Source: Lachnospiraceae bacterium (GTDB lineage: Bacteria; Bacillota; Clostridia; Lachnospirales; Lachnospiraceae). Taken from it: DNA of 64,000 nucleotides. Every line of letters begins with the position of its first letter. Positions within the stretch are counted from its first letter, which is position 1. Positions 1 through 64,000 of this stretch are shown here, piece by piece. Position numbers and translations under genes: made by a program. The DNA is taken from contig JAETQH010000011.1 of NCBI GenBank assembly GCA_021770785.1, positions 1-64,000 on the forward strand, in the 5' to 3' direction. The notes under the pieces were generated by a model. It searched no databases, was not told the DNA's origin, and saw nothing but the letters and a program-made list of their open reading frames with translations.

Positions 1-47
1 GGCCGCACATTTTCTTTCACATGTCAACTACTATTTGAAAAATAATT

Positions 48-78
48 GAAAAAAGCGAGCCAAAGACTCGCTAAAATA
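48..78 (-). terminator. Leftward intrinsic terminator-like hairpin
   Basis: AGCGAG (54-59) pairs with CTCGCT (67-72) across a 7-nt loop. Read on the minus strand the stem is followed by a run of six T. No minus-strand gene is visible to its right that it could terminate, so it may be a remnant left by the decay of this region. Confidence 0.45.
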
Positions 79-89
79 TATTGATTTAG

Positions 90-1869
90 ATGAGAGAACT
101 TTTAACTCTCAAGTACCAGTATAATACTCTGTTTTCCTATGCGGGAAGAGAAAATGTAGATGGGTTGTTAGTTTCGGCAGACAGCATTGGGTGCTATACC
201 AGCAAGAGACGGATGCGGGAGGTTTTAGAAAAATATACGGGGATTCCCTGCGTGCTGGTGGCGTCTAAGCTGGAGGGATACACCAGCGTCAGCTACGATA
301 ATGAAACAGGTGTCAGGGAGGCGATGGAGTATCTGATAGGGCAGCGGCATTGCAGAAAATTCTGTATGGTAGGCGGTCCTAATGAAAATACAGACGCTTA
401 CGAGAGAAAACAGGTCTTTTTGAAATTATTAAAGGAAAATGATATCTCATTTTCGGAAGAAAATTATGCCGAAGGAAGCCTTTCCCTGGTTTTTAGGCAG
501 AGAGCGTATGGACGAGTGCTTTGACGAAATCTTTTACCGGTTAAGATATAAAAATGTGGGGGAGGCGGAAAGGATTCACAGCTTGTTTTTACAGGTGCTT
601 TCCGATGCCATCGCACTGGTGGAAGACGGAATGGAAACGGTGCAGTTTCAGCGGTTATTGGCAAGTCTGGATGAATTTTTGAATTGCCGGGCATTAGAAT
701 ATGCCGATGTAGATAAATTTGTGAGATATTGTGATGAGATTTTTCAGGCGGCAAGACGGAGGCATACAGGAAGCTATCAGAAAATCGGGGAAATATTTAC
801 GATGATTTATGGCAGGGTGATTCATGATATAGACTTTATGCTTCGCTCCGTCAAGGAGACGGAAGAGTCTGATAAGTATGCCATCAAACTATTTGTATCC
901 CAGATGATGCAGTTTGAAAACGGCAATGATTCCAGTTATGCTGTACTTCTGCAGAATCTTGAGTGGCTGAATATTCAAAACGCCTATGTCTATGTTTTTG
1001 AAAAACCCGTGCTCCATCTGCAGGGGGAAGAATTTCTTCTGCCGGATGATTTGCGATTAAAGGCTGCCATGGAGGACGGTGTGGTGCAGTGCATACCGGA
1101 GACGAAGCAGAAGATTAACCGTGCAGATATTTTCTCCCATGGCAGAATGGCAGAAAAATGCCACTCATTTGTATGCTTCCCCATGTTTTATAATGAAATG
1201 CTGCATGGTATGCTGCTCTGCGATTTGACGGATAAGATTTTTGAAAATGGGGAATTTGTGGTAAATTAGATGAGTTCTGCCGTCCGGATGATAGAATTGC
1301 TTAAGGATAATAAAAAGATACAGCTTCAGTTAGAGGAAAATATTCATGTGCTGCGTCAGAAAAACGTTGTTTTAGACAGCCTGTCAAAGTCGGACGGACT
1401 GACCGGGATTTTGAACCGGAGAGGCTTTTTTAAGGAAGGGGAGCGCTTTTTAGAAAGGGCGCAGGCAGAGGGAAAACGGACCATGGCGGCATATGTGGAT
1501 ATGAATAACCTGAAAGTGATTAATGACAGATACGGTCATGAGGACGGGGATTTTTCCCTGCAGCTGATAGGAAAAATATTGACAGCCTTTGTGGGAGACG
1601 GCGGCATTGTAGGGAGAATTGGCGGAGACGAATTTGCCTGCATTGCCTTTTACAGCCGGCAGGATGAGGGAGAGGATTTTAAAAAGAGGCTTTACGAAGA
1701 ATTTCAAAATTATAATGCAGGCAGCGAAAAGCATTATAATATTACGGTGTCGGCGGGCATCCACGTGGTAGGAGAGAGGGAGAGAGAGAATTTGCGGGAA
1801 GCCTTAGCCCTGGCAGACTTAAAATTATATGAGGAAAAGAAGCTCCGTACAAAAAATGTAGATAAGTAA
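90..1869 (+). pseudogene. Broken sensor protein: LacI-type ligand-binding domain fused to GGDEF diguanylate cyclase
   Basis: Three consecutive open segments read as one damaged gene. Segment 90-524 resembles the middle of a LacI/periplasmic-binding-protein-like domain (VDGLLVSADSI, then CRKFCMVGGPNENTDA). It runs out of frame after about codon 133. Segment 439-1269 continues in another frame and encodes a helical linker region, ending at TAG 1267-1269. Segment 1270-1869 is in the same frame as the second and carries a complete-looking GGDEF domain: metal-binding DMNNLKVINDRYGHEDGD and active-site RIGGDEFA. In intact relatives, from memory, sensor and GGDEF are one long protein. Here the amino terminus and roughly the second half of the binding domain are missing, one frameshift lies near 480-520, and a stop splits linker from cyclase. 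ATG 1270 has no clear Shine-Dalgarno sequence, so a free GGDEF protein is possible but unlikely. Confidence 0.7.
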
Positions 1870-1904
1870 AATGCTAAAATACTGTCAAGAAAATCTGTAA
1901 AATA

Positions 1905-1934
1905 TTGCACATCTTCTTTGTTTCTGGATAATAA
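1905..1934 (+). promoter_or_regulatory. Putative promoter of the DUF368 gene
   Basis: TTGCAC (1905-1910) and TAATAA (1929-1934) are separated by 18 nt, just upstream of the GGGAGG ribosome binding site of the DUF368 gene. The match is moderate. Confidence 0.4.
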
Positions 1935-1976
1935 GATAGGAAAAGACACAAAAACAGGGAGGAAACTTGAAAAAAT

Positions 1977-2822
1977 ATGAAACTGATCAAAGATATTTTA
2001 CAGGGTGTGGCAATCGGTGTGGCGAACATTATACCGGGGGTCAGCGGAGGAACGATGATGGTGTCCATGGGGATTTATGCAGATGTGATTTCTGCGGTGA
2101 CGGGGATTTTTTCCCATTTTAAGCAGAGCATCAAAATGCTGCTGCCCTATGCCGTCGGAATGCTTTTGGGGATAGTCAGCCTGTCCTTTGCCATCGGTTA
2201 TCTGTTTGAATATTATCCCTTTCAGACCGTCATGCTGTTTATCGGACTGATTTTCGGCGGATTGCCGTTTATTTTGCCGAAGGTGGCGGGAGCGAGGGTG
2301 ACGGTAACGGAGATTCTTATTTTTCTTGCATTTTTTGCATTGATTGTGGGAATGGAATTTTTACAGCAGGGAACGGACAAGGTCCTGACGGCGGACGCAG
2401 GCATCATCTTAAAGCTGTTTCTTGTGGGTACGGTAGCGGCAGCCACCATGGTCATACCCGGTGTCAGCGGATCTATGCTGTTGATGTCCTTAGGCTATTA
2501 TACGCCCATTATCAACTGTATTAACGAGTTTATCGTAGCGGTGTTTACCCTCCGGTGGGAGAAAATGAGGGGCTGCATGGGAGTTTTAGTTCCCTTTGGA
2601 ATCGGCGTGGTGCTGGGCATTTTTTTAATCTCAAAGCTGGTGGAATATTTGCTGAGTCGGCATGAGCGGAAAACTTATTTTGCGATTTTGGGACTGTTGG
2701 TGGCATCCCCCATTGCAGTGTTTTCGGGAATCAGCGTGGGCGGTCTGGGATTTGCCGCAGTGCTGGTGGGTCTCTTTCTTTTTATCGTGGGATTTATCGT
2801 TGCAAATGTCCTCGGAAAATAG
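1977..2822 (+). CDS. DUF368 family membrane protein, probable polyprenyl-phosphate translocase (PopT-like)
   Basis: A 281-residue polytopic membrane protein with about eight hydrophobic segments. Two copies of an IPGVSGG/S motif, near residues 20 and 160, mark the two repeated halves of the DUF368 family. Members of this family (PopT) have been reported to recycle undecaprenyl phosphate across the membrane, which would fit the uppS gene further along this window; the exact substrate here is inferred from family only. GGGAGG lies about 14 nt before the ATG, a rather long spacing, but an in-frame alternative is not visible. The gene stands alone, with a terminator directly behind it. Confidence 0.85.
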   Translation: MKLIKDILQGVAIGVANIIPGVSGGTMMVSMGIYADVISAVTGIFSHFKQSIKMLLPYAVGMLLGIVSLSFAIGYLFEYYPFQTVMLFIGLIFGGLPFILPKVAGARVTVTEILIFLAFFALIVGMEFLQQGTDKVLTADAGIILKLFLVGTVAAATMVIPGVSGSMLLMSLGYYTPIINCINEFIVAVFTLRWEKMRGCMGVLVPFGIGVVLGIFLISKLVEYLLSRHERKTYFAILGLLVASPIAVFSGISVGGLGFAAVLVGLFLFIVGFIVANVLGK

Positions 2823-2864
2823 CAGTTTCCTTAAAAACACAATAATAATCAGAATATTTTGTGG

Positions 2865-2907
2865 AAAGCGCAAAAAAATTAGTCGATTTTTTTGTGCTTT
2901 TTTCTTT
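2865..2907 (+). terminator. Intrinsic terminator after the DUF368 gene
   Basis: A 15-bp stem with one G-T pair, AAAGCGCAAAAAAAT (2865-2879) against ATTTTTTTGTGCTTT (2886-2900), with a 6-nt loop and a following T-rich stretch. Confidence 0.75.
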
Positions 2908-2932
2908 GAAAAATAAAAAAATGTGTTACAAT
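2906..2932 (+). promoter_or_regulatory. Promoter of the polysaccharide deacetylase gene
   Basis: TTGAAA (2906-2911) and TACAAT (2927-2932) with a short 15-nt spacer. The -10 box carries the TGn extension (2924-2926), which can compensate for the spacing. The -35 box overlaps the tail of the preceding terminator. Confidence 0.6.
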
Positions 2933-2967
2933 AGATAGGTACTAACGATTACTTTGGGGGAGACCAC

Positions 2968-3948
2968 ATGCAGGATATCGATTCAGATGTAGTGAGCAAT
3001 CAGAGAAAACGAAGGAAACGAATAGGAAAAATCAAAAACGGAATTGTTTTTATTTTAGCGGGCTGGATATTGTTATCCATGATATTAATTATCTGCCTGT
3101 TTGCGAAGATGGTTTCCATGGAAAAGAAAATAGATGCCTTGACGGTAAGTGCGGCAGTCAATACGGAGACTTCAGGCGGCGGGGAAGCAGCTCTGACAGA
3201 TACGGAAAACCGGGAGGATACACAGCAGCCGGCGGAGAGTGAAACGGCCTGGGAAAAGGTGACACCCCCGGCAACGGGAATTGATGAGGCGGACAACCTG
3301 GCTACGGAGGGGGATACCCATAAGGTTTACCTGACCTTTGATGACGGACCTTCCGAAAATACCGCGGCTATTTTAGATACGCTTGCAGCTTATAATGTAA
3401 AGGCAACTTTTTTTGTGTCGGGCAGTGAGGATGAGGAGGCAGCAGCCCTTTACCGGCGTATTGTGGAGGAAGGGCATACCTTGGGAATGCACTCCTATTC
3501 CAATAAATACAGTGTGATTTATCAGTCGGAGGAAGCCTTTGCGGAGGATTACCGGAAGCTGCAGGATTATTTGGAGAATGTTACCGGGGTGAAGAGCAGC
3601 TTATACCGTTTTCCCGGTGGCAGCAGCAATTCCATCAGTAATGTGCCTATGGAGAATTTTATCCATTTTCTGAATAAAGAAGGAATTACATATTATGACT
3701 GGAATGTATCGGCAGGGGATGCAGCATCTTCCGCTTATTCGGTACAGGAAATAGTTGAAAATGTCACAGGAGATGTAGTAAAATATAAAACGTCAGTGGT
3801 GCTTTTGCATGATGGTGCAGATAAACAGACAACGGTAGAAGCAATCGGTCCTTTAATTGAGGCATTACAGGCAATGGGGGCGCAAATCCTGCCGATTGAC
3901 CAAGATACACAGGTGATTCAATCTGTAAAAGCTGCAGATGTGGAATAG
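2968..3948 (+). CDS. Membrane-anchored polysaccharide/peptidoglycan deacetylase (NodB domain)
   Basis: 326 residues. A basic amino terminus is followed by one membrane segment (about residues 25-47) and a low-complexity linker rich in Glu and Thr, then a NodB catalytic domain on the outer face. The carbohydrate esterase 4 motifs are present: TFDDGPS near residue 122, the His-x4-His metal motif in GHTLGMHS near residue 169, RFPGGSSN, YDWNVSAGDA and VVLLHDG. These residues bind a divalent metal and remove acetyl groups from GlcNAc-containing polymers, probably peptidoglycan. TTTGGGGGAG precedes the ATG. It has its own promoter and lies 26 nt before the bactofilin start, so read-through into the bactofilin-pyrH block is plausible. 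Confidence 0.9.
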   Translation: MQDIDSDVVSNQRKRRKRIGKIKNGIVFILAGWILLSMILIICLFAKMVSMEKKIDALTVSAAVNTETSGGGEAALTDTENREDTQQPAESETAWEKVTPPATGIDEADNLATEGDTHKVYLTFDDGPSENTAAILDTLAAYNVKATFFVSGSEDEEAAALYRRIVEEGHTLGMHSYSNKYSVIYQSEEAFAEDYRKLQDYLENVTGVKSSLYRFPGGSSNSISNVPMENFIHFLNKEGITYYDWNVSAGDAASSAYSVQEIVENVTGDVVKYKTSVVLLHDGADKQTTVEAIGPLIEALQAMGAQILPIDQDTQVIQSVKAADVE

Positions 3949-3974
3949 CCTAATAATAAATGGAGGAAGAGAGC

Positions 3975-4844
3975 ATGGGATTTTTCAAGGATTTTAAAGA
4001 CGACTTTTCACAGGCTGTCAATGAACTGATGCCTGGAGAAGACAACCTCGAAACAGGTACGAACGAAGATGATTTAGTAGTGAATACCTTAGAAGGAGAG
4101 GTAGACGTTGAATCTGAATTATCAAAACTTGACGGACTTTTAGAGCAGGTGACCAAACAGGAGGCTGAAAAGGCGGCAGCAGCCAAAAAAGCAGCAGCAG
4201 CCGCAAAGGCAGCGCAGGCAGCACAGATGGCTGAAAAACCGGCAGCAGAGCCGGTAGCCGCAGAGAATACAGAAAATGTTATAAATGCGATTCAGGAGGA
4301 GAAAAAAATGGCTGATAATATGACCACACCAGTAACACCGGCAGCAACAGCAGCTGCTGCACCAGTAATGCAGAACAACGAGGTTTCAGATGAGACATCT
4401 GTTATTACAGAGGGAACCATCATCAAGGGAGATATCGTATCCAACGGTTCTTTAGATGTCAGAGGGCAGGTAGACGGAAATGTAGGCTGCAACGGTAAAT
4501 TAGTTGTTACCGGTGTTGTAAACGGAAACAGCAACGCTTCTGAGGTGTTTGCAGATGCGGCAAAAATTGAAGGCGAGGTAGTAAGCACCGGAACTGTAAA
4601 AATCGGACTTGGTTCTGTTATTATTGGTAATGTGACCTCCACCTCCGCAGTGATTGCCGGAGCTATCAAGGGTGACATTGACGTGCAGGGTCCTGTTGTA
4701 GTGGATACTTCCGCAGTAGTGATGGGTAATATCAAATCCCGTTCCGTACAGATTAACAATGGCGCTGTTATTGAAGGTTTCTGCTCCCAGTGCTACTCTG
4801 ACGTAGATGTACAGAGCTTATTTGACAGCAAGAAAGGAATGTAA
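3975..4844 (+). CDS. Bactofilin-like polymer-forming cytoskeletal protein
   Basis: About 289 residues from ATG 3975. The upstream ATG at 3960 is rejected because the GGAGG ribosome binding site (3962-3966) lies inside that extension. Residues about 1-130 form an acidic, alanine-rich region, including a KAAAAAKAAQAAQ helix. Residues about 140-285 have the repetitive right-handed beta-helix pattern of bactofilins (GDIVSNGSLDVRGQVDGNVG, then repeats of similar spacing with alternating V/I/G). Bactofilins polymerise without nucleotide into membrane-associated filaments used in cell shape and wall remodelling; the preceding wall-deacetylase gene agrees with that role. The long alanine/glutamate arm is much larger than the short tails of minimal bactofilins. 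The stop lies 7 nt before the pyrH start. Confidence 0.8.
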   Translation: MGFFKDFKDDFSQAVNELMPGEDNLETGTNEDDLVVNTLEGEVDVESELSKLDGLLEQVTKQEAEKAAAAKKAAAAAKAAQAAQMAEKPAAEPVAAENTENVINAIQEEKKMADNMTTPVTPAATAAAAPVMQNNEVSDETSVITEGTIIKGDIVSNGSLDVRGQVDGNVGCNGKLVVTGVVNGNSNASEVFADAAKIEGEVVSTGTVKIGLGSVIIGNVTSTSAVIAGAIKGDIDVQGPVVVDTSAVVMGNIKSRSVQINNGAVIEGFCSQCYSDVDVQSLFDSKKGM

Positions 4845-4851
4845 GCCGGTT

Positions 4852-5547
4852 ATGAAGAGAGTATTTCTGAAATTAAGCGGCGAGGCTCTAGCCGGGGAGA
4901 AGCATACCGGGTTTGATGAGCCTACGGTTACGGAAGTGGCAAAACAGGTAAAGCAGATTGCAGATAAGGGTGTGCAGGTGGGCATTGTCATTGGCGGCGG
5001 CAATTTTTGGAGAGGAAGAACCAGCGAGACCATTGACCGCACCAAGGCAGACCAGATTGGTATGCTTGCAACCATTATGAACTGTATCTATGTTTCTGAG
5101 ATTTTCCACTCCGTGGGAATGAAAACACAGATTTTGACACCCTTTGAGTGCGGCAGCATGACAAAGCTGTTTTCTAAAGACCGCGCCAACAAATATTTTG
5201 AAAAGGGTATGGTGGTTTTCTTTGCAGGCGGTACCGGACATCCTTATTTTTCCACCGATACGGGTATTGTGCTCCGTGCCATTGAGATGGATGCAGAGGG
5301 TATCTACCTTGCGAAAGCCATTGACGGCGTTTACGACAGCGATCCGAAGTTAAATCCTGCGGCGGTGAAATATGATGAGGTTTCTATTCAGGAAGTGATT
5401 GACAAAAAGCTGGCGGTGGTGGATTTGACGGCTTCTATCATGTGTATGGAAAATAAGATGCCGATGTATGTTTTTGGCTTAAATGAGGAAAACAGTATCG
5501 TAAAAGCCATGACAGGTGAGTTTAGCGGAACCAAGGTCACAGTTTAA
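4852..5547 (+). CDS. pyrH: Uridylate kinase
   Basis: 231 residues, the usual length. UMP kinase of the amino-acid-kinase fold makes UDP from UMP and ATP in the cytoplasm, feeding pyrimidine nucleotides and UDP-sugars. Diagnostic stretches are KLSGEALAG at the start, VIGGGNFWRG, ADQIGMLATIMN and the C-terminal VDGVYDSDPKLNPAA. ATG 4852 is chosen because MKRVFLKLSGEAL is the conserved amino terminus; an AGGA lies 13 nt upstream. An in-frame longer version would overlap the bactofilin gene. pyrH followed by frr is the normal order in Firmicutes; the intergenic region here carries two strong hairpins. Confidence 0.97.
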   Translation: MKRVFLKLSGEALAGEKHTGFDEPTVTEVAKQVKQIADKGVQVGIVIGGGNFWRGRTSETIDRTKADQIGMLATIMNCIYVSEIFHSVGMKTQILTPFECGSMTKLFSKDRANKYFEKGMVVFFAGGTGHPYFSTDTGIVLRAIEMDAEGIYLAKAIDGVYDSDPKLNPAAVKYDEVSIQEVIDKKLAVVDLTASIMCMENKMPMYVFGLNEENSIVKAMTGEFSGTKVTV

Positions 5548-5595
5548 AAGAAACAGGTTTCTTTTAAACCGAAGAACGCAAAAACGGCGTTCTTC
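5542..5595 (+). promoter_or_regulatory. Two perfect tandem hairpins between pyrH and frr
   Basis: First palindrome: GTTTAAAAGAAAC (5542-5554) and GTTTCTTTTAAAC (5557-5569), 13 bp with only 2 nt between, containing the pyrH stop codon. Second: GAAGAACGC (5571-5579) and GCGTTCTTC (5587-5595), 9 bp with a 7-nt loop. Neither is followed by a T-tract, so these look like RNA processing or stability elements or a protein-binding palindrome rather than a simple terminator. Confidence 0.65.
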
Positions 5596-5638
5596 CCATA
5601 CAAAATAATAGAAAACCACGAAAGGTATGGAGAAGGAT

Positions 5639-6193
5639 ATGGATGAGAGATTAGTGCAGTTTGATGAAAAAATGCAGAAAACAATGGGCAATTTATCTGA
5701 GGAGTTCGGCAGTATCCGTGCAGGCCGTGCCAATCCTCATGTGCTTGATAAATTGAGAGTAGATTATTACGGGACACCGACCGGAATCCAGCAGGTGGCA
5801 AATGTCAGCGTTCCGGAGCCGAGAATGATTCAGATTCAGCCATGGGAAGCCTCTATGGTAAAAGAAATTGAGAAGGCAATCCTTACCTCTGATTTGGGCA
5901 TCAATCCCACCAATGACGGTAAGGTGATTCGTCTGCTGTTCCCGGAGCTGACAGAGGAGAGACGTAAAGAGCTGGCTAAGGATGTAAAGAAAAAAGGCGA
6001 GAATGCCAAGGTGGCAATCCGCAATATCCGTCGTGATGCAAATGATTCTTTCAAGAAGTTAAGCAAAGCATCCGATATCTCCGAAGACGAAATCAAAGAG
6101 TTAGAGGATAAGGCACAGAAGATGACAGACAAATATATCGGTGAGATTGACAAAGCGGTAGAGGCTAAAACGAAGGAAATTCTTACCGTATAA
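5639..6193 (+). CDS. frr: Ribosome recycling factor
   Basis: 184 residues, matching the family length of about 185. With EF-G it splits post-termination ribosomes. The signature GSIRAGRANPHVLDKL and the central PWEASMVKEIEKAI and NPTNDGKVIRLLFPELTEERR are typical. ATG 5639 (MDERLVQFDEKM) is preferred over ATG 5627 because GGAG at 5629-5632 sits 6 nt before it and because related proteins begin at this point. It follows pyrH after about 90 nt with two hairpins, and is followed by a further hairpin region before uppS. Confidence 0.96.
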   Translation: MDERLVQFDEKMQKTMGNLSEEFGSIRAGRANPHVLDKLRVDYYGTPTGIQQVANVSVPEPRMIQIQPWEASMVKEIEKAILTSDLGINPTNDGKVIRLLFPELTEERRKELAKDVKKKGENAKVAIRNIRRDANDSFKKLSKASDISEDEIKELEDKAQKMTDKYIGEIDKAVEAKTKEILTV

Positions 6194-6198
6194 CATAG

Positions 6199-6268
6199 CT
6201 GCGCAAAAAGTGCGCAAAATTCTATTGTTGTGAATAAGTGAGGGCATGATAAACGTGTCCTCACTTTA
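6199..6268 (+). terminator. Hairpins between frr and uppS, possible partial terminator
   Basis: TGCGCA is repeated as a self-complementary pair (6200-6205 and 6211-6216). Further on AAGTGAGG (6236-6243) pairs with CCTCACTT (6259-6266), and the inner bases extend the stem with wobble pairs. Only a short TTTA follows, so it may slow or partly terminate transcription or act in RNA processing. Confidence 0.5.
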
Positions 6269-6310
6269 CTGTTTCAATAGGCTGTGAAAGCAGCAGAATG
6301 AGAGGGAAGT

Positions 6311-7027
6311 ATGGAAATTCCGCAGCATGTTGCAATTATATTAGACGGAAACGGCAGATGGGCGAAGAGCAAGGGAATGCCCCGCAACTACGGACATACC
6401 ATGGGAGCAAAAAACGTGGAAACAGTCTGTAAGGCGGCACATGATATGGGAATTAAATATGTTACCATGTACGCATTTTCCACGGAGAACTGGAACCGCC
6501 CCGACAGTGAGGTGAGCGCCTTAATGAAACTGTTGGAGAGCTATCTGAAAAACTGTATTAAGACGGCAGACAAAAACAATATGAGAGTCCGTGTCATCGG
6601 TGATACCAGCCGCCTGACAGAAAAGTTCCGGAAACAGATTGCCGAATTAGAAGAGGCTTCCAAAAAAAATGACGGTTTAAATCTCCAGATAGCCATTAAT
6701 TACGGAAGCCGGGACGAAATGCTCCGTGCTATGAAAAAAATGGCGGAGGATGTAAAGGAAGGGAAGATTGGGGTATCCGATATTACGGAGCCGTTGTTTG
6801 CCGATTACCTGGATACGGCGGGGATTCCTGACCCGGATCTGCTGATCCGCACCAGTGGGGAACAGAGATTGTCTAATTATCTTTTGTGGCAGCTTGCCTA
6901 CAGTGAATTTTATTTTACGGAAGTTCCGTGGCCGGATTTTGGAAAAGATGAATTGGAAAAGGCTGTGGAGGCGTATAATAAGAGGGATAGAAGATTTGGC
7001 GGGCTTAAGGAGGAAAGCAATGTTTAA
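6311..7027 (+). CDS. uppS: Isoprenyl transferase (undecaprenyl diphosphate synthase)
   Basis: 238 residues. A cis-prenyltransferase that condenses farnesyl diphosphate with isopentenyl diphosphate units to make the C55 carrier for peptidoglycan precursors. The catalytic stretch HVAIILDGNGRWAK places the essential Asp at position 12. TMYAFSTENWNRP and RTSGEQRLSNYLLWQLAYSEFYF are family signatures. Leu replaces the common Met before Asp-Gly-Asn-Gly, a mild variation. GAGGGAAG precedes the ATG. The 3' end overlaps cdsA by 8 nt, which implies translational coupling. Together with dxr and ispG downstream it forms a lipid-carrier supply block. Confidence 0.97.
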   Translation: MEIPQHVAIILDGNGRWAKSKGMPRNYGHTMGAKNVETVCKAAHDMGIKYVTMYAFSTENWNRPDSEVSALMKLLESYLKNCIKTADKNNMRVRVIGDTSRLTEKFRKQIAELEEASKKNDGLNLQIAINYGSRDEMLRAMKKMAEDVKEGKIGVSDITEPLFADYLDTAGIPDPDLLIRTSGEQRLSNYLLWQLAYSEFYFTEVPWPDFGKDELEKAVEAYNKRDRRFGGLKEESNV

Positions 7028-7826
7028 GACCAGACTGCTCAGCGGGATTGTACTAGTAATTGCCGCATTGGTATTGATTATCACAGGAGGAAATCTGCTG
7101 CTGGTGTCTACACTGCTGATTTCTTATATCGGTATGTTTGAATTGTACCGGATTTTTCATATTGAGAAAGAACTGCCGGGAATGGTGGGATATCTTGCGG
7201 CGACCGTGTATTACTGCAATCTCAAATTCGGTTTTTTGCCGGATTTGATGATGTTTGTTCTGGGACTCTTGATTTTACTGATGTTCGTCTATGTGTTTAC
7301 ATACCCGAAATATAAGACAGAACAGCTTTTAGCAGCATTTTTCGGTGTGTTTTATGTGGCAGTGATGTTATCCTATGTGTACCAGACAAGGATGCTTTCC
7401 ATGGGAGCCTATATTGTGTGGCTGATTTTCCTGTGCTCCTGGGGCTGCGATACCTGCGCCTACTGTGTGGGGGTGCTGATTGGCAAACACAAAATGTCGC
7501 CGAAATTAAGCCCGAAAAAATCCGTGGAGGGCGCTGTGGGCGGCGTGGTAGGAGCGGCGCTGCTCACCATTTTATACGGTATGGTGTTCAAAAATGCCAT
7601 GGGCGTGGGAAATACGGAAGTGTACATTATGGCAGCTATAAGCGCTGTGGGAGCGTTGGTTTCCATGGTGGGAGACTTGACAGCCTCCGCTATTAAGCGA
7701 AATTATGATATTAAAGACTACGGCAAACTCATTCCCGGCCATGGCGGTATTTTGGACCGTTTTGACAGTGTGATTTTTACGGCGCCGATGATTTATTTTC
7801 TGGCGGCAAACTTTATTGTATTGTAG
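7020..7826 (+). CDS. cdsA: Phosphatidate cytidylyltransferase
   Basis: 268 residues with about eight membrane segments. It makes CDP-diacylglycerol from phosphatidate and CTP, the branch point for phosphatidylglycerol and cardiolipin (a cardiolipin synthase is encoded near 58 kb). The C-terminal family signature is clear: SAIKRNYDIKDYGKLIPGHGG followed by ILDRFDS. ATG 7020 follows AAGGAGG with 6 nt spacing and overlaps the uppS stop; a longer frame starting inside uppS has no support. Confidence 0.96.
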   Translation: MFKTRLLSGIVLVIAALVLIITGGNLLLVSTLLISYIGMFELYRIFHIEKELPGMVGYLAATVYYCNLKFGFLPDLMMFVLGLLILLMFVYVFTYPKYKTEQLLAAFFGVFYVAVMLSYVYQTRMLSMGAYIVWLIFLCSWGCDTCAYCVGVLIGKHKMSPKLSPKKSVEGAVGGVVGAALLTILYGMVFKNAMGVGNTEVYIMAAISAVGALVSMVGDLTASAIKRNYDIKDYGKLIPGHGGILDRFDSVIFTAPMIYFLAANFIVL

Positions 7827-7940
7827 GCGTATCATTGGAGTTATTTGGTATAGTCACGGTAAAGAGAAAAAGCCGGACGATGATGTTGCTTTTTGCAGAG
7901 GAGCAAAAGCGGATTGTCTGCAAGGATTAGGAGAAGTCAG

Positions 7941-9089
7941 ATGAAAAAAATTGCGATTTTAGGTTCTACAGGCTCTATCGGAACACAGACCCTTGACATT
8001 GTCAGGGAGCAAAAAGATATAGAAGTGGTGGCAGTTGCGGCAGGCAGTAATATTGCCCTGTTAGAAAAGCAGATTAGGGAATTTGCACCGAAGCTGGCCT
8101 GCGTCTATGACGAGGAAAAGGCGGTGGAGCTGCGGGTCAAAACAGCGGATCTGCCTGTGAAAATTGTGTCGGGAATAGAGGGGCTGTTAGAGGTTTCTGT
8201 TTTCCCGGAGAGTGAAATTTTAGTGACAGCCATTGTAGGAATGCTGGGAATCCGCCCCACCGTGGCAGCCATTCAGGCGGGAAAGAAAATTGCCCTTGCC
8301 AACAAGGAAACCTTAGTTACTGCAGGACACCTCATTATGCCTATGGCAAAGGAATATGGCGTGCCGATTTTACCGGTGGACAGCGAACACAGCGCCATTT
8401 TCCAGTCCCTGCAGGGCAATGAGGAAAATAAAATCAGTAAAATTCTTTTAACTGCCTCAGGAGGACCTTTCCGGGGACGGAAGCGGGAGGAATTAGAGCA
8501 GATACAGGTGGAGGATGCTCTAAAGCATCCCAACTGGTCCATGGGGAGGAAGATTACCATCGATTCCTCCACACTGGTCAATAAAGGCCTTGAGGTGATG
8601 GAGGCAAAGTGGCTTTTCGGTGTGGAACTCGAACAGATACAGGTGGTGGTACATCCCCAGAGCGTTATTCATTCCGCCGTGGAATATGAGGACGGAGCGG
8701 TTATCGCGCAGCTTGGGACGCCGGATATGCGTCTGCCAATCCAGTATGCCCTCTATTATCCGAAACGAATGCCTATGTCGGGGGAACGGCTTGATTTGTT
8801 TTCTCTGGGCAGCCTGACCTTTGAACAGCCGGATACGGAGACATTCCGGGGGCTGGTGTTAGCCTATGGGGCAATGAAGCAGGGAGGCAATGTACCCACC
8901 ATTTACAATGCGGCAAACGAGCGGGCGGTGGCGCTGTTTCTGGCGGGAAAAATCGGTTACCTGAAAATCACTGAAATCATTGAGACCTGCATGGAGCAGA
9001 TTGCCCACAGGGAAAATCCTTCGTTAGAAGAAATTTTAGAAACGGAAACACTGGTGTACGAGTATATAGAAAGGTTCATTTGTAAATGA
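7941..9089 (+). CDS. dxr: 1-deoxy-D-xylulose 5-phosphate reductoisomerase
   Basis: 382 residues. First committed enzyme of the MEP pathway, converting DXP to MEP with NADPH and a divalent metal. The NADPH-binding GSTGSIG begins at residue 8. NKETLVTAG, LPVDSEHSAIFQSL, the metal-site and loop region ASGGPFRG, HPNWSMGRKITIDSSTLVNKG and HPQSVIHS are all present. ATG 7941 has AGGAG at 7929-7933; the upstream frame adds 16 unlikely residues. The stop overlaps the rseP start by 4 nt (ATGA). About 115 nt separate it from cdsA, with no convincing promoter seen. Confidence 0.97.
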   Translation: MKKIAILGSTGSIGTQTLDIVREQKDIEVVAVAAGSNIALLEKQIREFAPKLACVYDEEKAVELRVKTADLPVKIVSGIEGLLEVSVFPESEILVTAIVGMLGIRPTVAAIQAGKKIALANKETLVTAGHLIMPMAKEYGVPILPVDSEHSAIFQSLQGNEENKISKILLTASGGPFRGRKREELEQIQVEDALKHPNWSMGRKITIDSSTLVNKGLEVMEAKWLFGVELEQIQVVVHPQSVIHSAVEYEDGAVIAQLGTPDMRLPIQYALYYPKRMPMSGERLDLFSLGSLTFEQPDTETFRGLVLAYGAMKQGGNVPTIYNAANERAVALFLAGKIGYLKITEIIETCMEQIAHRENPSLEEILETETLVYEYIERFICK

Positions 9090-10120
9090 AAATTATTATT
9101 GCGTTATTGATTTTTAGTATTCTCATTATCTTTCACGAACTGGGGCATTTCTGGCTGGCAAAAGCTAACGGAATCCGGGTGAATGAATTTTCCCTGGGCT
9201 TAGGGCCTACCATCTTCGGCATTACGAAGGGGGAGACGAAATATTCTTTGAAGCTGCTGCCCTTTGGCGGCGCCTGTATGATGGAGGGAGAGGACGGAGA
9301 GAGCAGCGACGAGCGGGCCTTCGGAAAGAAATCTGTCTGGGCGAGAATGAGTGTGGTGGCAGCAGGCCCTATCTTTAACTTTATTATGGCGCTGGTCTTT
9401 TCCTTTATCCTGACTTGCAACATTGGCTATGACCTTCCGGTACTGGCGGATGTGACGGCGGGGTATGCGGCGGAAGAAGCCGGAATGCAGGCGGGGGATG
9501 TCATCGTAAAGATGAACGGTAAAAAAATCCATTTTTACCGGGAAATCAGTTCCTACGCCATGTTCCACACCGGAGAGGCGGTGGAGGTGACCTACGAGCG
9601 TGACGGTGAGAGATACCAGACCACTCTGGTGCCGAAATATGACGAAGAATTAGGCAGATATCTCTATGGATTTCAGGGAAGCACGGAGAATGTAAAGGGA
9701 AATCTCTGGGACAATGTAAAATACAGCTTTTATGAGACAAAATACTGGATTTCCACCACTGTTGGCAGTCTGAAAATGCTAGTGACAGGCGGCGTTTCCT
9801 TCAACGATATGAGCGGCCCCGTGGGAATCGTGGACGTGATTGGGGACAGCTACGAGGAAAGCGTATCCTATGGCTACTATGCGGCATTTTTGCAAATGCT
9901 TTACATTTCCATTATTTTAGCCGCAAACCTGGGAGTCATGAATTTGCTTCCGCTGCCCGCATTAGACGGCGGCAGGCTGGTATTTCTTATCATAGAAGCC
10001 ATCCGTAGGAAAAAGATAGACCCGGAAAAAGAGGGAATGGTTCATTTTGTGGGAATTATGCTGCTGTTTGCGTTGATGATTGTGGTAATGTTTAACGATA
10101 TCCGCAAGTTGTTTTTATAA
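9086..10120 (+). CDS. rseP: RIP site-2 metalloprotease, RseP/RasP family
   Basis: 344 residues. A membrane zinc protease that cuts membrane-embedded segments of anti-sigma factors, signal peptides and similar substrates. The zinc motif HELGH is at residues 17-21 in the first membrane segment. One PDZ domain follows the second segment (about 120-200, with AAEEAGMQAGDVIVKMNGK). The second zinc-ligand region NLLPLPALDGGRL lies near residue 290. The gene overlaps dxr by 4 nt and precedes ispG, the standard clostridial order; its substrate is not revealed by context. Confidence 0.95.
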   Translation: MKIIIALLIFSILIIFHELGHFWLAKANGIRVNEFSLGLGPTIFGITKGETKYSLKLLPFGGACMMEGEDGESSDERAFGKKSVWARMSVVAAGPIFNFIMALVFSFILTCNIGYDLPVLADVTAGYAAEEAGMQAGDVIVKMNGKKIHFYREISSYAMFHTGEAVEVTYERDGERYQTTLVPKYDEELGRYLYGFQGSTENVKGNLWDNVKYSFYETKYWISTTVGSLKMLVTGGVSFNDMSGPVGIVDVIGDSYEESVSYGYYAAFLQMLYISIILAANLGVMNLLPLPALDGGRLVFLIIEAIRRKKIDPEKEGMVHFVGIMLLFALMIVVMFNDIRKLFL

Positions 10121-10152
10121 TCAGAGATAAAAAAGGAAAGGAAGTCTGGGTT

Positions 10153-11202
10153 ATGACAAAAACAGTGAAAATTGGGGACAGAGTCATCGGAGGAGGCAAT
10201 CCGATTTTAATACAGTCCATGACAAACACAAAAACCGAGGATGTGGCGGCTACCGTGGCACAGATTCAGAAGCTGGCGGCGGCAGGCTGTGACATTATCC
10301 GCTGCGCTGTGCCCACCATGGAGGCGGCGGAGGCTTTGACGGAAATTAAAAAGCAGGTTTCCGTTCCCGTGGTGGCGGATATCCATTTTGACTACCGATT
10401 AGCCATTGCGGCCATGGAACACGGCGCGGATAAAATCCGTATCAATCCGGGAAATATCGGCAGCGCAGAACGGGTGAAGGCTGTGGTGGATGCGGCAAAG
10501 GAGCGCAATATTCCCATTCGCGTGGGAGTCAACAGCGGTTCCTTAGAGAAGGAACTGGTGGAGAAGTACCACGGCGTTACCGCAGAGGGCATTGTGGAGA
10601 GCGCCTTAGATAAAGTGAAGCTGATCGAAGATATGGGCTACGATAATCTGGTCATCAGTATCAAATCTTCGGATGTGATGATGTGCGTTAAAGCCCACGA
10701 GCTGATTGCCAAAGAGACAGACCATCCGCTGCATGTGGGAATCACCGAGGCAGGGACGATTATCAGCGGAAATATTAAATCCTCCATCGGTTTAGGGCTG
10801 ATTTTAAATCAGGGTATCGGCGATACCATCCGGGTTTCCCTGACGGGCGATCCCTTAGAGGAAATCAAGTCCGCAAAGCTGATTTTAAGAACCTTAGGCT
10901 TAAGAAAGGGCGGTATCGAAGTGGTTTCCTGCCCCACCTGCGGCAGAACGAAAATCAATCTGATTGAGCTTGCCAATCAGGTGGAAAATATGGTGGCGGA
11001 TATTCCTTTAGATATCAAGGTGGCAGTGATGGGCTGCGTGGTAAACGGGCCGGGAGAGGCGAAGGAAGCGGATATCGGCATTGCCGGAGGCATCGGGGAA
11101 GGCTTGATTATCAAGCACGGCGAGGTATATAAAAAGGTGCCGGAATCCGAGCTGTTGGAAAGCCTGCGGTATGAGCTGTTACACTGGAAGCATGAAGAGT
11201 AA
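10153..11202 (+). CDS. ispG: 4-hydroxy-3-methylbut-2-enyl diphosphate synthase
   Basis: 349 residues. Iron-sulfur enzyme of the MEP pathway that reduces MEcPP to HMBPP. An amino-terminal TIM barrel (IQSMTNTKTEDV, VADIHFDYRLAIAAMEHGADKIRINPGNIG) is followed by the reductase-type domain carrying the [4Fe-4S] ligands: SCPTCGRTKI (Cys260, Cys263) and GCVVNGPGEA (Cys295, Glu302). Dxr and IspG from one transcript supply the isoprenoids used by UppS. AAAGGAAAGGAAG precedes the ATG. Confidence 0.97.
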   Translation: MTKTVKIGDRVIGGGNPILIQSMTNTKTEDVAATVAQIQKLAAAGCDIIRCAVPTMEAAEALTEIKKQVSVPVVADIHFDYRLAIAAMEHGADKIRINPGNIGSAERVKAVVDAAKERNIPIRVGVNSGSLEKELVEKYHGVTAEGIVESALDKVKLIEDMGYDNLVISIKSSDVMMCVKAHELIAKETDHPLHVGITEAGTIISGNIKSSIGLGLILNQGIGDTIRVSLTGDPLEEIKSAKLILRTLGLRKGGIEVVSCPTCGRTKINLIELANQVENMVADIPLDIKVAVMGCVVNGPGEAKEADIGIAGGIGEGLIIKHGEVYKKVPESELLESLRYELLHWKHEE

Positions 11203-11212
11203 ATCTAAAATT

Positions 11213-11238
11213 GGCGCTGTATCATAGGCGGCAGCGCC
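11213..11238 (+). promoter_or_regulatory. Hairpin between ispG and polC
   Basis: GGCGCTG (11213-11219) pairs with CAGCGCC (11232-11238) over a 12-nt loop. No T-tract follows. It may separate transcript stability of ispG and polC. Confidence 0.45.
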
Positions 11239-11269
11239 GAAGAACTTCTAATTTCCGGAGGTGAAGGAA

Positions 11270-14200
11270 TTGACAAAGTTATTCTTTGACGTATTTCCCA
11301 CGTTGGAGGTGGCTGCCGATATGAAGAAGCTCTTATCGGAGACGGAAGTCACTAAGGTGGGGATGAATCATGAAAAGGATCATATCCGCATTTATTTGTC
11401 GGGAACACGTCTGATACATAAAAAGAATATTTATCAGCTGGAGAAATCCATCGGGGAGCAGATTTTTAAAGGCAGGCAGATGGACGTAAAGGTGATTGAA
11501 AAATATCACCTTTCGGAGCAGTACACGCCTAAGACCCTGATGGATTTGTACAGGGACAGTATTTTAGAGGAATTGAAAAATTACAGCCTCATGGAGTACA
11601 ATCTGCTGCGGGGAGCAAAGATGGAGTTTTCCGATGACACCCACCTGCGGCTGACCTTAGAGAATACCATTATTGCCCAGACCAAGGCACATGAAATTGT
11701 AGAATTTTTAGAAAAAGTCGTATGCGAACGCTGCGGCTTAAATTTGTCTGTGGAGCTTGCCTATGAAGAGCCGAAGGAGAGCAGACACCGCAAAAACAGC
11801 GATTTGCAGATACAGTTTGAAATTCACAATATCATGCAGCGGGTGAACCTTAAGAGCGAAGAGGGGGAGGCGGCTGCCCCGGCGGAAGAGAAAGAGGCGG
11901 AACATAAGGCGGCGGATTCTGCCTCTGCGCCTCGGAAGGAAATTGCAAAAAATGTTACAAAAGCGCAAAATGGCGCAGGAAATAATACAAAATCCGGGGG
12001 TGGAGCTTTCGGCGGCAAGAAGGAATTTAAGAAAAAATTTGAAGGCAGTTACGGCGGTAGTTTCAGGAAGTCGGACAACCCGGATGTGATTTACGGAAAG
12101 GATTTTGACGACGAGACAATACCCATCGAAAAAATCGTGGGAGAAATGGGAGAGGTCACCATCCGTTGTCAGGTTATGACCCTAGAAACCAGGGAAATCC
12201 GAAACGAGAAAACCATTGTCATCATGTCGGTGACGGACTTTACGGATTCCATTGTCTTAAAAATCTTTACCAGAAATGACCAGCTTCCGGAGCTTTTAGA
12301 GGGTGTGAAAAAGGGAGCATTTTTAAAGATAAAGGGTGTCACCACCATTGATAAGTTCGACAGCGAGCTCACCATCGGTTCCATCGTGGGTATCAAAAAG
12401 ACGGCAGACTTTACCTCTGTCCGTATGGATACCAGCCCGGAAAAACGTGTGGAGCTCCATTGCCACACCAAAATGAGCGATATGGACGGCGTCTCCGAGG
12501 TAAAGGACATCGTAAAGCGGGCGATGAAGTGGGGGCATAAGGCAATCGCCATCACAGACCACGGAGACGTGCAGGCGTTCCCGGACGCCAATCACGCCAT
12601 TTCCCCGGAGGATGATTTTAAGATTATTTACGGGGTGGAGGCGTACCTGGTGGATGATTTAAAGGATATCATCGTAAACTCCAAGGGACAGAATTTAGAA
12701 GATACCTACGTGGTTTTTGATTTGGAGACCACGGGATTTTCCCCGGATAAGGATAAAATCATAGAAATCGGGGCGGTGAAGGTAGAAAACGGAGTGATTA
12801 CAGATAGATTTTCCACCTTCGTCAACCCGGAAATCCCCATTCCCTACCGCATTGAGGAGTTGACCTCCATTAAGGACGAGATGGTGATGGATGCGCCGAA
12901 AATCGAGGAAATTTTGCCGGAATTTATGGAATTTTGCAAGGGTGCCATTATGGTAGCCCACAATGCAGAATTTGACATGAGCTTCATTATCAAAAACTGT
13001 GTGAGACAGGAGATAGAAAACGACTTTACCATCATAGATACCGTGGCGCTGGCACGTATTTTGCTGCCGAATTTAAACCGTTTTAAGCTAGATACCGTGG
13101 CAAAGGCGTTAGGCGTCTCCTTGGAAAACCACCACCGCGCCGTAGACGATGCGGGCTGTACGGCGGAAATCTTTGTGAAGTTTATTCAGATGTTAGGGGA
13201 GAGGGGCATTGAGACGTTAGACGACGTGAATAAGATGGGCGCTGCTTCCCCAGAAGCCATTAGGAAAATGCCTACCTACCATGCCATTATTCTTGCCACT
13301 AACGATATCGGGCGTATCAACCTCTACAAGCTGGTGTCCATGTCCCATCTGACCTATTACAGCAAGCGTCCCAGGGTGCCGAAAAGTGAGTTTGTAAAGC
13401 ATCGGGAGGGGCTTTTAATCGGTTCTGCCTGCGAGGCGGGGGAGCTGTACCGGGCATTGATTGGGGGCAGACCCCAGGAGGAAATTATCCGGCTGGTGAA
13501 ATTCTATGATTATCTGGAAATCCAGCCCTTAGGCAATAATGAATTTATGCTCCGCAGCGATAAGGAGCCCATTAACAGTATCGAAGAACTGCAGGAGGTA
13601 AACCGCCGCATTGTGAAGCTGGGGGAGACCTTTCACAAGCTGGTGGTGGCAACCTGCGACGTGCATTTCTTAGACCCGGAGGACGAGGTCTACCGCCGGA
13701 TTATCATGGCGGGCAAGGGCTTTAAGGATGCGGATGACCAGGCACCGCTATATCTGCGCACCACCGAGGAAATGTTAAAGGAATTTGAATATTTAGGCAG
13801 CAGCAAAGCAGAGGAAGTGGTTATTACCAATCCCAACAAGATTGCGGATATGTGCGAGAAAATCTCTCCGGTGCGGCCGGACAAATGTCCTCCTGTCATT
13901 GAAAATTCCGACCAGATGCTCCGGGATATCTGCTACACCAAAGCCCACAGCATGTACGGGGAAGAATTGCCGCCCATCGTAAAGGAACGTTTAGACCGTG
14001 AGCTGAACTCCATTATTTCCAACGGCTATGCGGTGATGTATATCATTGCCCAGAAACTGGTGTGGAAATCCAACGAGGACGGTTATCTGGTGGGCTCCCG
14101 TGGTTCTGTCGGCTCTTCCTTTGCGGCGACCATGTCCGGTATCACTGAGGTAAACCCCTTACAGGCGCATTACCGCTGTGAAAACTGTAAATACAGTGAT

Positions 14201-15781
14201 TTTGATTCTCCGGAGGTCAAGGCGTTTTCCGGCCGCAGCGGCTGTGACATGCCGGATAAAATCTGCCCGGTCTGCGGGAAAAAGTTAGTCAAGGACGGGT
14301 TTGACATTCCTTTCGAGACGTTCCTTGGATTTAAGGGAAACAAAGAGCCGGATATCGATTTGAATTTCTCCGGGGAGTATCAGAGTAAAGCCCACGCTTA
14401 CTGCGAGGTTATTTTCGGCTACGGACAGACTTTCCGGGCGGGAACCATCGGTACGTTAGCGGATAAGACAGCATTCGGTTATATTAAGAATTATTATGAA
14501 GAACGGGGAATCCGCAAGCGGAACTGCGAGATTGACCGGATCGTACAGGGCTGTGTGGGCGTCCGCAGAACCACGGGGCAACATCCCGGCGGTATCGTGG
14601 TGCTTCCGGTGGGAGAGGAAATCAATACCTTTACTCCGGTACAGCACCCGGCGAACGATATGACCACCGCCACCATAACCACCCACTTTGATTACCACTC
14701 CATTGACCATAACCTGTTGAAGCTTGACATTCTCGGGCACGATGATCCCACCATGATTCGTATGCTGCAGGATTTGACGGGCATTGACCCCACCACCATT
14801 CCCTTAGATGATGAATCGGTGATGTCCCTTTTTAAAAATACCAGCGCTCTGGGTGTTACGCCGGAGGAAATCAACGGCATTCCCCTAGGCTGCCTTGGGA
14901 TACCGGAGTTTGGCACGGAGTTCGCCATGCAGATGGTCATTGACGCAAAACCTCAGGAGTTTTCTGATTTGATTCGTATTTCAGGGCTGTCCCACGGTAC
15001 TGACGTGTGGTTAGGAAACGCCCAGACTTTGATTGAAGAAGGGAAAGCCACCATTTCCACAGCAATCTGTACCCGTGACGATATTATGATTTACCTGATT
15101 CAGATGGGACTTGACAGCGAACAGTCTTTTACTATCATGGAGTCGGTGCGAAAGGGAAAGGGCTTAAAGCCGGAGTGGGAAGAGGAAATGCTTTCCCACG
15201 GCGTGCCGGACTGGTATATCTGGTCCTGTAAAAAGATTAAATACATGTTCCCGAAAGCCCATGCGGCGGCCTATGTTATGATGGCATGGCGTATTGCCTA
15301 TTGCAAGGCGTTTTATCCGTTGGCTTACTATGCGGCGTATTTTTCCATCCGCGCCACCGGATTTAACTATGAGATTATGTGTCAGGGCAAGGAGCGCCTG
15401 GCCTATTTCCAGAAGGATTATGAGCGGAGGAAGGACAGCCTTTCTAAGAAGGAGCAGGATGTCTACCGGGATATGAAAATCGTCCAGGAAATGTACGCCA
15501 GGGGCTTTGAATTTACTCCCATTGATATTTACCGGGCGAAGCCGGACCGTTTCCAGATTATTGACGGCAGGCTGATGCCCGCCTTAAATACCATCGACGG
15601 AATGGGGGATAATGCGGCGATTGCTGTGGCGGAGGCTGCAAAGGACGGAAAATTCCTGTCGAAGGACGATTTCCGCCAGAGAACTAAGGCGACGAAAACC
15701 GTCATTGATTTGATGGCGGATTTGGGGCTGTTAGGAGATATGCCGGAGTCCAACCAGTTGTCGCTGTTTGATTTTGCATAA
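11270..15781 (+). CDS. polC: DNA polymerase III alpha subunit, Gram-positive PolC type
   Basis: 1503 residues. Replicative polymerase of Firmicutes with built-in proofreading. In order: an amino-terminal domain with a low-complexity Ala/Glu/Lys linker (about 195-270), an OB fold, a PHP domain beginning ELHCHTKMSDMDG (His near 397), the inserted DEDD 3'-5' exonuclease (VFDLETTGFSP near 482), the rest of PHP, then the polymerase core with VGSRGSVGSSFAATMSGITE, a zinc cluster CENCKY...CPVCGKK (about 970-1004) and the catalytic PDIDLNFSGEYQ near 1026. Start: TTG 11270 has GGAGGTGA ending 5 nt upstream; the GTG at 11261 lies inside that ribosome binding site and is rejected. No terminator is obvious after the stop. 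Confidence 0.97.
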   Translation: MTKLFFDVFPTLEVAADMKKLLSETEVTKVGMNHEKDHIRIYLSGTRLIHKKNIYQLEKSIGEQIFKGRQMDVKVIEKYHLSEQYTPKTLMDLYRDSILEELKNYSLMEYNLLRGAKMEFSDDTHLRLTLENTIIAQTKAHEIVEFLEKVVCERCGLNLSVELAYEEPKESRHRKNSDLQIQFEIHNIMQRVNLKSEEGEAAAPAEEKEAEHKAADSASAPRKEIAKNVTKAQNGAGNNTKSGGGAFGGKKEFKKKFEGSYGGSFRKSDNPDVIYGKDFDDETIPIEKIVGEMGEVTIRCQVMTLETREIRNEKTIVIMSVTDFTDSIVLKIFTRNDQLPELLEGVKKGAFLKIKGVTTIDKFDSELTIGSIVGIKKTADFTSVRMDTSPEKRVELHCHTKMSDMDGVSEVKDIVKRAMKWGHKAIAITDHGDVQAFPDANHAISPEDDFKIIYGVEAYLVDDLKDIIVNSKGQNLEDTYVVFDLETTGFSPDKDKIIEIGAVKVENGVITDRFSTFVNPEIPIPYRIEELTSIKDEMVMDAPKIEEILPEFMEFCKGAIMVAHNAEFDMSFIIKNCVRQEIENDFTIIDTVALARILLPNLNRFKLDTVAKALGVSLENHHRAVDDAGCTAEIFVKFIQMLGERGIETLDDVNKMGAASPEAIRKMPTYHAIILATNDIGRINLYKLVSMSHLTYYSKRPRVPKSEFVKHREGLLIGSACEAGELYRALIGGRPQEEIIRLVKFYDYLEIQPLGNNEFMLRSDKEPINSIEELQEVNRRIVKLGETFHKLVVATCDVHFLDPEDEVYRRIIMAGKGFKDADDQAPLYLRTTEEMLKEFEYLGSSKAEEVVITNPNKIADMCEKISPVRPDKCPPVIENSDQMLRDICYTKAHSMYGEELPPIVKERLDRELNSIISNGYAVMYIIAQKLVWKSNEDGYLVGSRGSVGSSFAATMSGITEVNPLQAHYRCENCKYSDFDSPEVKAFSGRSGCDMPDKICPVCGKKLVKDGFDIPFETFLGFKGNKEPDIDLNFSGEYQSKAHAYCEVIFGYGQTFRAGTIGTLADKTAFGYIKNYYEERGIRKRNCEIDRIVQGCVGVRRTTGQHPGGIVVLPVGEEINTFTPVQHPANDMTTATITTHFDYHSIDHNLLKLDILGHDDPTMIRMLQDLTGIDPTTIPLDDESVMSLFKNTSALGVTPEEINGIPLGCLGIPEFGTEFAMQMVIDAKPQEFSDLIRISGLSHGTDVWLGNAQTLIEEGKATISTAICTRDDIMIYLIQMGLDSEQSFTIMESVRKGKGLKPEWEEEMLSHGVPDWYIWSCKKIKYMFPKAHAAAYVMMAWRIAYCKAFYPLAYYAAYFSIRATGFNYEIMCQGKERLAYFQKDYERRKDSLSKKEQDVYRDMKIVQEMYARGFEFTPIDIYRAKPDRFQIIDGRLMPALNTIDGMGDNAAIAVAEAAKDGKFLSKDDFRQRTKATKTVIDLMADLGLLGDMPESNQLSLFDFA

Positions 15782-15798
15782 ATTGGTTGGACTTGGTA

Positions 15799-15828
15799 TT
15801 GTTAATGTCAACCATTGTTTGATATAAT
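15799..15828 (+). promoter_or_regulatory. Promoter of the DUF3791/DUF3990 cassette
   Basis: TTGTTA (15799-15804) and a perfect TATAAT (15823-15828) with an 18-nt spacer, 36 nt before the first gene of the cassette. It gives the cassette transcription independent of polC. A short GGTTG/CAACC repeat (15785-15789, 15809-15813) frames it but is too short to call an operator. Confidence 0.65.
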
Positions 15829-15863
15829 AAAAATAAAAAGCGGGGAAAGGAATGTGAAGCAAT

Positions 15864-16076
15864 ATGTCAGAAAAAAGATTGAACAATACCATTTTTCTTA
15901 TGTATCTGGTTACAGAGAATTATTGCAGGAAACATAATCTTTCTACGGCTGATTTTTTGAGACTGGATGAGAAATATGCGATTTTAAATTATGTTGCAGA
16001 ATGCCCGGATATATTTGACTGCCTGACAAACAGTGAAATGGTTGAGGAGGTAGAGCAGTATGTATCACAAGCTTAA
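15864..16076 (+). CDS. DUF3791 domain protein, first gene of a possible toxin-antitoxin type cassette
   Basis: 70 residues, cytoplasmic, no membrane segment. The sequence MSEKRLNNTIFLMYLVTENY followed by LSTADFLRLDEKY and CPDIFDCLTNSEMVEEVEQYV matches my memory of the DUF3791 family. The function is unknown. Small acidic size, placement first in an operon and a 17-nt overlap with the DUF3990 gene are typical of an antitoxin-like partner; this is inference. GGGGAAAGGAA precedes ATG 15864, and the whole cassette sits between its own promoter and a terminator. Confidence 0.75.
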   Translation: MSEKRLNNTIFLMYLVTENYCRKHNLSTADFLRLDEKYAILNYVAECPDIFDCLTNSEMVEEVEQYVSQA

Positions 16077-16611
16077 AACAACATTATACCATGGAACCGT
16101 GTCAGAGATAGAAAAAGTAGATGTAGAACTGGGACGTAGCAGAAAAGATTTCGGCAGGGGATTTTATATGTCTGTTTCTAAAAATCAGGCAGTGGGAATG
16201 ATGCATAAGAAGTACCGGGAGGCGGTAAGAAGAAGCAGAGGAAAACAGGACAATGCTTTTTCGGAAAAATTATACGAAATATTGTTAGATGAGCAGATTA
16301 TCTCGGAGCTGAATGTAAAAATATTTGAAACGGCTGATTTGGAATGGCTGGATTTTGTTTTGCTGTGCAGGAAACAGGGGAGAATGCCCCATAACTTTGA
16401 TTTAGTAGTGGGACCTACCGCTGATGATGATACAGCATTGTGTTTAAAGGCGTATTGGGATGGGCTTTACGGAAAAACAGGGTCGGTTGAGGCAAAGAAA
16501 GTGTTGCTTTCTAATCTTGAGACGGAGAATTTAGGAATCCAGTATTTTGTTGGAAAACAAGAGGTTGCAGATAAATTGATTGTAGGCATAAAACGGATTG
16601 ACTGGAGGTAG
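16060..16611 (+). CDS. DUF3990 domain protein with ADP-ribosyltransferase-like motifs
   Basis: 183 residues. The amino terminus TLYHGTVSEIEKVDVELGRS, then DFGRGFYMSVSKNQAVGMM, has the His-Gly-Thr and Phe-Gly-x-Gly-Phe-Tyr pattern seen in ADP-ribosyltransferase-fold families such as RES and KptA-type enzymes. I recall DUF3990 as assigned to that clan; a structure prediction should test it. The middle is basic (KKYREAVRRSRGKQ) and the end contains FDLVVGPTADDDTALCLKAYWDG, which is typical of DUF3990. GAGGAGGTAGAG precedes the ATG. Overlap with the DUF3791 gene (17 nt) and a 3-nt gap to the next gene show tight coupling. A toxin or effector role is inferred only. Confidence 0.75.
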   Translation: MYHKLKTTLYHGTVSEIEKVDVELGRSRKDFGRGFYMSVSKNQAVGMMHKKYREAVRRSRGKQDNAFSEKLYEILLDEQIISELNVKIFETADLEWLDFVLLCRKQGRMPHNFDLVVGPTADDDTALCLKAYWDGLYGKTGSVEAKKVLLSNLETENLGIQYFVGKQEVADKLIVGIKRIDWR

Positions 16612-16614
16612 GAG

Positions 16615-16866
16615 ATGAAGGAAAGTAAGGTTGAGACTGCCACAGGAATGTGCGTGATAGCATTGACAAAGCATATTATGAAAACCGAAAATCTTGCGTA
16701 TGAGGAAGCATATAAAAGACTACTGACGACAGAATTGTATCAGCTTTTACAGGATGTGGAAACACGGTTGTTTTTGGAAACAAATGAGTATTTATGTGAG
16801 GCGTATGATAATGAAATGAAATTGGGAAAAGACGCTTTATATGAATATATTAACAGGGAAATTTGA
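16615..16866 (+). CDS. Small hypothetical protein, third gene of the DUF3990 cassette
   Basis: 83 residues, predicted mostly helical, no membrane segment. It contains ATGMCVIALTKHIMKTENLA and a tail LYEYINREI. I recognise it only as a companion of DUF3990-type genes in gut Clostridia, with no assigned function. TAGGAG lies 5-6 nt before ATG and 3 nt after the DUF3990 stop, so translation is coupled. With two small partners on each side of an ART-like protein, it might be a second antitoxin, adaptor or chaperone. The cassette ends 19 nt later at a strong hairpin. Confidence 0.65.
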   Translation: MKESKVETATGMCVIALTKHIMKTENLAYEEAYKRLLTTELYQLLQDVETRLFLETNEYLCEAYDNEMKLGKDALYEYINREI

Positions 16867-16884
16867 ATATAGGAAACAGATAAC

Positions 16885-16934
16885 AAACGAGGGTACGAAA
16901 TGCCTTTTACAGACATTCCGCACCCTCGTTTTTC
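16885..16934 (+). terminator. Terminator between the DUF3990 cassette and the convergent DUF5050 gene
   Basis: AAACGAGGGT (16885-16894) pairs with ACCCTCGTTT (16922-16931), extended by CG pairs inside, with five T at 16929-16933. It lies between two convergent genes and can serve both, though the T-tract favours the plus strand. Confidence 0.75.
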
Positions 16935-16945
16935 AAGGCCATGTT

Positions 16946-17956
16946 TTATTGTTTCCCCGGAGTAAATCCTTCTACAGTATCCGGGTCATTTATGGGTGTG
17001 CGGTACATAGCGCCGGAAGAAAACTCCCGGAAATATACATCCGTGGAGGTGGCGTTAATATCTGAATAGACGCCCTCCGCAATTACCCGGTAATCAGAGC
17101 CGTCCGTGCGCATCCGGCAGAGAGCAGGCTCCGTGTCACTGCTGCGCTGGAAATAAATGTAATCGCCGCAGACGTTAAAGGTATCCAGACGATCCTCTGC
17201 AAGATGGATTTTGTCGCCGCCCAGCAAATCCGCCTTCGTGAGCTTGTAGTTATTGTTGCAGTCCATATAGTAAAGCTCCCCGTTAGAGAGCACCGTCGGC
17301 AGCCAGCAGTTGTCGGAGTAAACCTGTGAGGCGGTGAGGGAGGAGGTATCGTAACGCCATATCGCTCCCTGTGGTCCCACATAATAGAAATACTGTCCGC
17401 TGGCGCAGCAGGTCTGGTAGGGATTTTCGTCCATCAGTTCTTTTTCGGAACCGTCAATTTTTACCCGGTAGAGGGTGGAGGCGGTTTCCGTCTCGTAATG
17501 CAGGTAGAACACATAGTTGCCGAACAGGGACGCATACATACAAGGCTCATTGTCTAACACCAGAAGGTTTTCCCCGTTATGATCCGTCCGGCAGAGGCTG
17601 TTTCGGTAAACGTTAATAAAGGAATATTTGGAATCATCGCTTCTGGGGTTGTTCCTCACATAATAGAGGTAATTTTCATCTGCATTGAGGAAAGAGGGAA
17701 TATCCTCCGACAGCTTTTTTAAATGGGTTCCGTCGGTCCGGACAGAATATAATTTATTCTGGTCGGAGGGGTTGGCAAAATAAATGATACCGTCATACTC
17801 GCAGAACAGTCCGCTGTTATACAGGTTGCCGGTGGTATTTCCGTTGACATAGCCTTCATTGAACTTTGTCTTTGAATGGTAATGGTAGAAAATACCGAAA
17901 CAGACAGCGGCGGCTATGAACAGTAGAATAATAATCAGTGGCAGTTTTTTTTTCAT
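16946..17956 (-). CDS. Membrane-anchored DUF5050 beta-propeller-like protein
   Basis: 336 residues. Lys-rich start, one membrane segment (about 5-24, IIILLFIAAAVCFGIFY), then an extracytoplasmic domain of repeats of the form YLYYVRN / LYSVRTDGTHLKKLSED / YIYFQRSSD, each pairing a strand of aromatic residues with a DGS or DGT turn. This repeat pattern is typical of DUF5050, predicted to be a beta-propeller. The function is unknown; a surface-binding or sensing role is possible. AGAGGT precedes the ATG at suitable spacing. It is monocistronic, transcribed towards the DUF3990 cassette and divergent from pheA. Confidence 0.75.
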   Translation of the reverse strand: MKKKLPLIIILLFIAAAVCFGIFYHYHSKTKFNEGYVNGNTTGNLYNSGLFCEYDGIIYFANPSDQNKLYSVRTDGTHLKKLSEDIPSFLNADENYLYYVRNNPRSDDSKYSFINVYRNSLCRTDHNGENLLVLDNEPCMYASLFGNYVFYLHYETETASTLYRVKIDGSEKELMDENPYQTCCASGQYFYYVGPQGAIWRYDTSSLTASQVYSDNCWLPTVLSNGELYYMDCNNNYKLTKADLLGGDKIHLAEDRLDTFNVCGDYIYFQRSSDTEPALCRMRTDGSDYRVIAEGVYSDINATSTDVYFREFSSGAMYRTPINDPDTVEGFTPGKQ

Positions 17957-18004
17957 AAAAAGACCTCTTTTCCATGTCGTAAAAATTTGTTTTTTCCTAA
18001 AAAA

Positions 18005-18034
18005 ATTATATCATTTCTAGGTATTATCTTGCAA
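18005..18034 (-). promoter_or_regulatory. Promoter of the DUF5050 gene
   Basis: On the minus strand TTGCAA (18034-18029) and TATAAT (18010-18005), 18-nt spacer, about 50 nt upstream of the start. Confidence 0.65.
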
Positions 18035-18072
18035 GGGTGTATTGCCATGCACACGTTAATGTACTATAGTAT

Positions 18073-18107
18073 AAAGTAAGCAGGAACACTGCAAGCCTGC
18101 CTACTTT
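18073..18107 (+). promoter_or_regulatory. Inverted repeat in the pheA leader
   Basis: AAAGTAAGCAGG (18073-18084) is complementary to CCTGCCTACTTT (18096-18107) except for one A-C mismatch, with an 11-nt loop. It lies right after the AT-rich TATAGTATAAAG region that may hold the -10 box, and 18 nt before the pheA start. It could be a leader hairpin or operator. No T-box motif or leader peptide rich in Phe was seen. Confidence 0.5.
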
Positions 18108-18125
18108 AACGAAAAAGGTGGAAAC

Positions 18126-19256
18126 ATGAAAGATTTAAAAGAACTGAGAGAAGAGATTGATAAAATTGACAGACAGATGGTATCGCTGTACCAGGAGCGG
18201 ATGGAGATTGCCACAGGAGTAGCGGAATACAAAATTGAAACAGGGAAAAAGGTATTTGACAAGGAGCGGGAGGAGAGCAAACTGGCAACCCTTACCGCAT
18301 TAGGTGACAGTGATTTTAATAAAAATGGCATCCGGGAATTATTTGAGCAGATTATGTCCATGAGCAGAAAGAGACAGTACCAGCTTTTAACCGCCCATGG
18401 CATTTATGAGAAACCGGATTTTACCGAAGTGGAAAAATTAGATTACCGGGAAGCAAGAATTGTATTTCAGGGGACGGAAGGGGCGTACAGCCAGCTTGCC
18501 CTGAAGGAATACTTCGGAGAAAATACCGACAGCTACCATGTGGAAACCTGGCGGGACGCCATGGAGGCAATCAGGAACGGAGAGGCGGATTACGCCGTCC
18601 TTCCCATTGAAAATTCCTCCGCAGGCATTGTATCGGAAAATTATGATTTGATGGTGGAATATGATAACTGTATTGTAGGAGAGCAGATTATCAAAATTGA
18701 CCATGCTCTGCTAGGACTGCCGGAGGCGGAGCTTTCCGATATCACGGACGTTTACTCCCATCCGCAGGCGTTAATGCAGTGTGGGAGTTATTTAGAGAGC
18801 CACAGGGAGTGGGAAAAGCACAGCCTGAAAAATACAGCGATGGCAGCACAAAAAATTAAAGCGGACGGCAAAAAAAATAAAGCCGCCATTGCCAGCAGTC
18901 TTACTGCAGACATTTACGGATTAAAGATATTAGAGGAAAGCATTCAGGAAAACAAGACCAATGCCACCCGTTTTATCATTGTGTCGGGAAAACGGATTTT
19001 TACCAGGAACGCAGTGAAAATCAGCGTCTGCTTCGAGATTCCCCATGAAAGCGGTTCCCTTTATCATATGTTGTCCCATTTTATCTATAACGGAATCAAC
19101 ATGAACCGGATTGAGTCAAGACCGGTGCAGGGAAAAAACTGGGAATACCGGTTTTTCATTGATTTTGATGGGAACTTAAACGACGCAGCGGTGCAGAATG
19201 CCCTTCAGGGCTTGAAGGAAGAGACCATCAGTTTAAAAATACTTGGAAATTATTAA
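18126..19256 (+). CDS. pheA: Bifunctional chorismate mutase / prephenate dehydratase
   Basis: 376 residues. Makes phenylpyruvate from chorismate in phenylalanine synthesis. Residues about 1-85 are an AroQ-type chorismate mutase (LREEIDKIDRQMVSLYQERM). About 110-290 are prephenate dehydratase (VFQGTEGAYSQLALKEYF, VLPIENSSAGIVSENYDL, and the family motif NATRFIIVS). The remaining part is an ACT domain (ISVCFEIPHESGSLYHMLSHF, then NMNRIESRPVQGKNWEYRFF), expected to bind phenylalanine for feedback inhibition. AAAAGGTGG precedes the ATG. The gene appears monocistronic, with the DUF815 gene about 60 nt on. Confidence 0.96.
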   Translation: MKDLKELREEIDKIDRQMVSLYQERMEIATGVAEYKIETGKKVFDKEREESKLATLTALGDSDFNKNGIRELFEQIMSMSRKRQYQLLTAHGIYEKPDFTEVEKLDYREARIVFQGTEGAYSQLALKEYFGENTDSYHVETWRDAMEAIRNGEADYAVLPIENSSAGIVSENYDLMVEYDNCIVGEQIIKIDHALLGLPEAELSDITDVYSHPQALMQCGSYLESHREWEKHSLKNTAMAAQKIKADGKKNKAAIASSLTADIYGLKILEESIQENKTNATRFIIVSGKRIFTRNAVKISVCFEIPHESGSLYHMLSHFIYNGINMNRIESRPVQGKNWEYRFFIDFDGNLNDAAVQNALQGLKEETISLKILGNY

Positions 19257-19318
19257 ATATTTACCTGCGGCAGAACTTTACAGGTGACAGAAGGATATGG
19301 CAGAGAAGGTTGAAAAAA

Positions 19319-20611
19319 ATGGAAAGTACAAAAAATTTAATTTTATACAAAAATTTTGAAAACGGAAAACTCTTTTACAACATGACTTGGGTCATGGAAA
19401 ATTACACAAATGAATATTATAACAAAGAGGATATCGGGGCGCTGTTTTACGAATGCTTCAATCAGCTGTCGGAGCTGGCGGTAAGCCATGGCTTCCGGGG
19501 AAATTTGTGGCATAATTTCCTTGCCTTCCTTCTGGTGAATAATGAGAATGCCTACAGCAGGGCATGTGAAATCCGGGGAGAGGTGGAGGGCTCCATCAAT
19601 GACATTGCCCTTCATGATTTTAAGATTATCAAAGGGCTGTTTGATTTTGATTTCCGCACCTTTGCCAAAGATTACGGGGTGGACTGTATCGATGCCATCC
19701 TGCGTTATGAGAGCATGGAACACAGCGGAAAAATGTTTAACCAGCGTATCCGTGACCGTATCTGCAGATTGACGGAAAAATTAGAGCAGACCAAAGAGGT
19801 AAGGGATTTTAAGGCGGCAGTGACGGAGTTTTACCGGGAATTTGGCGTAGGAAAATTAGGCTTACATAAGGCATTCCGCATTCAGCACAGGGAAGAGGGA
19901 GCACAGATTGTTCCCATCACCAATATCGCCCATGTAAAATTAGAGGATTTAGTAGGCTATGAGATTGCCAAACAGAAGCTGATCGACAATACGGAGGCGT
20001 TTGTCAACGGTAAGGAGGCAAACAATTGCCTGCTGTTCGGAGATGCGGGTACCGGAAAATCCACCAGCATTAAAGCCATCGCAAACCGCTATTATGAAAA
20101 AGGATTACGTCTCATTGAGGTCTATAAGCACCAGTTCTGCGATTTGAACGATGTGATAGCCCAGATAAAGAACCGCAATTACAAATTTATTATTTATATG
20201 GATGATTTATCTTTCGAGGAATTTGAGGTAGAATATAAGTATTTAAAGGCAGTGATTGAGGGCGGTTTAGAGAAAAAGCCGGACAACGTGCTCATTTATG
20301 CCACCTCCAACCGGCGCCATCTTATCAGGGAAAACTTCTCCGATAAAGAAGAAATCCGGGAGGATATGCACACTTCCGATACGGTACAGGAAAAGCTGTC
20401 CCTCTATGCGAGGTTCGGCGTTACCATCTATTTCGGTTCGCCAAGTAAAAAGGAATTCGGACAGATTGTGACGGCGCTGGCGGAGAAATGTGGCATTGCC
20501 ATGGAACAGGAGCAGCTTTTAGCGGAGGCAAACAAGTGGGAGTTAGCCCACGGCGGGCTTTCCGGCAGGACGGCGCAGCAGTTTATCAATTATCTGCTGG
20601 GGAAGCAGTAA
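19319..20611 (+). CDS. DUF815 family AAA-type ATPase
   Basis: 430 residues. The amino-terminal half (about 1-195) is helical and family-specific. The ATPase half has Walker A FGDAGTGKST (near residue 240) and a Walker B-like IIYMDDLSFEEFEVEY, then the sensor-like LIYATSNRRHLIRENF. This matches the DUF815 family of AAA proteins, whose cellular role is not defined. ATG 19319 is chosen over TTG 19310 because GAGAAGG (19303-19309) is spaced correctly for it. The stop is 17 nt before the Ppx/GppA-type gene, so they probably form an operon with polyphosphate metabolism. Confidence 0.85.
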   Translation: MESTKNLILYKNFENGKLFYNMTWVMENYTNEYYNKEDIGALFYECFNQLSELAVSHGFRGNLWHNFLAFLLVNNENAYSRACEIRGEVEGSINDIALHDFKIIKGLFDFDFRTFAKDYGVDCIDAILRYESMEHSGKMFNQRIRDRICRLTEKLEQTKEVRDFKAAVTEFYREFGVGKLGLHKAFRIQHREEGAQIVPITNIAHVKLEDLVGYEIAKQKLIDNTEAFVNGKEANNCLLFGDAGTGKSTSIKAIANRYYEKGLRLIEVYKHQFCDLNDVIAQIKNRNYKFIIYMDDLSFEEFEVEYKYLKAVIEGGLEKKPDNVLIYATSNRRHLIRENFSDKEEIREDMHTSDTVQEKLSLYARFGVTIYFGSPSKKEFGQIVTALAEKCGIAMEQEQLLAEANKWELAHGGLSGRTAQQFINYLLGKQ

Positions 20612-20628
20612 GAAAGGGGGGCGGCGGC

Positions 20629-22155
20629 ATGAAAATTCATACCTTTGCGGCAATTTACATCGGCTCTAATGAGGTGAGCTTAAAAATCTTTGAGATATCG
20701 GCAAAACGAAACATCCGGCAGATTGATTATGTGCGGACCAGAATCGAGCTGGGAAGAGATACCTATTCCAAGGGAAGTATCGGCTATGAGTTAGTGGAGA
20801 TACTCTGCGATACTTTAGAGGAATTTACCACCATTATGGAGGGATACCGTGTGGACAGCTATGAGGCGTATGCCGCAGCGGCGCTGCGGGATGCCGGAAA
20901 CGAACTGTTCGTCTTAGACCAGATAAAGATACGGACGGGTATAGAAATCCGGGTGTTAAGTAACTCGGAACACCGCTTTATCAGCTACAAATCCGTGGCA
21001 ATGAAGGAGCGTTTTGATGAGATGACGGAGAAGGGGGCAGCGGTGGTGGACGTGGGAGGCAGCAGTATGCAGATTACTGTGTTTTCCAAAGGAAAAGTAG
21101 TGACCACCCAGCATTTAAGTATCGGCGCCATCCGCCTTCAGGAGCAGCTGGCAAAAAAGAGCACCAATCTTGCCCAGTACGAGCTTCAGATTGAGGAACT
21201 TGTGGAGAAGCAGCTGGCGGTTTTTAGAGCCATGTATATGGAAGAGTGCAAGGTAAAATATCTGATTATTATGGGGGATTACATTGCAGAAATCACAGGG
21301 AAGCTGGAAAAAGATGCAAAGGAGACGGTGAAGATGGCTGAGTTTTCCCGTTTCTTAGAGCGGCTGAATAAAAAAGAAGTGGAGCAGATTTCCGAAGAGC
21401 TGGGATTGTCCAATGAAAAGGATATCCTGATTGTGCCCTATATGATTATTTTTAAATGTATGGCGGCAAAAATTGGCGCAGAGGAATTGTGGGTGCCGGG
21501 AGCCAGCATCAGCGACGGTATCGCATATGATTATGCGGAACGGGAACGGCTCTGCAAGATACCCCATGATTTTGAGGCGGATATCCTTTCGGCGGCAAAG
21601 AGTCTTTCTAAGCGCTATATGAGCTATTCCCCCCATATTGACGCATTGGCGAAAATGTCAGGTCTGATTTTTGATGCCATGAAAAAAATCCATGGACTGG
21701 GGAAGCGGGAGCGGCTTCTTTTACAGGTGGCGGCAATGCTTCATGACTGTGGCAAATATATCAGCTTTGCCAACGGACCCCTTTGTTCCTATGATATTAT
21801 TATGGCTTCGGAGATTATCGGACTGAGCCATTTAGAGCGTCAGATTGTGGCGTATACGGTGCTCTATAACACCTATCCCTTAGCTCCTTATGAGGAGCTT
21901 GCGGACCGGTTAGACCAGGACGGCTATCTTGTGGTGGCAAAATTATCGGCGATTCTTCGAGTATCTAACGCCATGGACCGCAGTCACAAACAGAAATTTA
22001 AAAATGTCCGGGTGGCAGTGAAGGGAAAAGAGTTAGTGATTACCATTGAGACAGAAGGGGACATCACATTAGAGAAGGCGCTTTTTGATGCCAAAATCGC
22101 TTATTTTGAAAATGTTTTCAGTATGAAACCCGTAATTAAGGAAAAACGGGTGTAA
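20629..22155 (+). CDS. Divergent Ppx/GppA-type protein with C-terminal HD domain
   Basis: 508 residues. The first 300 follow the exopolyphosphatase/guanosine pentaphosphatase fold (AAIYIGSNEVSLKIFEIS, RVLSNSEHRFISY, AVVDVGGSSMQITVF). The last 200 form an HD domain (AAMLHDCGKYISFANGPL) with ASEIIGLSHLERQIVAY. Location next to ppk1 suggests polyphosphate or (p)ppGpp turnover. Odd: the first phosphate-binding motif reads IYIGSN where active relatives have an Asp (DxGSN), and GGSSMQ replaces GGGSTE. The catalytic activity may be lost or changed. ATG 20629 follows AAAGGGGGG; a longer frame overlapping the DUF815 gene is rejected. Confidence 0.85.
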   Translation: MKIHTFAAIYIGSNEVSLKIFEISAKRNIRQIDYVRTRIELGRDTYSKGSIGYELVEILCDTLEEFTTIMEGYRVDSYEAYAAAALRDAGNELFVLDQIKIRTGIEIRVLSNSEHRFISYKSVAMKERFDEMTEKGAAVVDVGGSSMQITVFSKGKVVTTQHLSIGAIRLQEQLAKKSTNLAQYELQIEELVEKQLAVFRAMYMEECKVKYLIIMGDYIAEITGKLEKDAKETVKMAEFSRFLERLNKKEVEQISEELGLSNEKDILIVPYMIIFKCMAAKIGAEELWVPGASISDGIAYDYAERERLCKIPHDFEADILSAAKSLSKRYMSYSPHIDALAKMSGLIFDAMKKIHGLGKRERLLLQVAAMLHDCGKYISFANGPLCSYDIIMASEIIGLSHLERQIVAYTVLYNTYPLAPYEELADRLDQDGYLVVAKLSAILRVSNAMDRSHKQKFKNVRVAVKGKELVITIETEGDITLEKALFDAKIAYFENVFSMKPVIKEKRV

Positions 22156-22204
22156 ATTGTGAATATATTGTGATATAATGCAAATGCGTATAGTACTAAA
22201 GTAC
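22151..22204 (+). promoter_or_regulatory. Putative ppk1 promoter and small palindrome
   Basis: TATAAT (22174-22179) with TGA extension (22171-22173); the -35 region (TGTAAA, 22151-22156) is weak. GTACT and AGTAC flank AA at 22193-22204, just after the expected transcription start. Confidence 0.5.
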
Positions 22205-22244
22205 ATAAAATCTTACAGACAATGGAAAGGTACAGTGATTTTAT

Positions 22245-24386
22245 ATGGAAAAAGATTTTAAAAATCCGGAATATTATGAAAACCGGGAATTAAGCTGGCT
22301 GAAATTTGACGGCCGGGTACTAAACGAGGCGAGGGATAAGAGCATTCCGCTGTTGGAGCGGTTAAAATTTGTCAGCATTACATCTTCAAATCTGGATGAA
22401 TTTTTCATGGTGCGTGTGGCTTCTTTAAAGGATATGGTTCATGCGGATTATCGGAAATGCGACATTGCAGGTATGACTGCCACAGAGCAGCTTGCGGCGA
22501 TTAATGTGAAAACAAGGGCGTTAGTGGAGCAGCAGTACAATACATACAACCGCTCTTTAGTTCCGTTAATGCGCCAGAACGGCATACAGGTGTTAGATGC
22601 CTACGAGGATTTAGATGAGAAACAGCAGAAATTCGTAGACCGCTATTTTGATGAAAATGTCTATCCGGTGCTGACTCCCATGGCAGTGGATGCATCAAGA
22701 CCCTTTCCTTTAATTCGCAACAAGACCTTAAATATTGCGGCACTGATTGTAAAACGCGGGGAAAAAGAGAAAAAGGCGGAGAAGGAAGAGGTGGAATTTG
22801 CAACGGTGCAGGTGCCGGGGATTCTGCCGAGGCTTGTGCCTGTACCTTCGGAGAACCCGGGGGAGAAGGTATTTCTTCTGCTTGAGCAGGTCATTGAAAA
22901 GAATATTGATAAGCTGTTTTTGAATTATGAGGTACAGTGTGCCTACCCGTACCGCATTATGAGGAATGCGGACCTCACCATCGACGAGGACGAGGCGGTG
23001 GATTTGCTGAAGGAAATCCAGAAACAGCTGAAAATGCGCCAGTGGGGCGAGGTCATCCGCTTAGAGGTGGAGGACGGCATTGACAAGCGGCTTCTACGCT
23101 TCCTAAAGGATGAACTGAAGGTGGCGGAAGAGGATATTTTCAAGATTCAGGGACCCATCGACTTAACCTTCCTGATGAAAATGTACGGGTTAGAGGGCTG
23201 CGACCATCTGCGCTATACACCCTATAAGCCCCAGCGCCATCCGGAGATAGAGCCGGGGGAAAATATTTTTGACATTATCCGCAAGGGAGACCTTTTATTG
23301 CACCACCCCTACCAGACCTTCGACCCGGTGGTGGATTTTATCAGACAGGCGGCAAAGGACCCGGAGGTGCTGGCAATCAAGCAGACCCTCTACCGTGTCA
23401 GCGGCAATTCGCCGATTATCGCCTCCTTAGCGCAGGCGGCGGAAAACGGCAAACAGGTGTCGGTATTAGTGGAGCTTAAGGCACGTTTTGATGAAGAAAA
23501 CAATATTGTCTGGGCGAAGAAGCTAGAGCAGGCGGGGTGCCATGTAATTTACGGTTTGGTGGGCTTAAAGACCCACAGTAAGATTGCCCTTGTGGTCCGC
23601 AGGGAAGAGGACGGTATCCGGCGGTATGTGCATCTTGGAACCGGAAATTATAACGATTCCACCGCAAAATTATATACGGACTGTGGTATCTTTACCTGCA
23701 ATGAGAGAATCGGGGAGGACGCTACTGCGGTATTCAATATGCTTTCCGGCTATTCCGAGCCATTGTCGTGGAATGAGCTGTCCTTAGCGCCGCTTTGGCT
23801 CCGCGGAAAATTCATGCGCCTGATACAGCGGGAGACAAAAAATGCGAAGGCGGGCAGGCCGGCGCAGATTTATGCCAAGATGAATTCCCTTTGTGATGCG
23901 GGTATTATCGCAGCTCTTTATGAGGCATCGGCAGCCGGGGTTAAGATTAAGCTGGTGGTCCGGGGGATTTGCTGTTTGAAGGTGGGCATTCCGGGAGTGA
24001 GTGAAAATATTGAGGTGCGCTCCATCGTGGGAAATTTTTTAGAGCACAGCCGTATTTTTGCATTCTGGAACGACGGTGACGAGGAAATTTACATGGGCAG
24101 CGCCGACTGGATGCCGAGAAATTTAGACCGCCGGGTGGAAATTTTATTCCCGGTGTTAGACGATAAACTAAAAAAAGAGGTAAAACACATTCTTAAAGTA
24201 GAATTATCTGACAATATGAAGGCTCATGTCTTGAAATCTGACGGAAATTATGAGAAAATAGATAAAAGAGGAAAAGTTCTTGTAAATTCACAAGCACAGT
24301 TTTGTGAGGAAGCCCTAGCGGCAGTGCCTGGACAGGAACATATCTATAAGGAGAGGATATTTATTCCGGCAGAACCGATAGAGTGA
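22245..24386 (+). CDS. ppk1: Polyphosphate kinase
   Basis: 713 residues. Polymerises the gamma phosphate of ATP into polyphosphate, reversibly, at the inner face of the membrane. Amino-terminal RELSWLKFDGRVLNEARD and SNLDEFFMVRVASLKD, the head domain, then two phospholipase-D-like catalytic domains. VGLKTHSKIALVVRRE contains the His expected to be phosphorylated, HLGTGNYNDSTAKLYTDCG follows, and the second site LEHSRIFAFWNDGDEEIYMGSADWMPRNLDRR is intact. It has a possible promoter of its own and lies behind the Ppx/GppA-HD gene, the usual pairing of polyphosphate synthesis and degradation genes. The next gene starts 33 nt on. Confidence 0.97.
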   Translation: MEKDFKNPEYYENRELSWLKFDGRVLNEARDKSIPLLERLKFVSITSSNLDEFFMVRVASLKDMVHADYRKCDIAGMTATEQLAAINVKTRALVEQQYNTYNRSLVPLMRQNGIQVLDAYEDLDEKQQKFVDRYFDENVYPVLTPMAVDASRPFPLIRNKTLNIAALIVKRGEKEKKAEKEEVEFATVQVPGILPRLVPVPSENPGEKVFLLLEQVIEKNIDKLFLNYEVQCAYPYRIMRNADLTIDEDEAVDLLKEIQKQLKMRQWGEVIRLEVEDGIDKRLLRFLKDELKVAEEDIFKIQGPIDLTFLMKMYGLEGCDHLRYTPYKPQRHPEIEPGENIFDIIRKGDLLLHHPYQTFDPVVDFIRQAAKDPEVLAIKQTLYRVSGNSPIIASLAQAAENGKQVSVLVELKARFDEENNIVWAKKLEQAGCHVIYGLVGLKTHSKIALVVRREEDGIRRYVHLGTGNYNDSTAKLYTDCGIFTCNERIGEDATAVFNMLSGYSEPLSWNELSLAPLWLRGKFMRLIQRETKNAKAGRPAQIYAKMNSLCDAGIIAALYEASAAGVKIKLVVRGICCLKVGIPGVSENIEVRSIVGNFLEHSRIFAFWNDGDEEIYMGSADWMPRNLDRRVEILFPVLDDKLKKEVKHILKVELSDNMKAHVLKSDGNYEKIDKRGKVLVNSQAQFCEEALAAVPGQEHIYKERIFIPAEPIE

Positions 24387-24418
24387 CCCATGAGATTGGC
24401 AAGAAGAGGAGAGGGATT

Positions 24419-25231
24419 ATGAACCGTAAGATATTATTTATTGATTTAGACGCAACATTATTGAACGATGACAAGACCGTCAGCGAGGGCAACCGGAAAG
24501 CGATTCAGAAAATGCTAAAGGCGGGACACTATATTGCTTTGGCCACCGGGCGTCCGGTGGAGAGCGGCAGAGCGGTGGCCAGGGATTTAGGACTTACCCT
24601 GCCGGGCTGCTATATGGTGGCTTTTAACGGGGCGGTGCTGTACGACTGTGCGGCAGACCGGGTACTTTTTCAGCGTTCTATTCCCATTGAGGTGGTACAT
24701 GAGATTTTTGAGAAGGCAAAGAGAGCAGGGCTTTATGTGCAGACCTATAACAACACGGATGTCCTTACAGCGAGACACACAAAGGAATTAGATCATTATA
24801 TCAATATGTCTCACATCACCTACAAATTAGCGGACAACGTCCTGGATATTTTAGAGGAAGAGCCCCAGAAGGTGATGCTGATTGCCTTGGAGAATAAAGA
24901 ACGTCTGGTAAAATTCCAGAAAAATAACGAGAAATGGCAGCAGGGAAAATGCAACAGCGTCTTTTCCTGCAAGGAATACTTAGAGTACTGCCCCTGCGGC
25001 ACCAGCAAGGCCAGCGGAGTAAAAGAGTTGGCGAGAATTTTAAATATGCCGATGGACAGTACCATAGCAGTAGGAGATGAGCAGAACGATATTGAGATGA
25101 TAGAGACGGCTCATCTGGGCATTGCTATGAAAAACGGTATTCCGGAATTAAAGGCGGTGGCAGATTATGTCACGGAAAATGACAATAACCATGATGCCAT
25201 TGCAGAGATTATTGAAAAATATGTCTTATAA
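24419..25231 (+). CDS. Cof-type HAD superfamily hydrolase
   Basis: 270 residues. Motif I is DLDATLL (nucleophile Asp and acid Asp two residues apart), motif II-type ALATGRP, and motif IV VGDEQNDIEM with the metal-binding acids; a C2B cap lies between. Such proteins dephosphorylate sugar phosphates, flavin mononucleotide or similar small molecules; the substrate cannot be told from sequence. ATG 24419 is preceded by AGAGGAG and is preferred to the GTG overlapping the ppk1 stop. It is likely co-transcribed with ppk1. Downstream lies the convergent PHP gene. Confidence 0.88.
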   Translation: MNRKILFIDLDATLLNDDKTVSEGNRKAIQKMLKAGHYIALATGRPVESGRAVARDLGLTLPGCYMVAFNGAVLYDCAADRVLFQRSIPIEVVHEIFEKAKRAGLYVQTYNNTDVLTARHTKELDHYINMSHITYKLADNVLDILEEEPQKVMLIALENKERLVKFQKNNEKWQQGKCNSVFSCKEYLEYCPCGTSKASGVKELARILNMPMDSTIAVGDEQNDIEMIETAHLGIAMKNGIPELKAVADYVTENDNNHDAIAEIIEKYVL

Positions 25232-25254
25232 CAGTTTCTTAAGCGGGACGTTTT

Positions 25255-26148
25255 TTAAGAGAGGCGGTTCTCTTCCGGGAGGACCGTCTCTCTTGCAGCT
25301 TTGATATCCTCCAGAATGGAATAAGGAATATAGAGGCTACCCCGTCCGGTTCCAAGATGGATGTCAGGCTTGTTTGATCCGTGGAAATCGGAACCCCCGC
25401 TGATAAGCAGCCCGTTTTCCCGGGCAAGCTTTTTCACAAGCTGTTCATCCCCGGTGCTGTAGGTGGAGTAAATAGCTTCGATACCGTCAAGTCCTACCTC
25501 TTTCATATCGTCAATCAGCTTCTGCAGATAGTCGGAGCTTAAATGATACAGCAGAGGGTGGGCAAGGATGGCAGTGCCTCCGGCACCTTTGATCAGGGAG
25601 ACCGCCTCCATGGGTGTAATCTTAAATCTGTCCACATAACAGCGGCAGCCATCGCCGATATATTTGTCAAAGGCTTCCGATATGCTTTTGATACAACCGT
25701 GATTCAAGAGGAAACGGGCGATGTTGGCACGGGTGATGACACAGTTCGGATTTTCTGCAAGGAGAGCCTCCATGGTGATGGAAAAGCCCTCCTTTTGAAG
25801 TGCTTCTACCATTTTTTCATTCCGGCTGTCCCGACAGGCGCGAAATTCTGCGGTCTTGTCCAAGAGAGCCTGATTCTCCGTATCAATAAACAGTCCCACC
25901 ACATGGATTTCCTTTTCCTTTCCGTTGGGGAGAGTGTAGGAGGTGGAAAGCTCGATGCCGGGGATTAATTCCATGCCGCATGTTTTAGCGGCTTTTTGTG
26001 CCTTGGCAACGCCGGAGCAGGTGTCGTGGTCGGTCAGTGCAATGGCGGAAAGCCCCGCCTCTTTTGCGGCGGCAACAACCTCGGCCGGTGTCAGGGTGCC
26101 GTCGGATTCAGTGGAATGTACATGTAAGTCAATGATTTTTCGTTCCAT
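25255..26148 (-). CDS. PHP domain phosphoesterase (TrpH/RNase AM-like)
   Basis: 297 residues from the ATG at 26148. PHP metal motifs: DLHVHSTESDGTLTP at the start, ALTDHDT, GIELSTSY, ILAHPLLYH and ISGGSDFHG near the end. Related proteins hydrolyse 3',5'-nucleoside bisphosphates or trim 5' ends of rRNA; that activity is an inference from family. The frame stays open upstream of 26148, but conserved sequence begins at MERKIIDLHVH. AAGGA lies about 14 nt upstream, a loose spacing. It points leftward and converges on the HAD gene, diverging from cheW. Confidence 0.85.
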   Translation of the reverse strand: MERKIIDLHVHSTESDGTLTPAEVVAAAKEAGLSAIALTDHDTCSGVAKAQKAAKTCGMELIPGIELSTSYTLPNGKEKEIHVVGLFIDTENQALLDKTAEFRACRDSRNEKMVEALQKEGFSITMEALLAENPNCVITRANIARFLLNHGCIKSISEAFDKYIGDGCRCYVDRFKITPMEAVSLIKGAGGTAILAHPLLYHLSSDYLQKLIDDMKEVGLDGIEAIYSTYSTGDEQLVKKLARENGLLISGGSDFHGSNKPDIHLGTGRGSLYIPYSILEDIKAARETVLPEENRLS

Positions 26149-26235
26149 AGATTTTATTTTGATCCTTTCTTGTCTTTTGCAACTATGATACGGTAAACAG
26201 AGGAAAATGTCAAAAAAGCTTTTTGTAAGTTGTCC

Positions 26236-26264
26236 TTGCGAAAAGCTCTGGAAGATGTTAGTAT
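26236..26264 (+). promoter_or_regulatory. Putative cheW promoter
   Basis: TTGCGA (26236-26241) and TAGTAT (26259-26264) with a 17-nt spacer, followed by AAAAGGAG before ATG 26296. Confidence 0.5.
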
Positions 26265-26295
26265 TAACTATAAGAAGCAAAAAAGGAGATGGGCT

Positions 26296-26739
26296 ATGCA
26301 GTTATTAACTTTCCTATTGAGTGGGATTTGTTTTGGAATACCGGTAAGTGATGTGGTGTCTATTGAGACAAGAATGAATGTATTTGGGGTGCCGGAAGCA
26401 CCTTCTAACATTAAGGGTGTGATAAAGTTGCATGGTTCTATTGTGCCGATTTACAGCCTTGCTTCACGTTTCCATTACCCGGAGGGGAATGTGCAGAACG
26501 TGATTGTTGCCGGAGTGGAAGGCATGAAGATAGGCTTAGAGGTGGAGAGCGTCCGTGAGATAGTGGAGATACCTAGCAGGGAAATCGAGAACATGCCGGA
26601 GATTATGAATGTTACACAGAACTGCTTTCACAATATCGCGTCCAAAGGAAAAGAATTGATTACGATTTTAGATGTGAAACACTTAATCAGCACCGAAGAG
26701 CAGGAGAGTCTTCAAAAATTAATTGACGAGCAAAAATAA
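26296..26739 (+). CDS. CheW-like chemotaxis coupling protein
   Basis: 147 residues. CheW links chemoreceptors to the CheA kinase; the protein is a single CheW domain (FLLSGICFGIPVSDVVSIE, APSNIKGVIKLHGSIVPIYSL, GLEVESVREIVEIPSREIE, ELITILDVKHLI). The start is ATG 26296, with AAGGAG at 26283-26288. No CheA, CheB, CheR or CheY gene is nearby, but a chemoreceptor lies 3.2 kb downstream beyond the infC operon and a glycosyltransferase. The central RGxxIPxxxL pattern is altered to KLHGSIVPIYSL, a normal variation. The infC promoter begins immediately after its stop. Confidence 0.85.
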   Translation: MQLLTFLLSGICFGIPVSDVVSIETRMNVFGVPEAPSNIKGVIKLHGSIVPIYSLASRFHYPEGNVQNVIVAGVEGMKIGLEVESVREIVEIPSREIENMPEIMNVTQNCFHNIASKGKELITILDVKHLISTEEQESLQKLIDEQK

Positions 26740-26742
26740 TGC

Positions 26743-26771
26743 TTGACAGGGAGAAATTTCTGTGTTAAGTT
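26743..26771 (+). promoter_or_regulatory. Promoter of infC-rpmI-rplT
   Basis: Perfect TTGACA (26743-26748), 17-nt spacer, TAAGTT (26766-26771) with TGT extension. It starts 4 nt after the cheW stop and drives a leader of about 160 nt. Confidence 0.7.
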
Positions 26772-26779
26772 ATAGTAGT

Positions 26780-26908
26780 TGTTGAAAACGAAGTAGAGTA
26801 TCCACTCTCACCGGAGCACCGATTAACGTGTGACTCATGGTTCATATTTCAATATCGCAGCTTGCGGATTAGGAATGTATAGTGGATAGTCTGTCCACTA
26901 TTTTTTTG
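26780..26908 (+). promoter_or_regulatory. infC operon leader with attenuator (ribosomal protein leader)
   Basis: A terminator hairpin, ATAGTGGATA (26879-26888) against TGTCCACTAT (26892-26901 with one wobble pair), is followed by seven T. Upstream, TATCCACT (26799-26806) is exactly complementary to AGTGGATA (26881-26888) in the 5' arm, so it can form an antiterminator. This is the layout of leaders by which L20 controls infC-rpmI-rplT in Firmicutes; which protein binds here is inferred. Confidence 0.75.
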
Positions 26909-26938
26909 TGTAAAATATTATTTTGGAGGTGCACTACC

Positions 26939-27445
26939 ATTAGCGAGTTAATGATTAATGAACAAATCAGAGACAAGGAAATTCGTCTGATTGGAGAAAA
27001 CGGTGAGCAGCTTGGCATTATGTCAGCAAGGGAAGCAATGAGATTAGCGGAAGAAGCGGAACTTGATTTAGTAAAAATTGCTCCAACCGCAAAACCACCG
27101 GTATGTAAGATTATCGACTACGGCAAATACCGTTACGAGATGGCGAGAAAGGAAAAAGAAGCCAGAAAAAAACAAAAGGTGGTAGAACTGAAAGAGATTC
27201 GCTTGTCACCTAATATCGATTCCAACGATTTAAACACCAAAATGAATGCTGCAAAAAAATTCTTAAGCAAGGGCGATAAAGTAAAGATTACTTTAAGGTT
27301 CCGTGGGCGTGAGATGGCCCATATGAATGCGAGCAAACATATCTTAGATGATTTCGCAGAGAGCCTTGCCGAGGTGGCAGTAGTGGAAAAGGCACCAAAA
27401 GTTGAAGGCAGAAGCATCAGCATGGTGTTGGCAGAAAAGAAATAA
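26939..27445 (+). CDS. infC: Translation initiation factor IF-3
   Basis: 168 residues. IF-3 binds the 30S subunit, checks the start codon and keeps subunits apart. [36 protein letters not shown] and [12 protein letters not shown] are family signatures. The start is the rare codon ATT at 26939 (GGAGGT ends 8 nt upstream), matching the family amino terminus [11 protein letters not shown]. Rare AUU starts let IF-3 limit its own synthesis in many bacteria. The ATG at 26951 has no suitable ribosome binding site, and the frame upstream reaches into the attenuator. It heads an operon with rpmI and rplT. Confidence 0.95.
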
Positions 27446-27467
27446 TTATTTTAAGGAGGAACTTATC

Positions 27468-27665
27468 ATGCCAAAAATGAAAACAAGCAGAGCAGCTGCA
27501 AAACGTTTCAAAGTAACAGGAACAGGAAAATTAAAAAGAAATAAAGCTTATAAGAGACATATTTTGACCAAGAAAACCACCAAGACTAAGAGAAACTTAA
27601 GAAAACCGGCAATGGTGGATTCTACAAACGTTAAGAATATGAAGAAGATTTTACCATACATGTAA
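27468..27665 (+). CDS. rpmI: 50S ribosomal protein L35
   Basis: 65 residues, very basic. [20 protein letters not shown] and [18 protein letters not shown] are diagnostic of bL35. AAGGAGG lies 9 nt before ATG 27468. It lies between infC and rplT, the conserved order. The 24-nt gaps on both sides carry strong ribosome binding sites. Confidence 0.98.
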
Positions 27666-27689
27666 GAAGTTGTTAAGGAGGATGAAATC

Positions 27690-28046
27690 ATGGCAAGAGT
27701 AAAAGGCGGCTTAGGCGCTAAAAAAAGACATAATAGAACATTAAAATTAGCAAAGGGTTACAGAGGTGCACGTTCTAAACAGTACCGTGTAGCAAAACAG
27801 TCTGTTATGAGAGCCTTAACGAGTTCTTATGCAGGCAGAAAAGAGAGAAAGAGACAGTTTCGCCAGTTATGGATTGCACGTATCAACGCTGCAGCAAGAA
27901 TGAACGGTATCTCTTACAGCCAGATGATGCACGGATTAAAAGTGTCCGGCGTTGAAATCAACCGTAAAATGTTAGCAGAGATGGCAGTGAATGACGCTGA
28001 GGGCTTTGCAGCATTAGCAGAGATGGCAAAGAAAGCAGTTGCTTAA
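27690..28046 (+). CDS. rplT: 50S ribosomal protein L20
   Basis: 118 residues, basic. [40 protein letters not shown] and [21 protein letters not shown] identify bL20, which binds 23S rRNA early in 50S assembly. In Firmicutes L20 also represses this operon by binding the leader. AAGGAGG precedes the ATG. A terminator follows. Confidence 0.98.
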
Positions 28047-28060
28047 TAAGTGGACATGAG

Positions 28061-28101
28061 GACTTATCCGAAAGGGACAACCTGACGGGTAAGTCTTTTT
28101 T
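28061..28101 (+). terminator. Intrinsic terminator after rplT
   Basis: GACTTATCCG (28061-28070) pairs with CGGGTAAGTC (28086-28095) with one G-T pair, followed by six T (28096-28101). Confidence 0.85.
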
Positions 28102-28142
28102 GGATATACAATAAAATGGAAAGAATTATTAGGGAGGAACAA

Positions 28143-28196
28143 ATGATTACGGGTTTTAAAGTAATCATACAATTGATAGATGAAAGAAAAGATTAA
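28143..28196 (+). CDS. Possible 17-codon leader peptide overlapping the glycosyltransferase start
   Basis: ATG 28143 has a strong GGGAGG (28132-28137) at 5-nt spacing and encodes MITGFKVIIQLIDERKD before TAA 28194-28196. The glycosyltransferase ATG at 28180 lies inside it in another frame and has no ribosome binding site of its own. Translational coupling through this peptide is the simplest reading; an N-terminal frameshift is the alternative. Confidence 0.45.
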   Translation: MITGFKVIIQLIDERKD

Positions 28197-29769
28197 GTTA
28201 GTACCAAAATCAATTTTTTTGTATTTTATATTTGCTGTTTTAATAATGATAATAATATCATTAAAATCAAATTATTATATTGATGAAATATATTCCTATG
28301 GTTTGTCGAATGATACCGGAGAGGGGATTGATATAGAAATTGAATATAATAAAACCTATACTCCGGGCGCATTAGCGTTTATTGATTATGTAGCGGTGCA
28401 AGACGGGGAACGCTTCAATTATTCCAGTGTTTGGCAAAATCAGAAAAATGACGTTCATCCTCCGTTCTATTATGCAGTGCTTCATACCATATCTTCTGTT
28501 TTTCCAAATAGATTTTCCAGATGGTTTCCGGGTATTATCAATATTGTGTCCGCACTGTTGGTATTATTTGTGCTGCGTAGAATGGTTTTACTGATGACGG
28601 ATTCGAAATATATTTTAAACATTTTGTCTGTGTCTTTTATCTTTATGACCGGAATATTACTTGCAACCGCATATTTCAGAATGTATTTGATGGCAATGCT
28701 GTGGGTGACGCTTCTGACTTATTGGTTCATGAGGCAGGTAGATAAAAGGCAGGATTTTAAATTTTACGGACTGATTTATTGTGTTACGGTTGTTGGTGCC
28801 CTTACACATTATTATGTTATCGTATATGCAGTTCTTATTTCCTGTGTTTATGGTATTTACTTGTTATGGAATAAGCGAATGAAAGAAACCCTGCTTTTTT
28901 GTGTGACAATGTTATCTGCAGGAGGAACTGCGATAGCTGTGTTTCCGGCAATGCTTCAGCACATGTTTTTCGGTTACAGAGGAACAGAAGCCATCGATAA
29001 TCTGGTGGGGAAGAATGATTATTGGGAGAGTTTTAAGGAATTTTATGATATTATTGACTGCCAGATGTTTGGAAAAAACCTGGGATATATCATTGTCGGT
29101 TTAATGCTGCTGGTTGCTATCCGCTATTCGAAAAATCATTTAGGACTTTTAGATGGAAGTAAAGTGGAAGAGGTTTCTTTTGGCTTTGACCGAAAGACAG
29201 TTATTCGGTATCTGTTGGTATTGGTTCCGTGTTTTTTATATTTTATGTTGATAACAAAAATGACCTTTACATCGGCTGACAGATATATTTCACCTATATA
29301 TGCAGTTTTGTGGGGAAGTATCCTGTGCATTACATTTACTATAATAAAGCATCTGATTGAAAATAGAACTTTTATTGTAATATCGGTTACAATGGTAGCT
29401 TTGATTGTTGTGGGAAGCTACCAAAATACCAGATGGGAGTATCTTTATAGCGAAAGTAAACCTTTTTTAGAAAAGGTAGAAGAATATAAGAATCTGGATT
29501 GTATTTGTGTATTAAATGGAAAATCCTATATGCTTTATCCAGAGTTTGCTGAATATATAAAATATAAGAGTATTACATTTATTACACCGGAGGAACTAAA
29601 AGAAAACGGAATTAATCAGTGGATAACAACAAACGGTGTAGTAGTTTCATTTATTGAAAATAAGGATACGGGAGAATATTTACAAAAAGTGATGGAGGAA
29701 AACGGATATTCAGGCTACGAGGAATTGGGTGGTTTTGGCTATGACAGGACGTATTATTTACACTATTAG
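28180..29769 (+). CDS. GT-C type membrane glycosyltransferase (family 39/ArnT-like)
   Basis: 529 residues with about ten membrane segments. YYIDEIYSYGLSN near residue 30 carries the acidic pair of the first outer loop typical of GT-C enzymes, and NDVHPPFYYAVLHTISSVF near residue 88 is the family His-Pro-Pro motif. Such enzymes transfer sugars from polyprenyl-phosphate donors to lipids, glycans or proteins on the outer face; donor and acceptor are unknown. The DNA is visibly more AT-rich than the operons on either side, a sign of separate origin. There is no own ribosome binding site at ATG 28180 (see the overlapping 17-codon frame). Confidence 0.8.
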   Translation: MKEKIKLVPKSIFLYFIFAVLIMIIISLKSNYYIDEIYSYGLSNDTGEGIDIEIEYNKTYTPGALAFIDYVAVQDGERFNYSSVWQNQKNDVHPPFYYAVLHTISSVFPNRFSRWFPGIINIVSALLVLFVLRRMVLLMTDSKYILNILSVSFIFMTGILLATAYFRMYLMAMLWVTLLTYWFMRQVDKRQDFKFYGLIYCVTVVGALTHYYVIVYAVLISCVYGIYLLWNKRMKETLLFCVTMLSAGGTAIAVFPAMLQHMFFGYRGTEAIDNLVGKNDYWESFKEFYDIIDCQMFGKNLGYIIVGLMLLVAIRYSKNHLGLLDGSKVEEVSFGFDRKTVIRYLLVLVPCFLYFMLITKMTFTSADRYISPIYAVLWGSILCITFTIIKHLIENRTFIVISVTMVALIVVGSYQNTRWEYLYSESKPFLEKVEEYKNLDCICVLNGKSYMLYPEFAEYIKYKSITFITPEELKENGINQWITTNGVVVSFIENKDTGEYLQKVMEENGYSGYEELGGFGYDRTYYLHY

Positions 29770-29824
29770 GGATACCTTGTGCTTCAAAGTGAAACTGCCA
29801 AAAAATTTAAAAAAATATAATAAA

Positions 29825-29853
29825 TTGACAAAAAACTTAAAATAAAATAAAAT
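29825..29853 (+). promoter_or_regulatory. Promoter of the chemoreceptor gene
   Basis: Perfect TTGACA (29825-29830), 17-nt spacer, TAAAAT (29848-29853). Separately, TAAAGTTG (29900-29907), 11 nt, GTCGGAAA (29919-29926) loosely resembles a motility sigma-D promoter. Confidence 0.65.
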
Positions 29854-29941
29854 AATAGAAAATGAGTAGGGAAAAATAGACAAAAATAGCTGCAATCGGT
29901 AAAGTTGTAGAACCTTTTGTCGGAAAGAATGGGAAAAACAT

Positions 29942-31624
29942 ATGAAAAACAGCGTGACTAAAAAATTAATTCCGGCCGTTGTGCTGGCTCTGGCAGTCAT
30001 ATTTATCATTAATAATTTTATTTTTGCCAGAATGCTCAAAAACGAAGTGAAGGAGCAGTGGAAGACGGAGGACTACAAGCTGGTGGTTGCCTATAGTCAG
30101 GAGATGAATGCATTAGGCTGTGAGACAACGGAGGATTACCAGAGTTTTGTAGATATGATTGCATCTCAAAATACATATAATTACGTAGTCTATATGGAAA
30201 ATGTGGGTGGGGCGGTTACAGCTATTGCCCACAGTAATCCGGAACGAATCGGGATCGTCCTTGAGGATGAGGGCAGTGTTGCCGCAACCACGAAGGGAAC
30301 GCCTTACATGGGCTATTACACGGACCCGGTCAGCGGAAACCTCACCATCGACCTTTTAACTCCGGTTTATGACGGGGAGGGCAATCTAAAAGGTGCGTTA
30401 AACCTTGGCATTCCCGCGGACAACGATACACTAAACAGTATTATGGGACATACCATTACTGTATCGACGGTAGTCAGCATTCTTTTGGCGGTGATACTGA
30501 TTGTCCTGCTGGTGCTTATTATTCGACAGATGTTGTTAAAACCGCTGTATGTCTTAGCGCCGGAGATTGAAAAGATGTCAAGGTATGACCTCACCATAAA
30601 GAATAAGGCAGCACTGGAAAAGTACGCACTCTGCAAGGATGAAATCGGTATGATAAGCTCCGGCTTTTTAGCCATGCAGGACAGCTTGATTCAAATGGTC
30701 AACAATATCCGGGAGGTAGCTACGAAACTGACCAACCAGTCGGAAGATTTGTCCGATGTCTGCGCCGAGGTGCATGACAGCAGTTCCCAGCTGTCGAAGA
30801 CAGTGGATGATGTGGCAGAGGGAGCTACCACCCAGGCACAGCAGACCTCCGAGGGCAGCGTGCAGGTTGGAAAATTAAGTGATTTAATTGAGGTTGTGGA
30901 AGAGAATATGGAACATCTCTTTGTGGCAACCAGCTCCGTGGAGGAGATTGAGAAACAGGGCGTGGAGGTTTTGGATGTTCTGGTGGAGAAAACTTCCCTC
31001 AATAATGAAAGCTCCAAACAGGTGCATATGGTGATGGCGGAAACTAGCAGACAGGCAGATAAAATCAAAGATGCCAGCGAACAGATACGGGGCATTGCCT
31101 CCCAGACGAACCTGTTGGCGTTAAACGCCTCTATTGAAGCGGCACGTGCCGGGGATGCAGGAAAGGGCTTTGCAGTAGTGGCAACGGAGATTGGAAATCT
31201 GGCACAGGAAACGAACCAGCTTACCAGCCAGATAGAGCAGATTATCCATGAACTTTTAGCAAAAATGCAGGAGGCGGTAGCCAATATTGCCACTATGGAA
31301 CAGACTACCGTGGAGCAGAGCGAAAGCGTAGAGCAGACCAGAAAGAAATTCGAAGAAATCACAGGAACCATTCAGCAGATGGAGGAACAGTGCGGAAAGC
31401 TGGCGGATTCCACGAAAGATATGAAAGACAGCCGTCGGACCATTGTGGATGTTATTAACGATTTATCGGCGCTTTCCGAAGAAAACGCAGCCTGCATGGA
31501 AGAGGCGGCAGCTTCGGTGAACCTGCAGAATAACTCCATTGAAAAAGTTTCTTTATCCAGCCGGGATGTGGCAGGCTTAGCAGAGACTTTAAATAAAGAA
31601 ATTGCCAGATTTGTAATGGAATAG
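29942..31624 (+). CDS. Methyl-accepting chemotaxis protein
   Basis: 560 residues. Membrane segment 1 at about 8-29, an extracytoplasmic ligand domain of the single-Cache type (about 30-165), membrane segment 2 at about 170-196 ([18 protein letters not shown]), HAMP to about 250, then the coiled-coil signalling domain whose hairpin tip reads [20 protein letters not shown] followed by [18 protein letters not shown]. Glu/Gln pairs suitable for methylation flank it. It signals through CheW and CheA; a CheW gene lies 3.2 kb upstream. The ribosome binding site is weak (GGAAAG or TGGGA). No chemotaxis operon partner is adjacent. Confidence 0.93.
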
Positions 31625-31627
31625 GCG

Positions 31628-32455
31628 TTAGTGGGATAATTTGCGGTACTCCTTGGGGGACATCTGTTTCTGTTTATGGAAGGTTTTAGAAAAATACAGG
31701 CTGTTGTCAAAACCCAGGGAGTTGGCAATGGCGGTGACGGAGAGGTCAGAGTGCTCAAGGAGATAGCACGCCTGTTTCATTCGGAAATCCGTCAGATATT
31801 CCTTCGGGGACTGGCCCAGTACCGTCTCAAAAGAGCGGAACAGGTGGCTTCTGCTGACTCCTACATAGTCTGCGATATCCTCCACGGTGATGGCATAGGA
31901 GTAGTTTGAGGAAATATATTCAATACCCTTCTGCACATAGCTGTTGGCGGAATTTCGGGTGGTGGAGTGGGCGGCACCGTGCAGGAACATGGCAAGCATG
32001 GTGTAGAGCCGTCCGGTCATTTCCACGGCATGTTCAAATTCATTTCCCCTGGCATCGTAGATGTGGAGGATTTGGCGGTGGATATCCTCACCTAGAGGGG
32101 TGGCGGTGATAAAGGGCTTTTCCGGGGTAAAATCCGTGGCAGTCAGTATCATGGAAGCGTCACTGCCGCTGAACCCTACCCAGGCATATTCCCAGGGATC
32201 CTGTTCCGCAGCATAATAGAGAACCTCCGTGTTAGGGTAAACCAAAAACGTATCGCCGGCATGAAGCTCGTAGAGCTTCCTGCCGGTTTTGTAATATCCC
32301 ATTCCGGAGATAATGTAGTGAATGAGATAGTGGTCACGAATTCCGGGTCCCCACTGGTGCAGCGGGTCGCAGAGCTGGATTCCCACGTTGTATACGGAGA
32401 GGGAGACTAATTCTTTTTCTGTGGCTTTGTAGGATTTTTTATAATTCTTGTTCAT
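31628..32455 (-). CDS. AraC family transcriptional regulator
   Basis: 275 residues. Amino-terminal cupin-type sensing domain (HYIISGMGYYKTGRKLYELH, GDTFLVYPNTEVLYYAAEQD) and two C-terminal helix-turn-helix motifs (VEDIADYVGVSRSHLFRSFE and VTAIANSLGFDNSLYFSKTF followed by HKQKQMSPKEYRK). Regulators of this build usually respond to sugars and control nearby carbohydrate genes. The only adjacent metabolic gene is the divergent galE, 262 nt away, and the gap contains an inverted repeat and a direct repeat that may be operators. It converges on the chemoreceptor gene with a 3-nt gap. Confidence 0.9.
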   Translation of the reverse strand: MNKNYKKSYKATEKELVSLSVYNVGIQLCDPLHQWGPGIRDHYLIHYIISGMGYYKTGRKLYELHAGDTFLVYPNTEVLYYAAEQDPWEYAWVGFSGSDASMILTATDFTPEKPFITATPLGEDIHRQILHIYDARGNEFEHAVEMTGRLYTMLAMFLHGAAHSTTRNSANSYVQKGIEYISSNYSYAITVEDIADYVGVSRSHLFRSFETVLGQSPKEYLTDFRMKQACYLLEHSDLSVTAIANSLGFDNSLYFSKTFHKQKQMSPKEYRKLSH

Positions 32456-32494
32456 AAGGGTTGCCTTTCATGGAGGGTTTGATTATAATGTTTG

Positions 32495-32529
32495 AAAATG
32501 CACTTTTTATGGATAAAATAGTGCGTTTT
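32495..32529. promoter_or_regulatory. Imperfect palindrome near the AraC gene start
   Basis: AAAATGCACTTTTTAT (32495-32510) and ATAAAATAGTGCGTTTT (32513-32529) form a near-palindrome centred 57 nt upstream of the AraC start; it could be an autoregulatory site. Confidence 0.4.
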
Positions 32530-32615
32530 AAGAAAATTGGATACAAAACTGCTTTTTGCTTTCAGGATGTATTATAAAGAAAGAAAAATAAATATGCAAC
32601 ATTTTTACATATTTT

Positions 32616-32644
32616 CTATACATTTTTGGCTATACATTTTTTGG
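32616..32644 (+). repeat. Tandem 14/15-nt direct repeat upstream of galE
   Basis: CTATACATTTTTGG (32616-32629) is repeated immediately as CTATACATTTTTTGG (32630-32644). AraC proteins typically bind direct repeats spaced by about two helical turns, but a spacing near 14 bp is unusual for that; function unproven. Confidence 0.5.
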
Positions 32645-32717
32645 GGGATAGAGTAAGATGTAGCCATAGAGAAACAGAAACAGTGAAGTTTTCAAATTGG
32701 GAAAGGTGGAAAAAAAT

Positions 32718-33734
32718 ATGGCAATTTTAGTAACTGGTGGAGCTGGATTTATCGGAAGTCACACCTGTGTGGAATTACTTGACGCAGGCTATGAGGTGGT
32801 AGTATTAGACAACTTAAGCAACGCCTCTGAAAAGTCTTTAGACAGGGTAAAGGCGATTACCGGAAAGTCAGTAACTTTCTATAAGGGAGACATTTTAGAC
32901 CGTACCATTTTAAATGAAATTTTTGAAAAAGAGAAGATTGAGGGCTGTATCCATTTTGCAGGCTTGAAGGCAGTGGGTGAGTCCGTGCAGAAGCCATGGG
33001 AATATTACAATAACAATATTTCCGGTACATTAACCCTGGTGGATGTCATGCGGCAGAATAACTGCAAAAACATCATTTTCTCTTCCTCTGCAACGGTATA
33101 TGGAGATCCGGCACAGATACCTATTACGGAGGAATGCCCGAAGGGACAGTGCACTAACCCTTACGGTTGGACCAAATCCATGTTAGAGCAGGTGTTAATG
33201 GACATCCAGAAAGCAGACCCGGAATGGAATGCGATTTTACTTCGTTACTTTAACCCCATCGGTGCCCACAAGAGCGGTACTATGGGAGAAAACCCCAATG
33301 GCATTCCCAACAATCTGATGCCTTATGTGACTCAGGTAGCGGTTGGCAAATTAAAAGAGTTAGGCGTATTCGGCAACGATTACGATACCCCGGACGGAAC
33401 CGGCGTGAGAGATTATATCCATGTGGTAGACCTTGCTGTCGGCCATGTAAAAGCCTTAAAGAAAATCGACGAGAACTGCGGCCTTGCTATTTATAACCTT
33501 GGCACTGGACACGGCTACAGCGTACTGGATATTGTAAAGAATTTTGAGGAAGCTACCGGGGTGAAGGTACCTTACTCCATCAAACCAAGAAGAGCAGGGG
33601 ATATTGCCACCTGTTACTGTGACCCGTCAAAGGCGGAGCGGGAGCTGGGCTGGAAGGCACAGTACGGTATCAAAGAGATGTGCGAGGACTCCTGGAGATG
33701 GCAGAAGAACAATCCCAACGGATATGAGGATTAA
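32718..33734 (+). CDS. galE: UDP-glucose 4-epimerase
   Basis: 338 residues. Interconverts UDP-glucose and UDP-galactose with bound NAD. Rossmann motif GGAGFIGSH at residues 8-16, the catalytic Ser-Ser-Ala-Thr segment [13 protein letters not shown] and Tyr-x3-Lys in [12 protein letters not shown], then [12 protein letters not shown]. The ATG at 32718 follows GGGAAAGGTGG; the frame 7 codons further upstream lacks conservation. It stands alone, divergent from the AraC gene, and supplies UDP-galactose for surface glycans or galactose use. Confidence 0.96.
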
Positions 33735-33852
33735 TTACGCAGTAGAATAGTTAAAGGCTGAAAACGCTTTTGAACGGATAGGAAGAATGAATAACATACG
33801 AGTGTGTGCGAGAGAGATTGTGAACGAGGAAATCATTTACGCATAGCAGATT

Positions 33853-33882
33853 TGCGGCAGGGAGAAATCTTTGCCGCATTTT
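33853..33882 (+). terminator. Hairpin downstream of galE, probable terminator
   Basis: TGCGGCA (33853-33859) pairs with TGCCGCA (33872-33878), followed by TTTTG. It is about 120 nt after the galE stop; nothing convincing is encoded between. Confidence 0.6.
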
Positions 33883-33918
33883 GCATTAGAGTGATTGAGA
33901 AATCCCATTGCAGAATTC

Positions 33919-33957
33919 ATAATCAAGTTATATAAATGGTTTATATAACTTGATTAT
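33919..33957. promoter_or_regulatory. Perfect 18-bp inverted repeat, likely TetR operator
   Basis: ATAATCAAGTTATATAAA (33919-33936) and its exact complement (33940-33957) are separated by TGG. The AT-rich TATATAA blocks in it can act as the -10 region. It ends 13 nt before the TetR start, and the ribosome binding site begins at its edge, so repression by the encoded regulator is expected. Confidence 0.85.
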
Positions 33958-33970
33958 AAGGAGAAATACA

Positions 33971-34537
33971 ATGCCAAAACAAAGAATCACAAAAGAAATG
34001 GTTGTTGATGCCGCTTTTGAAATTGCAAGAAACAGCGGTATGGAGCAGGTTATGGTAAAAAATATCGCAGATAAAATAGGGTGTTCCGTACAACCGATTT
34101 ATAGTTATTGCAAAAATATGGACGGCTTACGGCAAGATGTAATCCAGCAGGTCAATCGCTTTATACAAGAGTATGTAGTGAGGCATATAAACAAGGATGA
34201 CTTGTTTCGCAGTACGGGTAAATCTTATATTCAATTAGCACAAGAGGAACCTCATTTATTTAGGATTTTTATTTTACATCAACGGGAGGAAATTTCTTCA
34301 CTAAATGATTTATATCAATCAGAAGCTAATCCACATACTGCTGAAATTATTGCTAAGGAATTAAGCATTAGTGTAGAGCGGGCAAAACAGTTACATTTAA
34401 ATATGCTAATTTATACGATTGGTATTGGTACTATTTTTTCAGTAACAACGCCGGGGATTTCAACGGATGAAATATATACACAACAGGAAGTTGCTTATGA
34501 GGCGTTTTTAAAACAGGCATTGGAAAATGAGGAGTGA
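33971..34537 (+). CDS. TetR/AcrR family transcriptional regulator
   Basis: 188 residues. Amino-terminal helix-turn-helix RITKEMVVDAAFEIARNSG, VKNIADKIGCSVQPIYSYCK; the rest is a helical ligand domain of no recognisable specificity. ATG 33971 follows AAGGAG with 7 nt spacing. The perfect palindrome directly upstream marks autoregulation. The next gene starts within 3 nt of its stop, so regulator and redox proteins are one operon. The region is distinctly AT-rich compared with galE, which suggests acquisition. Confidence 0.92.
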   Translation: MPKQRITKEMVVDAAFEIARNSGMEQVMVKNIADKIGCSVQPIYSYCKNMDGLRQDVIQQVNRFIQEYVVRHINKDDLFRSTGKSYIQLAQEEPHLFRIFILHQREEISSLNDLYQSEANPHTAEIIAKELSISVERAKQLHLNMLIYTIGIGTIFSVTTPGISTDEIYTQQEVAYEAFLKQALENEE

Positions 34538-34539
34538 TG

Positions 34540-34932
34540 ATGAAGAAGAAAAAGAAACTAATCATAATACTATTATGTACCATATTGTTTGTTTTGATAG
34601 GTGTAAGTCTTTATTTAAAGATGTTAGTTAAAGATGTTAATAGTATTACGGTTTCAACTCTCAATATGGCTAATATTACAGACGGAATATATGTGGGAGA
34701 ATATTCTGTTACGCCTGTTTATGTCAAAGTAGAAGTATCGGTAACAGAGCATAAGATAACTAGTATAAAAATTATCGAACATGAAAACGGGTTAGGTGGT
34801 AAAGCTGAAAAAATTGTTGATGATGTAATCAGCAAGCAATCATTAGAAGTGGCTGCGGTATCTGGAGCTACCGTGAGCAGTAAATGTATTATAAAAGCTA
34901 TTGAGAACGCATTGCAAAGCGGGAGCAAATAA
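34540..34932 (+). CDS. Membrane-anchored FMN-binding domain protein
   Basis: 130 residues. Lys-rich start, one membrane segment (about 7-27, IIILLCTILFVLIGVSLYL), then an extracytoplasmic FMN_bind domain: DGIYVGEYSVTPVYVKVEVS, ENGLGGKAEKIVDDVI and the flavinylation motif SGATVSS, in which the Thr should carry covalently bound FMN. Attachment needs an ApbE-type flavin transferase, which is not in this window. Such domains act in electron transfer at the outer face. GAGGAG ends 5 nt before ATG 34540; translation is coupled to the TetR gene. The neighbour is a flavodoxin. Confidence 0.85.
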   Translation: MKKKKKLIIILLCTILFVLIGVSLYLKMLVKDVNSITVSTLNMANITDGIYVGEYSVTPVYVKVEVSVTEHKITSIKIIEHENGLGGKAEKIVDDVISKQSLEVAAVSGATVSSKCIIKAIENALQSGSK

Positions 34933-34963
34933 AATATAAGTTTTATACGGAAAGGAAATCACT

Positions 34964-35491
34964 ATGGCAAAAGGAATTATTGTTTATCAGTCAAAATATG
35001 GGGCAACAAAAAAATATGCTGAATGGCTTCAAGGCATGACGGATTATCATTGTGTAGAAACATCAAAAGCGGTGGTAAATGAAGTAGCACAATACGAAAC
35101 AATCATATTATGCGGTGGCATATATGCTTCTGGAATAGCTGGATTACCGTTTTTGAAAAAGAATATAGATAGGCTGAAAAGCAAAAAACTGGCTATATTA
35201 TGTGTGGGTGCTTCTCCTTATGATGAGGGTGCATTTACAGCAATTAAAGAGCATAATTTGATGGGTGATTTAAGAGATATTCCGCTTTTTTATGGGCGAG
35301 GTGCATGGAACGAAAGCAAAATGAAATTTATGGACAGAACCTTATGCAAAATGTTACAAAAATCTGTAGCAAAAAAAGATCCAAGTACATACGAACCGTG
35401 GATGAAAGCTCTTATGTGTGCGGTAGGACAAGATTGCGACTGGACAGATAAAAAGTATTTAATTCCTTTAATAGATTTTTTGAAAAAATAG
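34964..35491 (+). CDS. Flavodoxin domain protein
   Basis: 175 residues. The amino terminus GIIVYQSKYGATKKYAEWLQ is the FMN phosphate-binding loop of flavodoxins, and IILCGGIYASGIAGLPFLKK is the second flavin loop. The C-terminal part PWMKALMCAVGQDCDWTDKK resembles protoporphyrinogen-oxidase-like (HemG-type) flavodoxins, but no heme genes are near. With the FMN-binding membrane protein it forms a small redox operon under the TetR palindrome. AAAGGAAA precedes the ATG. No terminator is clear; the mobile-element scar follows directly. Confidence 0.85.
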   Translation: MAKGIIVYQSKYGATKKYAEWLQGMTDYHCVETSKAVVNEVAQYETIILCGGIYASGIAGLPFLKKNIDRLKSKKLAILCVGASPYDEGAFTAIKEHNLMGDLRDIPLFYGRGAWNESKMKFMDRTLCKMLQKSVAKKDPSTYEPWMKALMCAVGQDCDWTDKKYLIPLIDFLKK

Positions 35492-35527
35492 GTATCAGAA
35501 ATGTAGAAAGGGCAAGTGATAAATTGA

Positions 35528-35637
35528 ATAAATCAGAATGGATATTGTCCTGTTTGTGGTAGTAAAACCCGTGACAGACTTAGAGAAGATATGATTTTGA
35601 AGAATTATCCGCTCTACTGTTCGAAGTGCAAGCAGGA
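35528..35637 (+). pseudogene. Truncated cysteine-rich KTR-type protein
   Basis: The frame encodes GYCPVCGSKTRDRLREDMIL then KNYPLYCSKCKQE, the core of the small cysteine-rich KTR proteins commonly carried by Tn916-like and related conjugative elements. It has no start codon (a TGA precedes at 35525-35527), and the normal C-terminal end is replaced from about 35638 by recombinase sequence. It is broken at both ends. Confidence 0.65.
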
Positions 35638-35745
35638 AAGTCACACGCTGATGTCAGTACCACAATGAACATTTACGCTCACGCTACAAGGGAAGCGAAG
35701 CGTACTTCCGCAAGACTGCTGGATAAAGTAGCCGGCGGAGAATAA
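35638..35745 (+). pseudogene. C-terminal remnant of a tyrosine recombinase (integrase)
   Basis: In a different frame from the KTR fragment the DNA reads HADVSTTMNIYAHATREAKR then TSARLLDKVAGGE and stop. HADVSTTMxIYAHA contains the active-site His and catalytic Tyr region of phage and conjugative-transposon integrases. Everything before it is missing, so this is a deletion scar of a mobile element. Confidence 0.75.
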
Positions 35746-35750
35746 AAAAG

Positions 35751-35790
35751 TTTCCCTTGTTTCGGCTCGTAAGGGCAAAAACAAGGGAAA
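35751..35790. terminator. 12-bp inverted repeat after the recombinase remnant
   Basis: TTTCCCTTGTTT (35751-35762) and AAACAAGGGAAA (35779-35790) are perfectly complementary with a 16-nt loop. An A-run before it gives a T-run on the minus strand, so it can terminate leftward transcription; on the plus strand it probably terminated the lost element gene. Confidence 0.55.
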
Positions 35791-35897
35791 ATACATAAGG
35801 TTTGAACATTTAATGGGCGATACACCTTGAAAATACAAGGTTTTTAGAGGATTGAATAGATAAACTGGAATTTTCAGTTCTCCACAAATTGGATTTG

Positions 35898-36317
35898 CTA
35901 GATTCCTTTAATTAAAAACATCTCCATTGGTTGTTCATATCCTGGAACATCTATAACAAAACCACCACAATCTTTATACCCTAATTTTCTATAAAAATGC
36001 TGTGCTTCTTCATCAACCTGCGTAGATGTCAAAAGCATACCATATCCTTGTGATTTCATATCGTTTTCCCAATGTTCCATAAGTTTCTTTCCATAACCTT
36101 TTCCGTGATAATTCCAATCAATAAATAACATTGTACAAAACGGTGTATTATCCCAAAAAAGATTATATCTCAACAATCCTATTGGTTTATTGTCATCTAA
36201 TAAAACATATCCTTTTTTATCACTAACTTTATTGTTAAATTCTTGTTCTGGCAAATGACTATCAAGACGATACCAAAATTCTTTATCTTCTAATTGAACA
36301 TATCTAATTTCTACCAT
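35898..36317 (-). CDS. GNAT family N-acetyltransferase
   Basis: 139 residues. Acetyl-CoA-binding motif A is WNYHGKGYGKKLMEHWEND; QHFYRKLGYKDCGGFV is the C-terminal motif. The acceptor is unknown. The amino terminus MVEIRYVQLEDKEFWYRLD is typical of small clostridial GNAT proteins. Codon use is AT-rich, as in the TetR operon, and it lies just beyond the mobile-element scar, so it may belong to the same acquired segment. AGGTAAAAGAAATGG surrounds the start; the ribosome binding site is weak (GAGGT). Confidence 0.85.
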   Translation of the reverse strand: MVEIRYVQLEDKEFWYRLDSHLPEQEFNNKVSDKKGYVLLDDNKPIGLLRYNLFWDNTPFCTMLFIDWNYHGKGYGKKLMEHWENDMKSQGYGMLLTSTQVDEEAQHFYRKLGYKDCGGFVIDVPGYEQPMEMFLIKGI

Positions 36318-36474
36318 TTCTTTTACCTCGCTAAATTTCCGATTTGCCGCTTACTTATGTATAGCTATTTTATCACTCGTTCTTTCATAGCACAAGCCGA
36401 AGTCAAAGAGGAACTGGTTGGTGAAAATTTTATTATTTGGAAAATTTAGGGTTGTATTCCGTATAAATATAATG

Positions 36475-36513
36475 TACTATTATATCTGGTATTTAAAACC
36501 AGATGAAATAGTA
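36475..36513 (+). promoter_or_regulatory. Nested inverted repeat in the nitronate monooxygenase leader
   Basis: TACTAT (36475-36480), ATCTGGT (36484-36490), ACCAGAT (36498-36504), ATAGTA (36508-36513): two nested perfect arms with symmetric 3-nt bulges. A TATAAT (36468-36473) just precedes, so the repeat sits at the expected transcription start and may be an operator or a 5' hairpin. Confidence 0.55.
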
Positions 36514-36530
36514 TATGAGGAGAACATAAT

Positions 36531-37613
36531 ATGGAAAAGAAACCGATATTTGATATGAAAGCATTTCAGAAATGGAATATTAAAGTTCCGCTGATTCAGG
36601 GAGGCATGGGAGTCGGTGTCAGCCTCAGCGGGCTGGCAGGTGCGGTGGCTGCCGAAGGCGGAATTGGTATTATCTCCACGGCGCAGATAGGGTTTGCGGA
36701 ACCGGATTTTGAAAATCATGAGGAAGAATGCAATCTGCGTGGAATTCGCAAGCATATTCAACGGGCAAAGGAAATCGCAGGGGGCGAGGGCATGGTGGGT
36801 GTTAATGTCATGGTGGCGCTGCAGCATTATAAGGAGCATGTGCGGGAGGCGGTGCGTGCAGGGGCAGATGTTGTCATCTGCGGGGCAGGGCTGCCTATGG
36901 ATTTGCCGGAATTGGTAAAGGGAAGCCTGACGAAGATTGCCCCGGTGGTTTCTTCGAAGAGAGCGATTGCGCTGTTATTAAAGAGTTGGGATAAAAAATA
37001 CCGGCGGGTGCCGGATTTTATCGTTGTGGAAGGACCGGAGGCGGGAGGACATTTGGGCTTTTCAAAAGAGCAGCTGTCAAATACGGAGAAGCCGGATTTT
37101 GCCATGGAATTAAAAGAGATTATCGGTGAAAAGAAGAAGTACGAGGAAAAGTACCGGACGGATATTCCGGTATTTATGGCAGGCGGTGTCTGGGACGCAG
37201 CAGATGCGGAAAAAATCTGTGCTCTGGGGGCGGACGGCATACAGGCAGCCACCCGCTTTGTGGCGACGGAGGAGTGTGATGCCTCAGAAGCCTATAAGAT
37301 GGCGTATGTCCATGCAAAGCCGGAGGAGATTAAAATTATCAAAAGTCCGGTGGGAATGCCGGGACGCGCCCTGGAGAATGAATTGCTCCGGGAGGTGGAA
37401 GAGAAAAATCCGGTGAAAATTAGCCATTGCTATCACTGTATCAAAAACTGCCATCCGGCACAAATCCCTTATTGTATCACCAAAGCACTGGTGGCAGCGG
37501 TAAAAGGCGATGTAGAGCATGGGCTGGTGTTCTGCGGCAGCAATGTGGGAAAAATCCAAAAGATTGAGACGGTGCATGAGGTGGTGCAGGATTTGATGTA
37601 TAAAGAAGTATAA
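36531..37613 (+). CDS. Nitronate monooxygenase family flavoenzyme
   Basis: 360 residues, FMN-dependent TIM barrel. PLIQGGMGVGVSLSGLAGAV at the start, GVNVMVAL, GADVVICGAGLP, the His-containing VVEGPEAGGHLGF that marks class members, VFMAGGVWDAADAEKICALG for flavin phosphate binding, and ADGIQAATRFVATEECDA. The C-terminal CYHCIKNCHPAQIPYCITKA is a Cys-rich extension common in clostridial members. It may oxidise nitronates or act as an enoyl-ACP reductase-like (FabK) enzyme; absence of fatty-acid genes nearby argues against FabK. GAGGAG lies 10 nt before ATG 36531. Confidence 0.85.
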   Translation: MEKKPIFDMKAFQKWNIKVPLIQGGMGVGVSLSGLAGAVAAEGGIGIISTAQIGFAEPDFENHEEECNLRGIRKHIQRAKEIAGGEGMVGVNVMVALQHYKEHVREAVRAGADVVICGAGLPMDLPELVKGSLTKIAPVVSSKRAIALLLKSWDKKYRRVPDFIVVEGPEAGGHLGFSKEQLSNTEKPDFAMELKEIIGEKKKYEEKYRTDIPVFMAGGVWDAADAEKICALGADGIQAATRFVATEECDASEAYKMAYVHAKPEEIKIIKSPVGMPGRALENELLREVEEKNPVKISHCYHCIKNCHPAQIPYCITKALVAAVKGDVEHGLVFCGSNVGKIQKIETVHEVVQDLMYKEV

Positions 37614-37665
37614 TTCCTGTGATAGGACGATAATTTTACACAATGATATTCATTGGGACTAGCAG

Positions 37666-37691
37666 AAAAACCGCCAGTGATGGCGGTTTTC
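37666..37691. terminator. Bidirectional terminator between nitronate monooxygenase and tRNA genes
   Basis: AAAACCGCC (37667-37675) and GGCGGTTTT (37682-37690) with a 6-nt loop; A-run on one side and T-run on the other allow termination from both convergent units. Confidence 0.8.
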
Positions 37692-37790
37692 TATTACCGG
37701 ATTTTTTGCCGCTTCCTGAAAAAAGCAATAAAAAATGCCGAAACCAAAAAGTCTCGACATTCTCGGGTTGGGCTGTTATAAAAACAGTAG

Positions 37791-37862
37791 CAGCTCGTAG
37801 GGGAATCGAACCCCTGTTTCCGCCGTGAGAGGGCGGCGTCTTAACCGCTTGACCAACGAGCC
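37791..37862 (-). tRNA. tRNA-Glu (anticodon CUC)
   Basis: 72-nt cloverleaf on the minus strand. Acceptor GGCTCGT with ACGAGCT, D-arm with TTGGTCAAGCGGTTAAGAC, anticodon stem CCGCC/GGCGG enclosing CTCTCAC, so anticodon CTC reading GAG, and T-arm CAGGGGTTCGATTCCCCT. Discriminator base is G. The 3' CCA is not encoded (CTA follows). It lies downstream of a second copy, probably in one transcript. Confidence 0.95.
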
Positions 37863-37869
37863 ATCTAAT

Positions 37870-37890
37870 CAATATTTGTTAAAAATATTG
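37870..37890 (-). promoter_or_regulatory. AT-rich hairpin between the two tRNA genes
   Basis: CAATATTT (37870-37877) and AAATATTG (37883-37890) pair across a 5-nt loop in the 30-nt spacer. It may guide processing of the two-tRNA precursor. Confidence 0.45.
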
Positions 37891-37892
37891 AG

Positions 37893-37964
37893 CAGTTCAT
37901 AGGGGAATCGAACCCCTGTTTCCGCCGTGAGAGGGCGGCGTCTTAACCGCTTGACCAATGAACC
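37893..37964 (-). tRNA. tRNA-Glu (anticodon CUC), second copy
   Basis: 72-nt cloverleaf identical to its neighbour in the D-, anticodon and T-arms, with anticodon CTC. The acceptor stem differs in a compensated way: GGTTCAT pairs with ATGAACT, against GGCTCGT with ACGAGCT in the other copy. No CCA is encoded. It is first in the transcript, 12 nt after the -10 box. Confidence 0.95.
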
Positions 37965-37975
37965 GGACAAAAACT

Positions 37976-38003
37976 ATTATAGCACCTAATTTCAAAATTG
38001 CAA
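37976..38003 (-). promoter_or_regulatory. Promoter of the tRNA-Glu pair
   Basis: Minus strand: TTGCAA (38003-37998), 16-nt spacer, TATAAT (37981-37976) with TGC extension, just upstream of the first tRNA. Confidence 0.75.
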
Positions 38004-38102
38004 GCTTTTTTTGAAAAAAATTAAAAAAGGAAAAAAACAGCGGAAAACCTGAAAAAAGTCGTAAAAATTTTTGGTTTTTTTGTAGAAATATGGACACAAC
38101 CA

Positions 38103-38111
38103 TGATATAAT
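38103..38111 (+). promoter_or_regulatory. Extended -10 element upstream of the histidine kinase gene
   Basis: TGA TATAAT (38103-38111) is an extended -10 box 53 nt before the start; no good -35 box is visible. Confidence 0.45.
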
Positions 38112-38163
38112 GACTAGTGTAATAAAAACAAAAGATAAAATAAATGAGGATGGAGAACGTTAA

Positions 38164-39360
38164 GTGAGATTCAAAAGAGGCATTTTGCGGAATGGGGAGA
38201 AGCATAACCTTTTAAATTTGTCCCTGGATATTTTAGGAGACATCTATCCGAGAATTATCAAAATCAATTATAGCAGCGGTGAGGGGATAATCATTAAGGA
38301 CAGGGAGAGAATTGTGGCAGAACCTTTCGAGGTTTATGACTGGCAGATATTTCTGGAAAAATTTCTGGAGACGGTTCATCCCGATGACAGGGAGCGGTGT
38401 GCTGCCGTTATTTCCCTAAAGAACATGAAGCAGATTTATGAGAGAGGGTCGGATAACAGTATCTGCCGTTACCGCAGAAAATACAGGGATGATTATAAAT
38501 GGATGCAGTCGACGATTATTCCGATAAAAAATTATGGCGAAAGTAACTGTGTATTCATATTTGCAAAAAATATAGATAATTATTATAGAAAAGAAGAAAT
38601 CCGCAAGGCGGAGCTGCAGCAGGCACTGAAGGAGGCAAAAGAAGCGGAGGCGGTAAAAACAGAGTTTCTGCAATATATGTCCCATGATTTGAGAACGCCC
38701 ATGAATGCGGTGCTGGGAATGAGTGCGCTGGCAATAGACGCAGTGCGCAGGCAGGATACGGAAAAAGCGGAATATTATTTAGAACATGTACACCGCATGG
38801 GAGAATACATGGCATCCATGTTAAATGATATTTTAGAGGTCAGCCGCATGAAGAAGCGCGGTGTTGCCTACCGGCGGGAAGTATTTTTCATGAAGAAGTT
38901 TTTAGATGATTGTCGGGAATATGCCAGGGCAAAGCAGCAGAGCCGGAAAATAGATTTTACCTGCCGGGCGGAGGGGGAATTGGAGGAAATTTATCTGGGA
39001 GATCCCATTCGTATGGAGCAGGTGCTTTATAACCTGATTTCCAATGCTTTCAAATTCAACCGGGAGCCGGGAAGTGTCAAGCTGCATGTAAAGCTGGCAG
39101 AAAGAAATGAGAAAACGGATTTCGTAGAATTTTGCGTGGAGGATACCGGGGTAGGCATAGACGCAGAGTTTATGGGGGACATATTCGAGACCTTTACGAA
39201 GGAGAAGCAGATGACCTCAGACGCTCATGCAGGTCTTGGCATGGGCCTTTCTTTAGTGAAGCTTGTGACAGAGGCGTTAGGAGGAACCGTCCGTGTAGAA
39301 AGTGAAAAGCAGGTAGGCAGCCGTTTCTACGTGATTGTTCCGCTAGAGCGCGTGAAATAA
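38164..39360 (+). CDS. Cytoplasmic sensor histidine kinase
   Basis: 398 residues, no membrane segment. Residues about 15-145 look like a PAS-type sensing domain (TVHPDDRERCAAV, YRRKYRDDYKWMQSTIIPIK). A coiled coil (AELQQALKEAKEAEAVKTEF) leads into the DHp domain with MSHDLRTPMNAVLG (His174). The ATPase domain has the N box LYNLISNAFKFN, DTGVGI and GLGMGLSLVKL. No response regulator is adjacent, so it is an orphan. Start GTG 38164 is used with GGAG about 8 nt upstream, because no ATG precedes the conserved part. It is close to the following rimP operon but that has its own promoter. Confidence 0.85.
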   Translation: MRFKRGILRNGEKHNLLNLSLDILGDIYPRIIKINYSSGEGIIIKDRERIVAEPFEVYDWQIFLEKFLETVHPDDRERCAAVISLKNMKQIYERGSDNSICRYRRKYRDDYKWMQSTIIPIKNYGESNCVFIFAKNIDNYYRKEEIRKAELQQALKEAKEAEAVKTEFLQYMSHDLRTPMNAVLGMSALAIDAVRRQDTEKAEYYLEHVHRMGEYMASMLNDILEVSRMKKRGVAYRREVFFMKKFLDDCREYARAKQQSRKIDFTCRAEGELEEIYLGDPIRMEQVLYNLISNAFKFNREPGSVKLHVKLAERNEKTDFVEFCVEDTGVGIDAEFMGDIFETFTKEKQMTSDAHAGLGMGLSLVKLVTEALGGTVRVESEKQVGSRFYVIVPLERVK

Positions 39361-39373
39361 ATTCCAAAAATGC

Positions 39374-39402
39374 TTGTATTTCTGATAAGAAAGTGCTATT
39401 CT
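39374..39402 (+). promoter_or_regulatory. Promoter of the rimP-nusA-infB operon
   Basis: TTGTAT (39374-39379), 17-nt spacer, TATTCT (39397-39402) with TGC extension. It leaves a leader of about 140 nt before rimP. Confidence 0.6.
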
Positions 39403-39426
39403 ATTAGATGATAACACGGTGGCTGG

Positions 39427-39456
39427 ATTGAGAGAGGACGAAAGTTCTCTCTCAAT
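39427..39456 (+). promoter_or_regulatory. Leader hairpin with GAAA tetraloop upstream of rimP
   Basis: ATTGAGAGAGGAC (39427-39439) and GTTCTCTCTCAAT (39444-39456) form a 13-bp stem with one G-T pair, closed by the stable tetraloop GAAA. No T-tract follows, so it is a structural or processing element of the operon leader. Confidence 0.65.
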
Positions 39457-39548
39457 TCACGTTTATAGGCGCTGTCAGAAATGAAAAAAGGAATAAAAGC
39501 ATCAGTGGGCAGCCGTTTCTGCGTGCTGAGAGGAAAGAAGGTGTACAC

Positions 39549-40016
39549 ATGTCAAAGCGTGAAAGTTATGAAGCGCGCACCGAAGAACTGATCACTCCCA
39601 TTTTAGAGCGGATGAATTTCGAACTGGTGGATGTAGAGTTTGTGAAAGAAGGCGGTATCTGGTATCTTCGTGCTTACATTGACAAAGAAGGCGGTATCAC
39701 AATCAATGACTGTGAGGCTGTGGCAAGGGAAATGAATGAGATATTAGACCGGGAAGATTATGTGGAGGAATCCTATACCTTTGAGGTGAGTTCCCCGGGG
39801 CTTGGCAGACCGTTGAAAAAGGAAAAAGATTATGTCCGCAGCATGGGGAAGGAACTGGAAATCCGTACCTACCGTGCCATCAACCGGGAAAAGGAATTTT
39901 ATGGTATTTTAAAAGCATATGATGATAACACGGTGACTATTGAGACCGAGGATGGAGAAGAACGGATTTTTGAGAAAAAGGATATTGCATTGATTCGTCT
40001 GGCATTTGATTTTTAA
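39549..40016 (+). CDS. rimP: Ribosome maturation factor RimP
   Basis: 155 residues. Needed for 30S subunit assembly. Signatures are ELVDVEFVKEGGIWYLRAYI, ITINDCEAVAREMNEILD and TFEVSSPGLGRPLKKEKDY. It is first gene of the conserved rimP-nusA-rnpM-ylxQ-infB-rbfA set, and its downstream gap of 64 nt has AGGAGG for nusA. Ribosome binding site GAAAGAAGGTG lies before the ATG. Confidence 0.96.
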   Translation: MSKRESYEARTEELITPILERMNFELVDVEFVKEGGIWYLRAYIDKEGGITINDCEAVAREMNEILDREDYVEESYTFEVSSPGLGRPLKKEKDYVRSMGKELEIRTYRAINREKEFYGILKAYDDNTVTIETEDGEERIFEKKDIALIRLAFDF

Positions 40017-40080
40017 TAGAGAAAGTTTTATTTGTTGCTTAATAATAACGATAGAATAAATTTTAGGAGGAAAAATAAAA

Positions 40081-41328
40081 ATGAGTAGCAATAACGAGTT
40101 ATTAGAAGCGCTTACTATATTAGAGCAGGAAAAAAATATCAGCAAGGAGGCTTTATTAGAAGCAATCGAGAATTCCCTTGTGACCGCATGTAAAAACCAC
40201 TTCGGGAAATCCGAGAATGTAAAGGTAAGCATTGATCCGGAAACCTGTGAGTTCCATGTATTTCAGGAAAAGACCGTTGTGGAAAATGTGGAGGATCCGG
40301 TAGAAGAGATTAGCGTCATCAATGCAAAAATGATTGACTCTAAATATGAGGTGGGCGACATTGTAAATATTGAGGTTGAGTCCAAAGAATTTGGACGTAT
40401 CGCCACTCAGAACGCCAAAAATGTAATTCTCCAGAAAATCCGTGAGGAAGAGCGCAAGGTTTTATTTGACCAGTATTACAGCAAGGAAAAAGACGTGGTG
40501 ACCGGTGTGGTACAGCGCTATGTGGGAAGAAACGTCAGCATTAACCTTGGAAAGGTAGACGCCATCCTGACGGAGAATGAGCAGGTAAGAGGCGAGGTAT
40601 TCCAGCCCACAGAGCGTATCAAATTATACATCTTAGAGGTAAAGGCGACCTCCAAGGGACCGAAGATTTTAGTTTCCAGAACCCATCCGGAATTAGTAAA
40701 ACGCCTGTTTGAGTCTGAGGTGACGGAGGTAAAAGAGGGTATCGTAGAGATTAAGGCAATCGCAAGAGAGGCAGGCAGCCGTACCAAAATTGCAGTATGG
40801 TCCAACGACCCGGATGTGGACCCGGTGGGAGCCTGCGTCGGTATGAACGGTGCCAGAGTCAATGCCATTGTCAACGAGCTTCGGGGAGAGAAAATTGATA
40901 TTATCACCTGGAACGAAAATCCTGCCATGATGATTGAAAATGCACTCAGCCCGGCAAAGGTTATCTCCGTTATCGCAGATGCGGAAGAGAAGGCAGCGAA
41001 GGTTGTGGTTCCTGACTACCAGCTTTCCCTTGCCATTGGCAAAGAGGGACAGAATGCTCGCCTTGCAGCCCGCCTGACCGGATTTAAGATTGATATTAAG
41101 AGTGAGACCCAGGCAAGAGAATCCGGAGACTTCCTCGATTATGAGAATGATTACGAAGATGATGAGTATTATGAAGAAGGAGAATATGCAGAGGAAGAAT
41201 ACACCGAGGAAGACTACGCAGAGGAGGAATATGCCGGAGAGGAGTATACCACAGAGGAGTATGTGGAGGAGAATTATCCGGGGGATTCTTTGACGGAGGA
41301 AACGGAAGCAGACACCGATAAGGAATAG
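40081..41328 (+). CDS. nusA: Transcription termination/antitermination protein NusA
   Basis: 415 residues. Binds RNA polymerase and controls pausing, termination and antitermination. Amino-terminal domain about 1-125, S1 domain about 130-200 (VVTGVVQRYVGRNVSINLGK), KH domains about 200-350 (SNDPDVDPVGACVGMNGARV and LAIGKEGQNARLAARLTGFK). As in other Firmicutes there are no C-terminal AR repeats. Instead the last 60 residues are an acidic, tyrosine-rich tail of repeats of the type EEEYTEEDYAEEEYAGEEY. The tail length and regularity are unusual. AGGAGG precedes the ATG. Confidence 0.96.
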   Translation: MSSNNELLEALTILEQEKNISKEALLEAIENSLVTACKNHFGKSENVKVSIDPETCEFHVFQEKTVVENVEDPVEEISVINAKMIDSKYEVGDIVNIEVESKEFGRIATQNAKNVILQKIREEERKVLFDQYYSKEKDVVTGVVQRYVGRNVSINLGKVDAILTENEQVRGEVFQPTERIKLYILEVKATSKGPKILVSRTHPELVKRLFESEVTEVKEGIVEIKAIAREAGSRTKIAVWSNDPDVDPVGACVGMNGARVNAIVNELRGEKIDIITWNENPAMMIENALSPAKVISVIADAEEKAAKVVVPDYQLSLAIGKEGQNARLAARLTGFKIDIKSETQARESGDFLDYENDYEDDEYYEEGEYAEEEYTEEDYAEEEYAGEEYTTEEYVEENYPGDSLTEETEADTDKE

Positions 41329-41340
41329 GGGTGGAAAACG

Positions 41341-41634
41341 ATGGCGAACAAAAAAATTCCGATGCGGCAGTGCGTGGGCTGCCATGAGATGAAAGCCAAG
41401 AAAGAGATGATACGGGTCATCAAAACTGCTTCGGAAGAGGAACCGGAAAAAGTGGAAATCAGCCTGGATACAACCGGAAGAAAAAACGGCAGAGGAGCAT
41501 ACATCTGTCCGAACAGCGAATGCCTCAATGCGGCAATCAAAAGCAAAGGGTTAGAACGCTCATTTAAAATGCCGATTCCTAAGGATGTATATGAAATGCT
41601 GACAAAGGAGATGGAGAAGCTTGAAAATAGATAG
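41341..41634 (+). CDS. rnpM: RNase P modulator RnpM (YlxR, DUF448)
   Basis: 97 residues. MRQCVGCHEMKAKKEMIRVI and GRKNGRGAYICPNSECLNAA are the YlxR signatures with paired cysteines and basic RNA-binding surface. YlxR has been reported to bind RNase P RNA, hence RnpM. It is 12 nt after nusA and overlaps the next gene by 14 nt. Confidence 0.93.
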   Translation: MANKKIPMRQCVGCHEMKAKKEMIRVIKTASEEEPEKVEISLDTTGRKNGRGAYICPNSECLNAAIKSKGLERSFKMPIPKDVYEMLTKEMEKLENR

Positions 41635-41941
41635 AGTATTATCCATGCTTGGCATTGCGGCGAAATCCGGCAGCGTGGCAAGCGGAGAATTTTCTACCGA
41701 AAAGGCGGTGAAAGAGGGAAAAGCGTATCTTGTGCTTGTGGCATCGGACGCATCGGACAATACCGTAAAAATGTTCCGGAATATGACAGATTTTTACCGG
41801 GTGCCGATGTATGTCTATGCAGATAAGGAAACACTGGGACACTTTATAGGAAAAGAATTCCGTGCATCCCTTGCGGTGACGAATGAAGGGTTGGCACATG
41901 CAATCGAAGAGAAACTGAAACAGGCAATAACAACTGAATAA
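41621..41941 (+). CDS. L7Ae/L30e family ribosomal-type protein (YlxQ)
   Basis: 106 residues. Begins at TTG 41621 with GGAG 4 nt upstream (inside rnpM) and reads [20 protein letters not shown], then [16 protein letters not shown], the L7Ae fold pattern of kink-turn RNA-binding proteins. YlxQ is encoded between rnpM and infB throughout Firmicutes; its role is poorly defined. Its stop TAA overlaps the ATG at 41941 used as a possible longer start of infB. Confidence 0.92.
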
Positions 41942-41958
41942 TGGAGGATTTAGGATAT

Positions 41959-44900
41959 ATGGCAAAAATGAGAGTCAACGAACTTGCAAGAGAATTAGGA
42001 ATAGAAAATAAACAGATTATAGAATTTTTAAGCACTACGGAATACGCAGTGAAGTCCCACAGCAGCAATGTGGAGGAAGAAGCACAGAAGCTGGTACGGG
42101 GAAAATTTACAAAAGGAGGAGAGGGAGCACCCGCAAAAGCAGAAGGCAAAGAAGCGCCTGCCATAAGGGCAGGTCAGGCGGCAGAGCCGAAAAAAGAGGC
42201 GCCGAAGGCAGAAGTAAAGCAGGCGGCGGAAGAGAAAAAGGAAGTTGCGGGAGCTGTGAAAACGGAAGTGAAAGCAGAGGCAAAGAAAGCAGAGCATATG
42301 GCTGCAAATCAGGAGAACGGCGGGGAGCGCCCAAAGAAAAAATCCAGTATAACAGCAGTATTTAATGCACAATATAGTAAACAGGGGGGTGGACGCCGTG
42401 ACGGCGGAAATAACAGACGTCAGGGACAAAATGGTACCCGTCCGGGGCAGAACGGCGGACGCCGTCCCCAGGGAGCAGCCGGAAATAACGGACGAACGAA
42501 CCAGCAGAGACCCGCAGCCTCCGGCTATGATGTAAGGAAGGCGTTTGAGCGCGCCATCAATCCGGAAGCAGCAAAGGCAGCGGAAGAGGCAGAAAGACAG
42601 GCTGCGGCAAAAGCGGCCGAGTTAGCGGCAAAGAGAGCAGCAGAGGCAGAAGCGGCTGCGGCAGCCAAAGAGGCGGCTAAGGCGAATACGGTAAAAGCGC
42701 AGGAAGTGCAGACACCGCGGGAAAATGTCTATATGAATCCGGACGGTACCAGACGCCAGAACGTATACGAAAACCGCAGCAATGAGCGCAGCGGAGGAAA
42801 CGAGCGCAGAGGCGGCAATAACGAGCGTCGGGGAGATAACAGAGGCGGAAACAGAAACCAGGGCGGCGGAAACAGAGGCGGCGGTGACAGACAGCAGCGC
42901 CCGTTTGGAGAGAGAGGCGGCAGAGGTGATGGCAGTCAGAAACCTTATCAGAATGGCAGACCGGGCCAGAATGGCGGTCAGGGTGACAGAAACGGCAGCA
43001 GAGGCAATTCATATCGCGGCAAGGAATCTAATTCCGGCAGACTGGACCGTGAGATTGACCGCTTTAATAAAGAAACTGCCATTGCACCGGAAGAACTTCG
43101 TGGCAAAGAGTCGAGGGAACGTGACAAAGATAGGGGCAAAAACACAAAGCAGAGGAACGATTACGATGCTCTCGGCGGCAAGAAGCAGGAGCGCTTTGTC
43201 AATCTGGAGAAGAACGGCGGCAAAAAGAAACCGCAGCAGCCTCAGCCAAAGCAGGAGGAAGAGGTAATCAAGACTCTGGTGCTGCCGGAAAAACTCACCA
43301 TCAAAGAGCTTGCTGACAAGATGAAAGTCCAGCCGGCAATGATTGTGAAAAAATTGTTCTTAAAGGGAACGATGGTAACGGTAAACCAGGAAGTAGACTA
43401 CGAAACCGCAGAGGAAATCGCTTTAGAGTTCAACTGCATCTGCGAGCCGGAAGAGAAAATCGACGTAATTGCAGAGCTGTTGAAGGAGGAGGACGATCCG
43501 GAAGAGACTTTAGTGGCACGTCCGCCGGTTGTCTGTGTTATGGGTCATGTTGACCATGGTAAAACCTCCCTGTTAGACGCCATCCGTTCCACCCGTGTGA
43601 CGGACCGTGAGGCAGGCGGTATCACCCAGCATATCGGTGCGTCTGTTGTCAGCATTAACGGACAGAATATTACCTTCTTAGATACACCGGGACACGAAGC
43701 TTTTACCGCTATGCGTATGCGTGGTGCAAACTCCACGGATATTGCAATCCTTGTGGTTGCCGCAGATGACGGTGTCATGCCCCAGACGGTGGAGGCAATC
43801 AACCATGCAAAGGCGGCAGGGGTAGAGATTATCGTTGCCATCAATAAGATTGATAAGCCCAGCGCCAATATCGAGAGAGTAAAACAGGAGTTATCCGAGT
43901 ATGAGCTGATTCCGGAGGATTGGGGCGGAAGCACGGTATTCTGTCCGGTATCCGCGCACACGAAAGAGGGTATTGATAACCTTCTGGAAATGATTCTGCT
44001 TACTGCAGAGGTATTAGAGTTAAAGGCCAATCCGAAGCGTAATGCAAGAGGTCTTGTCATCGAGGCACAGTTAGATAAGGGACGGGGTGCCGTTGCCACC
44101 GTATTGGTACAGAAGGGTACCTTAAGAGTGGGCGAGCCGGTGGCATGCGGCAGCTGCTATGGTAAAGTCCGTGCCATGATTGACGACCAGGGAAGAAGAG
44201 TCAAAGAGGCAGGACCTTCCACACCGGTAGAGATTTTAGGTCTGTCTGCCGTACCGGAGGCAGGAGAAACCTTTGTTTCCACCGATACGGAGAAAGAGGC
44301 GAGATCTTTTGCGGAAACCTATATTTCCGAGAGCAAGAACAAACTGATTGAAGATACCAAGGCAAAGATGTCCTTAGACGATTTGTTCTCACAGATTCAG
44401 TCAGGAAATGTGAAAGAATTAGATATTATTGTAAAGGCGGATGTACAGGGTTCTGTAGAAGCCGTAAAACAGAGTCTTGTCAAGCTGTCCAACGAAGAAG
44501 TGGTAGTCAAGGTAATCCACGGCGGCGTGGGTGCCATCAACGAGTCCGATGTCAGCTTAGCCTCCGCTTCTAATGCAATTATCATCGGCTTTAATGTGCG
44601 TCCGGACCAGACGGCAAAGGTTACCGCAGAGCGGGAAAATGTAGACGTGAGACTTTATAAGGTAATCTACAATGCCATCGAGGACGTGTCCGCAGCCATG
44701 AAGGGAATGTTAGACCCGATTTTCGAGGAAAAGGTCATCGGTCATGCGGAAGTGCGCCAGATTTTCAAAGCCTCCGGTGTGGGAAATATCGCAGGTTCTT
44801 ATGTGCTTGACGGTGTATTCCAGAGAGGCTGCCAGGTTCGTATTACCCGTGAGGGAGAGCAGATTTTCGAGGGAAATCTCGCATCCTTAAAACGTTTCAA

Positions 44901-45018
44901 AGACGACGTAAAAGAGGTAAAAGCGGGCTACGAATGCGGTCTGGTATTTGAAGGCTTTAATGATATCGCTGAGTTAGATGTGGTAGAAGCCTACACCATG
45001 GTGGAGGTACCACGCTAA
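41959..45018 (+). CDS. infB: Translation initiation factor IF-2
   Basis: 1019 residues. GTPase that brings initiator tRNA to the 30S subunit. Amino-terminal IF2-N motif [20 protein letters not shown]; then about 390 residues of low complexity, first Ala/Glu/Lys-rich, later Gly/Arg/Asn/Gln-rich ([20 protein letters not shown]). A second IF2-N domain precedes the G domain with [29 protein letters not shown] and NKIDKP; domains II-IV follow. ATG 41959 is preferred because family members start MAK; GGAGG is 11 nt upstream. An ATG at 41941 overlapping the ylxQ stop would add 6 residues and cannot be excluded. Confidence 0.96.
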
Positions 45019-45078
45019 GGTCGTAGGATTATTAAGAGGGCTTGTTTTTTAGAGGGAAGCCGTATATGGAGATAGAGA

Positions 45079-45477
45079 ATGAGGAAAAACAGCATAAAGA
45101 ATACCAGAATCAATGGAGAAGTGCAGAGGGAACTTAGCAACATTATCCGTGGAGAAATGAAAGATCCACGGATTAATCCCCTCACCAGTGTGGTGGCGGT
45201 GGAGGTTGCCCCGGACTTAAAGACCTGCAAAGCCTATATCAGTGTCTTAGGGGACGAAGAATCCCAGAGGAACACCTTAGCAGGGTTAAAAAGCGCCGAG
45301 GGCTTCATTCGCAGCAAGCTTGCAAAAAGCATTAATTTAAGGAATACGCCGGAAATCAGATTTGTCTTAGACCAGTCCATTGAGTATGGCGTGAAGATGT
45401 CGAAGATGATTGACGAAGTGACGAAAGACATCCGGGACGAAGAGAACGGCGGCAATGACAGTGCAGATGAGGAATAA
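45079..45477 (+). CDS. rbfA: 30S ribosome-binding factor RbfA
   Basis: 132 residues. KH-like protein for 16S rRNA maturation. TRINGEVQRELSNIIRGEMK, DPRINPLTSVVAVEVAPDLK and the end of the fold PEIRFVLDQSIEYGVKMSKM are typical. It follows infB after 60 nt and precedes the nrnA-like gene by 3 nt. GGAGATAGAGA lies before the ATG. Confidence 0.96.
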   Translation: MRKNSIKNTRINGEVQRELSNIIRGEMKDPRINPLTSVVAVEVAPDLKTCKAYISVLGDEESQRNTLAGLKSAEGFIRSKLAKSINLRNTPEIRFVLDQSIEYGVKMSKMIDEVTKDIRDEENGGNDSADEE

Positions 45478-45480
45478 TCT

Positions 45481-46431
45481 ATGACAAATCTGGATGATTT
45501 TTTAAAAGAGGCAGAGACGGTTGCCATCGCAGGGCATATCCGCCCCGACGGCGATTGCGTCGGCTCCTGCCTTGCCACTTACAACTATATAAAAACCTGC
45601 TATCCCAAGATAGAAGTGGATTTGTATTTAGAGCCGATACCCAATATTTTTAAGTTTTTAAAACGGGCGGAAGAGATTATCAGTGACTGTTCCTCCGATA
45701 AGGCTTACGACCTTTTCATTTCCCAGGACTGCGGGGACGAGGGGCGTCTTGGGGAAGCGGTGAAATATTTTCACGGCGCAAAAAAGACGATCTGTATCGA
45801 CCACCATATCAGCAACCGGAGCTTTGCCATGGAAAACTATATTTTCCCGGAGGCAAGCTCTACCTCGGAATTAATTTTTGAACTGATACCAAGGGAGCGT
45901 CTGACAAAAGAGATTGCGGAGTGCATTTATACCGGAATTATTCATGATACCGGGGTATTCCAGTATTCCTGTACCTCTGAGAAAACCATGGAGGCGGCAG
46001 GGGTGTTAATGTCTCTTGGTATTGATTTTCCTAAAATTGTGGACAAGACCTTTTTTACCAAAACTTATAACCAAAACCGGATTATGGGTTTAGCGCTGGT
46101 AAAGAGCAGGCTGCATTTAGACGGAAAATGTATTTCCAGTATCATTACCTTAGCGGAGATGGAAGAGTACGAAGTACTTCCGAAGCATTTAGACGGGATT
46201 GTGAGCCAACTGCGGGTGACGAAGGACGTGGAGGCGGCAATCTTTTTCTATGAGACAGAGCCCGGAAAATTCAAAGTCAGCACCCGTTCCGCCAGCTATG
46301 TAGACGTGTCGCAGATTGCGGTAAAATACGGCGGCGGCGGACATAAGCGTGCAGCCGGTTTTTCGGTAGAAGGCGATGCAGAGAAACTGATTGAGATGAT
46401 AGTTGCAGATGTTGCGGAGCAAATACGGTGA
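45481..46431 (+). CDS. DHH family phosphoesterase, NrnA-like nanoRNase/pAp phosphatase
   Basis: 316 residues. Degrades very short RNAs and 3'-phosphoadenosine 5'-phosphate. Motifs: AGHIRPDGDCVGS, SQDCGDEGRLG, the DHH triad in CIDHHISNRSFA, TGIIHDTGVFQYSCTS, and the DHHA1 domain end KYGGGGHKRAAGFSV. It sits between rbfA and truB, the standard place in Clostridia. Three nucleotides separate it from rbfA, indicating coupled translation. The call between NrnA and a phosphatase-only relative is by family and context. Confidence 0.93.
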   Translation: MTNLDDFLKEAETVAIAGHIRPDGDCVGSCLATYNYIKTCYPKIEVDLYLEPIPNIFKFLKRAEEIISDCSSDKAYDLFISQDCGDEGRLGEAVKYFHGAKKTICIDHHISNRSFAMENYIFPEASSTSELIFELIPRERLTKEIAECIYTGIIHDTGVFQYSCTSEKTMEAAGVLMSLGIDFPKIVDKTFFTKTYNQNRIMGLALVKSRLHLDGKCISSIITLAEMEEYEVLPKHLDGIVSQLRVTKDVEAAIFFYETEPGKFKVSTRSASYVDVSQIAVKYGGGGHKRAAGFSVEGDAEKLIEMIVADVAEQIR

Positions 46432-46460
46432 AGCCGTAAACCCTTCGGAAGGGAGAATTT

Positions 46461-47396
46461 ATGATAAGCGGAATTATCAATGTATATAAGGAAAGGGGCT
46501 ATACCTCCTTTGACGTGGTGGCGAAGCTGCGGGGAATTTTAAAGACAAAGAAAATCGGGCACACAGGTACACTTGACCCGGATGCGGAGGGAGTGCTGCC
46601 TGTGTGTCTTGGCAAAGCCACAAAGGTATGTGAGCTTTTGACGGACAAGCAGAAGGAGTATGAGGCGGTGCTGCTTCTCGGAAGGGTGACGGACACCCAG
46701 GATATTTCCGGAACCGTGTTAAAGGAGAGGGAGGTAGGTGCCACAGAGGAAGAGGTAAGGAATGCCATTCTGAGTTTTGTGGGAAACTATATGCAGGTGC
46801 CGCCCATGTATTCCGCCTTAAAGGTGGACGGAAAAAAGCTCTGTGACTTAGCAAGGGCAGGGGTGACGGTGGAGCGTAAGGCAAGGCAGGTGGAGATATT
46901 TTCCATTGATATTTTAGAGGTCTGCCTGCCCCGGGTGAAAATGCGGGTAAATTGCTCGAAGGGCACCTATATCCGTACTCTCTGTGAGGACATCGGTGAA
47001 AAGCTTGGCTGCGGCGGCTGTATGGAAAGTCTGCTGCGCACCCGGGTATCGGAGTTTAGGCTTCAGGAAGCACTGACCTTAGGGGAGATTGAAAAACGGG
47101 TAGAAAAACAGGGAGCAGGGATTTCGCCGGAGCAGTGGGAGGCGTCTGTCTTTGACTTTATCCAATCCGTGGATTCCGTGTTTTTACAGTATGAAAAAGC
47201 AGTGGTAAAGGAAGCCTGGAATAAAGTGTTATATAATGGAAACCGGTTGACACCGGAGGCGTTTGTCTGTTATCAGGAAAAATGGAAGAAGGACAATATC
47301 CGGGTTTATGACGAAGAGGGGAATTTTATCGGCATATATGCCTATAGGAAAGGGCAGGGAGATTATAAGCCGGTAAAAGTGTTTATGGAGACATGA
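46461..47396 (+). CDS. truB: tRNA pseudouridine(55) synthase
   Basis: 311 residues. Makes pseudouridine 55 in tRNA T-loops. The catalytic Asp39 lies in GHTGTLDPDAEGVLP; KEYEAVLLLGRVTDTQDISG, QVPPMYSALKVDGKKLCDLA and CSKGTYIRTLCEDIGEKLGC are family signatures. A C-terminal part with RVYDEEGNFIGIY resembles a PUA-like tail. GAAGGGAG precedes the ATG; the stop overlaps the ribF start by 4 nt. Confidence 0.96.
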   Translation: MISGIINVYKERGYTSFDVVAKLRGILKTKKIGHTGTLDPDAEGVLPVCLGKATKVCELLTDKQKEYEAVLLLGRVTDTQDISGTVLKEREVGATEEEVRNAILSFVGNYMQVPPMYSALKVDGKKLCDLARAGVTVERKARQVEIFSIDILEVCLPRVKMRVNCSKGTYIRTLCEDIGEKLGCGGCMESLLRTRVSEFRLQEALTLGEIEKRVEKQGAGISPEQWEASVFDFIQSVDSVFLQYEKAVVKEAWNKVLYNGNRLTPEAFVCYQEKWKKDNIRVYDEEGNFIGIYAYRKGQGDYKPVKVFMET

Positions 47397-48316
47397 AATA
47401 TATCAGCAAGACAACGGAATTTTATATCGAAGAGCCCACCGTGATGTCCTTAGGGAAATTTGACGGGATTCACAGGGGGCATGAGCTTTTGATGGAACAC
47501 CTTTCCGCAAAAAAGGAGGAAGGGCTTTCCGCAGTGATTTTTACCTTTGATATTCCGCCTAGAAAAAATGTCAGCAACGTAGAGGCGAAGGTGCTTACCA
47601 CCAATGAGGAAAAAATGCACATTTTTGAACAAATTGGGGTGGACTATTTAGTGGAGTGTCCCTTCACTGAGGAAATTATGTGCATGGAGCCGGAGGATTT
47701 TATCGAAAAAATGGTGCGTCAGCTCCATGTAAAGTGCTTCGTGGTGGGAGAGGATTTTCACTTCGGACATAACCGCAGGGGCGATTACAAAATGCTGCAG
47801 TCCTTAGCGGAAACCTACGGCTATGAGGTTCTCGTCATTGAAAAAATGAAGGAGGACGCCAGAGATATCAGCAGCACCTTCGTCCGGGAGGAAGTAGCGG
47901 CAGGCAATATCGAAAAGGCAAACCACCTCCTGGGCTACCGCTATTTTGTGACGGGAAAGGTGCTTCACGGTAACCATATCGGCGGTTCTAAATTAGGCGT
48001 TCCCACCATCAACCAGATACCGCCGGAGGAAAAACTGCTGCCGCCCTTCGGGGTTTATGTGACGGAGGTATTCATCGGGGAGCAGAAATACCGGGGAATT
48101 ACAAATGTGGGCTGCAAACCCACCATTGAGGGAAAAAATCCGGTGGGGGTAGAAACCCATCTCTTAGACTTTGCAGAGGATGTTTACGGTAAGGTGGTGA
48201 CGGTGGAATTTTTAAGCAGGGTCCGGGAAGAGCGGAAATTTGCTTCCATCGGGAAACTGAAAGAGCAGCTCCAGAACGATATCGCATATGGGCGTAATTA
48301 TTTTCGCACGGTATAA
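47393..48316 (+). CDS. ribF: Bifunctional riboflavin kinase / FAD synthetase
   Basis: 307 residues. Makes FMN from riboflavin and FAD from FMN. The amino-terminal nucleotidyltransferase has SLGKFDGIHRGHELLMEHL, VVGEDFHFGHNRRGDYKML and ISSTFVREEVAAGNIEKANH. The C-terminal kinase has GNHIGGSKLGVPTINQIPPE, GITNVGCKPTIEG and VETHLLDFAEDVYGK. It ends the nusA-infB-truB operon. No FMN riboswitch is present here, so regulation follows the operon. Confidence 0.95.
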   Translation: MKYISKTTEFYIEEPTVMSLGKFDGIHRGHELLMEHLSAKKEEGLSAVIFTFDIPPRKNVSNVEAKVLTTNEEKMHIFEQIGVDYLVECPFTEEIMCMEPEDFIEKMVRQLHVKCFVVGEDFHFGHNRRGDYKMLQSLAETYGYEVLVIEKMKEDARDISSTFVREEVAAGNIEKANHLLGYRYFVTGKVLHGNHIGGSKLGVPTINQIPPEEKLLPPFGVYVTEVFIGEQKYRGITNVGCKPTIEGKNPVGVETHLLDFAEDVYGKVVTVEFLSRVREERKFASIGKLKEQLQNDIAYGRNYFRTV

Positions 48317-48390
48317 CAGGTATAACAGATTTATGTATCTTTCATGAATAATTTCAGTAAAAATGTTACATAAATATTACAAAAAAATGT

Positions 48391-48419
48391 TGACATTGTA
48401 AAAGATGGTTGTTATACTC
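48391..48419 (+). promoter_or_regulatory. Strong promoter of the NlpC/P60 gene
   Basis: Perfect TTGACA (48391-48396), 17-nt spacer, TATACT (48414-48419) with TGT extension, 54 nt before the start codon. Confidence 0.8.
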
Positions 48420-48472
48420 AAGAAAGTGAAATTGAGATTAGAATTTGTGCGGTAATCATTTGGAGGGTCAGA

Positions 48473-49618
48473 ATGAAAACAAGAATGGTAAAGGTTGTAA
48501 GCCTACTCTTAGCAGGAGCATTTGTTTTTGCGGCAGCATATACACAGAACGGAAAAAGCGCAGCGACAGGGGATGTAGCTGTGGGCGCCCGTTCGGTGAC
48601 GGCAGGAGTTTCCTATGTACAGTCACAGCAGATAGAGGAAACGGCAGACTTAGGCGGCAGTGTGGTGTCAGGCGTGACGGATGTGATGGGAAATTATCTT
48701 CTGGAGGCATCGGCTATGACCATTGACGCTGATGTGGTGGAGACGGATACCGTAACCACTGCGGCGGGACAGGCAGAGGCATTCGGCTATATCAATCTGG
48801 GCGTGGCACAGGTGGACGGAAACTTAAATGTCAGAAAAGAGCCGGGGACAGAGGCAGAGGTTGTAGGCAAGATGCCAAACAACGCAGGCTGTGAGATTAT
48901 AGAAGAGGACGGCGAATGGACTAAAATCAAATCCGGAAAAGTAGAGGGTTATGTGAAATCCGAATACCTTCTTTCCGGAGACGAAGCCCTCACAAAGGCG
49001 GCGGAGGTAAAACAGACCATCGCTACCGTAAATACCACCACGTTATATGTGAGAGAAGAGCCTAATACCGACTGTAAGATTATCACTTCCATGCCCATCG
49101 GAGAGGAACTTGAGGTAGTAGAGACTTTGGAGGGCTGGGTAAAGATTAATGTGGACAGCGACGAGGGTTATGTTTCTTCTGACTATGTGGATATTTCCGT
49201 GGAGCTGCCGAAGGCGCAGACCATGACGGAGGTTCGCTACGGACAGGGCGTTTCTGACGTGAGGGTCTCTCTGGTACAGTATGCGACCCAGTTTGTAGGA
49301 AATCCCTATGTCTGGGGCGGTACAAGCCTGACAAGAGGGGCGGACTGTTCCGGATTTGTCTTAAGCGTATTTGCCAATTATGGTATTTCCCTGCCGCATT
49401 CCTCCAGGGCGCAGGCGAACTGCGGAACAAGGATTTCATCCTCCGAGGCAAGGCCGGGCGATTTATTCTTCTATGGAAACGGCAGCAGTATCAACCATGT
49501 GGCAATCTACATCGGAAACGGACAGGTGGTTCACGCAAGCTCACCGAAATCCGGCATTAAGATTTCCGGTGCTTACTACAGAACCCCGGTTAAGGTGGTA
49601 AGAATTATCAACAACTAA
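48473..49618 (+). CDS. Secreted NlpC/P60 cell-wall endopeptidase with two SH3 domains
   Basis: 381 residues. Signal peptide: MKTRMVKVVSLLLAGAFVFA followed by AAYTQNG. Two bacterial SH3 domains follow (VDGNLNVRKEPGTEAEVVGK near 120 and TTLYVREEPNTDCKIITS near 190), which bind wall polymers. The C-terminal NlpC/P60 domain has the catalytic Cys in RGADCSGFVLSVF (near 292) and His in INHVAIYIGNGQVVHASS. It cleaves peptidoglycan stem peptides, likely the D-Glu to diamino acid bond. Strong promoter and TGGAGG ribosome binding site suggest high expression. It is monocistronic. Confidence 0.94.
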   Translation: MKTRMVKVVSLLLAGAFVFAAAYTQNGKSAATGDVAVGARSVTAGVSYVQSQQIEETADLGGSVVSGVTDVMGNYLLEASAMTIDADVVETDTVTTAAGQAEAFGYINLGVAQVDGNLNVRKEPGTEAEVVGKMPNNAGCEIIEEDGEWTKIKSGKVEGYVKSEYLLSGDEALTKAAEVKQTIATVNTTTLYVREEPNTDCKIITSMPIGEELEVVETLEGWVKINVDSDEGYVSSDYVDISVELPKAQTMTEVRYGQGVSDVRVSLVQYATQFVGNPYVWGGTSLTRGADCSGFVLSVFANYGISLPHSSRAQANCGTRISSSEARPGDLFFYGNGSSINHVAIYIGNGQVVHASSPKSGIKISGAYYRTPVKVVRIINN

Positions 49619-49627
49619 AAATAAACA

Positions 49628-49656
49628 TTTACATCTGGAAAGTTTTATGCTAAGAT
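49628..49656 (+). promoter_or_regulatory. Promoter of rpsO
   Basis: TTTACA (49628-49633), 17-nt spacer, TAAGAT (49651-49656) with TGC extension. It leaves a leader of about 115 nt. Confidence 0.7.
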
Positions 49657-49664
49657 GTATTAGT

Positions 49665-49772
49665 ATTAATGAGCCAATATTCGGTAGATGGATACTCCAA
49701 CCTTTTACTGATTATCTGGCGGTAACAGCCAACGGAATAGTTCCGTAAGGCAAAAGAAACAGAAGGAGGATT
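49665..49772 (+). promoter_or_regulatory. rpsO leader region, possible S15 autoregulatory RNA
   Basis: The 115-nt leader contains ACGGAA/TTCCGT (49732-49737, 49741-49746) and other short complementary stretches before AGAAGGAGG. S15 controls its own mRNA by leader structures in several bacteria; the specific fold here was not established. Confidence 0.4.
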
Positions 49773-49777
49773 TTTCC

Positions 49778-50044
49778 ATGATAGCAAAGGAAAAGAAACA
49801 GGAAATCATCAAAGAGTATGGCAGAACACCAAACGACACAGGTTCACCGGAGGTTCAGATTGCTATTTTAACTGCCCGTATCGAGGAGTTAAACGCACAT
49901 CTTGCTGAGAACAAAAACGATCATCATTCCAGACGTGGTCTTTTGAAAATGGTAGGACAGAGACGTGGTTTGTTAGCATACTTAAAGAAAGTGGATATCG
50001 AGAGATATCGTTCTTTGATTGAACGTTTAGGTCTTAGAAAATAA
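49778..50044 (+). CDS. rpsO: 30S ribosomal protein S15
   Basis: 88 residues. [41 protein letters not shown] and [14 protein letters not shown] are the uS15 signatures. It binds 16S rRNA helices early in assembly. rpsO upstream of pnp is the conserved order; here a strong terminator and a long hairpin separate them. AAGGAGG precedes the ATG. Confidence 0.98.
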
Positions 50045-50084
50045 GACTGCAAAAACCGGAGGGAAGGATCTTCTGTCCGGTTAT

Positions 50085-50115
50085 ATAGAGCGGGAGTTCT
50101 CCCGCTCTATTTTTT
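50085..50115 (+). terminator. Intrinsic terminator after rpsO
   Basis: AGAGCGGGAG (50087-50096) pairs with CTCCCGCTCT (50099-50108); the outer bases extend it, and a run of T follows (50110-50115). Confidence 0.9.
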
Positions 50116-50130
50116 AAATGCACATGTCTT

Positions 50131-50207
50131 AGCAAAAGCACATATCCGAGACCACTGAAAAATCTATGAGAGTTCATGGGTTTTTCAGTAGTTTCGGCGC
50201 TTTTGCT
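50131..50207 (+). promoter_or_regulatory. Long pnp leader hairpin
   Basis: Three paired blocks: AGCAAAAGC (50131-50139) with GCTTTTGCT (50199-50207); CCGAGAC (50146-50152) with GTTTCGG (50191-50197); ACTGAAAAA (50154-50162) with TTTTTCAGT (50181-50189). About 25 bp in all with one internal loop and an 18-nt end loop, ending 58 nt before pnp. This is the type of structure RNase III and PNPase use for pnp autoregulation in other bacteria. Confidence 0.7.
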
Positions 50208-50264
50208 TAAAACAGTATTTTGCGAAACAGGGCAGAGATGTCCGGAACAAAAAGGAGAGTAAAC

Positions 50265-52358
50265 ATGTATAAAAGTTTTTCAATGGAACTGGCAGGCAGA
50301 ACGCTGACCGTTGATATTGGCAGAGTATGTGCACAGGCAAACGGAGCAGCTTTATTAAAATACGGGGAAACCACGGTGTTATCTACCGTAACCGCATCGG
50401 ACAAGCCCAGAGACGGTATTGATTTCTTCCCTTTAAGCGTAGAGTATGAAGAGAAGATGTACTCTGTGGGAAAAATTCCCGGCGGATTTAACAAGAGAGA
50501 GGGAAAGGCATCCGAGAATGCAATCCTTACCTCCCGCGTCATTGACCGTCCGATGCGTCCGTTGTTCCCCAAGGATTACCGCAACGATGTCACCATTAAT
50601 AACATGGTGATGTCCGTGGACCCGGAATGCCGTCCGGAAATCGTTGCCATGATTGGTTCCGCACTGGTTACCACAATTTCAGATATTCCTTTCGCAGGTC
50701 CATGCACCACCACACAGATGGGTATGGTAAACGGTGAATTTATCGTAAATCCTTCCCAGAAGGACTGGGACAAGGGGGATTTACAGCTGACGGTGGCATC
50801 CACCGCAGAGAAGGTTATCATGATTGAAGCCGGAGCCAATGAGATTCCGGAGGAGAAGATGATTGAGGCAATTTACAAGTGCCACGATATTAACCAGACC
50901 ATTATCGAGTTTGTCAACAAAATCGTTGCAGAGGTTGGCAAACCAAAACATGAATATACCAGCTGCGCTATTCCGGACGAGATGTTTGCAGCCATCAAAG
51001 AGATTGTAACACCGGAGCAGATGGAGGAAGCGGTATTTACCGACGAGAAACAAAAGAGGGAAGAGAATATCCGCCAGATTACGGAGAAGTTAGAGGAAGC
51101 TTTCGCCGAGAAGGAAGAGTGGTTAGCAGTCCTCTCTGAGGCGGTTTACCAGTATCAGAAAAAGACTGTCCGCAAGATGATTTTAAAAGACCATAAACGT
51201 CCCGACGGACGTGCCATCAACCAGATTCGTCCGTTGGCAGCTGAGGTGGATCTGTTACCGAGAGTGCACGGCTCTGCCATGTTTACCCGTGGACAGACGC
51301 AGATTTGCGACATAGTTACCTTAGCGCCGCTGTCTGAGGTACAGAAGATTGACGGATTAGATGAGAATGTCACCACCAAGAGATATTTACACCAGTACAA
51401 TTTCCCGGCATATTCCGTAGGTGAGACAAAGGTTTCCCGTGGACCGGGACGCCGTGAGATTGGTCATGGAGCTTTGGCAGAGAAAGCCCTGACGGCAGTC
51501 CTTCCTTCCGAGGAAGAGTTCCCTTACGCAATCCGTGCAGTATCCGAGACCTTCGAGTCAAACGGTTCCACTTCCATGGCATCCACCTGTGCCTCCTGTA
51601 TGGCGCTTATGGCAGCCGGAGTGCCGATTAAATCCATGGTAGCGGGAATTTCCTGCGGTCTTGTGACGGGAGAGACAGATGATGATTATCTTGTACTTAC
51701 TGATATTCAGGGCCTAGAGGATTTCTTTGGAGATATGGACTTTAAAGTAACAGGTACCCACAAAGGTATTACTGCCATCCAGATGGACATCAAGATTCAT
51801 GGTCTTACCAGACCAATCGTGGAAGAGGCGATTGCAAGAACCAGAGAGGCAAGGATTTATATTATGGATGAGGTTATGTCCAAAGCCATTGCGGAGCCGA
51901 GAAAAGAAGTGGGAGCCTATGCGCCTAAGATTGTGCAGATACAGATTGACCCAGTGAAGATCGGGGATGTGGTAGGTCAGAGAGGCAAGACCATCAATGA
52001 AATCATTGATCGCACCGGAGTGAAGATTGATATCACGGACGACGGAGCCGTATCTGTCTGCGGAACAGATGCAGCCATGATGGATAAGGCAGTGGATATG
52101 ATTAAGATTATTACCACGGATTTTGAGGAAGGTCAGTGCTTTACCGGTACTGTTGTAAGTATTAAAGAGTTTGGTGCATTCCTTGAGTTTGCTCCGGGAA
52201 AAGAGGGAATGGTTCACATTTCCAAGATTTCCAAAGAGCGTATCAACCGTGTGGAGGATGTGCTTACCTTAGGAGATAAAGTGAAAGTTGTATGTCTTGG
52301 AAAAGATAAAATGGGCAGAATTAGCTTTTCTATGAAAGACGTTCCAACAGAAGGTTGA
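50265..52358 (+). CDS. pnp: Polyribonucleotide nucleotidyltransferase
   Basis: 697 residues. Phosphorolytic 3'-5' exoribonuclease that degrades mRNA. Two RNase PH-like cores (GRVCAQANGAALLKYGETTV, then RPDGRAINQIRPLAAEVDLL with HGSAMFTRGQTQ), separated by a helical domain; then KH (KIGDVVGQRGKTINEIIDRT) and S1 (FTGTVVSIKEFGAFLEFAPG). ATG 50265 has AAGGAGAG 8 nt upstream; the frame before it is unconserved. A long leader hairpin precedes. Confidence 0.97.
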   Translation: MYKSFSMELAGRTLTVDIGRVCAQANGAALLKYGETTVLSTVTASDKPRDGIDFFPLSVEYEEKMYSVGKIPGGFNKREGKASENAILTSRVIDRPMRPLFPKDYRNDVTINNMVMSVDPECRPEIVAMIGSALVTTISDIPFAGPCTTTQMGMVNGEFIVNPSQKDWDKGDLQLTVASTAEKVIMIEAGANEIPEEKMIEAIYKCHDINQTIIEFVNKIVAEVGKPKHEYTSCAIPDEMFAAIKEIVTPEQMEEAVFTDEKQKREENIRQITEKLEEAFAEKEEWLAVLSEAVYQYQKKTVRKMILKDHKRPDGRAINQIRPLAAEVDLLPRVHGSAMFTRGQTQICDIVTLAPLSEVQKIDGLDENVTTKRYLHQYNFPAYSVGETKVSRGPGRREIGHGALAEKALTAVLPSEEEFPYAIRAVSETFESNGSTSMASTCASCMALMAAGVPIKSMVAGISCGLVTGETDDDYLVLTDIQGLEDFFGDMDFKVTGTHKGITAIQMDIKIHGLTRPIVEEAIARTREARIYIMDEVMSKAIAEPRKEVGAYAPKIVQIQIDPVKIGDVVGQRGKTINEIIDRTGVKIDITDDGAVSVCGTDAAMMDKAVDMIKIITTDFEEGQCFTGTVVSIKEFGAFLEFAPGKEGMVHISKISKERINRVEDVLTLGDKVKVVCLGKDKMGRISFSMKDVPTEG

Positions 52359-52452
52359 AATTAAAAATTTCAAACTGAAAAAATAGAAGAGCTGTTCTCT
52401 CTTTTCTAGAGGGGATAGCTTTTCTTGCTAAAAAAAGGAGGTAGGGGACAAT

Positions 52453-54024
52453 ATGCTAGGAAAAATCAAAATGGACATTGGAAAGGATGCTATGACAGCC
52501 TATATGTACATCATTCCGGGGGGTGAGGTGGAAATTACAGAAAGCTATCTTCGGGAAGAATTAGAAAAAAGGGGAATAAAGTCAGGAATCAACGAGGAAG
52601 TACTGCATGAAATCGTAAATGTGGGCAGCCCGGAAAAGGATTATTTGGTTGCTTCGGGAACTCCTCCGGTAAAGGGAAGAGACGGGCGTTATGAGCTGTT
52701 TTTTGAGCGGAGAGTAGACGAAGGGGCACCCACCATCCGGGCGGACGGTTCCGTGGACTATTCCCCGGTGATTCACATGGTAAAAAAGGGGGACAAGGTG
52801 GCGGAGTATCATCCGCCAATGCAGGGCACCATGGGCTATACGATTTTTGATGCAGTAGTGGCGCCCGCACCGTCAAAAGAGGGAATACCGTTAAAATGTA
52901 TCAATGTGGAACGGCGGGGAAATGAATATATCGCCCAGAAGGACGGAAGAATTTCCCTGAAAGGCAATAAATTAGAGGTAAAGGAATATTTGCTGATAGA
53001 CGGAAATGCCGGCTATTCTCTGGGAAATATTAATTTTAACGGAGATATTCATATTCAGGGAGATATCCTTACAGATGTGAAGGTTACCGCCGGAGGCAGC
53101 ATTGAGGTGGACGGTGTTGTGGAAGGGGCGAAAGTGGTGGCAGGAAAGAATATTCTAGTGCGCCACGGCATCCACGGAAAAGGAAAAGCCATCATACATG
53201 CAGGGAAAAACCTGACTTCAAATTTTGTGGAAGAGGCAAAGGAAGTGCGGGTAGGAAAGGATATCCTGGTAGATTACATGATTAATACGGATGCCTCTGC
53301 CGGAGGAAAGATTCAGGCGACAGGTAAGACCGGTGCCCTGATCGGAGGCAAAATTCAGGCGGAAGAAATGATAGATGTAATCCGTATCGGAAACGACAAG
53401 GGGGTAAAAACCCAGATTATTATCCGCAGCGATGATCCGGAAAAGAAACAGCAGGGCGGGGTGATTGTCAGAGGAAGGGCTTATCCCGGAACCAGCGGTG
53501 AAATCTACGGCAGCAAGATGGAGAATATGGCAATGACCTCCGGGGAAATCCATTTCACGGAATATGGGGCGGAAAAATGTGAACTCGGTACCTTCCGGCG
53601 CAAACGGACAGCAGAACTGAAAAATTCCCGGCAGAAGAATGGGAAGAAGCTGATTCTGTTAGTGGATGACGATCCGGTGGTATTAAAGACGGAGTATTCG
53701 TATCTGTGCAGCGATTATCAGGTGGTGGCGGTAAGCTCTGCCCAGGATGCACTGATATTTTTAAAGAAAAGGCTGCCGGATTTGATTTTGTTAGATTACA
53801 TGATGCCGAAGATGAACGGACGCCAGCTTTTAGAGGTCATCCGCAAATCCCAGAATTCCCAGTGCGCTGCAACTCCGGTATTTTTTGTTACCAGCGTTAC
53901 CAGCAAAAAAACCAGGGATGAGTGCCTGCAGCTCTATCCCCAGGGCTACCTGATAAAACCTGTGGGAAAGGAAGAATTACTGGGGATTGTGGAGGGGTTC
54001 TTCGCTAAGGATCAGGAATCGTGA
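52453..54024 (+). CDS. FapA (DUF342) family protein fused to a C-terminal receiver domain
   Basis: 523 residues, no membrane segment. Residues about 1-380 match the DUF342/FapA family: an N-terminal region (YMYIIPGGEVEITESYLREE), then a repetitive beta-helix (GDIHIQGDILTDVKVTAGGS, IEVDGVVEGAKVVAGKNILV). The end is a two-component receiver: KKLILLVDDDPVVLKTEYSY, phospho-Asp near 448 in LILLDYMMPKMNGRQLLEVI, and YLIKPVGKEEL with the conserved Lys. FapA proteins are linked to flagellar assembly and polar complexes; a covalent receiver is not the common form. Thirteen nucleotides separate it from a hybrid kinase, which suggests the pair signals together. Confidence 0.85.
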   Translation: MLGKIKMDIGKDAMTAYMYIIPGGEVEITESYLREELEKRGIKSGINEEVLHEIVNVGSPEKDYLVASGTPPVKGRDGRYELFFERRVDEGAPTIRADGSVDYSPVIHMVKKGDKVAEYHPPMQGTMGYTIFDAVVAPAPSKEGIPLKCINVERRGNEYIAQKDGRISLKGNKLEVKEYLLIDGNAGYSLGNINFNGDIHIQGDILTDVKVTAGGSIEVDGVVEGAKVVAGKNILVRHGIHGKGKAIIHAGKNLTSNFVEEAKEVRVGKDILVDYMINTDASAGGKIQATGKTGALIGGKIQAEEMIDVIRIGNDKGVKTQIIIRSDDPEKKQQGGVIVRGRAYPGTSGEIYGSKMENMAMTSGEIHFTEYGAEKCELGTFRRKRTAELKNSRQKNGKKLILLVDDDPVVLKTEYSYLCSDYQVVAVSSAQDALIFLKKRLPDLILLDYMMPKMNGRQLLEVIRKSQNSQCAATPVFFVTSVTSKKTRDECLQLYPQGYLIKPVGKEELLGIVEGFFAKDQES

Positions 54025-54036
54025 CGGAGTGAAGCT

Positions 54037-57000
54037 ATGAAAGAGTATCTAAAGAGAAAATGGTGCAGTATTCTGTATTTTTTGTTTCTTGGGATTACGG
54101 TTATCTTTTTAAGCCAGGCGGCAGGCAGCGGAGAAAATTACAGGTATGTCCAATATGACGAGATACCTTTTGATGAGTCATGGGACTATGTTTTTTCTGA
54201 CGGTACGGCAGGAAAAACAGAGCTTCCGGCACAGCTTGAGGCAGGGGAGTCGAAGAGTCTGGTTCTGACCAACTATCTGCCGGAAATCCCCGAAGGGACT
54301 GTGTTTATCTATCGTTCGAGACACACCAGTGTAAAAATATATGTGGGCGGTGAATTGCGATATGACCAGGGAGTAAAAAGCGGGGACGGAAACATTGTGG
54401 AGGATACCATATTCCCCCTGCCGGGAAATGTATGGAATGAAGTGGCGCTGTTAGGAGAGGACTCCGGAAAGGAAATCCGGATTGAGAGCACGGGAATTGT
54501 CCAGAATTATTTAGTGGGGCCCGGCAGCATTTATTTAGGGGACCGGGCCAGCTTTTTCCTGAAATTAATCTGGGAGAGGAAGGGCACGATTTTAGGGGCG
54601 TTTTTGCTTTTGCTGGTGGCTTATATTCTTTTGGTGCTCTGGTTGATTTTGGCAGTGACGACCCGCTCACACTATCAGAACTGCCTGTGCTTAGCGCTGT
54701 TTTCTGCTTCCGTGGCATTGTGGGAATTTACGGAAACCAGATGCCTGCAGTTTTTCTTCCCTAATATGAGGATGATGGGATTGCTGGCATATGAGATATT
54801 GGCGCTGGCTCCGGTGCCCATTGCGCTGTTTTACGGCTACGAAAAAAGAAAGAGGACAGTGTTCCTTTCTAAGGTTGCTGCCGGGCTTGCCTTAGCGGTG
54901 TGGGTGGTCAATAACATGCTGCACTTTCTGCACATTGTGGACATATCGGAAACGCTGATTGTGACACAGATACTCAATATTATAGAAATTCTGTTTATAG
55001 GATATATTCAGGTCAGTGACATTATCAGTGACGCAAGGGCGGAGAAGGACAGTATCGAGAGGAGATTCTGGTGGATTCCGCTGCTGGGTCTTGGAATTTT
55101 TGTGCCGTTGATCCTGATAGAGATGTTCCGTTATGTGTTCCGGATAGGGCAATTCCAGGATGACGCCATTCTCACTAACCTTGGAATCATTGTTTATATT
55201 ATTTCGCTGGCATTCAGCTCCGTTATGAAGCTGGTATCTGATAACATGCGTATCAGTGCGGCAAACGAGTCAAAGACCCTGTTTCTTGCCAATATGAGCC
55301 ATGAAATCCGAACTCCTTTAAATGCAGTGCTGGGCTTTAATGAAATGATACTGCGGGAGGCAGCGGATGAAAAGGTATTGGAGTATGCGGAGAATATCCG
55401 GACTGCCGGGGTATCCCTGCGGGATATTATCAACTCCATTTTGGATTTGACCAAAATCGAGTCCGGCAAAATGGAGTTGATAGAGGGCGAGTACAGTATG
55501 GTACAGCTTTTGGATAATGTCAGTAGCATGGTCAGCGCCTTAGCGGAGGAAAAAGGATTGTCCTTTGAACTCCAGGTGGACGAACTGCTGCCGGAGTGTT
55601 TATGGGGAGATGAACACCATATCCGCCAGGCACTGGTAAATCTTATGACAAATGCGGTCAAATACACCCGGGAGGGCGGTGTGACTTTTAAGGTACAACT
55701 GGTGAAAAATGCGGACGAAGAGGGAAATTGCAGGATTTTGTTCTCCGTGAAAGATACCGGAATCGGTATCCGGGAAGAGGACCGGGAGCGTCTCTTTGAA
55801 AAATTTGAGCGTCTGGACCATGCAAAAAACCGCAATGTAGAGGGAACCGGACTAGGCATGAGCATTGTGGTGGGGCTGCTAGAGGCGATGCACAGTAAGA
55901 TTGAGATGAAAAGCGTCTACGGTGAAGGGTCTGAATTTTATTTTGTGTTAAAGCAGAAAATTGTAAGCGCAGCGACCATAGGAAAATATGAGCTGGGCGC
56001 TGCCAGAACACTGCCTGAAATCGACAGGGAAACTTACATTGCCCCTGCGGCAAGGATTTTGATTGTGGATGACGTAGCGCTTAATTTACAGGTGGCGTGC
56101 GGTCTGTTAAAAGGCTTGCAGATGCGGATTGACACAGCGGAATCCGGTGCGGAGGCAATCGAGCTGGTACAGGATAACCGTTATGATGTGATATTGATGG
56201 ACCACATGATGCCGGGAATGGACGGAATCGAAGCCTCCAAAAGAATTCGTCAGTTAGCGGAGCTGACCGGAGACTCCTACTATACCGAGGTTCCGATACT
56301 GGCGTTGACAGCAAATGCGCTTTCCGGCATGAAGGAGAAGTTCTTAGAGGAAGGACTACAGGATTTTATCGGAAAACCGGTGGAGGGCAGGGAGTTAGAG
56401 CGCGTACTTCACAAGTGGCTGCCGAAAGAGAAGATTGTGGCAGAGGAACAGGAAAAAGAACAAAATACAGAACAGGAATGGGACATCCATATTTCCGGTC
56501 TTGACGTGGCAGCTGCAAAGATTTATGCGCCGGAGAAGGAAATGTATGTAAATATGCTCCGGTCTTACCTGAAGGCAATTCCCGGCACAAAAGCGAACAT
56601 CGGGCAGTTCACGGCAGAAGAGGACCGGGAGAATTATACCATCACAGTCCACGGGCTTAAGAGTGCTTCAAAGCTCATCGGGGCCACAGAGATTTCCGAA
56701 CTGGCAAGGCAGCTGGAAGAGACGGCGAATGCCGGAAATTACCGGGAGGCGTGGGAGCAGACTCCTAAGCTGTTAGCCTTGTATGAAGACTGTGAGGCGG
56801 CGCTTTTAGCATATTTTTCAGGAGAAAAGCAGAAGAAAACCATGGTATTATTGTCGGAACAGGAAATGCGGATGCTGCTTGCGGGGTTAAAGGAGGCTGC
56901 GGAGGAATTTGATATGGAGGCTTTCTTTGATTGGGAAAAACGGATGGAAGACGTAGAGGTGGAGGCTCCTTACGAGGAAACGTGGCAGGGCATCAAGCTG

Positions 57001-57054
57001 GCTGTGCAGAATTTAGCCTTTTCCGAAGTGATAGAAAAAATAGAAGAGCTTTAA
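54037..57054 (+). CDS. Hybrid sensor histidine kinase with receiver and HPt domains
   Basis: 1005 residues. Membrane segment near 9-27, an extracytoplasmic beta-rich domain to about 175 (7TMR-DISM type), about seven membrane segments to 400, DHp with MSHEIRTPLNAVLGFNEM (His422), ATPase domain (QALVNLMTNAVKYTREGG, DTGIGI, GTGLGMSIVVGL), receiver with ILIVDDVALN and VILMDHMMPGMDG (Asp near 722), and an HPt domain with TVHGLKSASKLIG (His near 872). A further 110 helical residues follow. The complete His-Asp-His relay needs a final receiver; the adjacent FapA-receiver protein is an obvious candidate. GTGAAGC lies before the ATG, with weak complementarity. Confidence 0.92.
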   Translation: MKEYLKRKWCSILYFLFLGITVIFLSQAAGSGENYRYVQYDEIPFDESWDYVFSDGTAGKTELPAQLEAGESKSLVLTNYLPEIPEGTVFIYRSRHTSVKIYVGGELRYDQGVKSGDGNIVEDTIFPLPGNVWNEVALLGEDSGKEIRIESTGIVQNYLVGPGSIYLGDRASFFLKLIWERKGTILGAFLLLLVAYILLVLWLILAVTTRSHYQNCLCLALFSASVALWEFTETRCLQFFFPNMRMMGLLAYEILALAPVPIALFYGYEKRKRTVFLSKVAAGLALAVWVVNNMLHFLHIVDISETLIVTQILNIIEILFIGYIQVSDIISDARAEKDSIERRFWWIPLLGLGIFVPLILIEMFRYVFRIGQFQDDAILTNLGIIVYIISLAFSSVMKLVSDNMRISAANESKTLFLANMSHEIRTPLNAVLGFNEMILREAADEKVLEYAENIRTAGVSLRDIINSILDLTKIESGKMELIEGEYSMVQLLDNVSSMVSALAEEKGLSFELQVDELLPECLWGDEHHIRQALVNLMTNAVKYTREGGVTFKVQLVKNADEEGNCRILFSVKDTGIGIREEDRERLFEKFERLDHAKNRNVEGTGLGMSIVVGLLEAMHSKIEMKSVYGEGSEFYFVLKQKIVSAATIGKYELGAARTLPEIDRETYIAPAARILIVDDVALNLQVACGLLKGLQMRIDTAESGAEAIELVQDNRYDVILMDHMMPGMDGIEASKRIRQLAELTGDSYYTEVPILALTANALSGMKEKFLEEGLQDFIGKPVEGRELERVLHKWLPKEKIVAEEQEKEQNTEQEWDIHISGLDVAAAKIYAPEKEMYVNMLRSYLKAIPGTKANIGQFTAEEDRENYTITVHGLKSASKLIGATEISELARQLEETANAGNYREAWEQTPKLLALYEDCEAALLAYFSGEKQKKTMVLLSEQEMRMLLAGLKEAAEEFDMEAFFDWEKRMEDVEVEAPYEETWQGIKLAVQNLAFSEVIEKIEEL

Positions 57055-57108
57055 AAAAAGATGCCTTTTCTTTCGGTGTTGCATACACTGAAAGAAAAGG
57101 TATTTTTT
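57050..57108 (+). terminator. Terminator that also sequesters the ribosome binding site of the next gene
   Basis: CCTTTTCTTTCGGTGT (57064-57079) and ACACTGAAAGAAAAGG (57085-57100) form a 16-bp stem with one G-T pair and a 5-nt loop, followed by TATTTTTT and immediately the ATG at 57109. The 3' arm contains AAAAGG, the only ribosome binding site for the peptidase. Confidence 0.75.
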
Positions 57109-58014
57109 ATGGATAGGGTAAAGAAATATATCCATACGGATTACGCATATAAAATGGGACTCAGCGGGAAAAATGTAACCGTGGCAGTGATGGACACCGG
57201 GATTGTAGCGCACCCTGATTTTGACAGCCGTATTCTCTGCTTTAAGGATTTCTGCAACGGGAGAAGCGGCATTTATGATGATAACGGCCATGGCACCCAT
57301 GTGGCAGGTATCATTGCAGGAACCGGTAAAATGTCAGAGGACAGCCGGAAAATCCGCCGTTACAGCGGTATTGCCCCGCGGGCGGATATTATTATGCTCA
57401 AAGTGTTAGATGAAAAGGGAAACGGCAGCACCGGAAAGGTGCTAGAGGCAGTGGATTGGGTCAGGAGAGAAAAAAAACACTACAACATCAGGCTTTTAAA
57501 TATCTCCGTGGGAATGCTGCCCAATGCGGGAAGGGCAGAGCAGCAGGAGCTGTTAGAGGCAGTGGATAGGCTCTGGGACGAGGGCGTGATGGTAGTGGCG
57601 GCAGCCGGCAACAACGGACCGAAGGAAAATTCCGTTACCATTCCCGGCATTTCAAGGAAAATCCTGACGGTGGGGAGCTGTGATGATGAAACCTACGACG
57701 GGAAAAACAGGAGCCTTCCCGCCGGATACAGCGGAAAAGGCCCGACGGAATGCTGCATTGTCAAACCGGAAATTGTGGCGCCGGGAACAGGAATCCACAG
57801 CTGCAGCCGGGATGGAAGGGGCTATCAGGTGAAAAGCGGCACTTCCATGGCGGCTCCGGTGGTGACGGGGGCGTTGGCACTGGCATTTGAGCGGTTTCCC
57901 GATTTTTTGCCGGGGGAGATGAAGCTGAGGCTTTACGAGCGGGCATATCCTAGAGGAAAGCAGGTGGGAAGAAACTGTTGGGGTGTGATTCATGCGGACC
58001 ATCTTGTGAGGTGA
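57109..58014 (+). CDS. Subtilisin-like serine peptidase (S8), intracellular type
   Basis: 301 residues. Catalytic triad: Asp in VAVMDTGIVAHPDFD, His in DDNGHGTHVAGIIAG, Ser in SGTSMAAPVVTGALAL; oxyanion Asn in VVAAAGNNGPKENS. There is no signal peptide and no propeptide, so it resembles intracellular serine proteases of Bacilli. ATG 57109 is used; an upstream ATG at 57061 would place the terminator hairpin inside the coding sequence. The ribosome binding site lies in the 3' arm of that hairpin. The stop is at the cls promoter. Confidence 0.9.
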   Translation: MDRVKKYIHTDYAYKMGLSGKNVTVAVMDTGIVAHPDFDSRILCFKDFCNGRSGIYDDNGHGTHVAGIIAGTGKMSEDSRKIRRYSGIAPRADIIMLKVLDEKGNGSTGKVLEAVDWVRREKKHYNIRLLNISVGMLPNAGRAEQQELLEAVDRLWDEGVMVVAAAGNNGPKENSVTIPGISRKILTVGSCDDETYDGKNRSLPAGYSGKGPTECCIVKPEIVAPGTGIHSCSRDGRGYQVKSGTSMAAPVVTGALALAFERFPDFLPGEMKLRLYERAYPRGKQVGRNCWGVIHADHLVR

Positions 58015-58043
58015 TTGACATTTCTTATGAAAGTCTTTAGAAT
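58015..58043 (+). promoter_or_regulatory. Promoter of the cardiolipin synthase gene
   Basis: Perfect TTGACA (58015-58020), directly after the peptidase stop, 17-nt spacer, TAGAAT (58038-58043). Confidence 0.75.
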
Positions 58044-58072
58044 AGATAAGATAAAGCTTCGGAGGAATACAC

Positions 58073-59608
58073 ATGAAAAAGATATTACATTTAATCTTTG
58101 GCAGATTATTTATTGTTGGGATTTCCATTGTTCTGCAGGTGCTTTGGCTTGTTTTTGTCATGTGGCAGATGAGCTATCAGTTCACCTACGCAAATCTGCT
58201 GCTGCGGGGCATTGCCATTCTTGTGGTACTGGTAATTGTAAATAAATGGACGAACCCGGCAAATAAATTATCATGGACCTTTTTGATACTGCTGTCCCCC
58301 TTGTTCGGGCTGATTGTTTATTTCCTGTTTGGCAGGTCAGGGATTACGAGGGGGGTCCGCAAAAGGATGGATGCGGTGAATGAAGAAGTGACAGCCTGCA
58401 CGGACCGGGACGAAGAGGTGCCAAAGCTGCTGAAGCAGCAGGATATCTCAGCTTACCGCCAGTCGGTGTATATAGATAAATGTGCAGGTTTTCCGCTGTA
58501 TCAGCGCACTGCTACGAAATATTATAAATGTGGGGAGGATATGTTCCCGGATATGCTAGAGGCGCTGCGGTCTGCGGAGCACTTTATTTTCATGGAGTAT
58601 TTTATCGTGGAAGAGGGGGAAATGTTCAACCGGATTGCAGACCTTTTAGAGGAAAAAGCAAAAGCCGGAGTGGATGTGCGGTTTATCTATGATGATGTGG
58701 GAAGTGTCAGCACCCTGCCTCCAAATTATTATAAGAAGCTGGAAGCAAGAGGAATCAAATGTGTTGCTTTTAACCCGTTTCTGCCGCTGATTTCCGTGGT
58801 GATGAACAACAGGGACCACCGGAAAATTTTTGTGGTGGACGGAAAGGTTGGTTTTACGGGAGGCATTAATTTAGCGGATGAATATGTCAATCGGGTGGAG
58901 CGGTTTGGCTACTGGAAGGATTGCGGAATCCGTATTGAGGGGGAGGGAGTCTGGAGTTTCACGCTGATGTTTCTTGAAATGTGGAATTATATCAAACAAT
59001 CCACGGAAGATTACAACTGCTTTAAACCAGGAGTTTACCAGACACAGGAATTTTCACAGGACGGCTATGTGCAGCCTTACGGCGATACCCCCTTAGACCA
59101 TGAAAATGTGGGGGAAAATATTTATCTGAATATCATCAGCCGGGCGAAGGACTATGTTTATATTTTTACCCCCTATCTGATTATTGACCATGAAATGTTA
59201 ATCTGTCTTTCCAATGCGGCGAAAAACGGGGTGGATGTGCGGATTGTGACACCGGGCATTCCCGATAAAAAGACGGTATACCTGCTGTCACAGTCTTATT
59301 ACGAACCGCTGATTCGCGCCGGGGTAAAGATTTATCAGTATACACCGGGTTTTATTCATTCAAAATGCTTTGTCTGTGATGATGAGATTGCCACGGTGGG
59401 CACTGTCAATCTGGATTTTCGCAGCCTGTTCCTTCATTTTGAGTGCGGTGTCTGGATGTACCGCTCGAAGGCTGTGATGGAGGTAAAAGAGGACTGTTTA
59501 GAGACCTTTGCCTGTTCCGAGGAAATTTCCCTGGAATTTTGCAGGAGCCGCAACGTGACAGTCCGTGCCATCCAGGGAATTATGCGTCTTTTTGCACCAC
59601 TGTTGTAG
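58073..59608 (+). CDS. cls: Cardiolipin synthase
   Basis: 511 residues. Joins two phosphatidylglycerols into cardiolipin at the membrane. Two amino-terminal membrane segments (about 8-28 and 40-58) and two phospholipase-D HKD motifs: RDHRKIFVVDGKVGFTGGIN near 248 and FIHSKCFVCDDEIATVGTVN near 428. NLLLRGIAILVVLVIVNK and FGLIVYFLFGRSG are typical of the first part. CGGAGGAAT precedes the ATG. Its own promoter follows the peptidase. cdsA earlier in the window supplies the CDP-diacylglycerol branch. Confidence 0.95.
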   Translation: MKKILHLIFGRLFIVGISIVLQVLWLVFVMWQMSYQFTYANLLLRGIAILVVLVIVNKWTNPANKLSWTFLILLSPLFGLIVYFLFGRSGITRGVRKRMDAVNEEVTACTDRDEEVPKLLKQQDISAYRQSVYIDKCAGFPLYQRTATKYYKCGEDMFPDMLEALRSAEHFIFMEYFIVEEGEMFNRIADLLEEKAKAGVDVRFIYDDVGSVSTLPPNYYKKLEARGIKCVAFNPFLPLISVVMNNRDHRKIFVVDGKVGFTGGINLADEYVNRVERFGYWKDCGIRIEGEGVWSFTLMFLEMWNYIKQSTEDYNCFKPGVYQTQEFSQDGYVQPYGDTPLDHENVGENIYLNIISRAKDYVYIFTPYLIIDHEMLICLSNAAKNGVDVRIVTPGIPDKKTVYLLSQSYYEPLIRAGVKIYQYTPGFIHSKCFVCDDEIATVGTVNLDFRSLFLHFECGVWMYRSKAVMEVKEDCLETFACSEEISLEFCRSRNVTVRAIQGIMRLFAPLL

Positions 59609-59665
59609 GCTTTTTCTGAAAATGCCTTTGTATGGAAGGAACATTTCCGGGGAAGGCGGTTTGGC

Positions 59666-60859
59666 CTAAGGAACAAAAAACAACAGTGTTTTTAAGAAAT
59701 TATCTTTATATCCGGCGGCGGCAACGGAATCATTGTAGAGAATATCCACAGAACCGATTTCTTTTCCGTTCAATGTATAAATGACTTTTCCGGCAATGCC
59801 GTCCTTTTCCACCGGGGCTTCCACGGTTTCCGGCAGCTCAATTTTCTTTTGGATGCCGGAGAGGTCGGAACCGTCGGTACTCATATACTGGAAGGGCCCT
59901 TTGTACCGGATTCCCACGGCTTGTGCAATTCCCTTTTTTACGGGGAGGGCAGCGAGGGCTTCTTCGTTCTTGTCTTCGAATACCCGGCATTTGCCAAACC
60001 CATAATTTAACAGCGTTTCGGCATCGGAAAAACGGATTTTGTAATCCGGAGCGGCCATAACCACGGCAATCAGTTCCATGCCGTCTTTTTTTGCGGTGGC
60101 GGAAACACAGTATTTTGCCAGCCCGGTGGAGCCGGTCTTTAAGCCGGTGGCATACTGGTATTGCTTAATCAGTTTGTTTGTGTTGGTCAGACCGAATTCC
60201 GTGGTGCCTTTTGCAGTGGTGTGGGTGATGTTTTCCATCCAAATCGTGCAGTAATCGTGAACCTGCGGGTATTTCGTAATCAGCTCCCGGGACATCAAAG
60301 CGATATCATAGGCGCTGGTCATGTGACCGTCCACATCAAGGCCGCAGCAGTTGATAAAGGTGGTGTCCTTCATGCCGAGCCCCTTGGCGCGCTCGTTCAT
60401 CTGGCGGACAAATTCTTCCTCGGAACCGGAGATAAATTCCGCCATGGCAACGCAGGCGTCATTGGCGCTGGCGACGCTGATACATTTCAGCATGGTATCC
60501 ACGGTCTGGGTTTCTCCCGGCTCTAAAAACACCTGGGAGCCGCCCATGCTGGCGGCGTGTTCCGACACGGTGACGGTATCGGTGAGGGAAATCTGTTTTT
60601 TTGCCAGGGCATCAAAAATCAGAATCATAGTCATGATTTTTGTAATACTGGCTGGGTGGCGTATTTCATGGGAATTTTTTTCATAAATAACGGCTCCGGT
60701 GGATGCCTCCATCAACAGGACGCTGGGAGCGGAAAGGTTTAAGGCTGCAGAATCCCCGCTGTTTTCTGTGGCAGCTGTTTCCTCCGCGGAAAGGGTAACC
60801 CCCCGGCAGGGGGATAACAGCAGGCAAAGAAGGAGCAGGAAAGATAGTAAACGCTTCAA
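59666..60859 (-). CDS. D-alanyl-D-alanine carboxypeptidase (DacF/PBP5 family)
   Basis: 397 residues from TTG 60859, which has GGAGG 8 nt upstream. A signal peptide follows (LKRLLSFLLLLCLLLSPCRG). Penicillin-binding motifs: SITK (HPASITKIMTM), SAN (ASANDACVAMAEFI) and KTG (TGLKTGSTGLAKYC). It trims the terminal D-Ala from peptidoglycan stems. The C-terminal domain (PVEKDGIAGKVIYTLNGKEI) is the DacF type beta domain. It converges on cls and is divergent from scpA. A second enzyme of the same class is encoded at 62.5 kb. Confidence 0.93.
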   Translation of the reverse strand: MKRLLSFLLLLCLLLSPCRGVTLSAEETAATENSGDSAALNLSAPSVLLMEASTGAVIYEKNSHEIRHPASITKIMTMILIFDALAKKQISLTDTVTVSEHAASMGGSQVFLEPGETQTVDTMLKCISVASANDACVAMAEFISGSEEEFVRQMNERAKGLGMKDTTFINCCGLDVDGHMTSAYDIALMSRELITKYPQVHDYCTIWMENITHTTAKGTTEFGLTNTNKLIKQYQYATGLKTGSTGLAKYCVSATAKKDGMELIAVVMAAPDYKIRFSDAETLLNYGFGKCRVFEDKNEEALAALPVKKGIAQAVGIRYKGPFQYMSTDGSDLSGIQKKIELPETVEAPVEKDGIAGKVIYTLNGKEIGSVDILYNDSVAAAGYKDNFLKTLLFFVP

Positions 60860-61001
60860 GGAAAATGCCTCCTTTAGTGGTAGATATATTTCATTGTAGC
60901 GGCATTGCCTGTACTTTATGCGAAAATATTCTTGAATTTTAAGGCAAAGGGCGGTAAAATAGCTTAGTTGGCAATGGGCAGGGAAAGGCAGAGGTTTTAA
61001 C

Positions 61002-61754
61002 ATGGAAATGACGGTCAAACTTCAGGTATTCGAGGGACCCCTTGATTTACTGTTGCACCTATTAGAGAAAAATAAAGTAAATATTTACGATATCCCCATT
61101 GTGGAAATCACGAACCAGTATATGGAATACATAGCAGAGATGAAGCGCCAGGATTTAAACATCATGAGTGAATTTTTAGTGATGGCTGCGACGCTCATTG
61201 ATATTAAGTCAAGAATGCTGCTGCCGGCAAAGGAGAGCGAAGAGGGGGAGGAAGAGGTTGACCCCAGGGCAGAGTTAGTGCAGCAGCTTTTAGAGTATAA
61301 AATGTATAAGTGTATGGCTTATGAGCTCAGAGACCGCCAGATAGATGCGGCGAGAGTTCTTTTTAAGGAGCCTACCATTCCGCCGGAGGTGGCGGAGTAT
61401 GAGGAGCCGGTGAACCTAGAGGAACTGGTTTCCGGCCTGACACTGGCAAAATTAAATGCCATTTTCAAGTCCATTATGAAAAAACAGGTGGACAAGATTG
61501 ACCCGGTCCGTTCAAAATTCGGCAAAATTGAAAAAGAAGAGGTATCTCTTTCTGATAAGATGATATATGTGGAAGAGTACTGTAAAACCCACGGGGCATT
61601 CAGCTTCCGCAGCCTGTTAGAGGCGCAGTCGGGGAAGATGGAGATTATCGTCACCTTCCTCGCCATTTTAGAGCTGATGAAAATGGGAAAAATCTTTATT
61701 TCACAGGAATATACCTTTGATGATATCAAGATTCAGTCTAAAATCGTAGCGTAA
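61002..61754 (+). CDS. scpA: Segregation and condensation protein A
   Basis: 250 residues. Kleisin subunit of the Smc-ScpA-ScpB condensin that organises the chromosome. The amino terminus KLQVFEGPLDLLLHLLEKNK and DIPIVEITNQYMEYIAEMKR bind the Smc neck; the C-terminal winged helix (MEIIVTFLAILELMKMGKIF) binds the Smc head. Smc is not in this window. The gene is 63 nt before scpB, likely one transcript. Confidence 0.96.
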   Translation: MEMTVKLQVFEGPLDLLLHLLEKNKVNIYDIPIVEITNQYMEYIAEMKRQDLNIMSEFLVMAATLIDIKSRMLLPAKESEEGEEEVDPRAELVQQLLEYKMYKCMAYELRDRQIDAARVLFKEPTIPPEVAEYEEPVNLEELVSGLTLAKLNAIFKSIMKKQVDKIDPVRSKFGKIEKEEVSLSDKMIYVEEYCKTHGAFSFRSLLEAQSGKMEIIVTFLAILELMKMGKIFISQEYTFDDIKIQSKIVA

Positions 61755-61817
61755 GAAGAATAGGAAAAAGGTATTCTTTTTGGAGACTGACAGGCAGCTA
61801 CAGAAAGGGACGGTGGC

Positions 61818-62387
61818 ATGGAAAATAAGAATTACGAAGCAATCATAGAAGCCATTTTATTTACCATGGGCGAATCCGTGGAGTTAGAAAAAATCGCCTA
61901 TGCCATAGATTTGGATAAAGAGGAAACAAAAAAAATTATTGAGGGTATGATGGCACATTATGAAGCCCCCACCATCGGCGTAAAAATTGTGGAGTTAGAC
62001 GGGGCATACCAGATGTGCACCAAGAGCGAGATGTATGAGTATCTGATTAAGATTGCCAAGCAGCCGAAACGCCATGTGCTGACGGACGTGTTGTTAGAAA
62101 CCTTATCCATCATTGCCTATAAACAGCCTATCACCAAAGTGGAAATCGAAAAAATCCGCGGTGTTTCCTGCGACCATGCGGTAAATAAATTAGTGGAATA
62201 TAATCTGGTCTGTGAGCTGGGCAGATTAGACGCTCCGGGCAGACCGCTGCTTTTTGGGACGACGGAGGAGTTCCTGCGGAGCTTCGGTGTACAGTCCATC
62301 GACGAGCTTCCGGTGTTAAATCCGGTGCAGGTGGAGGAATTTAAGCAGGAGGCGGAAGCGGAGATGCACATGAAGCTGGACATTTAG
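61818..62387 (+). CDS. scpB: Segregation and condensation protein B
   Basis: 189 residues. Two winged-helix domains: YEAIIEAILFTMGESVELEK at the start and LETLSIIAYKQPITKVEIEK, IRGVSCDHAVNKLVEYNLVC, PGRPLLFGTTEEFLRSFG. It dimerises on ScpA. AAAGGGACGG precedes the ATG. Its stop codon lies in the loop of the terminator hairpin that ends the operon. Confidence 0.96.
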   Translation: MENKNYEAIIEAILFTMGESVELEKIAYAIDLDKEETKKIIEGMMAHYEAPTIGVKIVELDGAYQMCTKSEMYEYLIKIAKQPKRHVLTDVLLETLSIIAYKQPITKVEIEKIRGVSCDHAVNKLVEYNLVCELGRLDAPGRPLLFGTTEEFLRSFGVQSIDELPVLNPVQVEEFKQEAEAEMHMKLDI

Positions 62388-62401
62388 TTCAGCTTTTTTT
62401 C
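62373..62401 (+). terminator. Intrinsic terminator overlapping the end of scpB
   Basis: AAGCTGGAC (62373-62381) pairs with GTTCAGCTT (62387-62395) with one wobble pair, loop of 5 nt containing the TAG stop, then a T-run to 62401. Confidence 0.75.
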
Positions 62402-62514
62402 ATAGGAAATTGCATCGGCAGACACATCCATAGGAGCATCACGAAGTGACGATTTTTGGTTCTTACAGTTTTCGGTAAGGCATATGAATCTATGAAACAA
62501 TTTTCGGGAGCCTT

Positions 62515-63735
62515 ATGTATCATATTGTGTATAAAAAAATTTTATGTTTTCTCCTGGCGGGAATTATGCTGTTGGAAACGACAACGGAAATCTACGCCTC
62601 CGAGCCCCCTAAAGATACGGAGCTTTATGCAAAGTCCGCCGTGCTGATGGACGCAGATTCCGGAAGAATCTTATACGAAAAGGACGGTCATGCCGCCATG
62701 GCAAACGCCAGCACCACCAAAATCCTCACCTGCATCCTTGCTCTGGAAAACTGCGATTTAGACAGTCAGGTGGAGGTGTCTTCCCTGGCGGCATCCCAGC
62801 CCAAGGTCCATCTGGGAATGCGGGCAGGCCAGAAATTCTATTTAAAGGATTTGCTCTACGGGCTGATGCTAGAGTCCTATAACGACTGTGCCGTGGCAAT
62901 CGCGGAGTTTATCGGAGGGACGAAGGAAGGATTTGCCGGAATGATGAACCAAAAGGCAGAGGAAATCGGCTGCAAGGACAGTTACTTTATTACCCCAAAC
63001 GGGCTGGACGCAAAAGATGATAAGGGATTTCATCATACCACTGCGGCGGATTTGGCTGGAATTATGCGTTACTGTATTAAAGAGTCCGATAAAGCGGAGG
63101 ATTTTCTTGCCATCACCAGGACGAAACAGTACAGCTTCACAGATATTGCCGGAAGCAGCTCCTACAGCTGTTACAACCACAATGCGTTCCTGGATATGAT
63201 GGATGGGGCATTGTCGGGAAAAACCGGATTTACGGGCACGGCTGGGTATTGCTATGTGGGGGCGTTAGAGCGGGAGGGAAAAACCTATATTGTGGCGCTG
63301 CTTGCCTGCGGATGGCCCAATAACAAAAGCTACAAATGGGCGGATACGAAAAAATTGATGAACTATGGGCTGGAAAATTTCGAGAAAAAAAGCTTGCGTG
63401 AGATTCCCATAGAAGCTTCAAAGCTGGCTCCGGTTTTAGTGGCAGAAGGGCAGGGAAAACGTATCGGAGAAACGGTTTATGTAAGTCCCGTGGTGAAGGA
63501 AAAGACGGGAACAGAGGAGCTTTTAGTCCCGAAGGGGCAGAAGATTACTGTTACCTATGAGATAGCGGAAAAGCTGCAGGCTCCGGTGGAGAAGGGGGCA
63601 TATATAGGAAAAATTACATACCGTCTGGGAGAGGAAGTCCTGAAGGAATATGAGGTGAGGGTGGGGGAAACTATAGGGAAAATTAACCTGGAATGGTGTT
63701 TTTGCCGTGTGCTCGAACTGTTTGAGCTGTTTTAA
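62515..63735 (+). CDS. D-alanyl-D-alanine carboxypeptidase, second copy
   Basis: 406 residues. Signal peptide (ILCFLLAGIMLLETTTEIYA). Motifs STTK (ANASTTKILTC), SYN (ESYNDCAVAIAEFI) and KTG (LSGKTGFTGTAGYC). The C-terminal domain (LVPKGQKITVTYEIAEKLQA) is of the D-Ala-D-Ala carboxypeptidase type. GGGAG lies 5 nt before ATG 62515. Sequence similarity with the product at 59.7-60.9 kb is clear in motifs but low elsewhere, so this is an older duplication or separate subfamily. No partner genes are attached. Confidence 0.92.
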   Translation: MYHIVYKKILCFLLAGIMLLETTTEIYASEPPKDTELYAKSAVLMDADSGRILYEKDGHAAMANASTTKILTCILALENCDLDSQVEVSSLAASQPKVHLGMRAGQKFYLKDLLYGLMLESYNDCAVAIAEFIGGTKEGFAGMMNQKAEEIGCKDSYFITPNGLDAKDDKGFHHTTAADLAGIMRYCIKESDKAEDFLAITRTKQYSFTDIAGSSSYSCYNHNAFLDMMDGALSGKTGFTGTAGYCYVGALEREGKTYIVALLACGWPNNKSYKWADTKKLMNYGLENFEKKSLREIPIEASKLAPVLVAEGQGKRIGETVYVSPVVKEKTGTEELLVPKGQKITVTYEIAEKLQAPVEKGAYIGKITYRLGEEVLKEYEVRVGETIGKINLEWCFCRVLELFELF

Positions 63736-63764
63736 AAAAAACTGTCAAAAAATTAACAATTTAC

Positions 63765-63793
63765 TTGAAAAATGCATGGAAACACACTATAAT
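63765..63793 (+). promoter_or_regulatory. Promoter of the carboxyltransferase gene
   Basis: TTGAAA (63765-63770), 17-nt spacer, perfect TATAAT (63788-63793), about 97 nt before the start. Confidence 0.75.
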
Positions 63794-63842
63794 TTACCAT
63801 AGCGGAATTTTTTGATTCTGCGGTAACATTATTCATTATAAG

Positions 63843-63860
63843 CCATATCAAAAGATATGG
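63843..63860 (+). promoter_or_regulatory. Leader hairpin of the carboxyltransferase gene
   Basis: CCATATC (63843-63849) and GATATGG (63854-63860) pair across an AAAA loop in the leader; function unknown. Confidence 0.45.
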
Positions 63861-63889
63861 AAAAACTTTATAGATGGAGGGCAAAAAGG

Positions 63890-64000
63890 ATGAATAGTAG
63901 TAATGATAGCTTGGCAATGCAGCGTATTACCAAGTTAGTCGATGAGAGCAGTTTCATGGAAATTGGTTCTCTCGTAACCGCAAGAAGTACAGATTTTAAT
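63890..64000 (+). CDS. Carboxyltransferase subunit (acetyl/propionyl/methylmalonyl-CoA carboxylase type), 5' part
   Basis: Only 37 codons are in the window, cut by its right edge. MNSSNDSLAMQRITKLVDES then SFMEIGSLVTARSTDF matches the amino terminus of biotin-dependent carboxyltransferases, where RIxxLVDxxSFxEIG is a common opening. ATG 63890 has GGAGG 9 nt upstream and a strong promoter. The substrate (acetyl-CoA, propionyl-CoA or a decarboxylase complex) cannot be told from this piece. Confidence 0.65.
   Translation, partial: MNSSNDSLAMQRITKLVDESSFMEIGSLVTARSTDFN

Follow-up and report, generated by a model that had tools for sequence, protein, structure and literature searches.

A three-gene cassette behind polC encodes a predicted ADP-ribosyltransferase toxin and a putative antitoxin split over two genes

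In the toxin-antitoxin (TA) systems ParST, RES-Xre and MbcTA, the toxin has an ADP-ribosyltransferase (ART) fold, and toxins of the RES type degrade NAD+ as well as carrying out ADP-ribosylation. DarT modifies DNA, and DarG removes ADP-ribose. The accessible text on DarTG2, an ART-toxin TA pair, places it between restriction-modification (R-M) genes (PMC12255303), a position shared by some relatives of the trio described here. CmdTAC is a three-component ART toxin system with a SecB-like chaperone that acts in phage defence; in the sections available, a phage protein is described as drawing off the chaperone, after which the antitoxin is degraded (PMC11618068). The domain family DUF3990 appears, in the literature passages available, as a member of the Pfam ART clan and among Rhs domains of unknown function, and for Rhs5-CT of Serratia marcescens the available text makes it the C-terminal domain of an Rhs effector, next to a gene with a predicted immunity function (PMC4524185). 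We found no function in print for this family, for DUF3791 or for the PDC candidates discussed below in the open-licence literature, a search with bioRxiv outside its scope. The PDC defence candidates reportedly stem from a "guilt-by-embedding" preprint by Payne and colleagues, posted on bioRxiv in 2024. One of them, PDC-M13, has been counted 3324 times in 6530 rumen genomes and metagenome-assembled genomes (MAGs), in a paper whose available text lists it as a candidate with no mechanism attached (PMC13356809).

The cassette studied here lies downstream of polC in a 64,000-nucleotide stretch of Lachnospiraceae DNA, the whole of which we call the window (Table 1). Its three ORFs share one strand and are as tightly coupled as the first-pass annotation had stated: genes 1 and 2 overlap by 17 nt, with gene 2 starting inside gene 1, and genes 2 and 3 are separated by 3 nt. 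Chance ORFs were ruled out: pN was below pS in all 13 gene-by-relative comparisons possible (12 with L065-L068 and one with L088, which covers gene 1 only, its contig ending before the other two), so the three ORFs look like real genes. For gene 1 against L065-L068, pN was 0.15-0.26 and pS 0.68-0.88. The cassette has a G+C content of 37.4% against 48.9% for polC, and a G+C as low as this occurs in 44 of 629 equal-length stretches of the window. Two further AT-rich stretches of the window, 27200-30400 and 33600-36800, have a G+C equal to that of the cassette or lower.

Table 1. Features of the cassette in window positions, and relatives within defence operons by locus and position
Feature	Position	Strand	Basis and reading
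Promoter-like site TTGTTA-18-TATAAT, TG before -10	15799..15828	+	Scan, 10/12 matches
Gene 1, DUF3791 protein, 70 aa	15864..16076	+	PF12668, PDC-M13A/C models, pN<pS; proposed first half of bipartite antitoxin
Gene 2, DUF3990 protein, 183 aa	16060..16611	+	PF13151, PDC-M13B, AlphaFold2; predicted ART toxin
His11 codon (YHGT, first strand)	16090..16092	+	H in 82/83 alignment rows; predicted strand 8-13
Tyr36 codon (DFGRGFY)	16165..16167	+	83/83 rows; predicted strand 35-38
Gln161 codon	16540..16542	+	Q in 81/83 rows, 2 gaps; predicted strand 159-164
Gene 3, 83 aa	16615..16866	+	PDC-M13C/B models, profile match to C half of PDC-M10B partner; proposed second antitoxin half
Terminator-like hairpin with T run	16885..16931	.	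Scan; same position by eye in empty-site relatives L159-L161
ART modules in type I-C CRISPR-Cas, BREX and type I R-M operons	L192 9188-10079; L195 9955-10849; L191 5761-6246; L194 5957-6880		

All three proteins are recognized by models of PDC-M13, and they form one operon with the same three-gene anatomy. In PADLOC-DB (2.0.0, 2023), gene 1 matches PDC-M13A (E = 5e-8) and PDC-M13C (5e-7), gene 2 matches PDC-M13B (9e-32), and gene 3 matches PDC-M13C (3e-11) and PDC-M13B (5e-8). The letters A, B and C do not map one-to-one onto the three protein families, and membership was judged by the individual protein models and gene order. The trio had been put forward as the best candidate for an undescribed system; we rejected that view because PDC-M13 models recognize all three proteins, and PDC-M13 has already been counted in print in the available text of PMC13356809. 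Pfam assigns gene 2 to DUF3990 (PF13151) at 111.2 bits against a gathering cut-off of 32.2, with a weak ART-PolyVal match as the only other family at E<=1, and gene 1 marginally to DUF3791 (PF12668), at 25.6 bits against a cut-off of 25; DUF3791 scores in relatives reach 90 bits. Gene 3 matches no Pfam family at its cut-off, the cassette proteins come near no cut-off in NCBIfam, and a PDB sequence search with gene 2 gave a best E of 0.95. Judged by these models, the trio belongs to DUF3990/DUF3791 and to the defence candidate PDC-M13.

The AlphaFold2 model of gene 2 (pLDDT 94.8) shows an ART fold, as the first-pass annotation had suspected from the motifs YHGT and DFGRGFY, both of which are present and conserved. 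Its nearest folds are toxins of ParST, RES-Xre and MbcTA TA pairs; the best match is ParT, whose PDB title calls it a Prs ADP-ribosylating toxin. The predicted structure thus identifies gene 2 as an ART-superfamily fold. H11, Y36 and Q161 are conserved and located on predicted strands and would be candidates for an H-Y-[EDQ] centre; by analogy we take His11 to be the candidate NAD-binding residue, Tyr36 the candidate nicotinamide-stacking residue and Gln161 the candidate third position. At Pfam E<=1, gene 2 has no match to a RES or DarT domain, and genes 1 and 3 have none to a macrodomain or, in contrast to CmdTAC as described in the part of PMC11618068 available, to a SecB-like chaperone. Pfam likewise gives no helix-turn-helix (HTH) match for genes 1 and 3 of the window, in contrast to the RES-Xre pairs, and HTH forms occur in relatives. 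Rhs5-CT is part of a secreted Rhs protein (PMC4524185, passages available), whereas gene 2 has no such part. By the features tested, the trio is neither a RES-Xre pair nor CmdTAC.

The expectation that the three genes stay together in other genomes held up. A GTDB scan, from which at least 80 loci were kept, was biased by its query of trio-type ARTs and used models refined on these same loci; it gave an ART ORF in 79 loci, 76 of which have both partners, ordered DUF3791-ART-gene 3 in 65 and ART-gene 3-DUF3791 in 11. The three exceptions are L123, a DUF3791-ART fusion, L094, whose ART is truncated and which lacks gene 3, and L081, which lies close to the end of its contig. In a model of the L123 fusion (pLDDT 92.3, pTM 0.75; alignment of 48 DUF3791 and 5 ART rows, the row set chosen by trial) the DUF3791 part is helical.

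Such fusions and permutations are informative about the partners. In other relatives, the ART is followed by a single protein of ~150 residues; PADLOC names this partner PDC-M10B and its ART PDC-M10A. The N half of the partner matches the DUF3791 profile (hhalign probability 90.9, score 36.4) and the C half matches the gene-3 profile (94.7, score 42.0); 60 column shuffles never exceeded 19.8 for the N half and 15.5 for the C half, and cross-matching the halves gave probabilities of 0 and 3. A PDC-M13C model matches residues 99-149 of the L017 partner of this type (E = 1e-7). A third group has a reversed partner, named PDC-M42B by PADLOC (E = 5e-78 in L219 and 4e-10 in L225), in which a gene-3-like domain precedes a DUF3791-like one (probability 90.9 and score 35.5 for the first domain, 93.5 and 39.2 for the second; the highest shuffle scores were 15.7 and 14.4, respectively). 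In the L225 protein, the C half has a match to Pfam DUF3791 that stays below the cut-off (E = 9e-4). The DUF3791 profile has a second-choice match (probability 67.5) to the first half of the reversed partner, as a distant kinship between the two domains would predict, and the DUF3791 and gene-3 profiles match each other with a probability of 60. Compared as whole profiles, M10-type and reversed-type partners did not match (probability 0.2). A viral scan for more PDC-M10B partners returned one locus, on the contig of L049.

In a fourth group, the reversed partner carries a C-terminal HTH_3 domain (E = 5e-8 in L217). On its own this protein matches DUF3791 and gene 3 weakly (probabilities 6.5 and 6.9), and it is linked to both through the reversed type (98.6). 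HTH-DUF3791 fusions occur in L140 and, by eye, in L096, L129 and L048, and a separate HTH gene with a 4-nt overlap occurs in L005 and, by eye, in L006. What is new here is the correspondence, by profile comparison, of genes 1 and 3 to the two halves of the PDC-M10 and PDC-M42 partners. The ART family is the same in all of these systems; the partner is one protein in PDC-M10 and PDC-M42, whereas in the window its halves are separate genes flanking the ART.

Among 116 genomes (the window's own included), DUF3990 is present in 54 and DUF3791 in 25, and 42 of 46 DUF3791 places, some of them actually gene-3 genes, lie within 700 nt of a same-strand DUF3990 place, broken ones included. From 108 DUF3990 places in these genomes, 97 were kept once second pieces and the weakest rows had been dropped, and these merged to 95 stretches; G047:C663, whose contig ends in the ART, was left out, and G047:C361, added to the set, was skipped in the count as it has no ART, for a partner census of 94 neighbourhoods counted. 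Intact ARTs have a recognized partner in 72 of 77 cases and none in 5. Both small genes account for 23 of the 72, M10-type partners for 24 and reversed types for 25, the last partly by construction, as the reversed-type models were built on census loci. Where the ART is broken or partial, a recognized partner is kept at 13 of 19 loci; among the 19, a contig end truncates L302, and the distance rule scored L254 and L255 as partnerless although a partner-like ORF adjoins the ART fragment in both. In L196, L199 and L200 (the last 139 nt from a contig end) both partners are found and the stretch holds no ART; these loci contain all four DUF3791 places away from DUF3990. In L198, 4-nt overlaps persist on both sides of an ART that has lost profile positions 9-92. 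Loss of the enzyme with retention of the partner is the pattern expected of a TA system; 6 of the 19 loci do not show it.

The window's own genome holds an intact PDC-M10-type pair (L208, G000:C12) and a broken ART with an intact partner (L209, G000:C24). For a set of ARTs of ~185-205 aa (L053, L055-L058, L060-L062, L250 and L279), eight of them on viral contigs, the usual partners were not found with the models used; adjoining genes of 79-84 aa in L250 and L279 resemble DUF3791 by eye, the latter matching no family.

Several relatives are embedded in defence operons. A PDC-M10-type pair lies between cas3 and cas5c of a type I-C CRISPR-Cas system in G050 (PADLOC names) and likewise in G015 (cas5c by PADLOC, the rest by likeness), an ART with no recognized partner lies between brxC and pglX of a BREX system in G072, and G081 has an ART-gene 3-DUF3791 trio within a type I R-M operon. 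Another such trio separates the M gene from the S gene of a type I system on a plasmid of Moraxella osloensis, according to the annotation of that record. A PADLOC scan of neighbours covered 76 of 116 upstream and 74 of 107 downstream neighbours, most viral-contig neighbours and many short ones being left out. Among the matches listed (the best 25 of 180 families upstream and 25 of 102 downstream), the commonest defence families were type I specificity subunits upstream (5 of 76) and PDC-S01 and mad3 downstream (3 of 74 each), with Cas5c at 2 of 74. Proximity to defence islands holds for several relatives and is not established as a general statement; beside the window copy, no defence gene was recognized by eye. 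Protein matches were found in 71 of 72,556 plasmid records, small plasmids among the carriers, and in 7 of 50,697 phage records.

The polC 3' end was compared against 60 genomes of the genus (own included), of which 58 match, and 30 loci were fetched, the window included; polC, the convergent next gene and a pheA-like gene were named by eye. The site is empty in 15 of the 30: there the trio's downstream gene comes 18-136 nt past polC, and in 14 of the 15 it is followed by the beginning of the pheA-like gene. The downstream gene is displaced by 0.6-1.1 kb in 3 loci, and other neighbours occupy the 1.5 kb behind polC in 10. The cassette itself stands there only in the window and in the close relative G047, whose contig covers gene 1 and the first 51 codons of gene 2 before it ends. 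This distribution identifies the trio as an insertion directly after polC, in agreement with the first reading.

The promoter proposed at that time is present in the window, in sequence that is alike in 69 of 88 intergenic bases in G047; the TGATATAAT part is identical there and the -35 is one base off (ATGTTA). Such promoter-like sites number 6 in the region against 4.6 +- 1.9 expected. The strong hairpin after gene 3 is a different matter: it had been taken for the cassette's own terminator, which is unlikely because cassette-less relatives L159-L161 carry one, by eye, at that position between polC and the convergent gene. It is probably an older terminator shared by polC and the next gene, outside the insert. 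The 3' end of polC may be a hotspot for insertion: by eye, the sequence that separates polC from the next gene differs in L162, L170 and L186, and L172 (G034), of the same genus, has a 429-aa ORF resembling a tyrosine recombinase on the opposite strand directly behind polC.

We consider it probable that the cassette encodes an ART toxin held by a bipartite antitoxin and freed to stop growth. Gene 2 would be kept inactive in a complex with the DUF3791 protein and gene 3, together one antitoxin split over two genes. Translation would begin with gene 1, continue from the gene 2 start inside it and pass immediately to gene 3; since gene 2 starts inside gene 1, antitoxin would be made before toxin. 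Loss or drawing off of the antitoxin, probably in phage infection or on disturbance of a neighbouring defence system, would free the enzyme to use NAD+ for the ADP-ribosylation of an essential target in host or phage, or just to consume NAD+, and growth would stop. The system's role is probably abortive infection or guarding. What computation shows are the genes themselves and the ART fold, a conserved partnership with its fusions and its pattern of loss, the insertion behind polC and the placement of relatives in defence operons; toxicity, neutralisation, trigger and target are what we infer from these. A toxin with two small partners, as first supposed, is what the gene anatomy, the neighbouring folds, the decay pattern and the HTH fusions point to. 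For the proposed complex of the three proteins the natural fusions serve as a proxy, and neutralisation by the small proteins has indirect support from the decay pattern and the fusions.

Which protein neutralises the toxin, and what the enzyme does, can each be read differently. Three-part ART systems exist in which a single antitoxin is accompanied by a chaperone (CmdTAC, in the available part of PMC11618068), and one of our two small proteins could likewise be the only antitoxin and the other a sensor or chaperone. Genes 1 and 3 differ in sequence and are both retained, and each is found without the other beside a broken ART: L204 has DUF3791 and no gene 3 in the stretch, and L202 and L240 have gene 3 and only a DUF3791 remnant. 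We nevertheless regard this division of labour as unlikely, because the two proteins look like distant relatives (hhalign probability 60), correspond to domains fused in both orders and match no Pfam chaperone family at E<=1. Somewhat less doubtful is an NAD+ glycohydrolase that drains NAD+ and modifies no target. The candidate third position is Gln, not Glu (81/83 rows, 2 gaps), and the nearest folds are of the RES type, which degrades NAD+ too; against this, the best match, ParT, carries its PDB title as an ADP-ribosylating toxin of Prs, and we hold the glycohydrolase reading as possible without favouring it.

The biological purpose of a toxin held by a bipartite antitoxin may also be selfish. 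A TA module that secures the persistence of the DNA carrying it, without protecting the cell against phages, would fit carriage on small plasmids, the window copy behind polC with no defence gene recognized by eye beside it, and neighbours in which no defence family exceeds 5 of 76 among the matches listed. Repeated location inside CRISPR-Cas, BREX and type I R-M operons exceeds what addiction needs, though such a module could addict the cell to the defence operon, and we think pure addiction rather doubtful. That gene 2 is no toxin at all, and instead a regulatory ART with two binding partners in some housekeeping use, seems to us improbable: a few intact ARTs do lack a recognized partner, but the patchy presence (54 of 116 genomes), insertion polymorphism, plasmid carriage and decay of the enzyme with its partner kept fit a toxin better.

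Read as an ART toxin whose antitoxin is bipartite and permutable, two families without an assigned function and a small protein that has no name become a single testable proposal, which would merge three separately listed defence candidates. We tentatively extend it, as a possibility short of an even chance, to a single ART-toxin superfamily comprising PDC-M10, PDC-M13 and PDC-M42, whose obligate two-domain inhibitor would occur split, fused in either order, joined to HTH domains or even fused to the toxin, and which would serve as a guard inside CRISPR-Cas, BREX and R-M operons, killing the cell when the host defence is lost or attacked. This gives a direct reason to view ART modules as possible guards of the operons that house some of them.

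Two further domain arrangements were observed. In a Verrucomicrobia MAG (L125 6515-7567), a gene-3-like domain is fused to a DUF2971 domain. In L146 (1710-2573), an ART with an N-terminal HTH_3 domain adjoins a reversed-type partner; toxins of this group may themselves be DNA-binding.
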